From positions 19,825,292-19,889,291 of the forward strand of contig NC_054751.1 in assembly GCF_018143015.1 (NCBI RefSeq): a stretch of DNA of 64,000 nt, given 5' to 3'. Each line of letters starts with the position of its first letter. Within the stretch, counting starts at the first letter, position 1. Source of the stretch: Lytechinus variegatus (Eukaryota > Echinodermata > Echinoidea > Temnopleuroida > Toxopneustidae). Positions 1 to 64,000 of this stretch are shown piece after piece. Both the position numbers and the translations under genes were made by a program. Under the pieces are notes generated by a model. It saw nothing but the letters and a program-made list of their open reading frames with translations. It was not told the DNA's origin and ran no database searches.

Positions 1-1640
1 TATCTCGCTTAGGAAGATAGTCATCATAGTCATTTGAAGACAAAAAATGACCTTAAAATGTCCCGGTTGCTACCCAAAATATATGTAATGATAAAAATAT
101 AAACTTGAGCTTCGCACTCGCATCATTTATTAAGCGAGATCAATATCCAATTCGTAACTGCGCTTAAATTTTTTTTTTTTTAGATCTGAAAATCAAATAT
201 ATTTAGCTCGATCATCGCGCTCTTATTATTGATATTATAATAAAGAATGTAATTGGAAGTTCCTGATTCTAGGTCCGGATCTAAACACACGCACGCATGT
301 TTATTCAGATACGAATCTTGTGCCAGTTTCAGATCAGATTACCAAATATTATTATTAATGTAGGAATATTATCCATCTATCCAATTATCCATCCTTTTTC
401 TGATTTACAAAACGTGATATGTCGAATTTCGTTTCGGCTCGCGCTTCGCGCTCACATCAAGTGTATAGTCATACTCCTTTCCTGTTCATGCTTTTAAAAG
501 GTGCTTAGAATGCCCAGTATTTAGGTAGAAATGTAAAAAATGTTCAGCTCGCGCTTCGCGCTCGCATTATTTGATTGAAATGTGGAGGATAAAGGAAAGT
601 GTGTTAGCGGTGTAATGTAGTATTCACTTTTTGAAAGCAGATTTTGTGCATTTTTATACATAACAATAAATTATCTCGGATCTTGATTTTTTTCAACTAA
701 GGTAACTTTAAAAAGACTGCATATGTTCATAGCAAAGTCGGGGCTCTCTTTATAACATTACTTTCTTATAATTTTTTTACAATTTAATACATAATCATAT
801 ATTACAACAGAGGAAGAAAACAGGAAGTTAGGATGCAAATTGCATTCGACAGGCACATGCGGATCAAGGGGTGAGGTGGTCTTGCTCCCCCTTTAAAAAA
901 ATACAAACAGAAGAAAAATAAGTGAAATGGAAAGGGAAACTTAAAAAAAATGATATGTCGGAAAAGAAAAAGGGGTGCCGTGCTGATGCGGCCCTCCTCT
1001 CCCTGCTGCTGGCTTACCCCTCCCAGTATTAAATAGATATACAAACAGCACAAAAGAAATAGGAATAAACGAAGGAGATGAATGAAATAAGGTGAAATAG
1101 AATCGAGGAAAAAAAATCGCGATAATGAACAGAAAATAATTGGTCGAGATTATGAAAGTGTAAGATTAGAAATATCAGTTTTAATTTATAGACGAAAATG
1201 TGAATCCAGTGTCTAATCGCCTTTGCCTCCTCTTGTACCAATTGAAATAGACTAAGTAAGAAAATGTAAATGGGCAATTTCAGGAGGCCGAATGCGAACG
1301 CTACGCCCTATTGACTGCGTAAAATAGGAAAAATGGAGTAACCAAAGAAGAGGGGGAAAAAGGAAGAAGAGTGAAGAAATTGACAGACCTGCAGACGGGG
1401 GAAATATCTGCGTTTCAGCTAGTTCAATTTGTAGAAAATAATGGTCCATTTCACGCTTCATACTTTCAATAGTTTAATCATAAGAAGATTGTACACGCTG
1501 TTCATTTTTTACGAAAAATACTTAGGTCTTTTCTTTTTCGTCCTTGATGTTTGAAAGAAGTGAGTTCGCGCTTCGCGCTCATATTTTATGGTAATGAGAA
1601 ACATGCTCTGTGCACGACTTTTTTCAGGAAGGTCTATTTT
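1..1640. repeat. Low-complexity region with scattered GC-rich motif
   Basis: No gene is visible; the reading frames are short and have no recognisable protein. What stands out is a short GC-rich motif, close to GCTCGCGCTTCGCGCTC, set in AT-rich DNA. Good copies lie at 437-453, 547-563 and about 1565-1580. Weaker ones lie at about 106-125 and 203-220, and another at about 2374-2390 beyond the SINE. Flanks around the copies also look loosely alike (TTCAGCTCGCG..GCATTATTTGATT), so this may be a decayed long-period tandem array. The class is unknown. Confidence 0.5.
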
Positions 1641-1647
1641 TTGTAAA

Positions 1648-2000
1648 GAGTCGTGGTGTAGTGGTTCTGACTCCCGCCTTGTAAACGGAGAGTCGTGTGT
1701 TCGATTCTCACCGCGGTCTAAACCGTCCTTTGGCAAGACGTATTGCATACCTTGCCACTCTCCACCCAGGTGCTAAATGGGTACCCGGTTGGAAGCGAAA
1801 GTTATTGTATGCTTGAATTTGCCAGCGCAATTTTTAGACCGGGATAAATGCAAGGAATGCTTCCCAGGGTGTGGAAATTGTGCACTTTTCATGCGGGATT
1901 GAAATGAATCCTGGGTAAATCGTTTTGCCCCTGCTGTAAATCGTTTTGAGCCGTTCTGATAAAAGCGATATTTATAAACTTGCTACCATTTATTATTATT
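1648..2000 (+). mobile_element. tRNA-derived SINE
   Basis: The head looks like a tRNA: a box-A-like TGGTGTAGTGG at about 1654 and a box-B-like GTGTTCGATTCTC at about 1697. A non-tRNA body follows, with the stretch ACCCAGGTGCTAAATGGGTACC near 1766-1787, and the end is AT-rich with ATTATTATT near 1990. The same body stretch recurs in the SINE at 62172-62413, so both belong to one family or share a central domain. It is not a working tRNA gene, because the acceptor stem cannot pair. Function beyond retrotransposition is not implied. Confidence 0.7.
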
Positions 2001-2496
2001 TCTTATTAATGACACCTCATTCATGATCGAACAAAGTGCTTAAAATGTAATAGGAATATACACTTGAATTTCAGTTTGGAATCTACACCTGTATTATTAA
2101 TTTTGTTATGATATTTGTCCTATTTGTAAAGTCAAGCGCTGCCTATAAGGTCCTTTTTTCAGTCGAGTACATTAAAATAATCTAGTTCATAATCAAACGT
2201 TGCATGAAACATCTTTTTATGTTCAGTACAGAATAAAATAATCTGCTCACATCATTGCCAGTTTCACTATTGCAAGAAATATTTTAAAAGTCCACTTTTC
2301 AGATCAGTAGAAAATGCTTGAAATATTCCTTCTTCAAGTCTGTAACCCCCCCCCCAAAAAAAAAAAAAATCAACTCGTGCTTTGCGCTCGCGTAATTATG
2401 TTTAAAACACTGCTTGAAATACTAGGTTCTCAGGTTTGTTTAGTATATACTAATTAGGCCCCTTGACCCCGTATTTCTTTACTTTTTGTAATTTTC

Positions 2497-3060
2497 TTGT
2501 CTTGTATTATCCCGTTGCCCCATCTGGTGCTTTTGCAAATGGTTTTTGCTCCTTGTGTACTCGTTCCATACATATTAGCATTGGATCCACACATTCCTGA
2601 ATCACTCCGCTTGCCTTCCTATTCCAGTCCGAACGTTCCTGAAACAGTCCGCTTGCCTTCTTATTCCTGTCCGCACGTTCCTGAAACTGTCCGCTTGCCT
2701 TCCTATTCCAATCCGCATGTTCCTGATAAAATCCGCATGGCTTCTTCTTTCCTTCTTGAAGCTGACCTGATTGCGGATGGTTTCCGGAAGACGCGGAAGG
2801 GTTTAGGAAGGGCAGGACATCATCAGGACATCGTCAGGACAGGGTCCCGAAGGTGTCAGGAATTCATTATCCGCGTCCAAATTTTGGTCTCGACCAAAAT
2901 TTGGATGCGGACAAATTTTGATTTCCCGAACACCAGGAAGGGTTTAGGACAGCGTGCGGACACTCCTAGGAATATCCGGACAGGTTGCGGAAGGGTCGCG
3001 GATTGTAATTATTACATTCCGCGCCTTGTCCTGACGCTGTCCTGGCCCTAGTGGAAAAGG
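2497..3060. repeat. Minisatellite and palindrome block
   Basis: Three full 42-bp units run tandemly at 2591-2632, 2633-2674 and 2675-2716, with a diverged fourth from 2717. Because 42 is a multiple of three, the plus strand reads as a 14-residue repeat (VPETVRLPSYS core) in a 184-codon open frame, but the rest of that frame is not protein-like. A 20-bp inverted repeat with one mismatch follows at 2870-2889 and 2892-2911. Downstream, GGAAGGGTTTAGGA-type segments at about 2797 and 2938 look like diverged reverse-strand relatives of the repeat. I read the block as one non-coding foldback-like repeat. Confidence 0.55.
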
Positions 3061-3064
3061 GGTT

Positions 3065-3213
3065 TTAAGAGCGACTTTAAGAACGATTGGTGAGCCTTTC
3101 TTGTGGTAAATGGACTCGAATTCACCATTAAATGTTCATTGGTGGTTAGTTCGTAAGAAAGGATCACCAGTCGTTCTTAAAGTCGCTCTTAACTTACGAA
3201 CAGCTTAGGAAAC
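3065..3213. mobile_element. Palindromic MITE, copy 1
   Basis: The left arm starts TTAAGAGCGACTTTAAGAAC and the right arm is its inverse, ending in ACTTACGAACAGCTTAGGAAAC. Between them is a shared core containing AAATGTTCATTGGTGG. It is nearly identical to the element at 3428-3603 but lacks the outermost part of the left arm. No coding capacity. Confidence 0.7.
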
Positions 3214-3427
3214 ATTTATATACGCTGTAATGCCAAATAATTAATCTGGCCCCTTATCACTCTCCTGTATCATATATACTTGGGAGCAATCCCCTTGGAG
3301 TGAACTGTAAATCTTGAATTTTAGCTCGTTTCGGAGCGATAAAGTTCGCTCTAAAAGGAGTATCAATTAAAAGATTTATACGTTATCATGAAAGTTTGGA
3401 ATAAAAATGTGATACCTGGGCCTGGTG

Positions 3428-3605
3428 GGTGTTTCATAAAGCTGTTCGTAAGTTAAGAGCGACTTTAAGAACGATTGGTGAGCCTTTCTTGTGGTAAATG
3501 GAATTCATCATTAAATGTTCATTGGTGGTTAGTTCGTAAGAAAGGATCACCAGTCGTTTTTAAAGTCGCTCTTAACTTACGAACAGCTTAGGAAACGGCC
3601 CCCGA
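3428..3605. mobile_element. Palindromic MITE, copy 2
   Basis: This is the longer copy of the element at 3065-3213. It has GTTTCATAAAGCTGTTCGTA on the left and the inverse ACGAACAGCTTAGGAAAC on the right, so almost the whole element can fold into one hairpin. Outer ends are G/C runs (GGTGGGT and GGCCCCC). Two copies 360 bp apart in the same orientation suggest a local duplication or repeated targeting. No transposase is encoded. Confidence 0.75.
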
Positions 3606-5160
3606 GATAGTAAATAAGTTTCTTATTTATGTTTTATCAGAACGCTGTAATCGGGATGCTTCTTTAGCAAGATGTTAAATTGCCAGAATACAATACTTTT
3701 CAATAGAATTTTCGACGAGAATAATACCTTTCACAATGTCGAAAATTTTGATCCATGATATCTGCTAATAGAAAAACTAAAAAAACAAAAACAAATATTG
3801 ATTGAAATGTATCGTTCGAGAACGGACTTCGACTTCCAAATGCAATTAATTATGTATTATAACTATTTATATATTTCTTAAAAATTATTGAAGATAGCAT
3901 TAATGCTGCATGAATCATAATCACTGAACTATCATTGACCTATAGTGTTGAACGTTTAAGTGATATCGAAAATAATAAATTCCCTAATGCCTTTCCCCCT
4001 TTTTTCTCTTCACAGTGAATAGATAATAGTTCCCATCAACTTTGAAAAAAGACAACGTGACTTTATGTGGTAATATCAACCGCATTTCCTATCCTCATTC
4101 ATCCCCTTTTGTTTGGAAAATTTGAGGTTAGTTCCGTACTTGACTTTTAATTCATCTACAAATGTTTTTCTGACCTTGTCATAATTGCTCTTTAGTGATG
4201 CAACGGAGATTATGTCTTAATCCATGAGGAGCAATGAGAAAATAAATAACTATAATAGAAGCACGTCGTATAATAAAATAATATTGGGGTGGGGGGGGTG
4301 GGATATGGTGGTCTTCTTGAATGGAATTTAATGACTGTATATAATCAGGTATAATATTTAAGCTATACATACCAGTGTTATAGAGAATAGACTTTTGATA
4401 TAAATGCCTGGGGCGGTGGGGGTGGGGTGGTGGTTACGAACAACTTCACGAAAAACTACCATGTGACTATTATATTCCCAGGTGTTTTCAACTGATATGG
4501 GTAACCCATAGGGTCCATGCCGTAATCAAACTTTGACAAATGATACGTTTTTCTTCCAACATCATTTTGTCCAGTGCTTGTTAACTGAAATAACTGTGAT
4601 TTACTCAAATTTGATTTCATCTTCAGCCAATGGAAATCAAAATGACAAGGTCAAATTAAGCATTCTGCCACATTTACACTATTATATAAATATTTTTTAT
4701 CAAACAAATCCATGGTCCCCACTGCACTTTATCCTATTTCGAATCCCCAGCGCCTAAGAAAAGGGAGTAAACCATGCACCCCTACCCAGCACACGTAATC
4801 ACCATAATATATTCACAATCTTGCAAACCCCTCCGTTCTCAGGGAGGGGCACGCACGTACCCCCAAAAAGCTCAAGAAACCATTAACCTGCACCCTTTCC
4901 GCTCTTTAAGCCTTCTTGTAAACTTATATGAAATATGACTTTCGTTTCCACTCCACCGGTCATTATCATAACCTAAAATGAACACGAGCCAAAGAGTTCA
5001 AGTGCACTTTCTTTACTTTTTCTTCTTGTCAAAGTTTGATTTTAGAGGATATTAAACGTTTTTTTTTATAAGATTTGATCAGTTCCCGATGAGATTAACG
5101 ATTGTATTGTGAGGTTTTCGAGAAAAAAATAGATGTAGCTGAGGAGTATATTTCCCATCA
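3606..5160. other. No gene seen; G-rich tracts
   Basis: I found no gene in this stretch. It is mainly AT-rich. Two guanine-rich tracts at about 4285-4310 and 4407-4433 contain several runs of three or more G and could form quadruplex structures on the plus strand; this is inference from composition only. Confidence 0.4.
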
Positions 5161-5172
5161 TTATAATGAAGT

Positions 5173-5419
5173 CAGGGGCGGATCCAGGATTTTCCAAGGG
5201 GGGGGGGCACAAGCAAGGAAAAAAGGTTTTCAACCCCAAATGAAAGATATTTCGTCTCAGAAAAAACTTGACAAGCAAAAAAAAAGGTATTTTTCAAGGG
5301 GGGGGGGAACACTTCTGTTTCAACGGCATTTTTATATTACAAATTTTTACTTTTGCTTCTCAAGGGGGGATGGGTGGGGGCACGGACCGGCTGTGCCCCC
5401 CCCCCTGGATCCGCCAGTG
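5173..5419. mobile_element. hAT-type MITE with 8-bp target duplication
   Basis: The left end CAGGGGCGGATCCAGG and the right end CCTGGATCCGCCAGTG are inverted repeats that begin CA(G/C), as hAT elements do. The flanks AATGAAGT (5165-5172) and TATGAAGT (5420-5427) match at 7 of 8 positions, giving an 8-bp target duplication as is usual for hAT. The interior is filled with G runs and A runs and encodes no transposase, so it would depend on an enzyme from elsewhere. Confidence 0.8.
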
Positions 5420-5429
5420 TATGAAGTGT

Positions 5430-7970
5430 ACTTAATGTGAATCATTCCAATCTTGTTAATATGTAATTAAGTTGATTTATTTTTAAAAATCCAGTTTTAT
5501 CATTAACTGCGAGATTCCCTCTTTTGCATATTAAGTCTTAGCATCATGCAAACAAGGCTTTATTCTTGCTTCAGAATGGACATCTAAATAACAAACTTCT
5601 CCCACAAAAGGACTTACAATTGAGTATTTATAGCATTCGAAACCCTGACACTATATACACGGGACACCACAACGATCAATTAGGCCCCTACGACCAAACA
5701 AAATTGAAGTCGTATTTTAAACTTTCGTGTAATTTCCATATATCACCGTGATCTGTGGAACATATAACATTATAATAAATGTTTGGAAATCTCTTTGAAT
5801 CATTCCAATGCATAGGCCTAGACTTGGGCCTACTGTAATGTTGTTACAGTTTCAGTCAGCTCTAGAGTGGTTAGGCTTACAGCAAGTCGAAATGCAGTTT
5901 CATCCTTAACTTTCGAGTTCACCTGTACTTTTCATTCACCGATCAGCTCATTTGTTCATTTTCTTTTCAAATTTATTTTTGGGGGTTTTGCTCGAGAGAT
6001 AATTTTTTGTTACAAGACTCCATTGTGGATCAGTGTCACTGCTGAAAAGAATTAGTATCGTTATGGGGATCAGTAGCCTTTCAATGTGATATACCTCAGT
6101 TAGAGTCTATTTATCGGTTCATTAAATACTTCCTGTGTTGTAGAATGGTATCCAGTCACACCGCACCACCCGACTCCGTGTTTAATCTAAATGGAGTAAC
6201 TATTTGACAAGAGGGTCAATGTAAGTTGACGATGAGTCTGTTGTCTATCTGGTGTGTGTTTGTGTTTATGTGACTGATGGCTGTCTGGCCTTCATTGATC
6301 GACATGGTATCGTTTCAGGTGAATGTCATCATACCATTTTTATATTACCTTTAAAACCACTGTTATTGATGTGGTTCAAAACGGAGGGTGGGGGTTGGGG
6401 GGGGGAGGTTGACTAATGTTGAGAAAAAATAATTTTCAATTAGTTATGCAAAAATCAGGAGTGTTGCTATGTCAGTAAATGACATTACTTCTGTTAAACA
6501 ACCATGAAGCCCCGAATCATGGTGGACAGGATATCAAAAAAGAAAAGCGAAGGAAAACCAAGTGTCGGAGGAAAGAGTCCAAGTTTTTTTTTAAACAAAA
6601 ACTTTCAAACATTTAATTCTATCATGATTTATATTTGTGACTTAAAGAGAAGTAAAATATGTCAAGAAACAGGGAAATGACACATGTACCTCTCAGTAAT
6701 CATACTTTCATGTTTGCAGATTTATAAGTATACCTTTAATTAGGTAATTTTCTTTGAATTTCAGTTGATAATTTACAATTAATTTCACATCATCCACCCG
6801 ACTCCATTGAAGTTCATAATACTAACATTTGCAAAGATAATCATTTGAATTGCTCAGACCGTAGAAATAGTGCACAATTTACATGTATGTTATGTTTATC
6901 ATTATTATTATTACAACAGGTTATAAAGAAAGTTTCATTTCTTTCACTTCACCACTTCAGTTTGAAAACATAAAAAGTAGAGACTTTGCAGTTCATCTTT
7001 GCAAATTAGGCATTCATTTAATTCACACGCATTATTATAAAAGCAATCATATACATTTATACCTCTTTCGATAAAGCACATAATAATTTTAATTCGTCAA
7101 TCTCATATGCTGATTATAAAGAGGCATTGCTAGAAAATGGAACAAAGAGGGCAGTATAACAAATTGCTGGAGTTCTGTGATAACTATGACTTGAAATAGC
7201 ATACACCTACATAGGAGTGGTAGAAAAAGGAAGAAACAAGAAAGACGGAGAGAGAGAGAAAAAAACATTCATAATTAATGCTTTCTATTTCATCAACATG
7301 AGGTTGGATATCGTTGATCATAAACGAGAGAGATACAGCATACTTTTCATTTCATTGGAAACAAATTGTTCTACTTTTGAAAAAGTTTAACACAAAATTT
7401 TAATTATTAAAAAAGCTCTATAACTTCAATAGAATAATTGTGCTACAGCTATTTAGCAAAAATGATTGCAAAATTTATTAACAAAAGTGTTACAATGGAA
7501 GACTAGAGTACAAAATAGTGATTTTAACAATTACATTTTGAGTGAGTGTGAATCAAAAATACACTTTGTAACTTATAAAAAAATTAAACTTAATCAAAAC
7601 TTTGTAATTATACACATTTCATGCTGGAAAATAACAAGTATTTGTCATCACATTTGAAATTGCACCAGACATACTACATATGAGAAAAAAAACAGTGCTA
7701 TTAACCATAAATAATTTCATATCCAGTGACAACCATGTTTCATGATCAATTTGGTAAATTGCATGTTTTTTACAATCGAACATTTTACGCAGCTACTCTG
7801 AAAATTACATTGCTTTATACCCACAGGTAACATATTCTCTTTGCATAATCAACACCTTAAAACATTTCAAAACATATTTGTACTTAATTTCAGGATGTCA
7901 TATAAAAACAATATTTTTAACTGCATTCTATTTAGAGCACATGATTATTATATATGCTATTGATGATGAT
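5430..7970. other. No gene seen
   Basis: AT-rich sequence with only short open frames and no recognisable domain. A guanine-rich run lies at about 6386-6412, and a GA-rich microsatellite-like run at about 7245-7265. I see no RNA gene or transposon ends I can support. Confidence 0.4.
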
Positions 7971-7974
7971 GATG

Positions 7975-8355
7975 CACAGCATTAGGCATAGCGCCATGTA
8001 TCTGTCAAAGACATTCAAAGTCGCATTTTTGGAGGAGCCAGCCAATCTGGGTCCCCTAGAAGGGCGTGCACACAGAACTGTGACCCGGAGGTCTCTCCTG
8101 ATATAACTGATCGGGGGGAATGCAGGTGTTTCCCCCTACTCTTAGTCGAATAGTGCAGCGAGTTCTTAACGTGCAAAGGTGGTGACTCTCCTCTACATGG
8201 GGCCTCCACTGTAACATAGCCTGCATCTATGAAACAGGGGAGAGACATTTACACACAATGCACTGGCTTCAGACATCCGCCCGGGGTGGACTTGACCCCA
8301 CGATCATTGGTTCTACGGGCAGACACTTTACCGACTGAGTCAACTTCGCTCTTAT
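7975..8355 (-). mobile_element. tRNA-derived SINE, minus strand
   Basis: Read on the minus strand, the element starts near 8355 with a tRNA-like head: a box-A-like TTGACTCAGTCGGTAAAGTG and a box-B-like GGGGTCAAGTCC. A body of about 280 bp follows and ends in a CATCATCATC run near 7962-7975. The body differs from that of the SINE at 1648, so this is a different family. The tRNA-like part does not close an acceptor stem. Confidence 0.65.
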
Positions 8356-8872
8356 GCCAATTCATAAATATGTATCCCAATTGACAGAAACGTAATTATA
8401 CAAAACACCATTATCAACCCTGCAGATTATGAACACTTCTCCCTCACCCTGATATTAATAAAAAAAAATCATGAGCATGATTTCATACAGCATACATCTT
8501 TCAACGCAAAAGCTGGATATTTCTTTTACTGTTTCTCCAACATTTAAATTCAAAAGATAAAGAAGCATAAATGCAAATATTATTGTTTCCATGAAAGCAA
8601 GAAGGAGCACTCAAAATATACATGTACTGAAGCGATGGTCAATTTGTCATTTCAGTAGGTATTTTACCAATAGATATGTAGAGAACATAAATCAATGGCA
8701 TAACATCATTGGCAAGTTACAAGCTACTGTTCTAAGCTCCCAAAAATAATGCAATATGATTAATGGTGAATAGTAAACATTTCACGACACTACCTTATTT
8801 TTTTTGTATTATACATTAGCTGGCAGAATTACCAACCATTCAGCCTTCATCCTATATAATCAAGACAGTGGC

Positions 8873-9502
8873 ACGACATTTGCTCCTGCGACATTTGCTC
8901 CGAGATCTCAACTGCCGATCGCGCAAGTGCCGCAAAAATTTGCATGCTGGTAGTGTGCGATGTAATCTACAAGGCTGTATGGTAAAATTTTCCAAAATGA
9001 GATTTTATTTTATATGAATTAATTATGCTAATTTATTCATAAATCATACTTTTTTCTCTAATTCACTAAATAAAGCTCTTACAATGCTAATTTTTTGTAA
9101 AAATATTCTTTGTAGCATTCTTAACAACTGCAATCGAAAAAAAACCTTTGTTTTGGAAATCAATTTCTTATGTATTTCTCTGTTTTTCAACCTTGGTTTT
9201 TCTTTGTTTTTCAACCTTTTGTTTTTCTATGTTTTTTTTCTCCAGATTTATTGCACAACCTTCTTGAAGCATAATTATGCTAAAATCAATTTATTTCACC
9301 TGTTCAAAGTAAAAATATGAATATGATGAGAAAACTCAATTTGCATTGACTTTGTACACAAAATCACATTTTGGAACAATTTTTGGTCTGACATGCACTT
9401 ACAAAATGTTTTGGCAATTTCGGAACTGCGAACCCCCCCCCCCGGCCATTTTAGGGTTAACGTGCAAATTTTCCATCGGAGCAATTTTACCAGAGCAAAA
9501 TA
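8873..9502. mobile_element. DNA element with doubled GACATTTGCTCC termini
   Basis: The left end carries two direct copies of CGACATTTGCTCC (8874 and 8888). The right end near 9470-9500 carries the diverged inverse (GGAGCAATTTTACCAGAGCA). The same pair of ends bounds a much shorter element at 54746-54918. The interior is AT-rich, has a C run at about 9429-9442, and encodes no transposase I recognise. It is probably a non-autonomous DNA transposon of unknown superfamily. Confidence 0.55.
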
Positions 9503-9668
9503 TCATGGAACAATTTAAAACATGTTTTTATACAACATTTCTGACATACCGCAAAGTGTAAAATACTGATTTTCAAACTAAGTCTGCTTTTTTTTTCTAA
9601 TTCATTTACAGCAGGCTCCTGACATTTAAAAATTATGTGAATCCAGTTATTATTTCTTAAAACTTAAA

Positions 9669-9834
9669 CCAGGGGAGCGCTTCATGAAAGGACTTGTCGA
9701 ATGTTTTATCCGGCAAGTCCCATTTTATCCGACAGTTACCATAGTAACAGTGCCTCTCAGCCAATCAGAATCAAGGAAAGATGTTAGGTCTGAAAACTTG
9801 TCAGACAAAAATGTTGATGAAACGGTCCCCTGGG
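9669..9834. mobile_element. MITE with CCAGGGG termini
   Basis: The left end CCAGGGGAGCGCTTCATGAA is an imperfect inverse of the right end (ATGAAACGGTCCCCTGGG). The core has TACCATAGTAACAGTGCC and CAGCCAATCA, stretches also seen in the MITE at 13683-13837 (TACCATAGTAACAGT). No coding capacity. Confidence 0.65.
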
Positions 9835-9839
9835 CATCG

Positions 9840-11287
9840 TTTCAGAGACATATGTGACTAAAACACATCACCACATTGGTTAGATCATCATCATCAGATT
9901 ATCCATGGTACCTTGCATTCATCGATGAGATTAGGTATTAGATTGTCGTGTCGGTGCAAGAACGCCTTTAACACCACAATTTCATGCAATGCATGCGTGC
10001 GAAAGCACCCTAAGCCACACGAATATTGCACAATGTAAGTGCATATCTGTACTGATGCGGTGCACAGAAATGTTTTGCTACGGGCTTTCTTGCATCAACA
10101 TGACGAGATATCAAATGTGCTAGCATGACTTAAGTAACACTTAACTTTGTCTGTGTGAAATAGCAACAAATAGTATTAACTTTCTACCAAAACAAATTTG
10201 GGTGGTCAAAAGATTTTTTCATACTGTGAATTAACTCCAAAACACTAATTTGAGGCAGGAGTTCAACACTTGACTTGAAATTGATTGATATAATTTATAT
10301 GGCACTTATCCTTTGCTCTCATACATCATACACTATGGCTACACAAATATCTTATGTGTTATAAATACTTTTTTGCACTATAAAGCTTTTAATCGATGAC
10401 TTTGGTAATCTAAATGTTCACACATCGTATTTTCACTTCTGTATCATAGGACTACATATTTCAAACAGATAATGAATACATAAATCCATTAAAAAATGCT
10501 ACTTCCATTCCAACCACACATAGATAAGTTACATGTAATTACACAAAATCACTACTTCTGGAATTGCAGAAACTATTTGAACACTGAAAGCTGTAAAATT
10601 TTGCAACAGAATGGTATATAATGAAATCTTACCTAAAAGTTTCAACAATGTCAGAGGGGTAATGTCCCCTTGGCTTTGTATTTCTAGAATACAAGATGGA
10701 ATGCAGAATGTAAAGGTCTGAAGCATATGGTGTAATATGTACTTTTCAGAAATCAAATAAAATTCCTTGCTGGCGTTTACAGATACTATACCTTCCCTTT
10801 CCGAAAAAATATATCATTTGGAAATAGGGTTGCATATACTTGTTTGACGAATTAATCATTAACAGCTGTGTACCAACTTGCTATTTTCATTGCTAAATTA
10901 GTAGGCTTCAGGACCATGCAACACAAATTAATACAATATTTGTGATTAGTTACATTTCTGTAATGATTTGCAATAGCTTTAATGTAATAATCAATTTTTA
11001 TTCAATATTTAACAGAATTGTCAACACAGTAGCAAAAAATATTGGTCTGTCAAGGGCCCCATTTCCTGTAAACCTACGATTAAAGTAACTTTGCCACTAC
11101 CTTGGAACCTTGATTCCATAAGCTGCTGAGCCATATTACAATAGCAGTGACTATGGTAGTTACATGTACCATGATTGCAACGTTACGCTATCTGTAAGTT
11201 CCATACAAAGCAGGCACCTGCTTAGTTGTAGATGGAGGCAGTGATAATTGCTTTCATATCAAATCATTGATGAAATATATCTTAGAT
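9840..11287. other. No gene seen; probable 3' untranslated region at the right
   Basis: No coding region found. The right part lies just beyond the stop codon of the minus-strand ZCCHC4 gene and should include its 3' untranslated region. On the minus strand an AATAAA occurs near 11000, about 290 bp past the stop, and could be the polyadenylation signal. This is a guess based on position only. Confidence 0.35.
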
Positions 11288-14200
11288 TTACAGTTTTAAT
11301 CTAATCTTTCTTTTCATACGCATCTTCTCAATCCTCTCCATCAGCTTCTTCTTTTTATTCTTCAGCTTGGACATTTGCTTTCCACCAACCTTTTCTTTCC
11401 TCATCTCCTTTAATCCGATACCACTCAGGCTTGGCATAGACTGTCCCATTCTTAAACTATGAGGGCTCCCATCCACACTGCTCCCTGTGCTATAACCTGA
11501 TCCATTGATGGACCCTTCAAGGATGTTGTCATTACCATCAACTCTGGACAGACATGGCGATTCCTTGAAAGAACCATTAGGTTGAACTGTCCTTCCACCA
11601 GTATCACCAGAGCTTATGGTGTTTTGTACAATGGGTGTCGACTGCAGTATAGATGATCGTGTAGTACTGAGACATGGGCTTCCTAACGATCCTGGAGACC
11701 GGACTACAGTCTCATCTGGGTTTTTGCTGGTGTTCAGAAGAGCTGCTGCCTGTGGTGTCCCAAAAGCCTGTTCTTCTACGGGTCTGAATTGACGGAGAAC
11801 TGAGGACAGTGCAGAAGCCTTTTTCTTACGCTTTGGCCAGGTTAACAGCTTGCTGGCATCACTGCTCACAGCCTCCTCATATGACCTGTCACAAGATCAA
11901 ATGTGATCTCACACATATTAAATAAGATTAACTACTCAAATAAAGTTCAGAAATACCACAAACAAAACTCGCAGAAGTGATTTTTTAGACCATTTACTTC
12001 CTGCTGAGAGTGTCCATGCATCTGAGATTTCTTCGTTTCATGTTTACTTCTGACTGTTATTTTTTCTGTTATATTCTATTTTGTATACATTTGTAATGAT
12101 TTATATTTTTGTGGAAATCTTCATCAAACCCCAAGCACCGGTTTCTCCTTACACTGAATATATTTATAAATTTTCTGTCCACTAAATCAGGTAATTACAA
12201 GGGTTAAAAACCTAATTGATATCAACTAGCTATGTTGGGGCTGCTTTTCAAAAACTGGACAGAAATCTTGAAATTCATTTTGGCAGAACTATTGTTAGAT
12301 TTGAGCTAAGCTGTCACATTTCACCAATAAATCATACCTTTTCTTTGATGATACTCTCTTGGGGCAATCTTTCCTCTTATGGTCTAGTGCCCCACACACG
12401 TGGCAACCACCTTGGACCTTTTCACAGTTATGAGTTGGCAGCTCACACATGTTGCACTTGGTACAGTGGCTGAAAGCTGTTGTAAAGGATATGAAATATG
12501 GTAGATTTAATACAATTAATTAACCCTAATAAGACGTGAATTTGTGTACAATTCCAATGCTAATAGTGTTTTTAGCCAAAATTTATAAATGTGCCATTAT
12601 TTATCCCTTTACTGATTAAACTCAACTAATATCAACTTGATTATGGTCAGAATAAAGTCTCTGACATTTTCCAACAAATAAAAACAATAAAAACATTAAA
12701 GTCAAACAGCAAATGAATGCATAAGAAATTAAGAAAACGCTATAATACTAGAAAATAATCATAATATTGATTTTTAAAAAACTACATTTGCCCATAATCC
12801 TATAAAGAGTCTGTGAACAAATATATAGAAATTTAAGGGCCTTATTATAAAATTAGAAAAATTTTCTTATTTTATGCGTAAATTAGCACAATAATTTAGC
12901 AATGAGATTTTACAAAAAATCTGATCTTGCATTTTTTAGTTTATGCCATGGGTAACGCACATGCCGATTTTCATCGCGATACCGATGGTACTGCATTCCA
13001 ACATGAAATGGACATTTCATAGCACCTCTACTCAGAGGTGAAGTGGTTCATACATGGATTAAATGTTTTAATAATCCAAGCTTATTCTGAATTTTGTTAA
13101 GACATTTCTCATTCCAATCTATATATTCATGCATAAGCTGTGTGATAAGGATTTTGAGAGGTTTGACATTTTAAGGGCTTTTCATGTGACATTCTGTTAC
13201 CTTTTATTTTCCAAGCAGATTTGTTAAACAGTTTTGAATAAAAAAAATATGCAATGACTCATCCCTCCTTATGTCAACCAATCAACTAATGAATGTAGAA
13301 TAAAATGGGTTCAATAAAAGATGAAAATGTAAATTTTGATAGAAATTGAGAAAACACACCTGAACAGAATTTGATTACCTGGCTCTAGCTAGTTCTTTTC
13401 AAGAACTCAATTCAGATGTTCTATGGTATTATTTTAATATTGAAAGTATTGAATACTCACATGGTTTGACACATTTGTTGCAGATCTCACAGTGGACATA
13501 TGTGGTACCATTTTTAGAAGGGCACTCTTGACACTTGGAACAGTGAACATTTTCAGCAGCTACGTACCGGTGGCATTCCTTACAGAATCTGAAAGAGAAT
13601 AGATAGATTGAACATAACAACTCATGTAGTTGCAGAAACTCTCTAGAATCAATATTGTCACTATACGAGAGAAGATCTAGATCTGGGGAGTGTTTCATGA
13701 AAGTTGTCGGCACTCACAAGTTGGTTTTCTCCGATAGCTACCATAGTAACAGTCAGAGGCAAGTGCCTCACAGCCCATCAAAACCAAGGATTTCACAATT
13801 TAGTCAGTGCTGACAACTTTCAAGAAACATCCCCCAGGATGAAATCTTGAATCCCAGCTGATAAATGATCACATTGAAAATCCTAAGCAGATAGGCAAAT
13901 ATTGGAAAGAGCATTATTATCAGAGCTGCCAACCTGAACAAGAACATTTCAGTATTTTTAAATCTGAAAAACAGTATATTGGCGAGGAAATCAGTATTTT
14001 CGAAGAAATACCATAGGACAACACATAAAACTGAAACTTGAGAAATCAGTATTTTGCATGAAACCATCAGTATTCTTCTCATTTTTCAGTACTAAATACT
14101 GAAAATCAGTACTACTTGGCAGCTCTGTATTATTGATTATTAAATGACCCTAAATCTGACTGGAAGGCCACGTTTCATTTGCTCAATTTTTTTTAGCAAA

Positions 14201-17200
14201 AAACACATTTTCTCATTTGGGCACATACTTTTATTCACTTGGATGATCATTTTATTCAATTCTACTCTAGCCCATTTCAGATTGTTACCACATCTGGGTC
14301 CTGTAACACAAAGGTTAGCAATTTATCATACGCTTGATTTTCATGATCGATTGTACATTGTAGTCAATGGAATCAATCGTAGAAAAATGTTCCATGATCA
14401 CTTCAAAGCTTTGTTACGGGCCCCTGGTATTGATTTTTAAGGCAGCGCAAGTGGTAATTTCACATTCTTACATGTTCAAGATATACATGTAATACATGTT
14501 AATCCCCCCCCCTGCCCATTTATCAGACTTTCTACCCTCTGTTTGAAAGACGAGAATTGGAACCACCAGACCAAGACATAACCAATGAACTATGAACTAC
14601 ATGTATCTTATCATATATTCTAGCATCCTAGAACTCAGTGGTATTTAATAATTAAAATACAAGATAAAATCTGACTGAATTAAGATTGATGCCCAGATCA
14701 TCAAGCTCAGTCCCACCTGTATCCTTCAGATGTTGGTAATTCTATTTTAGCTGGATCAAGGTTCGTAAAGATCCTGACTGGTGATCCTTTCTTTTTGGCG
14801 TCCGGTCCTCCTTTAAACAGAGGATGGTTATCGTAATCCACCTGTAAATATGATATCAAACATGGTTAAAAGGATTAAAGATATTGTTTAATGAAAGAGG
14901 TGATGCTTTGAATATACATGCAAAGAAACTTTGTTCGGTGGAATGAATATGACAATATATATTATCTTTACAATAAATTACAAACACAGGTATTAAACAT
15001 TTTGTTGATACAAACACTTGCGTCTTGTACATGTATGTGGGTCTTGCAGCGTCGGAATTACACGGAGGTGACGGGCGATTTTGCCCCCATGACAGCGAAA
15101 ATTGCCCCTAAAAATTCTCAAAACCCAATGCTTTGGGGCGACTATTTATTTTAGAGTCGCCCCAATAAAATACCATCGACAATGTAAAAAACTACTTCAC
15201 ACAATTACGTTCTCCGGCGGCGGAGCAAGCGCATCTTTTATATCGCCCTTGCCAGCTTTAAGTTGAACGGTCGATGCAATATCCGAGCCTTCCGTAACAC
15301 CGGAAGCTTCGCGACTGTAAATAAACGCGCAATGCAATATGGGATGCGGAGTACGCATAGTCTTTAGCACAGGCTTTTTAAGAATTGTTGACGCACTTGC
15401 CGCATGGCTTATGTATATGTACGCGTGCACGATTAGACTGCACAGCTGGTAACGAGACCACATGCATCTTACGGTATGTGTACTAGGCATGCACAGAATT
15501 GTAAGCGATCAGCTGGTGATTGTGACAGCTCTGCTTATCGACATCGTCGAGTCGGAGTGCGAGATGGATAAGCAGCGAAGCCATATCGTACATGTATAAA
15601 TTTAAATATCTGGAAAGCTAAAATCAAGTAACTTTCAATTTACGATAAGCACAGTTTCAAATTGCCAAGTGCGTCTCTTTTTCAATACCATGGTTTTTCC
15701 ATACTTCACCATGTGCAATATCTAATGCACACATTTCCCATTTGGGATATCACAATTCTGTGATATAGTAATTCGAATTGCTCAGGAAATAAATCCCTGT
15801 TCACAGCACATACGATGTGCGAGTCTTTTATCCTCACAGTCGCTGTCTTTGCTTGTCAAAACGGAGCCTTAATAATCCAAAATCACTTCGCTTATAGTTG
15901 TGAATTATAACTTTTTAATTTCTTTCTTGAAGAGGGGTAAATATCAGACAATAAATCATCAAACAAGGCTCAGTCTAAAAAAAAATTTAGGAGGACGCCG
16001 TGCACTTGAGTGTGGTACTTGCATACTGTTAGCTAACCCAGAGGGCTCTCGGCCGCGTAGCGGTCGGGAGCCCAGAATCGTACGTGCATTTGTCTATGGC
16101 TCACGATATAAAAATATCAATTCCTACCCTGGGGTCTTGGTACAAGGTCACTCATGTGAAAACTGGGCGTTGTGGCGTGCGCCTGTAATCCAAGCTGTGG
16201 GGAAGTTACAAATTGATGCAGAGGTTCGAGCCCTGGTCACGTCTTTCGGATGGTGACGTTTAAGGTCGGTCCCAGACGTAAATAATCATATCTGATTGAT
16301 ACACGTCTGACAAAACTCAAATACACACACACAAGGGTGGGGGGGGGGGGGTGGGTGGCACTGCCATTACAACTTGCAAGCTTGCTTGGTAAGGCAAGTA
16401 AAAAGGGTTAGTTCATACAATCAGGCAATGCGAAAAGGATATCAATATTGTCAAAGTCAAGGAAAGAGGGTATACTTTTCAAAAGCCCAGTGAGCATCAT
16501 GCATGGAAAGGGTATATATTTATGTATACTAGATAGGGCTATTATCGTTAAGAAAATTTTGTCGATATTGTGCTAAAATATCTTATCGATATCGATAACT
16601 ATCGACAAAATAATCAGTACGAATTTTTCTAGCCATTATAGCAATGTCACATACTCGCGTTGGTCAAAATTTGTATCTGCCACTGTACCAAAAATGCCTT
16701 AGGGTGGAAGAAGTTTTATTGATAATTTGGGGGCTTTTTGGACATTGTTCTGAGCAGTATTGATATCATCTCTAAGTGGCAAAAAACAAGCGATTATTGA
16801 CAAGACAAGTGATAAAGACGTTATCGACAACGATACTAGATTCAGAAGGAAAAAGGAATTCATGGATGATTCACCTTATAATCAAGCATTTTTAATCCTT
16901 CAATGCTCTCTTTGATCCTGTGTTCCAAGAAATAGGGAAATATCCACATTACGGGTAGAGCTCGTCCAACATCTATTAAACAAAGAGATTAAAACAAACA
17001 CAACAGTTTATCGAGACACTTAAAACCATCCTTACATATAGCTACATTACTGTTTTTCTCTTAGAAATTCCATAATCCTTTTTTCATTGCTAATCATCAC
17101 ATTTCTTTAGAGAAAAAATAATGAGGAATACAGAAATTCATCTGCAGAAGATGCTTAGTGCCTTCACGGCAGGGTCCTATTACAATGAAATAAAGAATGC

Positions 17201-20200
17201 TTTGCCTTCAGTCGGTAGGAGCTAGAGGGACATTTCATAGATAGACAGATTTTAAATGTGCAAATTTTCAGCAGGATTTGGGGGAAAGACTTTCTCCTCC
17301 ATACTGTCAAATGGTTCACAAAATGACAACAGAGTTTTGCTTTAAGAAGTAGTCTAAACGGCAGTTACACATTTTCACCAAGCCATAAAAGAAACCATCC
17401 ACTTTTTTATAGTGGTCATGAATAGATCTAGATGAATTACATGTCTAAAAAGGAGTTCAAGATCTTTCAAGTGACATTACGTTAACTACATTATTCTTCC
17501 AGGTTTAATAACTCAGCAGTGTCCATTGTATTGAACTTGCAAGAATCTATTAGAACCTACGTGTAACATTTGACCTCCACATTTCCATGATCCACCTCAC
17601 CCCGGATGCCAGAGCATCCACCATGCCTCCAAAGGGTGGATCCGTTACCATGACGACACCTTCACCGTCGTCCCTTCGAAGGAACTCCCTGCATCTCTCC
17701 TGACTTGTTGGACCATCCAGGAAGTAATGGTTGAACATGTTGTATCGGCAAAACTGAGAGGGTGGGTAAAATTGACCCTGGACACGTAAGAGATTTGAAA
17801 AAAGGAAGTGTATAAAGATCAATGATATATGAAAAACTTATTAAACATGTATAAAATTGATTCAATTATCATTGTAAAATATACATTTCAAATGGAATTG
17901 ACAGTCAATAATTTTTATATATTATAGTGATCATGACTTCTGCAATGTCATTGGCCAATAATGTTTTTTAAAATCAGGTAATACCTGTGAACTTTTGTCA
18001 TAGCATAGGGCATCCAAAGTATATTTTCTGTAACCATGCATGTGATATATTAGCTGCTGCTGTTTCTATATATATTTTTTTATAATATTTATGTGAATTC
18101 ATAGATCCATCCCAGGATGTTCCTGTATTGAGTAAGGAAAATTGTGTGCTCCCTTTTTGTTGTCTGCTTGAGACTAGAAAACATGGTTATCAGATTTGAA
18201 GTAATGAATGGAGACTTGCTGTCACAACCTAACCAATAATATCATATTGTACAATTTAAGTAGATTTTCTACACTCACACATATAAAATCACTCTACTTT
18301 CCCTTTCTAACAAAATATTGCAAGGTCTACTGACTGGCACCTCGCATGGGTTAACGTAAGTGATGAGGATGGAATCTGTGCTGGACTTTCTGAGCCATAA
18401 GAAGTGTTTCCTTTCTTTTAGGGTCTGTAATCTTACAACATGGTCTTAAGGCTGGGCCCGTAACACAAAATTCAATTTGAAAGAAAAATTCTGATTGGTT
18501 CCTGGTCAGTTTACTGAGCAAAAAGTGCATGCAACAATGGTCTTGATAGGCCACTTCATGTAGCAAATAATCGCTAATCTTAGTGTCATGGGGCCCTGGT
18601 TTCAAGCAAGTGTTCTCGACACATACAGTATGTAGTAAGGGCATATACTTACAAATCTATGATCAATATCAAGTAGTAGACTCTCCAAACCAGAAGAACT
18701 ATTCTGAGTGATGACTTCATGCAACCTAGAAGATGATAACACGTCAAAATAGAGGGTTCATTTATAAACCATCAAATATTATTCAAGTACCACCCATCAA
18801 GATGACTATATGTGTATCTGGTGAAAAAAAACATAAAAAAAACTAAATAAGGAGAGATAAATGCAGTAGAATTAGAATCAATCCATGATGAAGAAACAAA
18901 GAATTTCTATAAATCCAGTAATAGTGATAAAATGTAAAATACATAATTAAACAAAAGCAATAAAGGATCAGGGCATATGGTGTTTTCATTGTTACCCCCC
19001 ACCCCCCCAAAAAAACCCGGGAAATTCTACCTTGTATAACCAATTAGGCCCGAATTCCCAAAGGTGGTTATTAAAACTATCAGTTGAAGCCATGGTTTAT
19101 GCAGATTTCCTGCATAAATTTCACTTATTTACAGCAAATACTTTAGGTGTCAAATACTGATGCACGCTTTTGTCACAGTGCACCAAATTGATGCCTTTTA
19201 CCATGGCTCTAAATGCTATTTTTTACTTATGAGTCACTGTTTCGAATTAATGAATAAAATAGCATACTTGACCATGGCAACAGGCGTCAATTTGGCACAC
19301 AGCGACAAAGGCGCGCATCAGTATCGGCCATTGTTTAATATACGCAATAGATAAACTCAAGTTAAACAGGAAATCTGCATAAACCATGGGTTCAACCAGT
19401 GGTTTAAAAATCACCTTTGTGAATTTGCCCATTAAAGTTGTATAGGGGGCAGATTAGATGCATCATATCACACAAATACCTCTATAATCAAAATATGTTC
19501 CGAGAAATTGCATATAGAATTGTCATTGAGTTGTTTGAAGAAAATAAATCATAGCACACTCAACAGACAAGAATTAAAGATAAATTCCAGTTTTGGTAAC
19601 GATCTGAAAATGAATTTTTACAGAATCTAATATAATGACCACACAAGTGTCTGTTTGTATGAATAAAAAATAAGTGCCAAAGGATTCTGGAAGAATTTGT
19701 GTAATTGCTGAGAAATAAGCAAAATAAGCGCGGATTCGGTCACTTCCGTCGGGTCTTGATTCCAGCAATAATAATACACTGTCCCACGTGTGCCTATCTG
19801 TGTTGGTGATCTTCAGTGTGAACATTTTCAGTGCAGATTTCAAGATTTCACAAAGTTCAGTTTATGTAACTGTACCAGATGTAGATCCTCGATGATATAC
19901 TGACAATAAAGCCTGGTTTGACAGACTTTCTCATAAAATCAGTGTTTACTGCAACTACTGGCATTTCTCTTTAAATTGAAATTCTTTGAAGTTAGTTTCA
20001 TTAGCAACTATGACACAAATTTGCTGGCAGGACGATGAGATTTCTAATTATGAAGTGCAAAGTATATATCTGTGATAAAAATCAGAAAGATCTTATTAAA
20101 TGAAAAGATGGCTGCATGTAACATGTCAAGATAGCTGGACCTGAAAATAATTGCCTGACTGGTGCATGCCTATTTCTCAAAATATTATATTTTTTCATTT

Positions 20201-23200
20201 GAATCTGAGGGTCTTGCCATTTTACTACTGATGCATTCGCAGTGGTTAAACAACATATCAACTATACATCAGTGAAAGATAAGTAGAATGAAACAAAATA
20301 AGCTTCTTAAATTTTCTTTAATTACAAACTGAGAATTTCGTTCAAAAACTTATTTGCAGGTCAGCTGATATTTTTTTAGCATTGAGTAACACCTATAGTC
20401 CAATATGAGCAAAGCAAGGATATCTAAAGTAAGCCTGAGTCGAATCGATTTTAAAATCGGTGTTCGATCGATGTCATCGAACACCGGTGCAGATTTTGCA
20501 AAATCGGTGCATCGAAAAAAAATTAAAAAAATACGTCGGCCGGCCGATTCGTTTGGTTTACACAATCATCAAAATATCAGTAATGTCCAACTTTACTACT
20601 ACTACTTACTTGATTTCTATTGCCCCCAAAATGAAACTGATTGAGTAATTATGATGCTATTCACCATTAATTTGAAGTTTATTTCGATCATAGTTCGAGT
20701 CTTACTCGTCTGCTCGTGCCGAGATAATTTATGCACGATGAATTCATGAATGGAAGTCATGGCCATCGATCGTGCATGCGCAGTACTGTTCTTTAATCAA
20801 ACCAGAAAATGGCCGGAAATTGACGCGATCAACATAAAATAAATCTTGCTTTCATGAACAATATTAATATCATGACCATAGAACATTATTTAATCGTAAT
20901 ATTTAACAATAATTTGCATATGATAATCATTAATATGAATTTAGAGCTTGATGTGAAACGTTTGTATTTCGTTTCAATTTTCAATGGCGGACATCTCATG
21001 ACGATCGAGCTAGTGCACTTGTCTAAAAAAATAATCATCACATCAGGATTGATTCTCGAACATTGTCTACATGCAAAAACTCTGTTCAAGTTCGTAATAT
21101 CACCATATAATAACATTTTACATGACAAAACAGAAAAAATTGCGTTTGATTTTTTTTCCCATCAATTTGAAGCTAGTTTGTGCCCAACTTTGGGCTCTAA
21201 TTTCATGAATGGGAAAATATGTCATACGTCATCGAACACGCATGCGCATTGTGCTTACTTTCTCAGAGCTTGGAGGAGACGTCCAGAGATGGAATAACAA
21301 TAGAAATAATCCGGGAAGTATTAATTCTTCCATATGAACATAACATACTTTGCTGACATCGTCAATATTCTTAGTATGACCATAAAATCCTGTTAAATCG
21401 TAATAATTTAGATGAATTTAGGGCTCGATTCGAAACATTCGTATTTATTTTGATCGCATGCTCAATTGCGTCTAAAAAACTGGATTGACATTATCAGGAT
21501 TAATTCTCGAACATTGTCATAACTCATATTCCACAATCTTTCCTCACAATCGTTATATCAGCATTGAATAGCAATTCAAATGACCATCCAGAGAAAATTA
21601 CGTATTTATTCCCATAAATTTATTTGGAGCTCATTTTGGATCCAACTACACAATCTCAGGCAAGTTACAGCGCTCTCCCGTTGATTGCACTTGTTTGCTG
21701 GCACTGACGTCAAGCATGCCTGTCGTTTCGGGAGAGTGAGTGTACGGAGCTGCGGACGGGGCTGGACTGCGAATGCTAGTTGACCGAAAATCATTCGGAT
21801 CGACTCTGCATGATTCATGTCTTTATTATTGTTTCATTTTAAACTTATATGTTGTCATCTGCAAATATCATTGTTGAAGATATTTTGGGAAGAATTCTGC
21901 TTTGGTCCCCGGCCTTTTTTTGTGTGTTTTGTGATCATGGAAAATACAAACGAACTTTGCTGTCATCTGCTTGTGCAACGCTCACCCGGCCAACGCCAGC
22001 GCATACCATCAGTGCGTAGTGCATATGCAAAGCGCATCGCATCGACGCAAAAACAAAAGACTAAATTTTCCCCGCCTTCAATATTCGATGCATCGATGTT
22101 CGATCGAATTAGAGCTGTCGAACACCGGTTTTCAAAATAATCGATATGACTCAGGCTTAATTTAAAGAATTAATATAAAAGTGAAGAGCTGTACTTTTTA
22201 GAGTGTTTTTTAAAGTGTTCAAATTTTTTCTCTTCCTTTTTGGCTTCCCATAGGGTCTTTAAAATGCCAGATCACTGGAAATTACTGAAAATTCTTACCT
22301 TGGAACACCAACACAAAGTACCCTCTTAAAGCCAAGAATTCTTAGTGTCTGGACGAGGAATTTCACTGATTTGGTTGAAAATAGGTATTGCTGCAAAGAG
22401 AAACATTAAGCAATAATTATCAAATCCTTCAGAAAATACACTGGTAAAAAAATGCCTATGATGGAATGGATTTGGTTTACAGCAACCGAGAATGCATAGG
22501 GAAGTGTAAATTTTGTTGCCAAAGGACAGCAAAAGAAACCACTTTGTTGTATTATCATATGTGGATAAAGAATGTAAATACTATCATTAAAAGAAAAACA
22601 TCAATGTCACAATCAATGGATTGCATCAAATCAACTGGGCTCAAAAAAATAAATATGAAAATTTACTTGCAAATATGGAGCGTAATAACAGCAGAGGAGG
22701 GGTTTAGTGGTCATTTAGCTAATAAAATCAGTGTTTGCCTATTTGACTTGGGCAGACTTGCTTGTTTTCAGGGCATCAGAGACCTGACACATGCTGTGCA
22801 CAAAAAGTTCAATATTAGAAAGGAAAGGCTTTACCAACCAAAAAAAACCCCACAATAATAATTTTTCTTTAGCATGATGCAGAGCTTGGGAGCAAGCTTC
22901 TGTGTCTGTGAATGTAAACTTGTGTGCGTTTATTTTATGCCAAAGCATAAATTTTAATTTACTTTAATTGTTCTTATCATATCATTGTAAAAAAACTCTC
23001 TCTTTATGAAGACTTACAGCATTAGTTTTATTGTTTTCAATGGCTTCCATCAGGTAGCTGGGTCTTGCTAAGTCTGTCTGGGTGATGCCCTTCTTGGTGC
23101 GATGTTTTCTGTGAGTCGGCAGTTCATCTGGTAGAACAAGCAGCTGACAATCATAGCAGAACATTCTCTCATTCTCATCAAGACTCTCTGTTGTGATGAA

Positions 23201-26200
23201 TCTGAAAGAGGTGTGAAATCAACTTAATTGATGTCTATTCACATAGGTATAAATTTATCATTATTATATCATTACTTATTATTTGTACTGCACTTTTCCC
23301 ATTAGGCCAAAAACGCTTACAATATTACAATATTTTTAAAAAACTATAAAGACGAAAGAGATGAGTTTTTAATGACTTTTTAAAAATTGCTAATGATGGA
23401 GAGACTGTCTAATTATTAGTGGCAGGTCGTTCCGGGATTTTGAAGCCGACACCGTAAAAGTTCTGTCACCAGCTAATGTACGAGTTAATGAATATGTGAG
23501 GCGAAGGTGATCACTAGCCGACCTAAGAGCTCAAGTTGGTGTATAAAGATTCAAGCAGTTAATTAAATACTGTCGAGCCTGTTTATTCAGTGTTTTGTAG
23601 ATAATCAAGAGTGATTTGAACGTAATTCTCTGTTTAAAAGGAAGCCAGTGAAGAGAATTAAAGAGTGGTTGGGAAGGATGATCCCGGGAAACCTGTAAAA
23701 TTAATTTTATTGGACATAAATAAAAACCTGTGATTAGAGTTATGTTGTTGGAGTTCAAATTTTTTATCTTTAATTTCCTACAATTAATTGTTTTCACTCC
23801 AATACTTAGTTCACTATTCATTATCAGTTTCATCAGTGTTATGTAAACTTATGTCTTCTTATTGCCTTTTCAGTCTAATTACCTGTAATTTTATTAAGAG
23901 TTATTTTCTTTAGTTGCTGAATTGATTTATTTAAAACCTGTATACTCGGTTCTTAATGACCTAAATTGAAGATAAAAAATGTTAACTCCAACAACACGAC
24001 TCCACTCAGAGTTTAATTTCTGGGGTATTTTTATCATGCTTTAAATCTAAGGTCTACACAAAAAGCTCCAACAGAAAACTTGACGTTTAGATTTTTTTAC
24101 TCCCATTAAAACTGTCTGTGAAGATAGTGACTGCACTTAGTGATGATACCGCTCCTAAAAAGAATTAAAGCAGAAAGTTTATTGACCATTGGACCTTGAA
24201 ATCATCCAATGCATTTTCAAACTTTACCCACAGCTTCAAGAGACATTTTTTAAGTTTGAGATTTAACATCTTAAATTGTCAGAAATTGATTGTGATTATA
24301 GTGCTCTCTGCAAGAAAATGACTGCTATCTGAATAAAATGTCAAAGTCATCTGCCCTTTCACCAACCTCTGGTAGAAATCTTCCTGTCGCTTCCAGGGTT
24401 GTCTGGAGCGGTTGTACTCTTCTCTCATCTGTTTCTTGAAGTCCGAGATGATCTCAGCATTGGTGTGGAGCTGAAAGAATCCACAATCCTTCCTATCCCG
24501 ACAGGCTGAGCAGGCATAGTAACGTTGGCTTGTGTCCTTTCCTGGTGTGAATCGCTCAAACAGAAGAGTTGGTCCTGTCAACAGATATTGATATTTTAAT
24601 TTTTTCCAAACCAATTAATCATTACAAATACATGGCTGTGTCAATTTCATTCAATGAAATGTAAAAAATACCTACATGTACTTGTAATGCCTTGACCTTA
24701 ATAACTGGGCAAATTATGATTGAAAGCATTGTATAATATCTAGTGCCATTAAGTAAAAAAAAAATATGACGTGCAATTGATACAAACAAGCACTGATTTA
24801 TACCTTTGTGTAGGTCAGCACAGCATAGTTAATACACAGCAAAAGATCCAGCTCTAATCATACTTTGCTGAGTTGATGATGAGGTGGTAGATCTATCTAG
24901 AGTCGTATACAGCAGAGTAGTCTGCAGGCACAGACCCTGAGTGAAACTTTTATCAACAAGTGAGTCTCCACGCGAAGACTAGCACATGCAAAACTTGCTG
25001 TTTCAACTCAGGCCTTCAGTGTGTGTGTGTGTGTGCATTTGAGTTTTGTCAGACGTGTATCAATCAGATATGATTATTTGCGTCTGGGACCGACCTATAA
25101 CGTCACCATCCGAACCTCTGCATTAATTTGTAACTTCCTAACATAGCTTGGATTACAGGCGCACACCACAACACCCAGTACACAAGGCATGAGTAGGCTG
25201 CAATTCAGACCCTTACAGTAACTCGAGTGAAGGGTTTGCACAGTTGACTAACAGCAGAGTGAGGTGATGCTAGCTAAAACAAGGTAAAATTAGGCAAATT
25301 AAGCAGTAACACTGCCTTGGTTTATTCAGTTTTGTTTTCTTCAAATTTGTTTTGTCTCAGACTGTGGAACTGGAAAATGTTTCTTTTTAAATAAAAACAA
25401 AAGCTTTCAACACTGATTTTTTATGACTATAAAGAGGATGATTTTGACAAGGACTTCGCTTCTCACATTATTATTTGCTGTCAAGACCCAAGCCCAAAGT
25501 AATCATAAAACAAAGAATAATTTGTTCTCAGAGACTGTCAGAGTCTCTCTCACTCTTTAGATCTGATCATCTCAGCCTGAGGGTTTTCTTTGTTTTGGAT
25601 CTGGATGTGATACAGAGCAGGGCCGTAAGGTACACTGTATAATGCACCGGGTTAGGAGAGGGCGCAGACGAGTTCAGTCGAAACAATAGAAAACAAGATG
25701 GCGGCGTAAACATCGGGCAAGTCTCTTCCGTCTATTCATGATATTTTTCTCACTTGTTTTGATGAATTCTTCTTTAAAAATAACGAGAGCGTAGAAATGT
25801 TAGAAATGAAGTTTTATCCCATGTAGGCCCTACATGATAGGTCTAGATATTTTACAAGGAAAGTAGAAATCTCGGGGTTGAAAGTTTCAAGTTTTGGCTT
25901 CCTCTGTGTTGGTCTATGAGATAGGATCCCTGGCTTCGTATGACTATGAGAGTAACCTTACCAGGGTAGGAATAAATTTTTTTTTTTAGGGGCTACTTTT
26001 TTTTTACATTGGGGCTACCACTGAATATCTTGGGGCTATTTTCTAATTCATGGGGCTACTTTTTTTTATCGCATATCAGCAATTACCTTTTGACATTACA
26101 AGACTCACTGTGATGCCTAACAGCTCAGAACATTAATTTTAGCTCCCGGTGGTGGGGGAATGCCCTACAGGCCTTACAATAATCAACAGTGATCCCACCA

Positions 26201-27512
26201 GAGTCGCCTTCAGCTTCACACACTTCAGATTTGAGCCAATCGAGGCCCCAAGACTTTATTGGCTTATCAAAACATTTAAGAAATAGATTTAAATGTTGAA
26301 GTGTGTTTTGACACCCTCAACCCACATCCCCTTTACAACCACACACACATGGGCTTATTTATTTTTTTATCTTTAATGAACCATGAAAAATGAACCCCCC
26401 AAAAAAAATCTAAATAAAATCAATGAAAAAAACAAACATAAAGGAGAGAGGGAGAGATGGAGAAAGAGAGAATTCAGATCAAATAATAAATTTAGAAAAA
26501 AAATTAAGTTTTTTTTCATGGTTAGAATCACGAGTGTGGGTGTTTGTGTGTGATTGTGACTATGAGGTGCACTTGGATTGCATATAAATTATTTTAAATA
26601 AATGAAATTGATATCTTACTCAGTCTATTCAAATTCCAACACATAGCCACAGGTTCATGTACTTTAAATTTTTCACTCTCTCCCGAAAAATAAAGGCTAA
26701 ATATACATTTTGCCATAATAAGAAGTCATTTCAAAAAAGTTTTTTTTGATAATCTTAAGGTGAAAATATCACCAAAGTGCCCATTTTGACGTATGAGTTT
26801 CCCTTTTTGGCTTTACCCCCAAACGAAAATTCGTTTGGCCGCCCTTGCCTTCCCATCCTCATAACAATTGAACGGCAAGTGTCCACCCCCCCCTTGCCTC
26901 TGCTTTCCCGGTTTTCATTTTTCGGATTAACGAACCTTATTTCGTTTTCGGATTAACGAACCTTATTTCGTTTTCGGATTAACGAACCTTATTTCGTTTT
27001 CGGATTAACGAACCTTATTTTGTTTTCGGATTAACGAACCTTATTTCGTTTTCGGATTATCGAACCTTCGGAAAAACGAACCTTATTTCGTTTTCGGATT
27101 AACGAACCTTCGGAACAACGAACCCTATTTCGTTTTCGGATTATCGAACCTTCGGAACAACGAACCTTATTTCGTTTTCGGATTATCGAACCTTCGGAAT
27201 AACGAACCGTCGGAATAACGCCACAAATGTTCGGATTAACGAACCCTTTTTCGTTTTCGGATTAACGAACATCGAGGTATACATGTAGGCAATTTACGTG
27301 TTTCGGAATAAAGACCCTTCGGAATTACGAAGTGTAACCCGCGGCGACAAGGCCAAGGCCAGGCCAGCGGCAGGGGCATGGCCGCCGCGCCGAAGGTACG
27401 GGGGGGGGAATTCGAACTTACCGTGGGGGCAGTGAGGTGCATTATTCAACACATCTTCATCTACGCACACATCTACTCCACAATAACTCGGCGATACTAC
27501 GGCACACATCAT
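11288..27512 (-). CDS. ZCCHC4: ZCCHC4, 28S rRNA N6-methyladenosine methyltransferase
   Basis: Eleven exons join into a 1953-base frame (650 residues): 27512-27422, 24574-24367, 23201-23018, 22390-22299, 18725-18653, 17777-17561, 16972-16875, 14841-14717, 13588-13461, 12476-12338, 11885-11288. All introns read GT..AG with matching phase. Domains in order: a GRF-type zinc finger (CPHGPTLLF at 28-36, [16 protein letters not shown] at 49-64); a C2H2-like finger (C115, C118, H130, H133); a Rossmann methyltransferase with the adenine-N6 catalytic motif DPPF at 262-265; a Cys/His-rich zinc cluster at 365-423; and a CCHC knuckle (C430, C433, H438, C443). In humans this enzyme methylates one adenosine of 28S rRNA and acts in the nucleolus. 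The last exon adds a Ser/Pro-rich tail and a strongly basic end, making it longer than the roughly 510-residue human protein. Introns carry many transposons. Identity is very secure; start choice is slightly less so. Confidence 0.93.
13683..13837. mobile_element. MITE with CTGGGG termini in ZCCHC4 intron 8
   Basis: The left end CTGGGGAGTGTTTCATGAAA is an imperfect inverse of the right end (TTTCAAGAAACATCCCCCAG). The inner arms AAGTTGTCGGCAC and GTGCTGACAACTT also pair. The core shares TACCATAGTAACAGT with the MITE at 9669. It lies in intron 8 of ZCCHC4 and has no coding capacity. Confidence 0.7.
13921..14127 (-). mobile_element. CAGAGCTGCCAA MITE, copy 1
   Basis: A 207-bp element with 12-bp perfect terminal inverted repeats (CAGAGCTGCCAA and TTGGCAGCTCTG). 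It is flanked by TATTAT on both sides (13915-13920 and 14128-14133), a 6-bp target duplication. The interior repeats AATACTGATTTT-like words. It is inverted relative to the copies at 44399 and 44895. It lies in ZCCHC4 intron 8. Confidence 0.8.
14293..14427. mobile_element. MITE with CTGGGTCCTGTAAC end
   Basis: The left end CTGGGTCCTGTAACACAAAG is an imperfect inverse of the right end (CTTTGTTACGGGCCCCTGG). The inner arms also pair around TTCATGATCGATTG. It resembles the element at 18452-18599 at both ends. It lies in ZCCHC4 intron 8. Confidence 0.6.
16163..16334 (+). mobile_element. 7SL-like SINE, copy A
   Basis: A 172-bp element in ZCCHC4 intron 7, antisense to the gene. Its first 34 bases match the 5' Alu domain of 7SL (SRP) RNA without gaps at 27 positions, by my hand alignment to the human sequence from memory. 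The shared core includes GTGGCG and GCCTGTAATCC (A-box region). A pol III B-box, GGTTCGAGCCC, follows at about 16223. A unique body contains GGTCGGTCCCAGACG and ACGTCTGACAAAACTCAAAT, and the end is an ACACACACAC tail. Copies occur at 25020-25178 and 47663-47834. A tRNA-derived origin remains possible because the B-box fits both. Confidence 0.7.
18452..18599. mobile_element. MITE with CTGGGCCCGTAACAC end
   Basis: The left end CTGGGCCCGTAACACAAAAT and the right end AGTGTCATGGGGCCCTGG are imperfect inverted repeats. It resembles the element at 14293-14427. It lies in ZCCHC4 intron 5, about 50 bp past the exon 5 donor. No coding capacity. Confidence 0.55.
19047..19429. mobile_element. Long foldback element in ZCCHC4 intron 4
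   Basis: Nearly the whole 383 bp is an inverted repeat. The left arm has AAAGGTGGTTATTAAAACTA and CCATGGTTTATGCAGATTTC; the right arm has the inverse (GAAATCTGCATAAACCATGG, then CACCTTTG). The halves encode similar peptides on opposite strands ([13 protein letters not shown] and [13 protein letters not shown]), which is a by-product of the symmetry and not a gene. ATTA flanks both ends and may be a 4-bp target duplication. Confidence 0.7.
19574..19974. mobile_element. TTAA-bounded MITE, copy 1
   Basis: The ends TTAAAGATAAATTCCAG and CTGGCATTTCTCTTTAA are inverted repeats, and TTAA at each tip is the target site typical of piggyBac and Kolobok elements. Length is 401 bp including both TTAA. 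A second copy of almost the same length lies at 45889-46286 in the sialyltransferase gene. Shared internal words include GTGCCAAAGGATTCTGGAAG and TGTCCCACGTG. No transposase. Confidence 0.75.
20430..22158. mobile_element. 1.7-kb TA-flanked element with internal duplication
   Basis: The left end TAAGCCTGAGTCGAATCGAT and the right end TCGATATGACTCAGGCTTA are inverted repeats bounded by TA, the target site of Tc1/mariner-type elements. Inside each end, CGATGT(T)CGATCGA and TCGAACACCGG repeat. The interior holds two diverged copies of a segment roughly 480 bp apart (from about 20854 and about 21335), sharing ATTCTCGAACATTGTC and GAATTTAG(A/G)GCT. A 147-codon open frame at 20854-21297 has no transposase features. 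It lies in ZCCHC4 intron 4 and is probably non-autonomous. Confidence 0.6.
23280..23850 (-). pseudogene. 3' fragment of a CR1/L2-like non-LTR element
   Basis: On the minus strand a frame from about 23700 reads [19 protein letters not shown] followed by [14 protein letters not shown]. This is the post-reverse-transcriptase C-terminal region shared by CR1, L2 and related clades. It continues, after [18 protein letters not shown] sequence with an intact FR, to a stop near 23400. The reverse transcriptase core is missing, as expected of 5' truncation. It lies in ZCCHC4 intron 2, in the sense direction of the gene. Confidence 0.65.
25020..25178 (-). mobile_element. 7SL-like SINE, copy C
   Basis: Read from 25178 downwards, the element has the same head as the copy at 16163 (CTGGG(C/T)GTTGTGG, GCCTGTAATCC). 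It has the same body and a longer CA/GT tail (about 18 bp). A deletion has removed about 19 bases including the second half of the B-box, so this copy should be unable to transcribe itself. It lies in ZCCHC4 intron 1. Confidence 0.7.
26921..27345. repeat. 26-bp minisatellite in ZCCHC4 intron 1
   Basis: Tandem units of TTCGGATTAACGAACCTTAT plus TTCGTT run from 26921 to about 27265, first regular at 26 bp and then broken into shorter GGAATAACGAACC pieces. A unique flank (ATCGAGGTATACATGTAGGC, then CACGAAACACG-type sequence) follows to 27345. That same flank recurs inverted at 51066-51160, so the array is part of a dispersed element. It ends only about 80 bp from exon 1. Confidence 0.75.
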
Positions 27513-28114
27513 GTCCTCCTTATATAGTTCGAATGATATTCCTCACTTTATCTGGCGTACTATTACGAGGGTTATCATGCAAAAAGACCCATTTAAAAGA
27601 GAGAGTCAACTTCGGAGTCAACAGTTCAAGCGCGCAGCTATCGCTGGTACACATTTGAAAACTTTGAAAAAAAATATGGTACAGTGTCTGTGAACACGCA
27701 AACAACTTCCGTCAAAAAGAAAAGAAAACCCAAATGAAGAAGGAGAAGGGGTCAGGCCTGGGTTAAAGGCATGTCTTGTTAAAAAAATAAAAGCAGGCCT
27801 ATACCTTTTACAAGCAAATGTAGTAATCTGACCAAATTACATAAAATGTGTGGCAAAAATATACTGCTACTGCAGAGGGCGACACATAGTATGTGTTCTC
27901 TCACTGCTCTAAATGCAGAGTCGAAAAAAATTACTCAGTTTTCCCAATCATATCGATAAAAGTCCAACAAAACATGTTTATTTTTAAATCCTAGTTTGTA
28001 TAACCCTGGACCCTGGTGCACAATTATGGAGCAGATGCCCCCTTTCATATTGTTTGCGATTGATAGCATTTATTCTTCTTCATTCCAAAATTCAACAAAA
28101 GTTACTACGTAAGG

Positions 28115-28117
<3 letters not shown>

Positions 28118-28177
<60 letters not shown>
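28118..28177. repeat. (TA)n microsatellite
   Basis: About 60 bp of uninterrupted TA dinucleotide repeat. It lies between the presumed ZCCHC4 promoter region and the hAT-type MITE at 28649. Probably length-variable and prone to assembly error. Confidence 0.9.
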
Positions 28178-28179
<2 letters not shown>

Positions 28180-28648
28180 TACAATAAAATTCAGATTGTG
28201 GAGGTGTCATCAAAATAAAGCCTTGCAACGGGGGTGATTTTATTTTTTAGCACAAAATTCACATAGGAATGTTGTTTTATTCTACTGCAAAGCAATACAG
28301 TGGAATTAAAAATCACAATTCCACAACCACCAAGGTCCTATGGCGATATTTGATTTTTTAATTTTATTATACGAAGTATAAGAACAATTCTAATTTTCTC
28401 CGCATACTGTGAAACAAAAGCCCCTCCCTAAACATGTGGAGTTGAACAGGCTTAAATCAAGTTGGTATAATGTAAAATCTGTACAAAAAAAAATGAAATT
28501 ACTATTGTGTAATTTGAACAATAACAGACAAAAGAAATAATGAGAGATTGAAGGACATCATCGACTCTCGATCTCTCATTTGCATATCACTATCTTTTGT
28601 AAGCAAAACTTTTTCATAACTGTATTCACATCGGATCATAGCGTTATC

Positions 28649-28870
28649 CATTGGCGGCGGAAGCCAAAAAATTAGGGGGGTCTACCTAAAATTTTAGGGG
28701 GGGGACAAGAGACATTTTAAGGGGAGTCCAGCAGAATTTAGGGGGGACGCAGGAAACAAAATTGACAAGCAATTAAAAATAAAAAAGGTTATCAACTAAC
28801 AATTTAGGGGGGACCCGTCCCTCCACATCAAATTTTTGGAGGACCTGTCTCCCGAATTCCGCCGCCTATG
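28649..28870. mobile_element. hAT-type MITE with perfect 8-bp duplication
   Basis: The ends CATTGGCGGCGGAAGCC and GAATTCCGCCGCCTATG are inverted repeats. GCGTTATC is present exactly on both sides (28641-28648 and 28871-28878), an 8-bp target duplication typical of hAT elements. The interior has AGGGGGG runs and no coding frame. A matching right end (CTTCCGCCGCCAATGG) occurs near 63643. Confidence 0.88.
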
Positions 28871-28943
28871 GCGTTATCGCTTGATAGATTTTTCTCATAG
28901 ATTGAATCAATTTTCTGGCCGGGTGGACACCTTTAAATGGGGG

Positions 28944-29890
28944 TGTGGCTGCCCCCAATCTCATGTTGGCAGCTTCCCGCGCCCCTTGTGGATGCGCGTT
29001 TTTTACTTTATTGTCTACGCGCTGCGCTAATTAGTTTTAAGTCTCTTTACCATTGATTCTTCCGATAATTAAAGATAATTCTTTGTTTTTACATTATTTA
29101 AATTGTTAATCGAACGAATTGGATCATAATTCTTGTGTATAATAGTAGTTTATATTTTCCAACACTTTTCGGTCTAACTTGCCAATTCAGTGTAATTATA
29201 AAACATATTTTTCTTGATTATATTTTTATGATATCAATGCGCGCAAAGTGCCATGACAACCCAAAATAACTATTTTCTTGATTTTGTCACTTTGCTGTTA
29301 TTTGACCTATAGAAGGAGACTTTTGTTTACGGCTCCTCTGCAAAATCTGTTTTAACATTACTGCCATGCAAACGTTATTTATGTCCAGCCAACGAGGTGA
29401 GTTGGATCGAAAGAAGTTTTATTCATGATATTGCTGATATAAATTATTAATCAATTCTTTATTTTCATGTAATATTATTCTAACGATTGTGGAATATGAT
29501 GGATATTTATGTTTCGGAACTTGGTTGATATTGATGTGCTTTTGTTTAAATTACGTAATTGTACTTGAAACTTAGTGACATGACATTTGGTTATGAATGA
29601 TGAGAATTAGTTAAGAATTATTGTTTGAAATGTTATATGATCGTATATGTCTTGTTTGAAATGTCATAGTTGAGGAAATTTCACTAAAAGAGTAATTTAA
29701 TAAGACTTGATTAATATATGTTTAATTGGAAAAGATATGTTATTGCAATGTACATATTCGATATGAAAGTAATTGTTTTAATTGTTCAATGTTTGTTACA
29801 GTTTCACGGCACTGTTTGGAAATAAACTTTCAACATCCGTCTAAACGTTGGATCTTTTGACTTTGTGTAAATAACTTGGTGGCAGTTACA
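28944..29890 (+). repeat. 5' LTR of the BEL/Pao element
   Basis: A 947-bp long terminal repeat, TGTGGCTGCCCCCAATCTCA at the start and GGTGGCAGTTACA at the end. It should carry the promoter and polyadenylation signal; AATAAA occurs near 29820, close to the right end. I cannot place the transcription start. Confidence 0.93.
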
Positions 29891-30640
29891 GTGAAACTCG
29901 ATGGACATTGAATCCTGTCCAACAAGTACCGGTATGCTTAGATGATCGTGTAGATGTATCAAGCTGAGCCATTCGATGTCAACCAGTGCATTCGGTCCCT
30001 TCAAGCCATCGGTTAAGGCGCATCGCGGGATATTCGGCAACTGAGTGACGGCTTCAAAACCTTGGAAACACATCTAGATCTACAACGCAACCCAGAACTT
30101 TAAAGATGTCAAAGAACCAATGAACGAGAACTAGAACTATAGGCTTAGAATTATAACAATTAATTGAAGTAGACTAACAACGAACTGAAGCAAGAGTTAC
30201 AACCGGACTAATTTTATTTCATTGCATCTACATGTAAGTCGATCGTATCATGATTCGTCTTCAGTAAGTCATACCATTTTATTTATTTCTTTTTATCAGT
30301 TGCAAATGATTGATATAATTCATATATCTCATTATATTTTCTAAATTCAAATTTCGGTCTTTGAGATATTTTGCCGAGAAATTATTTGAATGCATTCTTC
30401 TCAATTTTGAAGTTTGATGGAGTATCTGTTACTTGCAATTTAACTCCAGATTATTTTGCAGAAGCTAAATTTCAATCTTTGCTATATGATTCAACAATTT
30501 CCATTTCTATGTTGAGAAGTCAGATGTAACTATATATTGTCCATTTAGAATTTCTATGCTTTTTTATGAAGAATATATACAATATGTTCCCTGTTGTGAT
30601 TCAGCAAGTTGATTATTGAATTAATGCCCTCATCGGTAGC
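29891..30640 (+). other. 5' leader of the BEL/Pao element
   Basis: About 750 bp between the LTR and the gag-pol start. The primer-binding site should begin at or next to 29891 (GTGAAACTCGATGGAC), but I could not match it to a particular tRNA 3' end. No gene. A 7-nt-spaced GTAAG at 30233 could be a splice donor, which would be testable only with transcripts. Confidence 0.55.
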
Positions 30641-33600
30641 ATGGATATTCATGTAGACATAGATAGCATGTCTGTAGAGAATATGCGCCGTTCTGCTCGC
30701 ATAAAGAAACTAACAGAAAAAGCAATCATGCAAAAGAAAGATGATGAGTTGCAGGGCAAATTTTATTCAGAACACCTTGACCTGCTAACAACCCTAAAGG
30801 ACACTGATAGATTGCTCTCTTCAGTCCCCATTAACGAAAATGAACTTTCTCTGCGGAAATCTGATATTTCTGCAAGATTCGATTCTCTGCGAAAAGTTGC
30901 AAGTGAACTTGAAGAAATTCAAGGCGGTGTGAATGAGGACATAGCCAAGCATTTAGATGAGCTTTCCCCAATTATTGTAGACACAATTTCAAAAATTGTG
31001 GTTGCCGTTTCTGAATCACGACGGGAAACATTCATTGAAGCACCCTCTGTTTCAAAGAAGTCTGCTGCGTCTAAGATGTCGAAAATGTCTACAATTTCTT
31101 CAAAAAGGGCAGTTGTAGTAGCTGAAGCGGCAGCATTGCAAGAGAAACTTGCTGCTCACAAGCGCCAGAATGAATGCCAGATGGTGTTAGAACGCCTCGA
31201 GATGGAAGAAGATGCTCGAAGGAAAGAAGCATCACTCAAGATAGAACAGCTACGAAGAAAACTAGAAGAGGAACGCCTAGAAGGTGAACTAAAGGCACAG
31301 GAGGCAATGATAAGAGTGTATGACGAAGTAGAAGATGATGGTGCGTCAACAGATACGATGAGATCGACAAAACAATTGATTAAATCCCCTAATCAAGATG
31401 ACAAAAGGGTTAAGTCGCAAAAACATGACGCCTCCATCGATCCTCCTCTCACAAAGAGCAAGGCCTTAAATCCTGATTCACCTGTCTTCCAGCCATCTCA
31501 TTCTTCAAGCGAGGCCCAACAGAATGAAAGTCTAGCAGAAGTTCTCACTCGAACGATGACACTTAGTCGGTTACCAATTCCTGAGCCTCCAGTATTTATG
31601 GGTGATCCTCTCCAATATCCTGACTGGCTATCAGCTTTCACAACTTTAATTGAATGTCGTGGAATTCCCTCTGGTGAAAGGATACACTACCTCAGAAAGT
31701 ACATTGGAGGATCGGCAAGAGAGGCTGTCAGCGGCTTCTTTTTGCTGAGGTCTGAGAAAGCATATGAACAAGCCAGAGAAATACTTGAGAAGCGTTTCGG
31801 CAACCCCTTCACCATTTCAGAAGCCTTTCGATCCAAACTTGACTCATGGCCGAGGATCGGCAATAGGGATTCCAAAGGCCTTCAGAAACTTTCAGATTTC
31901 TTGCAACAATGTCTTCAAGCATCATCAGAAATCAAAGACTTGGAAATCTTGAATGACATTCGGGAGATGAGCAGAATTTGCATGAAACTTCCGGATTGGA
32001 TTGTACACAGATGGAATCGCACGGTAGCGAAAGTCAAGAAAGACAATGGCAGGTATCCATCATTCAGAGAATTTGTCTCATTTCTATCAGAAGAAACTGA
32101 TATTGCCAATGATCCGTATGTTACATATGACACAGTAAAGGCAGGAAAAGACAAGAATCATAACGATGCTTTCCAGATACAGGAAGAAAGCAAGAATCCT
32201 ACATCTCGTCAACAAAGGACAACCTTCTCTGTAGCCAGCAAGACAAGCACTACCCAGAAGACATGTGTCCTCTGCAAACGGCAGAATCATGGGTTGAATG
32301 AGTGCTGGGACTTCAATCAGAAAACTTTGGAGCAAAGGAGAGATTTAGTGAAGAAAGAAGGTCTTTGCTTCGGATGTCTCTCCAAAGGTCATATGTCAAA
32401 GCAGTGTCAAAAGAGGGCTGAGTGCAAGAAGTGCAACAAGCGCCACCCAACAAGTCTACACAATGAGACACTAAATCAGCTGTCTACGGAAAGAAAACGT
32501 GATCAAAGTGAGGCACAGTCTACTCAGACCAAAGAAGTTACCAAGGAGAAAGAAGCTTCTTGCAACAGAGTCAGGTCAGATGTAGATGTTTCTCTCACAT
32601 CGATGGTGCTGCCTGTTTACCTATCTAGTTTGGATGACCCTCAGAACGAGATACTAGTATATGCCTTACTAGATACGATGTCGGATACAACATTTATCAC
32701 AGATAGTATTGGAAATGACCTTCACGTGTCCTCTGAAACTGCGATGTTAAGTTTGACTACAATGACAGATTCCAAGACAATTCCATGTAGGAAATTCAAG
32801 AATCTTGTCGTTCGAGGTTTTAAGTCAGCAGTAAAGATACCTCTTCCTGCTGCATACTCCAGGGACTCCATCCCTCTTGATGAAGCTCATATCCCCACAG
32901 AAGATACAGCCAACAAGTGGACTCACTTAAACAATATCTCGAACCAGCTCGCACCAAAGCAAGATTGCCCCATAGGTCTGCTCATTGGATACAATTGTGC
33001 CCGTGCTCTTGCACCAAAGAATTGCATTCTTGGAAAGAATGATGAGCCATTTGCAGTAGAGACGGAGTTGGGATGGAGCATCGTCGGTGGTTCTCAGAAC
33101 GACTCCACAGAGAGCTTTGACACGATTGGGCAGACATATCGTACTGTCAATGTGAAGGTAGCAGATCCTAGTCTGACAGACAGTCAGTCTAATGTGAAGT
33201 ACATTTACAAGACACAGTTAAAGGAAGTTACTGCTGGAGACTTCCTTCAGATGATGGAAAGAGACTTTCATGAATTAGACAGAAAGGAAACGATGTCTCA
33301 GGAAGACAAGAAATTTCTAAAGATCATCAAAGATGGAATCCACCAAAGGGATGATGGGTATTATGAAATGCCCTTACCTTTCAAGAAGGGTGAACCTGAT
33401 CTGCCTGACAATCGGAAAGCTGCTATGAGCCGACTTCACGGATTGAAAAATCAGTTCCTGAAGAGACCAAAGTACCATGAACACTACATGACTTTCATGA
33501 ATGAGATTCTTAAGCGAGGTGATGCTGAGAAGATTCCCACAGATGAAGTGTCTACTTCAAGCAGTTGGTATATACCACATCATGGTGTATATCACCCTAA

Positions 33601-36592
33601 AAAGCCGAACAAAGTCAGGGTCGTATTCGACTGTAGTGCTCGATACCAAGGAACCTGTCTGAATGATCATCTTCTACAAGGGCCCGACCTGATCAATCCC
33701 CTTATCGGAGTTCTGTGTAGATTTCGCCAAGCACCTATAGCCTTCACTTGCGACGTAGAAAAGATGTATCACCAGTTCCGTGTGACGAAGGAACATCAAG
33801 ACTATCTCCGTTTCCTGTGGTGGGAGGATGGGGATCTCTCTAAGCCCCCAGTGGATTATCGAATGAAGGTCCATCTCTTTGGAGCCACTTCTTCTCCGGG
33901 ATGTGCAAACTTTGGGCTGAAGCAAATAGCAGAAGACCACAAAGTCCTTGGTGTAGAAGCTGCAGAATTTTTGAAGAGGAATTTCTACGTCGATGATGGC
34001 CTAAAATGTGTATCCTCTGAAGAAGATGCCATTGACCTTATCAAGAAGGCAGTGTCTATGTGTGCCAAAGGTAACCTGCGTCTTCATAAGTTTGTCTGCA
34101 ACAATCAACGAGTGACAAGCAGTATCCCCGAATCGGAACGAACTGCTGTTGCAAAGACTAGTCTGGAACTCGGTCAACAAGGCTCCACATCAATTGAAAG
34201 AGCACTTGGGATACAATGGTGCATCAACTCAGATGAATTCTGTTTCAGACTAACCCTCAAGGATCATCCCCTGACAAGACGCGGAATTCTTGCCACCGTT
34301 GCTTCCATTTACGACCCACTTGGTTTGATTGCACCTGTGGTTCTTGTTGGAAGACAGATTGTCCAGGAAATGTGTAGACAAAAGATGGACTGGGACCATC
34401 CTGTTCCTGAAGATCTCCGTCCACAATGGGAAAAGTGGAGACTTGAGATTCTGAAACTTCCCAAAGTTACGATCCCTCGTTGCTTCGAACCACAAGACTT
34501 TGGGACACCTCAGGAAGTGCAGCTCCACCACTTTTCAGACGCCTCCTTATCAGGATACGGTCAGTGCTCCTATGTGCGTCTAAAGGATGAAAATGGCAAG
34601 GTCCACTGCTCCTTAGCCATGGCAAAGGCAAGAGTGACTCCTCTAAAGCCAACAACAATCCCAAGGTTAGAACTCCAGGCAGCTACCTGCTCCGTGAGAA
34701 TTGCTAGTATCCTAAATGATGAACTTGACTACGATTCTCTCACGCACCACTTCTGGACAGACTCAAAAGTTGTTCTTGGCTACATATACAACGAGACTAG
34801 GCGCTTCCATATGTATGTTGCCAATCGTGTTGAACGCATACTTCAGACTTCATGCCCAGAACAATGGAATTATGTATCCAGTGCTGAGAATCCTGCTGAT
34901 CATGCTTCTCGAGGATTGACGACAGAAGAAATGCTATCATCCAACTGGCTTACAGGACCTACCTTTCTTTGGAAGAGTGAGATTCCTACACAGGATGTCG
35001 ATGTTGAGGTTTCTCCTGACGATGTTGAAGTGAAATCAGCAGCTACTGTTCATGTTACACAGGTAGAGAACTTCACATCTTTCGAAGATAGATTGACTCG
35101 ATTCTCCAGTCTTCATAATGCAGTGTCAGCAGTTGCAGTGATAGTAAAGTGCTGCTACAGAAAGAAGGACCTGAGCATTGATGAAGTAGAAGCAAGACGA
35201 ATAGCGGAAAGGAATATTATCCGTGCAATTCAGAAAGAAGCATTTCGTGAAGAAAGGAAGCAAATCAAGTCAGATCCCTCAGTCGGTTCAAAGTCCAACT
35301 CATTGAAGCAGCTTGACCCTTTCCTTGATAATGACAATCTTCTACGGGTGGGAGGTCGGTTGAAAAAGGCCGAGATGATGTATGGTGCGAAACATCCTAT
35401 CATCCTACCAAAGCGAAGCCATCTATCCAACCTCGTTGCCTTGCACTATCATCAAAGAACTGCACATCAAGGAAGAAATCTGACCATCAATGCCATTCGT
35501 TCCAGTGGATATTGGATCATTGGTTGCAGGAGTATTGTCTCATCTCTAATCAGCAAGTGTGTAATCTGTATCAAATCCCGAGGCAAGCCAAGAGGACAAA
35601 AGATGGCCGATCTACCTCAGGATAGAGTAGAGCCTTCTCCTCCTTTCACCTACTGTGGACTTGACTGTTTTGGTCCCTTTACTATCAAGGAAGGAAGAAA
35701 GGAGATAAAGCGATATGGGCTCATTCTTACCTGTATGGCTATGAGGGCCGTACATATCGAAATGCTAGACGATCTGTCCACCGATGCATTTCTCAATGGA
35801 CTAAGATGTTTCATTGCTATCCGGGGAAATGTTCGCCTCATTCGTTGTGATCAAGGATCTAACTTCATTGGAGCCAAGCATGAATTGAAAAAAGGCCTCC
35901 GTGAATTAGATGGAGATCGCGTTGCCACTCAATTACTGAAACTTGACTGTGAATTCAAGATGAACCCTCCTTCTTCAAGTCACATGGGAGGAATCTGGGA
36001 ACGACAAATCAGGAATGTCAGAAATGTTCTCGATGGAATATTAGAACAGTCAGGAACTCAACTAAATACATCCTCTCTTCGAACGTTCCTGTACGAAGCT
36101 ATGGCTATCATCAATAGCAGGCCATTGACAGTTGAAGATCTGGAATGTGCGGATGGTCCACTCCCCTTGACTCCGAATCATGTCTTGACCATGAAGTCAG
36201 GTATTGTGATGCCCCCACCAGGAAAATTTGAGAGAGAAGACCTCTATCTCTCAAAAAGATGGAGACGTGTGCAATACTTAACAAATCTCTTTTGGATTCG
36301 TTGGAAGAAAGAGTATCTTCACACCCTCCAAACCAGGAAGACCTGGCCAAAACAACAGCGAAACTTCGAGGTAAATGACATAGTCATGCTACAAGACGAT
36401 GGTCTTTGTAGAACACACTGGAGTATAGCCAAGGTTGTTCAGACTTTCGTAAGCGATGATGGCTTTGTTCGTCGAGTTAAACTTCTCAAGGCAACTCCGG
36501 ACTTAGACAAGAATGGAAAACCTCTCCAAAAGAGAACTGTGCTTGAAAGACCTGTCCACAAGCTGATCTCCTTAGTCCCTAACTCCGACTAA
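30641..36592 (+). CDS. BEL/Pao gag-pol polyprotein
   Basis: One open frame of 1983 codons. In order: a charged coiled-coil N-terminus (to about 240); the gag domain typical of this group (about 310-470); two zinc knuckles near 541-600; a retroviral-type aspartic protease near 675 (LLDTMSDTTFI, with Met where many families have Gly); reverse transcriptase with YVDD near 1113; RNase H starting with FSDAS near 1297; an integrase zinc site (HYHQRTAHQGR near 1604 and the Cys pair soon after); the integrase catalytic core with acidic residues near 1673, 1735 and 1785; and a C-terminal domain common in BEL/Pao. All core catalytic motifs look present. No frameshift or early stop was found. It copies the element's RNA into DNA inside particles and inserts it. 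Class is certain; subfamily is not. Confidence 0.95.
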   Translation: MDIHVDIDSMSVENMRRSARIKKLTEKAIMQKKDDELQGKFYSEHLDLLTTLKDTDRLLSSVPINENELSLRKSDISARFDSLRKVASELEEIQGGVNEDIAKHLDELSPIIVDTISKIVVAVSESRRETFIEAPSVSKKSAASKMSKMSTISSKRAVVVAEAAALQEKLAAHKRQNECQMVLERLEMEEDARRKEASLKIEQLRRKLEEERLEGELKAQEAMIRVYDEVEDDGASTDTMRSTKQLIKSPNQDDKRVKSQKHDASIDPPLTKSKALNPDSPVFQPSHSSSEAQQNESLAEVLTRTMTLSRLPIPEPPVFMGDPLQYPDWLSAFTTLIECRGIPSGERIHYLRKYIGGSAREAVSGFFLLRSEKAYEQAREILEKRFGNPFTISEAFRSKLDSWPRIGNRDSKGLQKLSDFLQQCLQASSEIKDLEILNDIREMSRICMKLPDWIVHRWNRTVAKVKKDNGRYPSFREFVSFLSEETDIANDPYVTYDTVKAGKDKNHNDAFQIQEESKNPTSRQQRTTFSVASKTSTTQKTCVLCKRQNHGLNECWDFNQKTLEQRRDLVKKEGLCFGCLSKGHMSKQCQKRAECKKCNKRHPTSLHNETLNQLSTERKRDQSEAQSTQTKEVTKEKEASCNRVRSDVDVSLTSMVLPVYLSSLDDPQNEILVYALLDTMSDTTFITDSIGNDLHVSSETAMLSLTTMTDSKTIPCRKFKNLVVRGFKSAVKIPLPAAYSRDSIPLDEAHIPTEDTANKWTHLNNISNQLAPKQDCPIGLLIGYNCARALAPKNCILGKNDEPFAVETELGWSIVGGSQNDSTESFDTIGQTYRTVNVKVADPSLTDSQSNVKYIYKTQLKEVTAGDFLQMMERDFHELDRKETMSQEDKKFLKIIKDGIHQRDDGYYEMPLPFKKGEPDLPDNRKAAMSRLHGLKNQFLKRPKYHEHYMTFMNEILKRGDAEKIPTDEVSTSSSWYIPHHGVYHPKKPNKVRVVFDCSARYQGTCLNDHLLQGPDLINPLIGVLCRFRQAPIAFTCDVEKMYHQFRVTKEHQDYLRFLWWEDGDLSKPPVDYRMKVHLFGATSSPGCANFGLKQIAEDHKVLGVEAAEFLKRNFYVDDGLKCVSSEEDAIDLIKKAVSMCAKGNLRLHKFVCNNQRVTSSIPESERTAVAKTSLELGQQGSTSIERALGIQWCINSDEFCFRLTLKDHPLTRRGILATVASIYDPLGLIAPVVLVGRQIVQEMCRQKMDWDHPVPEDLRPQWEKWRLEILKLPKVTIPRCFEPQDFGTPQEVQLHHFSDASLSGYGQCSYVRLKDENGKVHCSLAMAKARVTPLKPTTIPRLELQAATCSVRIASILNDELDYDSLTHHFWTDSKVVLGYIYNETRRFHMYVANRVERILQTSCPEQWNYVSSAENPADHASRGLTTEEMLSSNWLTGPTFLWKSEIPTQDVDVEVSPDDVEVKSAATVHVTQVENFTSFEDRLTRFSSLHNAVSAVAVIVKCCYRKKDLSIDEVEARRIAERNIIRAIQKEAFREERKQIKSDPSVGSKSNSLKQLDPFLDNDNLLRVGGRLKKAEMMYGAKHPIILPKRSHLSNLVALHYHQRTAHQGRNLTINAIRSSGYWIIGCRSIVSSLISKCVICIKSRGKPRGQKMADLPQDRVEPSPPFTYCGLDCFGPFTIKEGRKEIKRYGLILTCMAMRAVHIEMLDDLSTDAFLNGLRCFIAIRGNVRLIRCDQGSNFIGAKHELKKGLRELDGDRVATQLLKLDCEFKMNPPSSSHMGGIWERQIRNVRNVLDGILEQSGTQLNTSSLRTFLYEAMAIINSRPLTVEDLECADGPLPLTPNHVLTMKSGIVMPPPGKFEREDLYLSKRWRRVQYLTNLFWIRWKKEYLHTLQTRKTWPKQQRNFEVNDIVMLQDDGLCRTHWSIAKVVQTFVSDDGFVRRVKLLKATPDLDKNGKPLQKRTVLERPVHKLISLVPNSD

Positions 36593-36883
36593 GTTTACCC
36601 CTTTGACTCTTTCACTGATATCATTTTGTCTTATGGTTGTTATATATATATATATACATATTTACATAGAGACAACCCTTTTTATTTGCCTATCTTTGAG
36701 TGACTTGTGTAAGAGATTTCTTACCTGATATTTATGGTGATTATATTTTTTGCTATTGATTGTACTTTAATGTGTTTTATTCACATTCTGGATATTATGT
36801 GTGTATCTATACATATATATAATATTCAAAACAAAAATCAAAAAAAGAAAAAAAAAAAATCAAAGAAGATTTTTGGGTGGGAG

Positions 36884-37830
36884 TGTGGCTGCCCCCAATC
36901 TCATGTTGGCAGCTTCCCGCGCCCCTTGTGGATGCGCGTTTTTTACTTTATTGTCTACGCGCTGCGCTAATTAGTTTTAAGTCTCTTTACCATTGATTCT
37001 TCCGATAATTAAAGATAATTCTTTGTTTTTACATTATTTAAATTGTTAATCGAACGAATTGGATCATAATTCTTGTGTATAATAGTAGTTTATATTTTCC
37101 AACACTTTTCGGTCTAACTTGCCAATTCAGTGTAATTATAAAACATATTTTTCTTGATTATATTTTTATGATATCAATGCGCGCAAAGTGCCATGACAAC
37201 CCAAAATAACTATTTTCTTGATTTTGTCACTTTGCTGTTATTTGACCTATAGAAGGAGACTTTTGTTTACGGCTCCTCTGCAAAATCTGTTTTAACATTA
37301 CTGCCATGCAAACGTTATTTATGTCCAGCCAACGAGGTGAGTTGGATCGAAAGAAGTTTTATTCATGATATTGCTGATATAAATTATTAATCAATTCTTT
37401 ATTTTCATGTAATATTATTCTAACGATTGTGGAATATGATGGATATTTATGTTTCGGAACTTGGTTGATATTGATGTGCTTTTGTTTAAATTACGTAATT
37501 GTACTTGAAACTTAGTGACATGACATTTGGTTATGAATGATGAGAATTAGTTAAGAATTATTGTTTGAAATGTTATATGATCGTATATGTCTTGTTTGAA
37601 ATGTCATAGTTGAGGAAATTTCACTCAAAGAGTAATTTAATAAGACTTGATTAATATATGTTTAATTGGAAAAGATATGTTATTGCAATGTACATATTCG
37701 ATATGAAAGTAATTGTTTTAATTGTTCAATGTTTGTTACAGTTTCACGGCACTGTTTGGAAATAAACTTTCAACATCCGTCTAAACGTTGGATCTTTTGA
37801 CTTTGTGTAAATAACTTGGTGGCAGTTACA
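36884..37830 (+). repeat. 3' LTR of the BEL/Pao element
   Basis: The second 947-bp LTR, matching the left one except for one base (C at about 37626 against A at about 29696). It is preceded by an A/G-rich tract (36840-36875) that could serve as the polypurine tract, and followed at 37831 by ten G residues, which overlap the expected target duplication. Confidence 0.93.
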
Positions 37831-38600
37831 GGGGGGGGGGCACCAAACTCCCAAACCTACGAAACAAAGAGTATATATTCATAACTATTTCAATATTGAT
37901 GCTAACGTAAATGCATAAACATGAATTCAAACACTACATGTTCCTCAGCTAGATGGCTGTCGATAGCTGGCCTAGCCGCACCAGGCGCGCTCCGCCCGGC
38001 GGTCGGCGTCGTCGTCCTGTGTCGATTTCAAGAGCTAGCCAAGGTATGTCGGCAAGGCCGAAGACAACAGCCTCTGCCCCCTGACAGCTGATCTATTGCA
38101 GATTGTATAACGCTTCATGATATGGACTGAAAAGTTGTAATCATCATCAGTGTGAGTATTAGCGCATAGTGATACTGGTAGATGGGGTAGATAACTAAAG
38201 ATTTTATAATTAAAATATGATAAGTGGGACATCGACACTACTCTCGAATTGGACATGTGGGACCGAAGTGAAGAGCAAGTCCCCGGCCCCCTAGCTCCCT
38301 GGCGAGGAATTTACCGTTTGCCCAGGAAGGGGGACGCAATGCGTAATGGGATCGAAAAGGGGGTTAGCTAAATTGCCCCCTTTTTGATTCCATAGTGCAT
38401 TGCAGTTCTGATTAGCGATAAACCATAATTAATGGGCAAGACTTCCATATGTCCCCTCCACTAAAATTGAAAAAAAAATATGGAGGTTTATCAAGAATTA
38501 TCTAAGAATCATATCTAAGAGATTTAAGAAGGAAAAGTCGGATACATACCAAAATATGGCTTTATTCCGTCAAAAATTCGAGTGCGTGTAATTCCAAATG
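37831..38600. other. No gene seen
   Basis: A stretch between the LTR element and the reverse transcriptase fragment. It includes a locally GC-rich segment (about 37970-38015, GGCGCGCTCCGCCCGGCGG). No frame or RNA gene that I can support. Confidence 0.35.
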
Positions 38601-38604
38601 GCAT

Positions 38605-39590
38605 CGGTTTATTTTCTCAGAGGGTGTGTGTGAATGGCGAGTTCTCAAGTTGGGGTCATGTAGAAAGCGGAATTCCGCAAGGGAGTGTCCTTGGCCCTGT
38701 GTTATTTTTGTTATACATGTACATCAATGATCTTCCAGACGTTGTTACTGAAAGTAATGTTTATCTTTTTGCTGATGATACCAAGCTATTCAAGTTTATA
38801 AGAGATCAGAATGATTGCAATTCACTCCAGAGAGATCTTGACCATCTGAAATGCTGGTCAGAAAAATGGCTGCTGAAATTCAACCCCAAAAAATGTAGTG
38901 TACTCTCTATTGGTAACACGCAAGACCAGCAGGAAGCTTTTCCATACACTTTAATGAATGATGCGCTTGAACATGTCACCACCGAAAGGGACTTGGGTGT
39001 TGTAATTGATGATAAACTCAGCTTTGAAGAACACATGCAATCAAAAATAAACGAGGCCAACAGGCTTATGGGCTTGATCAGACGAACTTTTTTTTATCTT
39101 GACAAAAATAACTTTGCTCTGTTATATAAGTCGCTTGTCCGACCACAAGTTGAGTTTGCCCATGCTGTGTGAAACCCTATACTGAAGAAACATATACATG
39201 TATTAGAGAACGTACAAAGAAGGGCAACAAAATTAGTCCCTGAATTAAGGAAGCTTTCCTATCCACAACGACTTAAATGGTTAAAAATCCCAACTCTGGC
39301 ATATCGAAGAGTTAGGGGTGATATCATTGAAACATATAAACACTTTAATAGTTATGATCAATGTACAAAACTTAATCTAGAAGAAAAATATAGTGAACAT
39401 ACCAGGGGTCACAGTAAAAAATTGTTCATACCAAGGACAAAGACCCAAAAATATAGGAATTCTTTTTATGTTAGAATACGTAAGACATGGAACAGCCTAA
39501 GTAATGATGTTGTCACTGCCCCAAGTGTGCACAGTTTTGAAGCTGCCCTGGATAGATGCTGGAAAAATGAGCCAAATAAAATATGACTAC
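38605..39590 (+). pseudogene. Non-LTR reverse transcriptase fragment with one nonsense codon
   Basis: The frame opens within the reverse transcriptase palm: RVCVNGEFSSWGHVESGIPQ leads into GSVLGPVLF, then the catalytic FADDTKLF near 38767, a thumb-like region, and DLGVVIDDKLSFEEH. A single TGA at 39169-39171 replaces what is normally Trp in the AVWNP-type motif. The same frame then continues to QRRATKLVPE, RRVRGDIIETYK and a natural stop at 39583-39585. The 5' part, including the endonuclease, is missing. A (TTATTA)n run at about 39720-39770 may be its tail. It looks like a Jockey/CR1-group copy, freshly truncated and with one lesion. Confidence 0.85.
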
Positions 39591-39913
39591 GAAAGCCCTG
39601 TTCCCGGAAGTGAGCCAGCCATCTTGAGGAGGAAAAACCTAGAACTGAATACAGAGGTATAACATGCCTACATTCAGAAACTTCCCTAGGTATCCCTAGG
39701 TTTAGTCAGAAAAATAAATACCCAATACTTTTTATTATTACCTTATTATTTTATTATTATTATTATTACCGGATCTACTGGAAAAATGCAATTAATTATG
39801 CAGTCGTGTTTCCAGGTCTATCACTGTTGCTATCTCAATCTAGATACTCTTGGAGAGTAGACTAGTCGTAATATTGGTTGATAATTGTTATGAAACCCAA
39901 CGCTTTCAACAAT

Positions 39914-39990
39914 TCCTGCTAGCTCAGTGAGTAAGGCGACAGACTGGAGATGCTTCGTTCTGCAGCGAGAGGTTCGAATCCAAATCCAAA
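39914..39990 (+). mobile_element. tRNA-like SINE head
   Basis: A box-A-like TAGCTCAGTGAGTAAGGCG and a perfect box-B GGTTCGAATCC lie about 40 bp apart, as in a tRNA-derived SINE. The expected acceptor stem does not form. It runs into the tail region of the minus-strand SINE at 40020-40237, so the boundary between the two is unclear. Confidence 0.5.
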
Positions 39991-40019
39991 TCCATAATTT
40001 ATTGTTCGAAATAGACATG

Positions 40020-40237
40020 AAATAAAATACTCCGAAAATTTGCTTTGCCCAATTGATCGTGGGCCCGGCAGCCACCGTGCAGCGCCAGATCGACGAGGCT
40101 CTATCCCTTTAATTGTTGAACGCCAAAGAGGGTAGCAGCAACTCCCATCTTTTAACGTCTTTTGGTCTGACGCGGCCGGGGTTTGAACCCCCGACCTCCC
40201 GGTTGTGAGACGGACGCTCTACCAACTGAGCCAACAC
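40020..40237 (-). mobile_element. tRNA-derived SINE, minus strand
   Basis: On the minus strand the head reads GGTGTGTTGGCTCAGTTGGT, then AGAGCGTCCGTCTCACAACC, and then GGGGGTTCAAACCCCGG. The D arm, anticodon arm (CAC, Val-like) and T arm are all well preserved. The acceptor arms do not pair, so it is not a tRNA gene. A body of about 140 bp follows down to about 40020. It lies about 540 bp upstream of the sialyltransferase start. Confidence 0.7.
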
Positions 40238-40773
40238 ACCGGAATCCAAGTTCCCACCGGAAATAAGAAGAAAAAACAGAGAAAGACAGAAGGGAGTTTT
40301 GGGAAAGTAATTTTTGAAATTAGTGGAGGGGACATATGGAAGTCTTTCCAATTAATGATCTGCAACCGTCCTCACTGGCTTCAATCTCTATCAACCCAGA
40401 GCCAGAGGATGCTCCTGTCTCAGAGTCCTACGTTGGATAGAGATTGAGAGTGGAGGTCATTCTAGCGTGTGCTTATTATTAAGTTTAGTAAATAATTTTC
40501 AAATCTTATTATTTGTTTTTTTGTGAGATATACTTACAAGTCATGATGTAGGCCTATGACTCTACCTTTTCTTGTTCAAAACTTACTATTGTCATCGTAT
40601 TGACATCAAATCATTTTTCACTAATTAATTTCAGATTGCCAAGACCTTGGAATCCTCCACATGAATTGTATGGGCCCAAAAGACTGGGGATTGAAAGGAG
40701 CAAACCAACCAACCAAGAGAACCCTGAGTCCTGATAATTTTCTGAGTCTTTACAATCTCGCGTGCATGAAACC

Positions 40774-43700
40774 ATGCTCACAAAAAAATGGATCCGGGTT
40801 ATTGTCACAGTCGTACTGTTTGTGGTACTGGTGAGAGTCTACATAAAGAGGAGAACAAGGAAAGAAGAGAAAGGTTTAGAGTTGGAAATAAAGTTCCCAG
40901 CACTTGTGAGAGGAAGAAGGTTTGACAATTGGTTGATATGATTGGGATATGTAATTGATTTTTATTTCAGATGTGTAATAATATTATGTATGATTAAAAG
41001 CAGCTTGTAATGTTACCATCCGAAAAAAGTAATCAGAGCTTGAATCTCTGCAAGGGATGTGAGAAGTGGATCGAGGAGGGGGGGTCCTAAATCTTACCTA
41101 GACAAGCATGATATTATCAACAAATGGAATTTGAAGGGAAAATTTTGACTTAGAAATTGAAGTTCTATTAGACATAAAACAGAATTGATGGCTTCATTGT
41201 CAGTTTAATATATATGGTTATAAATAGACATCAATACATTTGATTTTTTTGATTTATTAAGAATGAATTAATGACTTCATGTATGAGTTAATACATGAAC
41301 AAAAGAATGTTCTCAATTCTACTTTTGATAAGAGAAGAGTTCAGAATGTTTGCAAGTTGTTTTCTTTATTATGCTTCTATTTAAATATAAATAATCATTG
41401 TTTATAATGGACTGAAAGTAATCATTTTAATCTAAATGCATACCAGAATATAATGTTTTTATAAAAAAGGTGTTCCTTTGCTTTTTTTTCTTTACAGTGG
41501 TGCAAAGAAAAGAATTCCACCAGACTACAATTACACCACAGTATTTAATGACAAATATTCCTTCTCTAATGGAAAAAATGCAAATGGGAGCAGCTTGATT
41601 CAGGATTCTTGGAGGTCCAGAAAGTTTGTTAACCCTGTTGACCCAAAGGTCATTGACCCCGAGGCAGAGGCTACCATGTGGATGGAGATTACCAACCATT
41701 CTGCTCCTCAAATTGAAGAGATGAGGGCGCTTGTTCACAAGCGCTGGACGGCAAATAGAGAGGGCCTCTTGAAATTTAGGTGACTTGAGCTGTTGTTTCA
41801 AACTTGTTCATTATTATAACCTCAGTTGTTGAGGGATGAACAAGTAATTCTTTCACTTCATAAAAAGAAAATTCAAAGGCTTTATTTTCTTATAATTTGA
41901 TTCTCTTGTAGAAAAAAAGATGTGTATATAAAGTCAGAGGAAGACTATATATTTGATGTTGGTTTAATTCAGAATTTTGTACAGATATACTCTCTTACAT
42001 GGATGTTATTAATATTTCTTTTAATTCAGAGCAAGGTCCTTATGTGATTATTAAGATGTTAATTTCAAGTTTTCAACCTTTGTTTGTACATTCCACTGTC
42101 AGACCCTGTTACGAAATGATCTAGATTGGTTGTGACCATTGACCTTTACTATCTTCATTGCAGACAACAACTTGAAGAATTCAAGGCCAGTGTTATGAAT
42201 GCTACTCTGACCCAGAATAACACTCGACCGGGACAGAAAATAAGATACTCCCTCAACCGAGATGCCTTTGCTAACATTACATCAGAAATCTTCAGTTTTC
42301 TTCCCAAGGTAAACATGTGTCCTATTTTCTACTCACTAAGTACAGGCAAAATACTTGCTGATGGCCATTTTAATACTCATGCAGAATATCAACTCCTATT
42401 ACTATTTCCCGACAGTGCTTCTTTTCATACTCACTTTGCGATGCAAAACAGTTTTGGGAAAAATATCAGATTCAAATGTGTTGGTGATATCAGTGCTTGG
42501 GGGCCGACCTTAGACTTTAGAAAGTGCGCAGTGATCTCTTTCTGTGATTGCTTGTGGCAAGGGCGATGCTCTTTCTGTTTGGTTGGGACTTACTTCTTCC
42601 ATTGAAGCTGAAACCATTTTTATTCACATTTTGACAATTTTTTAATTTCCTCCCTAGTCATGCATTGAATGATTAGGGTAGTATCTGATTATTTGTGTCA
42701 ACTTTATTTATAAACATGTTTTGTTTTTGTCATGAGTGGGCTGAAATTGGGCATTATTTTTTGTGGCACTTTTGCGAATGTGATTAATTTCTTTGCTTTA
42801 ATACCATGCAATATTTTTCTCAATGTACAGGAGGGAATGTGTCTCAGATATACATGTATACATATTGATTATGAAATAATGGCTTGATTTTTTTTACCTA
42901 TACTGTCAAAATAGGAGCCTCAACAAAATATTTCCTTTATCAGGGTATGCATCTTGAACAATAAATCACACTAAGTATTGTATGGCAGACTTAATTGTTA
43001 ATAAATTAGTCACTAATTTGTGTGGAGTATTTATGAGAAAACACATCCTGGGACGTGAATGAATAAATCTGCTTAAAAACTGAAATTATCACCAACAGTA
43101 ATCATTAACATTGACACCAAACCAAGCTAGTTCAACCAACTAGAAAAAACGATAAACATGCCAATGAAAGCTAGGAAAATCCATTTAAAGACGAGAGCCA
43201 TGACACCCCAGAATCTATCTTCCAAGTGTGTGTGGCATGGTAGGAGATTAATGTTCATGTCTGTTTTCATCTTGGTCTGATTCGCAGGAATCTCTGTTTT
43301 CAAAGGTCAAGTTTCCAAAGTGTTCTGTGGTTGGTGCTAGTGGGATATTGGTAAACAGTAAATGCAGTGAACAGATAGATAATGCAGACTTTGTCTTCAG
43401 GTAATGTTCAGAACTTGTCTTTTCAGTTCAAGGTCTCCTTTCCACAATACTGTTGTTATCAATATCGAAAGCTAGAATACACGTGTGTAATATGCTATAT
43501 TTGCTCTCCAATCAAGTGATGCTATGTCATAGTTTAATGATAGTATCATAGAGCTTGCTATTGATATGTTGTAATGAAACAGGGCTCTTGTTAGTAAATA
43601 TAATTTTCCTAAATGTATGTCAGTTGAATCAATATTTTATCGCATTAATGCTTTTTAAGCATAAACAAAATAAAGTGCCATATAATCTTGTCTCTATGAT

Positions 43701-46700
43701 CAAATGTAAAATATTAATGCACAGTTATAATGCTAGAAATCCTGACAATTATGTTGAAGAATGTAAAAATACAGCATCTTCCTTTTCATTTAAATTCAAA
43801 AGACCTTGCATTTGGAATTCTCTTTCCTGTAACATAAAACAGATTTCATATTGAAATTCCTTTAAATCCAAGCTGGAAAACATTCTTTTCAACCATTCAA
43901 CATCTTAGTTTAATTTATCCCATCATATATCCTTTTTATTATATGTTTATTTTATCATTACAAGTCTTGAATTTTATATTTTACTGTCCATAGGGACTGC
44001 CTCGACAGATCCTTTGCTGTGTTCTTTTGCAGCTTCCCATATCATGTTCATTTTTATGCATGTACTGTAAATAGCCTTTTACAATCTTAGCTTCTCCTTT
44101 TTTTTTTATCTTACTTGTATCTTACTATGTATTTTTCTTTTTTGCTATTTTTTATATGCGCAATGTATTTTGATGGACTTGAATAAATCAATAAATGAAA
44201 TAAAATATACCAGGATTTGAGTAAGTATTGCGGGAATTATTTGTCTGAGGTTCGACTGGCATTACTATTTTGCCAGCACAACCGAGGATGAATAATTCCC
44301 TCTATGCTTTCGAAATAAGGACGTGGTATATATGTTTTATATCCTACTTTGCTGTTTGAACCAATCACTGTAGACCATTTAATGTACATGTATGTAGGCA
44401 GAGCTGCCAAGTAGTATGGATTTTCCGTATTTTGTATTGAAAAATGAGAAGAATACTGATGGTTTGATGCAAAATACTGATTTCTCAACTTTCAGTTTTA
44501 TGTGTTGTCCTATGGTATTTCTTCGAAAATACTGATTTCTTCACCAAAACACTGATTTTCAGCTTTAAAAATGCTGAAATGTTCTTGTTCAGGTTGGCAG
44601 CTCTGTGTAGGATATAATTCCCTATTTCCCTTCGAACCTAGTTTTGAAAATATTTCTCATCATAAAGATGATACAGGTAAAATCTTTCAGATTCTCCCCT
44701 TCAATTCAGGACCCTTTTTCAATATTCTCTTGTTATTGTTAAACAGTAGAAGTTAAAATCTCTGAAATTTGATTCAAAGAATAGGATAATTAAAAAGTGT
44801 ACATATTTTTATCTGGACCCTTCCCTGGTGTTAAGGGGGGGTATTTTAAGACCCCTTTTTGAATGATTATTTCATTAAGTTTAAATGGGTTTCACAGAGC
44901 TGCCAAGTGGTACTGGTTTTCAGTATGAATTATTACTGGAAAATGAGAAAGAAATACTGGTGGTTTCATGCAAATTACTCATTTCTAAAGTTTCAGTTTA
45001 TGTTTTGTCCTATTGTATTTCTGTGAAAATACTTATTTTCTTACCAAAATACTGATTTTCAGCCTTAAAAATCCTGAAATGTTCTTGTTCAGGTTGGCAT
45101 CTCTGGTTTTGTCCACCTTTGATGATACGCAATATGATTTCTGATTACCCAATTGGTTGCATATTTTTGTTTTAATAGATGTAATCTGCCAGATCTGAAA
45201 GGATTTGAGACGGATGTTGGAATGAAATCAAACCTTACTACAATAAACACAATATCAATCATTGCTAAAAGGTAAGTCAAATGTAGATTGCTTTCAGAGA
45301 TAAATGTTTAAAGAGGAAAAAGATACAAATGCTCTGCAAGTGGCCATTATATGATTGTAAATATATTTCCTACATTTCATTTTGTATAGGTATAATTTCA
45401 TGCAGACAATAAGTGACAGTAAGAAGTTCATCCGGACATTGCAAGATTTCCATGGTTACCTGTGGATGCCCTTATTTGGACTCAAATCAGGATTGTCATA
45501 CAGTATGAGAGTAGCAAGGCTCCTTCACCAGTCCAAAGACATTCCAAACTTAAAGCTCATTATTGGCAATCCGGATCATTTTTCTGCAGTCCAGGACTTT
45601 TGGAGGACCAGGTTTCTCAGTACAAGAATAAGCACAGGTTTGTCATTGTATCTATTGTATCTATTCTATTCTATTCGATTTTGTTAAATTCAGTAGTTAT
45701 CCAATGCCTATGATAAAAGAATACGGAGTATAAACAGGAATAATGGATATATGAAAGGCAAGAAAATGCACAGAAGTCAGAAAGACAATCCAAACAAACA
45801 GATAACAATACGAGGCTAATATGTTATGAATTTTTACCAATTTCAATATTGGACAACTTGAGTGGTATTCTGATTATTAAACCAAGGTTTAAAGATAAAT
45901 GCTAGTTTTGGTAACGATATCAAAATGAGTTCGTACAGAATCCAATGAAATGACCACCAAAGTGTCTGTTTGTATAAATAAAACGCATGTGCCAAAGGAT
46001 TCTGGAAGAAATTGTGTAATTGCTGAGAAATCAGCAAATAAGCACAGGATTCAGGTAGAGCGTCGGGCTCGACGCTCTAAGCAATAATTATACATTGTCC
46101 CACGTGCGCTTATCTGTGTTGGGGATCTTTGGTGTGAACATTTTTCAGCGTAGATTTCAAGATTTCACGAAGTTCAGTTAATGTAATTGTACCAGATCTA
46201 GATCCTTGATGATCACAATTAAGCCTTGTTTTACAGACTTTCTCATGAAATCAGTGTTTACTGCAACTACTGAAATTTCTCTTTAACCCTAGTCTAAACA
46301 ATAATTTTAAACCACAATTCTATGGAATGCTAGCTTCAAAATACTTCTTCTATATTCATAGATATTATGTACCAATTAGCTCATTAAAATTCTTTGTATT
46401 TGTGTATTTGCATTTTCTACCCATTTCACAGCTCAAATAATTTTTTGACAACTTTTGTGGTGAGATAACAATGATGCTTGATGAGTGAATAAGTTGACAA
46501 GTGGCACTCCATGAAAGCATGGTCTAAGTTAACCCAGGAGTAAAACCATGGCTATCAGAACACCATCCCTCGTGTTTATTGTTGGGGGCATAATTATGCT
46601 GTCTTCTACCTTTAAATCGGAGGATTGCATTCTTACTTGGTGCTGTTAAAGGTCACAAACAATCAACATGTATATTAAAAAGAAAAAGGTCCAAATTTTT

Positions 46701-47318
46701 TGTAAGATTTATATTTTCTACTCCAGTGCATTTCTCATTATTTAACCTTTGCCAAAGTTTTAGACAGGTATATCATGTTAACCATGTGTGTATTTAGCGA
46801 ACATTGTACAGTGAATTAAAGTGAAGTGCTCTCTATTGTCTACGTCCAGCCTTGCACATGTGTAAAGGTTCATGGATAGATTAATTAAATGTGTTCTGTG
46901 ACCATATACAGATGCTACCTAGATTTGCAATTGATTCAATCTAAACTCAAACTGAGATTGATCTCAAATTGCGTAACGAAGAGATAACAAGTAAGATCAA
47001 GCTTAATTTGATTTTTATTTTAATATATAAATATTGCAACTCTTTCTAAGATGGGAACTCGAACTTTCCATCAATTGTGTGCTCATTTCTTTTGCAGGTT
47101 TATATGTTGTCACCCTGGCTCTCTCCGTCTGTGACGAGACCAACCTGTATGGATTCTGGCCATTCTCCAGGGATTTGAACCTCCGTCCTTTAAAGTACCA
47201 TTACTACGATGACCTTGATGGACCCCTCGCTGTACATAGCTTCACTGAGGAGTTCAGCACAATGCTCAATATGCACAAAGATGGCCTCTTAAGAATGCAC
47301 TTTGACAAGTGCTCTTGA
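40774..47318 (+). CDS. Alpha-2,8-sialyltransferase, ST8Sia family
   Basis: Seven exons give 1248 bases (415 residues): 40774-40919, 41498-41779, 42164-42308, 43288-43400, 45179-45271, 45390-45637, 47098-47318. The product is a type II Golgi membrane protein: short cytoplasmic tail, one membrane segment at about 7-23, a basic stem, then the catalytic domain. Sialylmotif L spans about 201-247 (CSVVGASGILVNSKC and VFRCNLPDL), motif S about 343-365 (GLYVVTLALSVCDE, NLYGFWPF), motif III is HYYDD at 377-381, and the VS-type motif is HKDGLLRM at 402-409. It ends in the Cys-Ser tail typical of the family. It should add sialic acid in alpha-2,8 linkage using CMP-sialic acid; motifs look closest to the ST8Sia I/V group. 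Several N-glycosylation sites are visible. The exon 1 donor (AAG/GTTTGA) is weak, so that exon is the least certain part. Confidence 0.9.
43630..44205 (+). pseudogene. 3' end of a non-LTR retrotransposon in intron 4
   Basis: A frame to 43854 encodes LMHSYNARNPDNYVEECKN and, further on, FKFKRPCIWNSLSCNIKQ, the C-terminal motif (HSYNTRN, then WNSLP) of CR1/Daphne-type elements. After the stop the 3' non-coding part runs to AATAAATCAATAAATGAAAT near 44195, an A-rich tail. The whole catalytic region is missing. It lies in intron 4 of the sialyltransferase gene in the sense direction, and its AATAAA words could offer premature polyadenylation sites. Confidence 0.7.
44399..44605 (+). mobile_element. 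CAGAGCTGCCAA MITE, copy 2
   Basis: 207 bp, the same length as the copy at 13921, with the same 12-bp end on the left and GTTGGCAGCTCTG on the right. TGTAGG occurs exactly on both sides (44393-44398 and 44606-44611), a 6-bp target duplication. It lies in sialyltransferase intron 4. Confidence 0.82.
44895..45105 (+). mobile_element. CAGAGCTGCCAA MITE, copy 3
   Basis: A more diverged copy, 211 bp, same orientation as copy 2 and only 290 bp from it. The right end is mutated (TTGGCATCTCTG). The flanks GTTTCA and GTTTTG match at 4 of 6 positions, which fits an older insertion. It ends about 75 bp before the exon 5 acceptor. Confidence 0.75.
45889..46286. mobile_element. TTAA-bounded MITE, copy 2
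   Basis: 398 bp, partner of the copy at 19574. Ends TTAAAGATAAATGCTAG and TGAAATTTCTCTTTAA. It differs by a small hairpin-forming segment (AGAGCGTCGGGCTCGACGCTCT at about 46057-46078). It lies in intron 6 of the sialyltransferase gene. Confidence 0.75.
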
Positions 47319-47662
47319 AGCGATTAGGACGTTGCTTTGGTCATGCAGAGGATGTCCATCACAGTAAGTCATTGATTGTTTGGCAGAAGGGAAGGAAATC
47401 AAACATCAAATTTCCTTCTCTTTTTTCTTACCTAGCTCTTTTTTTAAAGGGCTATTCAGTACTTCATTTCAGATGTTGTAAAGGAAAACTGTATCTGTTA
47501 CTATTTTCCACAATGATGTGATTTGATTTGATTTTGTGATTGAAGTTACTAATGTTTTGAAAAGCTTTTAGATCTATGCACACTCACCGTAACATTAATG
47601 ACCCATGACCATTTCAAATATGCATGAAATTATTGCTAGTGTAACTTTCTGCATATACTTGC

Positions 47663-47834
47663 GTGTGTGTGTATTTGAGTTTTGTCAGACATGTATCGAT
47701 CAGATATGATTGTTAACATCTGGGACCGACCTTTAAACGTCACCATCCGAAAGACGTGACCAGGGCTCGAACCTCTGCATCAATTTGTAACTTCCCCCAC
47801 AGCTTGGATTACAGGCGCACGCCACAACGCCCAG
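47663..47834 (-). mobile_element. 7SL-like SINE, copy B
   Basis: Read from 47834 downwards, this copy keeps the complete head, B-box and body and differs from copy A at only a handful of positions. It ends in a GT run on the plus strand (a CA tail). It lies about 350 bp past the sialyltransferase stop codon, perhaps within its 3' untranslated region, in antisense. Confidence 0.7.
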
Positions 47835-48039
47835 TTTATATACTGGCAGTCCATGGTTGTACTATTTAACATGATCTTTCTTAACTTTGATTTTAGTACA
47901 TGTACTTTTGAACTCATGAACAGAAAATCCAGAAAGTTTGAAGAGTCATTTTTGAGATGTCCTGATAAAGTGGATTTTGACATGGCTTGTGAGATTGTTC
48001 AAACACGACAAATTCAAATTCGTTTTAGATTACATGTAC

Positions 48040-48605
48040 ATGTATCTTGTACTGGTGATTTTGATCCTAAGAATGGGTTTGCATCCAGTTGTGTATATCA
48101 ACAATACACAATTTGCACTGGCGCATAGCAGTGTCCGCTGCTATCTGAGTTGCATCAAGAGAAAATACAAGTTGAATATCATCCGCATAAATATGGTAGT
48201 CAGTTATGTGATGGAATATAACTTGACGCTATCCAATCAAATAAATTAAAAGAAAAAAAAACACCTTGTGGTACACTATGAGTCAGAGATACTGGTGATT
48301 TGGATCCTAAGAATGACTTTGCATCCAATGAATAATGTTAGCATAAATATGGTAGTCAGTTGTGATGGAATATAACTTGACGCTATCCAATCAAATAAAT
48401 TAAAAGAAAAAAACACCTTGTGGTACACTATGAGTCAGAGATACTGGTGATTTGGATCCTAAGAATGACTTTGCATCCAATGAATAACGTTAGCATAAAT
48501 ATGGTAGTCAGTTGGGATGGAATTTAACATGCTGCCATCCAATCGAATAAATTGAAGAAAAAAGCCTTGTGGTACACTATGGGTCAGAGATAAAGCAACT
48601 GATTT
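48040..48605 (-). repeat. Tandem repeat made from a reverse transcriptase fragment
   Basis: About three units of roughly 150 bp; the landmark CCTTGTGGTACACTATG recurs at about 48264, 48416 and 48564. On the minus strand the least damaged unit reads THSVPQGVFF and then YHIYADDIQLVFSLDATQIA, the two palm motifs (PQG and YADD) of a non-LTR reverse transcriptase with the sequence between them shortened. Other units have lost the frame. A decayed element fragment has therefore been amplified locally in tandem. Confidence 0.65.
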
Positions 48606-49360
48606 ATGCATACAGTCTGTGAATAGGAAGAAAGATGGGATTCAAAGCACTTGAATGAATTTTCAATCAGTCAACCTGAGCTTTCAGTAACTGGTGGTTT
48701 GAGAGTTGCGTGTACCAGTCAAAAGTACTCTACCGTTGACCCTGCATGTTTTACACACTTAAACAAGGGCAATTGATGATGGCTATACATCCTCATTTTG
48801 CATTTGGACCCACCTGTGCTAAAGGATTTTTACATGTATGTTTGTTATATTTTTTAGATTGTTCTTTTGGCCTGATGTTGCTATCATAAATTGATGAAAA
48901 GTGGCCCATGAATGCCACATAATAAACCATAATTAAATAATGTGACAATAGTGGAATGAGCAGTCAACCCAAACCAAATATAGCTAGGATATAGCCAGGG
49001 GCCGAAGCCACTTGCTCCTGGGACTGAAACAGGGTTTCCCCCTTCAGAGCCTGTACGGATGCATGCTAGGTTTGTCATCCCCATAGGGAGCTTGGCGAGC
49101 TAGGAGCCAAGTTAGACAAGCTAGTAACCTTGACTTCTAACCTCCCCACTTCATCAAAAGCCTCTTCACATTTTTCTCATTTACTTTGTAAATCAGTGAA
49201 ATATGTGTCAAGTATATATTTTTTCTGTTCTCACATTGAAATTTGTTAAATTTCAGGCCAAAATGCCAATGTTTTTAGGTGCATGGCCAATTTTTTTTTT
49301 TGGGGGGGGGCAGGGTTTATACAATTAGTAATGCACAAATGGGAAACAAATAATGAACAT

Positions 49361-50180
49361 TCATTTCATTTCATTTAATGGTATATTCAACAGACATGTA
49401 TCGCAGTAAACAGACATGGTAAAAAATACAGAGAAATTATTCACATACATGTACATGTAGAATTTGCACAGTTAAGTATTGATAAAAATGAATAAATAAC
49501 AGAAGAATACATTATAAATTCATAAAATTGTTCATAATAAAACTCTTAAAACACAATAAGTTAATGGTTATTTTCAACAAATGAATTCACAATTGCTAAG
49601 CATGTAGATTAAAGGTTTAAGAATTTTCAAATTACTTCTGTTGAGATTTGTAATATTAAGCACATGTACAAGATTAGGGAGGGCACTGTTTCTAAATCTG
49701 TATGTCTTGCATTTGAATTCATTATATTTGTTTGCATTTCGAAGAAAATCATTATTTCTTTGAGGGGGTAGCCAAATCCGACATAAATCATTTTTTTTCA
49801 AAAGAAATAGCAAAATCCTGAGTAAGTTTGTCTCTTCGGGATAATAGAATTGGTAATCCTAGCTCAACCAAATACCAATGCATCAATGAACTGTAATTTG
49901 ATATTCAACAAGCTCTTTTTTGTATAGATTCCAAATCATTTGGCAGCAAAGGTTTCCAAAACCAACAAAATGGGCATTGAGGCAAGAGCATCCAAAGCCC
50001 TCACCCATAGCGGCCCTTGATTATTCAAAGGGTACATAAAGAGTATATTGTTTGATATTTCAATGTTACAAACTTGATACCATTGATTTACTGAATAGTG
50101 TAATGCTAAGGAGGTTCCACTTTTGTGCTTTATCAAATGTAAAGGTTCCACTTAATAGTGTAATAAAATGAAATGAAATA
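49361..50180 (-). repeat. Probable dispersed repeat, class unknown
   Basis: The left edge is a (TTTCA)n run (49361-49376) and the right edge AAAATGAAATGAAATAAATAAA (50163-50185). The minus strand holds open stretches reading FRNSALPNLVHVLNITNLNR. I do not recognise the family; the tail-like edges suggest a non-LTR element, but the evidence is weak. Confidence 0.3.
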
Positions 50181-50185
50181 AATAA

Positions 50186-51060
50186 AGCACTTAACTCTAT
50201 CTGGCATCCAAACCATACATGGACTCTGCTTCACCTCATGTGTTTCAAAACAACTCGAAATTTCTGTCAAGTCGATATTTATTACTAATGCCTTGTCAAT
50301 GCGCTTTGTGTGTACTATGATATGTAATGATAATGATACTGTGTATCAACATTCTACTTTTGTATTGTGGTGATGGGAGAGGGGTAATGTTGCAATATCT
50401 ATTTTAAATTCCTTTTGCCTATGTAACATACCCACGTCAGTTTGCACTTTTTATCTAACACCTTGACATTGCAGTAACTTCTCAAGGCATTTCTCCCTGC
50501 CATACATGTATATATTCATATGAATCGTTTGTGAATTACATTATAAGGAAAAGGAATGGACTTTCATTGGCCTTCATTGCATCTGGTTTGTTGTCATATT
50601 GCATGAAGTAGTGGTGATTTTGCTGTTTAGTTTTTTTTTTACCATGCCACATCAAAAATAGAAAGGGGATGGGGTATAGAAATAAAGAAGAAAGAACAAA
50701 GGATATTGGAAAGAGAGGGCTTGGTTATAGAATGATTTCGTGCCCCTATTTCTCATTGAAAACAAAAAGAGATATCACCGTTATATACCGTAGGTTATTT
50801 GACCCATACCAAAATATTCTGGTGATGCCCCCATTTGTAACCTTAACCTCAAACGATCTCTTTTAATGAAAGGGGTATCATAACAAAATATTAAAAAATC
50901 AAATTCAAATACGAGCTTATGTGTCTCCCAGCGCATCCCAAATAAAATCTCATCACAGACGCCATGATGATGATTGTCAACTTCACTTATACTCAGTAAA
51001 GTTTACTTATTTTGAAAGCCCAATCAATCAATGTATTTGTGCTATGCAAGATCATATATT
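50186..51060. other. No gene seen
   Basis: AT-rich sequence with no convincing frame, RNA gene or transposon ends. Confidence 0.35.
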
Positions 51061-51061
51061 T

Positions 51062-51600
51062 AGAAGGGAGGCTTACACTTCGTAATTCCGAAGGTTCTTT
51101 ATTCCGAACGCTCGTAATTCCGAAACACGTAAATTGCCTATACCTCGATGTTTGTCAATTCAAAAACGTAAAAGGGTTCGTTAATCCGAACATTCGCGGC
51201 GTTATTCCGAAGGTTCGATAATCCGAAAACTAAATAAGGTTTGATGTTCCGAAGGTTTGTTAATCTGAAAACAAATAAAGTTCATCTCTCCGAAGGCTCG
51301 TTAATCCGAAAACAAAATAAAGTTCACTGTTCTGAAGGTTCGTTAGTCTGAAAATGAAATAAGGTTCGTTAATCATTTTGTTTTCGGACTAATGAACCTT
51401 CGGAATTACGAACCTCATTTCGTTTTCGGATTAACGAACCTTCAGAACTACGAACCTCACTTCGTTTTCGGACTAACACACCTTATTTCGTTTTCACACT
51501 AACGAAACTTCGGAATTACGAACCTTCGGAAATACAAACCATGGGAATAACGAACCTTCGAAATAATGAAGCTTCAGAACTAGGAATGTATGCGGGAATA
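51062..51600. mobile_element. Foldback relative of the intronic minisatellite
   Basis: The left flank (ACTTCGTAATTCCGAAGG, then ACACGTAAATTGCCTATACC) is the inverse of the flank at 27270-27345. Units of GTTCGTTAATCCGAAAAC run to about 51372, then the orientation flips and GTTTTCGGACTAATGAACC units run on to about 51590. The element is thus a large imperfect hairpin built of the same 20-26 bp unit seen in ZCCHC4 intron 1. Confidence 0.65.
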
Positions 51601-54600
51601 TCCGGGTTTACCAATAGGTGCCTAACATGAATGTTACTTGTTGGTTGCATGGAATTGTTCTTTGTCAGACATTGTATCTGTACTGTAAGAATATATAAGA
51701 ATTTATTTTCCATATATACCTCAGAGAACCTTGTATATGATAGGAAAGAGGTTATGTGCTTGATGGAAAATATTTTTTTCCCCATAATGTCTTGAAGGAA
51801 AGTGAACAAATTTGGCGATGATAGTGCTTCATATACATGTACATATTAACTTGGGTATGTATGTTTGCCTACAATCCTCCAAGCCACTATTTATCATCAA
51901 TAATAGAGTGTGCTCAAATCAAGGGGTAAACCATTTTCCTGTTCTTGTTTCATATGAAAGTTGTAAATGATAATTAAAAAAATATGCTGTGCAATGCAAC
52001 ATTCATTGGACACTTGTAAAAAAAAATGGTGATTTGCCATAAATTTTATGTTTAGATAGATTCAAGTGAACAACTTGTTTTTAACCTTTACAGTAATACA
52101 TTCTTTGTAGTGATTTTTTTTTTACGAGCCCTTGAAAACTTTAATTTACTTTACTGATACTAGCTTATCAGGTATAACAATACATGTAGCAACAGCAAAA
52201 TTACCTTGCCTTCATGTTTTAATGTGTAATATAATATAATGAATCATTGTAATCTGCAACTCCTGTAAAAAGCTTAGATTGCGGCAACATTTAAATGCTG
52301 TCAAATTGTTGCAATATTAGAATAGCAGTTATACTCATTCCATCTCAAATAGTAATTTCAGTGTACTAGGACTCATATTTTTACTATTTATTTTGAATTA
52401 ATGAAATGTCATATTTGCCATTTGATAATATGCTTTGCAATATTTGCAATCAGTACTAATAAATCTAATTTTAGGAGGAAAGTGAACTGTAATTATTACA
52501 TTTTTCAGTGTACTTCTTGATTCCAATTACAAGGCATAATGTTTTTGACTAAAATAATGTTAATTATCAGTTGATCTGATAATAAATTTAATGAAGAATG
52601 GTAAGTCTAGATTTTGATTTTCCTTTGACAAAATTATTTGATTTGGTAAAAAATGAAGTTTATTACCTCGATTTGAGTTCATATTAAAAATTTTATCAAA
52701 TTTTTTTTGATTAATAAAAAAACCTGACATTTTTCATTTACCCTACATGAACATGTATGATAATATCCATTTTATATCACAATGATAAATTCTTGTTAGA
52801 TACTTTTTGTATGGTTGTGTTTTGACTTGAAATACACACATGTTTGTGTGCAAATTTATGATATCCCATCCACTCCCTCTTAGTGTCATAATCTATCAGT
52901 ATTTTTTAATTTATTACATTTATCAATATAATATATGATGCTTTCTATATTTGTACATGTATTTGACGTATTATGTCTAAATTATGAAAATTTTAGATTT
53001 TAGTGTGACGATAGTTAGGCCTATGCAGTGTATGTTATTGATAGTGGAACAGTAAGTTGTTTGATATGTTGTGTGAAATAAAGAATCTATATTATGATTC
53101 AGATGACTTCTACATGTGGCAGAGATATAATAGCATGTTCAAGTAAAATTTAACATTTTGGTGCCTTAAATCGCCCATGATCAAATGTTTTAGATTTGAA
53201 GAGTTATAGTCAGGCAGCATATTTCATTACTTGATGGCTACTTCTACAACTTGGCCATGTCTGGTTTTTCACTTTTATGTGATTGGTAATATTTACAATG
53301 AAATAACGACTCTCTACTGAGTCCTATAAAAAAATCAATAAACTAGTACACTGTACATTAAAAATCTAGAATGGACTTTGGAGCCATATCATTAAAGATG
53401 TAACATATACATATATTTTCAATTCAAACACTGTTTTTCACCGGTTGATAACCATGATAAATGTCTTTATATTACTCATAAATCATGGTAGAAATAGTAA
53501 TAAATCTTTATAGAAATTTATTGAAACAGAATAAGAATTGGAGTCAATAGAATAAGTAGTTGATTCATTTTGCAATAAGTGGTAATAAACAATTTGAAGA
53601 GATTGAAAATATGGACAAGTGATTTCTGAAGCAAATGATAGGGAGAATTAGGTCTACTTAGGTCTAATATGAATTCCTATACCGTGTGAGTAAGAAAAAA
53701 ACATGACACCTCATGAACCCCCAATTTAAGGAAAAAATGTATCATGAACATATGATTTTCATATATGGCTGGAAAGAGTATCTTCACCCAAATAATTTGA
53801 TACAATATTTATGTGGTACGTCTTTACGCTTGGATAATTAGTAGGTATTCTTTTTAGTGATGTAAATTTTGACTAGCGCCGTTCTTAGTATAGGGTCCAT
53901 GGCCAAAGTAAGGCATGGGCGCAATGAATGAATCCAGATGCCAATGATGTCAAAATCCTACATGAGATAGTAAACATATTTGATAATCCATTTTCAATGA
54001 AACTAACTTTAGAAATGATACTAAAATGTGTTTATGTGAACAATTCCAATGTAAATTACTGAATAGGTGTTTTGAAATTGATTTTAATGCAACCCTTGTA
54101 GGATTATAACATCATTGACATTTGGATTCATTCATTACAGTCATGCGCAAATCAAAATTTACATAACTGCGAAGAATACCACCTCGTCAACGTGAACACT
54201 TACCACATAAATATGGGATGAAATCATTTGGGATAACAAACTCTTTCAGGCCATAATGATGCATTCATGACACATTTTTACTTTAAATTGGGGATTTGTT
54301 AGGTATCAAGTTTATTTTTTTTACTGATTCGGTAAAGCGACAGTGTGGGGTCAGCTGTTGATAATGAAATAATTTGTTTTAATAAATGATAATTAATGTA
54401 TAATTAATGATAATTAAAATCATGATTATAATAAGACACCCGTTATTTTTGTTGAAATGTTGTTTAAACTTGTGATTAAAACGCTGGTATATTTGCGAGT
54501 CGTGCTTTGGACAACATTCTGGCATTAAAGCAAAATTTACAAGTTCCATGAGAGATGGACAAAAATCCTATTTTCTCGTCAATTTCGCAATACCGTGACG

Positions 54601-54740
54601 ATGCTCTCTATCGCTAACATGTTTTAATTGAAATTTACCACTGGCCTAAATCCTAAGGTTTTTGGTATACCCCCCCCCCCCACACACACACACACATGAA
54701 CGCATTTTCCGGGAGGGTTGGCATTTACTATCCCAAACGG
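51601..54740. other. No gene seen
   Basis: Over 3 kb of AT-rich DNA with many short A and T runs. I found no exon with splice sites and no transposon termini I can support. A TAATTAATGATAATTA-type simple stretch lies at about 54384-54420, and a C run followed by a CA run at about 54670-54697. Confidence 0.4.
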
Positions 54741-54745
54741 TGACA

Positions 54746-54918
54746 CCACGACACTTGCTCCTGCGACATTTGCTCCGGAGGGTTAGAGTTTGGTAATAAG
54801 ATTTTTTGGTTCAGAACAAAAAAGGATTAGGGTTTATTTAGTTTTGGAGGTTAGCTTTTTTCTTTGGCTTAATGTAGAGGTTTTCCATCGGAGCAATTGT
54901 CACCGGAGCAAATGTCAG
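54746..54918. mobile_element. Short MITE with GACATTTGCTCC termini
   Basis: The left end has CGACACTTGCTCC and CGACATTTGCTCC in tandem; the right end has GGAGCAATTGTCACCGGAGC and AAATGTCAGG, the inverse. It shares both doubled ends with the 630-bp element at 8873-9502, which suggests internal deletion from a common parent. Confidence 0.6.
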
Positions 54919-55778
54919 GAAACCATGCAAACATCCTCCTAATTTTCAAGAAAGAAGATTTATAATTTTCACATTCCAAATAACTTGTTTCATTGAGCGA
55001 AGCAAGCCAGGTGGCGACTGCTCGCTTTACTCGCCAGACTCGGTGTTGATTTGGGGACCCAGTCAAAGCCAGAGGCTATATAGAATGCAGCGAAAGATAA
55101 CTTTTTATTGGTTGATTATGAGAAAAAAATAAATTGAAGCAATTTATTGTCTGGTCGACACATACAATTCATGTTATGTTAATTGCTTATAATTATGGTA
55201 GTTTTTGTTTATTCATTCATTGCCCTTCGACATATCACAACAGAAATTACTAAACAAAAAACAATGTAAAGTTGAGATATTTAAGAAGTGTGACATGAAT
55301 GGTTCATAATAAATGATTGCATGAAAAATAACTCGAGAAGGAGATTAAGTTATCATTTTTCTATTTTATGTGTTCATATCTTCTTTGTAAAAAGGCTGGT
55401 AGTCCCATGCACGCCAGTGGTCTGCTTTACAAGGGATCCTTTTTGAACAAAATAATCCACATATTGGAGCTTAATCATAGCATACACAACTAACAAATAA
55501 TACCGGGGTAAAAAATAAGGCCGATAGATAGAACATTAATTTTTAATGAATGCAAAACGCTAAATTGATAGATTTTCATGCTCGTAAGTTCGAATCCTGG
55601 TCTCTCGTTTGAAATTGACTTTATTTTTCCTCCTACATAATGCCCGAACGAAATGCCCAAATGTGAATCCAGCGGTTTATTATGTCGGGTGGTAAATTGT
55701 TGAGGCTGCTCTATGTGCCTGAAAGGGTAAGATTAAAAAAAAAAAACATTATCTACGGAGAGAGGGAGGGGTGGACCT

Positions 55779-58700
55779 TCAGCGCTCAACGGCGCAGATC
55801 TTGTACGGTTCTGGATGCAAAGTTAGACCAAGTAATCCTCGCATGTTGTGGGTTGGTTGATCAGGAGGAAGTCTGAATTCGAACTGCTGGAAGAGGTTGG
55901 TGAAGAGTAGAAATGTCTCCATCTTGCCAAGTTGACTACCGAGACAGTCACGGCGACCTATGATTTAAGAGGAATATAAGAACAGTATGAACCGGGAGAA
56001 TGGAATAGAAGTATAGTCAGTGAGATCGATATGCCAGATAAAATGATCTGAAAATGGCATGCATTTAAAAAAAATCCTGAATAATATATATAATGTAAGT
56101 AATATCGAAATTTAACAATTGTCTTTTGAGAAATAGTGCTTCTTATTCCTCGTATTGCATTTACTTGCTAATAGGGAATTTTTGCAACAGCAACGGGGAC
56201 GGATCCAGGAACACAGTAAATGTATTGGAAATGTCCGTCAAATGACAAAGAACGGCTGTGGGGTCTTTGTCGATAATTCGTGAACCGGAACAGCAGTTTT
56301 GGAGCTGACGAAAAATGGCAAATAATAATGTTGATTGTCCGACAAGTCCAGTGCAAACTGTGTTGTCATGAAGGACATTTGACATTACATTTTCTATGTT
56401 CTTGAATTCATCGTGCGTTGTGGAAGCTAAAACTCTCTAGTTTCACCTGACCTACGAACCGTAAAGGCCTTAGTCATCATGATTACTATAATGAACATTC
56501 ACCCAGGGTTGCAACTTTAAATGTTAGCTGATTTTCAAGCGGACCCGGCATAACGAAAAGTCGAGCGCCGGACAAGAAGCCAGAACAGCCCATTTTCAAA
56601 TCTTTAGTAATGACTCGACTGGGGATTGAGTCTAAGATCTCCCCTTCATGAAGCGGGTGCTCCACCACTGAGCCACAATGACATGAATGCCCAGTCAGCC
56701 ATTAGACTATACTTTTCTGTAAAACAGGAATAATTAACGCTTTGGTTGCTTGATCTTTGTCTTACCAATACTGAATGGCATCCAAGCTTCATTCTTGACG
56801 ACCGTCTGACCATCGGCACTCAGAAATCTATCAGGGTTGAATACGTGTGGTTCACACCAGTCTTTAGGATCATGATGAACAGCCCACAGGTTAGGGATAA
56901 CGATAGTCCCCTTAGGAATGGTAAAAGGTCCAAGAGTGACATCTGCTGACGTCATGTGAGGGAGGGATAATGGGAGGACAGGTCTGATTCGCATGATCTC
57001 CATCAGGGTAGCTTCGCAGTATGGAAGATTTGACCGGTCATTGGTGGTTGGTTGTCGACCATGTCCAACGACTCCATCCAGTTCACTCTGCATCTATTAA
57101 TTGCAATAGATACGACTGTATTCTTTAAATCTATTGTTATCATCATTGGTATCTTCATTGGCCAGCAAGATGAATACAGGGGCCGCGGAGTTGTTTTAAA
57201 GCGGGGGGGGGGGGGGGGCTAAGGTGGTGGCTGACCATGCAAAAAAAAAGCCAATACAATAAGATTTTAATGTTTAAGATTTTGGTAAAGTTTTACTCAA
57301 AAGGGTAAAGATTGAAGCCCCTCCCGCTGTTATGCGGCCCGTAGAACATTATTTCTGAAATTATTTAACAAAATTAAACTTCTTACCTGTTTACATCATC
57401 GACTTTCCCGGTTTTCCTTTGGGTTGTATACCCGCTGAGCTCTGTAATTCTAGTTCGTGGTTTTCATAATAACATTTTGTAGATTTTCAATTTTACTTAA
57501 TTTCAAAGGACCTTTATAACTAGGATTGTCCTTTATCCCCTTTTGGCTCTATGGAATGAAGCGAGTAATAAACAAATAAAAATCCATTTTGGCTATCCAG
57601 TGTGAACTTTTGCCTTTCTTGATAGGGTATTTTCATTTCATGCCGCCGCGGTATCACCAGCTATATTTTTTTCCTACGTTCCGACATTTTCCCGATATTT
57701 TCATTTAGATTAATTTCTTATTGTCAAAGACTATACATAATGTATATTTATAAACACGGATTTTACGTTCGCAAATATACCTTAAGTTGTACATCTGGAT
57801 GGACAGCTAGGAGAAGGATCGCCCATGAGGCAAAAACTGCTGCATTCTCTGTACCACCGGTAAAAACATCGAACGCGATTCTCCAGAAATCTTTCCATTC
57901 GTATTTTTCGGAGATGTCGTCTGCTAAAAATGCGTCAACAAAATGTCGAATGTGGTCTTTTTGGAAAGTTTCTCGGTTGACCGGAAGCTGAGACTGAATG
58001 AAAATCTTGAGTTTGGTTATCATTTCACGAAAGGGTTTGTACCGGGGAGCATGGATAAGTCGTTCAAAGACATTGACTGGATCGTGTTCACCAATGAAGG
58101 CGCCAGCTTCGGCCATTATTCGTAATGCGGCAGTAAACTCGACGTCATCATAATCAAATCTATGGCCGAAAATTAGTTGAGCCATGATATTACCAGTCAC
58201 TTTATTGAGTAAACCTGATATAACCATGGGTCGACTGTCATGATTTCTGATTTCCTCAGCCAGATAACGAGCCTCAAGGTTGATCCTAGATTCTAAGCTC
58301 GCCTCATCAATGCTGAAGGAGCGAAATACATTAAGGCAGAAATCCCGTAGGTCCTTCCAAGGTTTTCCGTTGCTCCAAGTTACAGTCGCTTCGGAAAGAG
58401 ATAAATTTATAAATTATTAATCATCTTATCTCCTTGTTTCTTCTCAAATTACTTTACGTTAATCAGCCATATGGTTTTCCCTTGAGAATTATATTTAATT
58501 ATTGCCTTGCTACTTTTTCCTTGGTTGCTTCCCAAGCACAAAGTACTAACAGTTCTAATTTCATTTCTTTCTTGTTCAATAATGGTCCATTTTTTATTAT
58601 CCTCAATGTTTTTATTCTTTTCTTCTTTCTTTTTTTTTCTTCTTCTCCTTTTTTTTCTTCTTCTTCTCTATTACCACCACCACTACTACTACTTCTTATC

Positions 58701-59313
58701 CTTTATTTGTTTTTCCTCTCCTTGTTACTGTTATCAGATGGTACACAAGCAATCCGTTTACTTACTATTGTTGGCATTAATGTTACTGATATCAATATTA
58801 TTAGTATTACCATTATTTTGATTAGGATGGTGACAGAAATATGCTACTAATTAAGACAGCTTCTACTATAAGGTTTTTTTTTTACATTTATATCTGTTAT
58901 AGTTCTAACTATCACAGTTTTCACAGTCCTCTGCCTTCTCGCTATCACCACAATCATCAAACTAATCGCTCACCTTTCTTTTTAGGGTCAGGTATTGTCC
59001 ATCTAAGAGACCCTGGAACGAATCTATCTGAGAAGAATTCCCCTGACTTCACCAGCGCTTCTTTCAAACTTTCCTTGTCATTCAAGACAACACAGAGAAA
59101 CAGGCCTCGTCGAACAGTGAAAACCGGTCCATACTTCTTCGCCACTTCCACGAATGTTTCGTGAACCAAGCCAGACCCAAATCGGTATCTCACAAATGGT
59201 AGCAGCCATGGACCTGGTGGAAGTTTTTTGTTACTTTTAGTGAACCAGAAAATGGAAAGGAATCCGATAACTCCGAGCAACAAGAACGTGTTGGAGAAGG
59301 AAATCATATCCAT
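55779..59313 (-). CDS. Microsomal cytochrome P450, CYP2 clan
   Basis: Four exons, 59313-58974, 58388-57781, 57093-56766 and 55957-55779, join into 1455 bases (484 residues), the usual length. An N-terminal membrane anchor (about 8-24) is followed by a basic segment and the hinge LPPGP at 31-35. Later come the I helix (FTGGTENAAVF, 289-299), ExxR as EIMR at 348-351, PDRF at 403-406, and the heme-binding FSIGRRDCLG at 423-432 with the axial Cys at 430, which spans an intron. It should sit on the ER membrane and use NADPH-P450 reductase; the substrate cannot be told. The I-helix position that is usually Thr is Asn295. The start chosen has a good context (AACATGG) and sits just before the anchor; an in-frame ATG lies 96 bases further upstream. 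The exon 2 acceptor (CCGAAG) is less typical. Confidence 0.9.
56490..56690 (-). mobile_element. tRNA-derived SINE in P450 intron 3
   Basis: On the minus strand the head reads GTCATTGTGGCTCAGTGGTG then GAGCACCCGCTTCATGAAGG, a well-kept D arm and anticodon-arm region. The B-box is degenerate (TTAGACTCAATCCCC). The body runs to about 56490. The T arm is weak and the acceptor unpaired, so it is a SINE and not a tRNA gene. Confidence 0.6.
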
Positions 59314-59419
59314 GATGTTATACCTCACCCAAAAGAGACTGGCTGAATCCGTCAGCACACTGGATACGGTCTGGGAAGTGAATTGTTCGAAGGCTATGGT
59401 CGTACACATCTACTATCCG

Positions 59420-60220
59420 GGCCCAGGTCTAATATAGGACGGTTCATCAGAAGGTGGAAATGGATTCTTTGTGCATGCAACCATGCAAATGTAAACCATT
59501 CTTTGTGTTTGCCATTCGAAAGAGACCATACACCAATCGTTCGTTTGTCTGCTAGGCAAACGACTACTGGCTCAGTCGCTCTGTGACCAACATTACCAGA
59601 GCTATGCTTTATTACCAAGGGCCGCATACCATTGGTCGGTTTCGGGTCGATTCGGTCGGTATCCGTCGGGATGCACTCCGAAATTCCCTGTATAAACATG
59701 ACGTTATAAAAAGACCACAAATCAATCTTGGACAAGTACTTTGGTCTCGTGACTAGATATACTTTGTAAAGTTCAAGATGAGGTAATAATGCAAAGTGAA
59801 TAAGAAGACTTTTATTGCAATGACTCAATAAAATTAGTAGGCATACAACACTGAACGTTGTTATTAGATTAGATCATATTCTCTATTGATACACTAAAAA
59901 AACCCAAAACATAAATACCTACCAGCAGTACATGAAAGAATAATAAAACAATACAATGCAAAATGACTGATCAAGAACGCTGTCTATAAGCATATATCGA
60001 AATACATAAAATCTTACAGGACCTACGACATTTACAGAGAACGTATAGGCGTGTGGCCATTGCATACTAGCATGGATGTACTACAAACGGTAATGCAAGT
60101 AAATAGAATATCAAAAAATATCAAGGAAAGATTGTGGTCTAGATAATTGAATGCAAAAGTAACAAAAGGAAACGAGAAAAGAGAGTGAGATGTGAGAAAG
60201 AGGGGTAGCGACACCCTCTA
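59420..60220. other. Upstream region of the P450 gene; no gene seen
   Basis: This lies upstream of the minus-strand P450 and should contain its promoter. I could not pick out a TATA box or other element with confidence. It runs into the 3' end of the CR1-like remnant at about 60230. Confidence 0.35.
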
Positions 60221-61592
60221 AGTGGCGGTTTATAATGTAGCGTTTTGTCGTGAAAGCGCTTTATACCGTTGTTTCAAAGCGCACAGGTGGGCTGACTAAT
60301 GTAAACAATGAATGCTATGAAAATGAAAACTATGCTATTGTTGAAAAAAGGATGAGTTTTAAGTGAGGATTTAAACATTTCTATAGAGGGGGTATTTTGA
60401 ATGTGGGTTGGAAGTTTGTTTCACAGGGCAGAGGCCACAACAGAGAACACACGATCATCGTATCTGGCCTTTGTGCGAAGGCCATGGTTTAATTTATTTG
60501 ACAAAGATAAGCGGAGGGGTCTCACTGAAGAGGAGGAGCGAAGTGAGACAAGGTCTTGGAGATACTTGGGTGTCATATCATGATTAATTTTGTAAACAAT
60601 GAGAAGAATCTTGAAAGTTATATACGAGAGTGTACCGGAAGCCAATGGAGAGATTGTATAATAGGGGAGATGCGTTCGTTTTTTCTTAGTAAGAGTAACC
60701 ATTCTTGCTGCAGAGTTCAAGATGCGCTGAAGGGGAGAGATGGAAGAAACGGGAAGGCCGGCAAAGAGGGATGAGATGAGACAAAAGCATGAATGAGTTT
60801 TTTAGTGGAGGCTTGGTCAAGAAGACGTCTGATCTTTCCAATAATGAACAACCCCCAAGAAACTGATTTACAGGTAATGTGGATATGTGACAGGAGTGTA
60901 AGATGGCTATCCAAGGTGACACCAAGGCTTTTGACAGAGTCAGAGGTCTGTAGTATGCCCTCTCCAGTATTGAGGTCTCCATGGCTCTGAACTGCGAATT
61001 AAAATGGATCAGTTCTGATTTCCTTTCATTGAGCCGAAGTCTGTTCTCGGCTGACCAGGTCTTTATGTCCTTGAGGCAGTCAATCAACGAAATAACATCA
61101 TCGCCTTTGTGTTCGGATGACATGGATATATAGATTTGCGTATCATCTGCATACATGACATAGCTCACATCTAGATGGCTAGTGATGATTTTTGCAAGAG
61201 GACCAATGTATTAGAAGAAACAGCAGGGGGCCCACAATGGAACCTTGGGGCACTCCGCAGTTTAAAGCGAAGAATGCTGATCGAGTCCCATTGTCTTGCA
61301 GATATGACCCGAACCAATATAGTGCAGTTCCAGTATTGATTGGCGTAGTCCTGTGTAAGACGCTGGAGAAGAACAGAGTGATCTAACGTATCGAATGCCG
61401 CATAATAGTCCAGCAGAAGAAGTACAGCTTCATTATAGTTGTCAACGGTAAGCAGTAGATCGTTTACCACTTTCAACAGAGCCGTTTGGGTTGAATGGAA
61501 GTTGCGAGATGCTGACTGATTCTCACAAAGCAAATGATGACAGCCCACATAGCACATGAGCTGGGATGCGACCAGTGGGGAACCGTAACCCG

Positions 61593-61666
61593 GAGGAGAC
61601 AAAGCATTGGAGGGGCACTGTATTGTTTGTGAACAATGATGTGCCCCTCCAATGCTTTGTGTCCTC
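61593..61666. repeat. Strong 26-bp inverted repeat (hairpin)
   Basis: The arms 61593-61618 and 61641-61666 pair with one mismatch; the core is AAAGCATTGGAGGGGCAC and its inverse. The 22-base loop itself contains ATTGTT and AACAAT. It interrupts the CR1-like remnant and has no counterpart elsewhere in the window. Confidence 0.8.
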
Positions 61667-62171
61667 AGGGCCCGGCCTCAGGATCACGGTCCGCCACTGG
61701 ATGCGACGATTCTCTCTAAGACCTTTAACAAACGGCAAATTGGCAAAAGGGTGATAATTGCCAAAGTTATTTAAGTGAAGTTTGAACGTTACAACGGCGT
61801 GCTGTGGACCTACAGAGGACGTATATTCCTCCTCCCCTAGTCTTCCTGGGACGATGTTGATAATGTTATATAATTATATTATTAATTGTCTTTAATCAAA
61901 GGTTACTACATAAAAATTGTTTATCAAGGATCGTGCATTCCATAGACCTAAACTGGTCCCAGTGGGATTTGGATGAAGGGGGTGCGACCTTGAGACCATA
62001 CGCCTGTGTCCGCGATGAGTAGGACCATGTCGGCGGATACCGAGGTCACAGATCCTTTCCCAAACAGTCAGAGGAAGATAATGAGAAGGCTTCTTATCTA
62101 ACGAATGGAGAGTATGAACATCAATACAACTAGACTGTGAACTATTACAATTTTCATTAGTAAATGGAAAT

Positions 62172-62413
62172 GGAGCGTTGTGGCCCAGTGGATTAGTCTG
62201 CGGACTTTGAATTAGTTGGTCGTGCATGGATTCGAATCCCAGCCATAAATTTATCGTTATTGTGCTGCACTCGACCCAGGTGAGGTAAATGGGTACCTGG
62301 CAGAAATTTAAAAGGCTGCGGGGCTGAAGCCAGGGTAATAATATCCAATTAAGCGCATAGGGACGCAATTGGCAGTGATATGCGCTATATAAGCATGTTG
62401 GTATTATTATTTT
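62172..62413 (+). mobile_element. tRNA-derived SINE nested in the CR1-like remnant
   Basis: Box-A-like GTGGCCCAGTGGATTAGTC and box-B GGATTCGAATCCC head a body with CGACCCAGGTGAGGTAAATG followed by GGTACCTGG, and the end is TATTATTATT. The stretch CCCAGGTG..TAAATGGGTACC is shared with the SINE at 1648. TAAATG on both sides (about 62160 and 62413) may be a target duplication. It happens to be open in the antisense reading frame of its host element, so that frame runs straight through it. Confidence 0.75.
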
Positions 62414-62929
62414 AAATGAACCAACTTCATAACGTGGGCCTGGGTTCATTTGAACATCACCAGAGAGTATTAAAATGGCTAATTGAAAGCACGCTCTTGT
62501 ACATGCAATAAGCCTACTACAGTACTTCAGATGCCTGTATACAGGTATGGGAGAACTTGAATGGGAAAGTCTAGCTTCAGAAGACAGAGTGAATACATGG
62601 TTAACATTCAAAAGAAATACAATCAATGGGTACACACAAAAAATAAGCTATAGATCTTAACCCCTTTCATTGAACATGGAATGCCACTACATTGCCTGTA
62701 TTTGAAAAGGCAGAAGGAAGTACAAATAAACTGCCTGGACAATAAGTAAAAATAGACAGCGAAGAGGCATAATGTGTACAACAAAAAAACATTGAAAAGG
62801 CGGTGGTGAGCAAGTTCAAAATTCATACATAAAATACAACGTCCAAATACAGAGCTCACTCACCAAAATATTGAATGAAAAAGTTCTAGCAAGATCCTTG
62901 ACATCTACAGAAAACAATGTTAACAACTT

Positions 62930-63350
62930 GGGGGGGGGGCAGTAAAATATATTGCTGTACACATGCGTGACCAAAAAAAAGACAGGTCAATGATCAATCG
63001 CGGGGTCAAACGTATTTAGGGTATTTTCCATTTTTTTAAAGCCTAACGCATTTAGGGTATGTTTTCTCTGAAGCTCGGGTTCTTCCCTATTGTGGTATTT
63101 TTAAACCTATCTGCACGGGGGGGGGGGCTGCAGTACCCATGAATATATTTTTGTCTATTTAAACTTATTGTTAGCAAGTACACAAAACTTGTTTAGAGGC
63201 CAAAATGTGTAAATTAAGCCCGCGAAAAACTTGGTTAGGATGTTATTATTTTGCACAAAGAGGAAAAGATCGTTTAGGGGGAGGGGGTGGAAATAATTTG
63301 GTCACGCGTGTACAGCAATACATTTGACTAGCCCCCCCCCCCCCCGGGCT
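62930..63350. mobile_element. Foldback element with G/C-run tips
   Basis: The left arm is a G run then CAGTAAAATATATTGCTGTA and CACATGCGTGACC; the right arm is the inverse (GGTCACGCGTG, TACAGCAATACATTTGACTA, then a C run). The arms are about 45 bp with a few mismatches. The middle repeats CGTATTTAGGGTATTTTCC-like words. No coding capacity. Confidence 0.7.
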
Positions 63351-64000
63351 AAATTCAAGATAACCTAAAACTTTGGCTAAAGTAGGCAAAAATAAACAGA
63401 GCCATAACGAGAGAGGCTACCTCAGCTAGTGGAGGCTCAAAAAAAAATAATAATCGCGCACCCAATGATATCCAGATACCTGTGGATACCAGCAGAGGCC
63501 TACCAGAGTGAAACACCGCCCCTTACTTCTTCCACGGTCCATTTGATGTAACATCCGTGCGGTTGAGCATTACAGTCGTACAGAAAGCAATTAATGTTTT
63601 TATGCAATTCCCCCCAAAAAAAACACAAAAAAAAAAATTGGGCTTCCGCCGCCAATGGGTATTATGATAGTGAATGAAGAAGGGTCAATTGGACCATCTA
63701 CATCATGTAGACAGAATCGGATCTGATCCTTTGGTAACATTGATAACGTCAAAACTGACTCCTGGGTCATGTTTAACCTAAGTTAGGGTCATTTCTTACT
63801 CGGAAAAGACCCCCCCGCGCGTACGCGCAGCTAGCTGGCATATCTTTTCTGTCAATAAAAGTATACCCAAATATTTTATCGGAGCTCTATAATTTTTCAG
63901 GACTATTAAGCTCAATATACACAGTTTATACAGTATTTTACAATCAGAAGGGAAAATACTTCGACATATTTTGAAAAGGACCCTGAACCACTTCATTGTG
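63351..64000. other. No gene seen; one isolated MITE end
   Basis: CTTCCGCCGCCAATGG at about 63643-63658 matches the end of the hAT-type MITE at 28649 in inverted form, but I could not find the partner end. The rest shows no gene. Confidence 0.4.

Follow-up and report, generated by a model that had tools for sequence, protein, structure and literature searches.

A probable recently mobile SINE family headed by the 5′ end of the host 7SL RNA in the sea urchin Lytechinus variegatus

SINEs with a 7SL RNA head are described in a 2024 paper as confined to primates, rodents and hagfish, and the complete fold of the Alu domain is argued to be important for the spread of such elements in PMC7245038 and the 2024 paper. 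According to PMC7245038, the Alu, B1 and Tu families share the nucleotides 1–63, 76–83 and 267–299 of 7SL and thus retain its B box as well as the 3′ portion of the Alu domain. The same source states 2,363 full-length insertions for SINE1-1_EBu of the hagfish Eptatretus burgeri, which keeps 96 nt of the 7SL 5′ end including the B box, together with the 7SL 3′ region, and so the full Alu domain. In PMC8137916, the UGU motif is given as the SRP9/14 site and the 5′ domain of Alu RNA is described with helices H3 and H4. Here, an element of ~172–180 bp from Lytechinus variegatus was analysed, starting from a stretch of 64,000 nucleotides (hereafter the window). It is very probably a recently mobile 7SL-headed SINE family of the SINE1 type, in which nt 1 to ~45 of the species' own 7SL RNA are fused to the 3′ part of a tRNA-derived SINE. 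The structure of the element, its dispersed copies, the flanking repeats around some of them and the existence of both 5′-truncated and substitution-free copies are direct observations.

The window contains three copies of the SINE, all at the sites where a first-pass annotation had placed them, and the host that it had taken for a probable echinoderm is an echinoid. Copy 1, from which the family was noticed, spans 16162–16333 on the plus strand; it is near the working consensus (0.6% substitutions) and lacks a stretch of ~7 bp that precedes the B box in many other copies. Its location had been given correctly and its first base had not, as the 5′ end ACTGGGCG begins one base earlier, at 16162. 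Copy 2 (25179–25026, minus strand, with the CA tail continuing to ~25020) has 5.3% substitutions and is without the B-box stretch, and copy 3 (47835–47663, minus strand) has 2.9% substitutions and a 7-bp flanking repeat, AGTATAT. A decayed fourth copy at 41052–40950 (minus strand) retains body and tail with 65.8% identity over 111 aligned columns, and its head is unmatched. In copy 1, the 7SL (SRP RNA) head, nt 1–45, occupies 16162–16206 and carries the A-box-like GGCGTTGTGG and the UGU motif. On the same strand follow a tRNA T-arm-like stretch (16221–16243) with the B-box-like GGTTCGAGCCC at 16223–16233, the body TTTCGGATGGTGACGTTTAAGGTCGGTCC (16244–16272) between this stretch and the hairpin, a predicted 3′ hairpin with stems of 7 and 6 bp (16273–16309), and the 3′ end ACAAAACTCAAAT with a CA-repeat tail (16310–16333), which closes the copy. 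The aligned copies end in a CA repeat, as had been annotated, in place of poly(A).

Other features were seen in the window. Four exon pieces together make up a P450 whose top match, at 93%, comes from Lytechinus pictus, and an L. variegatus P450, a 66% relative, was among the matches listed. Two groups of tandem arrays with related units such as TTCGGAATAACGAACC lie 24 kb apart, at 26919–27220 and 51080–51579, and the latter has units of both senses. An uninterrupted frame of 1,983 aa at 30641–36592 (plus strand) resembles, by eye, a BEL/Pao-type retrotransposon polyprotein.

The distribution of the SINE was examined in the genome, which has 869.6 Mb in 33 contigs. When up to three mismatches were allowed, the 27-base head pattern matched 2,486 places (1,257 + 1,229) and a 36-base tail pattern matched 2,265 places, and the reversed control of each matched none. 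The exact head pattern had no match in a viral sequence collection or in one from bacteria and archaea, zeros that tell little given the content of these collections. On the part of contig C1 that was compared, 72 of the 100 exact heads listed lacked an exact tail at a distance of up to 260 bases, and 34 of 62 exact tails had no exact head nearby. Of these 34 tails, 20 were read: 17 belong to copies of the SINE whose head is mutated or a little shorter, and three (L067, L073 and L082) matched it in the 3′ part alone; two pairs of the 20, L070/L071 and L076/L078, shared flanks.

Full-length copies were then counted in a sample drawn from the lists of best hits, exact heads and exact tails, and hence biased to good matches, from which copies not complete at both ends, and those whose flanks were short, had been removed. 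A first count of 46 distinct copies gave 28 independent ones, 15 in a larger repeat and 3 in tandem. A second count, with more loci and other filters, gave 58, 14 and 3, respectively, among 75 copies, the 58 being an upper bound because certain members of the independent class have flanks in common (L008/L101; L076/L078). In this biased sample, the substitutions of the 58 copies from the working consensus ranged from 0 to 7.8% with a median of 0.6%, and 18 of the 58 had none. Of the 58 copies, 8 had flanking repeats of 7 bp or longer against 0.9% with mismatched flanks, and 6 had repeats of at least 9 bp (9–12 bp) against 0.05%; an earlier count had given 6 of 28 against 1.3% by chance. The family thus shows dispersed copies with target site duplications, as the SINE1 class does. 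The other 50 of the 58 sampled copies showed no flanking repeat that reached 7 bp, and short duplications at CA-rich targets are indistinguishable from the CA tail.

Many heads share their flanks inside a larger repeat, so that part of the copy number does not come from retroposition. This repeat has flanks like agcaaagactacaccatatttaaag ... cgtttgccccctggaaagattaaacc and carries the SINE at times two or three in tandem (loci L019, L029–L033, L035–L038, L040, L041, L046–L048 and L055); in several copies a different hairpin tail, with an AAC repeat, is also present. The larger repeat seems to amplify the SINE secondarily. An extended form of this reading, in which the element spread mainly as a passenger of the larger repeat or by tandem duplication and the SINE lineage is now inactive, would account for the 14 of 75 sampled copies with the same longer flanks, the 3 tandem ones and the common flanks among copies classed as independent. 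We consider it unlikely, as 58 of the 75 copies have other flanks, 6 of them with the 9–12-bp repeats, and 5′-truncated copies exist. In a separate locus (L113, ~1491–1776), a tRNA-derived SINE of another family is seemingly inserted into a copy of the 7SL-headed SINE.

The head of the SINE derives from the start of the host's own 7SL RNA, which is the kind of head that the SINE1 class has. A search of the genome with the SRP RNA model (Rfam RF00017) gave 16 matches, 6 of them over the cut-off, and four of these 6 SRP RNA loci (L009–L012) scored 275–280 bits. Nine of the 10 weaker matches (L016–L024) were copies of the SINE and the tenth (L015) was a 7SL fragment. The bases 1–30 of the SINE were identical to L011 and L012, which start with ACTGGGCG as the SINE does, whereas L009 and L010 start with ACCGGGCG and differ at base 3. 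After one inserted A, the local alignment reached nt 45 of L011 or nt 36 of L012, with scores of 68 and 65, respectively, against a maximum of 30 in 2,000 shuffles (versus L011). The 7SL-like head that had been proposed from the window was therefore borne out with the 7SL of the species itself. Copy 1 matched RF00017 at positions 1–44 with 31.2 bits (E = 1.2e-6), which is below the gathering score of 70, as expected for a 45-nt fragment. Past base 45, the similarity to 7SL scored 15–16 against a null mean of 15.7, and four variants of the SINE gave p values of 0.70, 0.085, 0.89 and 0.30, the lowest for L023. The 7SL similarity is limited to the first 45 bases, and the SINE lacks the 3′ portion of the Alu domain. 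Sub-threshold matches to the Rfam family mir-1268 were also noticed in the head of copy 1 (window 16160–16210), in L021, L023 and L024 and at the 7SL 5′ ends of L011 and L012; this family presumably resembles Alu, and its matches to 7SL-type heads would come from that.

The stretch after the head holds GGTTCGAGCCC, in the place of which some other copies have GGTTCGAACCC; both are B-box-like words, judging by the B-box consensus. The SINE thus has both A-box-like and B-box-like words, copy 2 of the window being without the latter. The window also contains a tRNA-Val(CAC)-like sequence at 40168–40240 (minus strand), which Rfam and ARAGORN call a tRNA and which runs on into an apparent tRNA-derived SINE. 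This sequence with the next 60 bases (40240–40168 and on to 40108, minus strand) served as the tRNA-like reference. In 2,000 shuffles per variant against this one tRNA-like sequence, the B-box stretch matched it with p values of 0.044 (working consensus), 0.006 (L023), 0.0015 (L024) and 0.0005 (L021), and the match was short, with 28–30 columns and at most one gap in the three alignments printed. The B-box stretch thus weakly resembles the T-arm end of the tRNA-Val-like SINE. A T-arm-like B-box stretch behind a 7SL head suggests that the SINE is a chimera of a 7SL 5′ end and the 3′ part of a tRNA-derived SINE, and the middle part would, by this weak match, originate from such an element. The body had been annotated as unrelated; this holds with respect to 7SL, to which no significant similarity was found past base 45, but not with respect to tRNA-type SINEs, which the B-box stretch resembles.

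The tRNA-like character of the B-box stretch is also what an ordinary tRNA-derived SINE (SINE2) would show, its 7SL likeness being due only to a common pol III box. This explanation is very improbable, since the 7SL match of the head extends across 45 nt, well past what a box would give, and the head scores at random against a tRNA-like head (score 13, p = 0.65; one tRNA-like sequence compared). Furthermore, no tRNA model matched copy 1 at E ≤ 10 among 4,227 Rfam families, of which three matched, and an exact pattern that joins GGTAGAGC, a tRNA D-arm word, to the SINE body had no match in the genome, a strict search that allowed no mismatches. The element thus showed no head of the SINE2 type, which derives from a tRNA and has a D arm and an A box. 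The comparison with the species' own SRP RNA and with tRNA, by which the first-pass annotation had proposed to judge the head, came out for SRP RNA, and with a similarity in excess of a shared pol III box.

Least probable of all is a set of processed 7SL copies (retropseudogenes) instead of a SINE family, because, for all the incomplete or interrupted 7SL copies that the genome does hold (L013, L014 and L015), the aligned copies have one common junction at about base 45, after which they all carry the same non-7SL body, hairpin and CA tail; poly(A) and full-length 7SL are lacking in them. This uniform chimeric structure is distinct from 7SL retrocopies and of the kind expected of a SINE1 family. 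One of the incomplete or interrupted 7SL copies (L013 and L015, G000:C10:3098183-3099030) is in two parts in the same orientation, with a SINE copy just upstream. By eye, the insert that splits it has inverted ends (CCCGGGGGGGCCACTTAC...) and GGGAGTCCTGT on both sides, and the split looks as if a DNA element had jumped there.

The 3′ end of the 7SL-headed SINE was compared with a second type of tail, which has the same hairpin layout followed by an AAC repeat and sits in the larger repeat that carries many of the SINE copies. In four tails (three of the SINE and one of the second type), 51 of 52 pair cells were standard. Two-sided changes occurred at three hairpin pairs, all in the single sequence of the second type, and 7 of 500 shuffles equalled this. 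A model of the tail hairpin (R1) gave 58 matches at E ≤ 1 in the window and 43 loci. Among them were tails of the SINE, hairpins of a related kind followed by an AAC tail, and a few matches close to chance level, and no LINE frame was recognisable by eye beside the seven of these that were inspected. Two patterns for the shared body or tail, meant to pass over the SINE by its upstream sequence, matched 59 and 237 places, respectively. No partner LINE was found in the 10 loci read for each pattern, all 20 being the SINE itself with indels, 5′-truncated, diverged or interrupted by another insert. Many of the remaining places resemble, by their matched letters, one-base shifts of the SINE, and a few upstream words occur twice among them. 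A hairpin TTGGCGCAAATATTCACTACTGAATGACACGCRCC followed by AACAACA, ~57 nt in all, was also seen at L055:2724-2779 (plus) and L046:230-285 (minus); its surroundings differ, are minisatellite-like and contain no LINE or SINE recognised upstream at either locus.

The covariance alignment of copy 1 pairs nt 1–3 with 42–44, forms two further stems and keeps the UGU. From the Rfam structure line, we take this closing helix to be about where the 5′ domain ends. The first hairpin of the SINE head contains a non-standard pair, which is also present in the urchin 7SL. The UGU at bases 23–25 had one change in 58 copies, and the divergence was 1.6% in the head, 2.0% in the body and 1.1% in the hairpin, the head being barely below the body. 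The minimum-energy folds of the heads alone paired UGUAA downstream in all four SINE heads, and one of the two urchin 7SL heads folded left it open. Going by these predicted folds, such pairing might mask the SRP9/14 site in the SINE heads. The 7SL part may add SRP9/14 binding to the element; the near-constant UGU speaks for this, and the small difference in divergence between head and body and the UGUAA pairing speak against it.

A route by which the 7SL-headed SINE could have arisen and spread can be proposed from its parts. The 5′ end of urchin 7SL (nt 1 to ~45) would have been joined with the 3′ portion of a tRNA-derived SINE that already existed, giving a hybrid internal promoter of a 7SL A box and a tRNA-like B box from which pol III would start at base 1. 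The end of the transcript, with its hairpin and CA repeat, would be recognised by the reverse transcriptase of a partner LINE that would share the hairpin and a CAAAACTCAAATACACA end with the SINE, and insertion would be primed by the target at nicked DNA, often without a long duplication. The 7SL part, folded as an SRP9/14-binding 5′ domain, could bring the RNA to ribosomes that make the LINE enzyme.

Among the literature matches listed, no title or abstract opening names an invertebrate 7SL SINE, and an entry in Repbase or Dfam is possible. Sea urchins have SURF1, SINE2-3_SP and SINE2-8_SP, which, as described in PMC3747384, are alike in general plan, with a T-arm/B-box end and a LINE-type 3′ end, but have tRNA heads in place of the 7SL 5′ end and are set apart from the present family by this description. 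Alu, B1 and Tu of Euarchontoglires likewise have a 7SL 5′ head with an A box, and Tu and GarnAlu are also chimeras with tRNA-derived SINEs (PMC7245038). The urchin SINE differs from Alu, B1 and Tu in its phylum and in having neither the 7SL B box nor the 3′ part of the Alu domain, and it has a CA tail where Alu and B1 are mobilised by L1 through a poly(A) tail (PMC7245038). Membership in the Alu/B1 lineage was considered and is not supported, given the CA tail and a head whose first 30 bases are identical to urchin 7SL.

The closest likeness is to the hagfish SINE1-1_EBu, which is a chimera of the 7SL 5′ end and an older tRNA-derived SINE (Kojima 2020, PMC7245038) and a young family with a microsatellite tail other than poly(A) (PMC7245038). 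With its 7SL head, the urchin family seems made to function as a SINE1 does, yet it has not retained both the 5′ and the 3′ portion of the Alu domain, as SINE1 elements have. An RTE partner has been identified for SINE1-1_EBu (PMC7245038) and none was found for the urchin SINE, which has ~45 nt of 7SL, a B box from the tRNA-like part and a hairpin with a CA tail. A head copied from the urchin's own 7SL suggests that 7SL-headed SINEs arose independently outside vertebrates. We put forward, tentatively and as somewhat less probable than its opposite, that this is the third independent and first non-vertebrate origin of such elements, and that the isolated 45-nt 5′ domain, with its A box and its docking on SRP9/14 and the ribosome, suffices when set on a tRNA-type B box. 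If so, a complete Alu domain, to which importance has been ascribed in Alu and hagfish SINE1, is not needed. An echinoderm family that retains no more than 45 bases of the 7SL 5′ end offers an independent natural experiment as to what portion of 7SL makes a good SINE, and it carries the recurrent birth of 7SL-headed SINEs beyond vertebrates.
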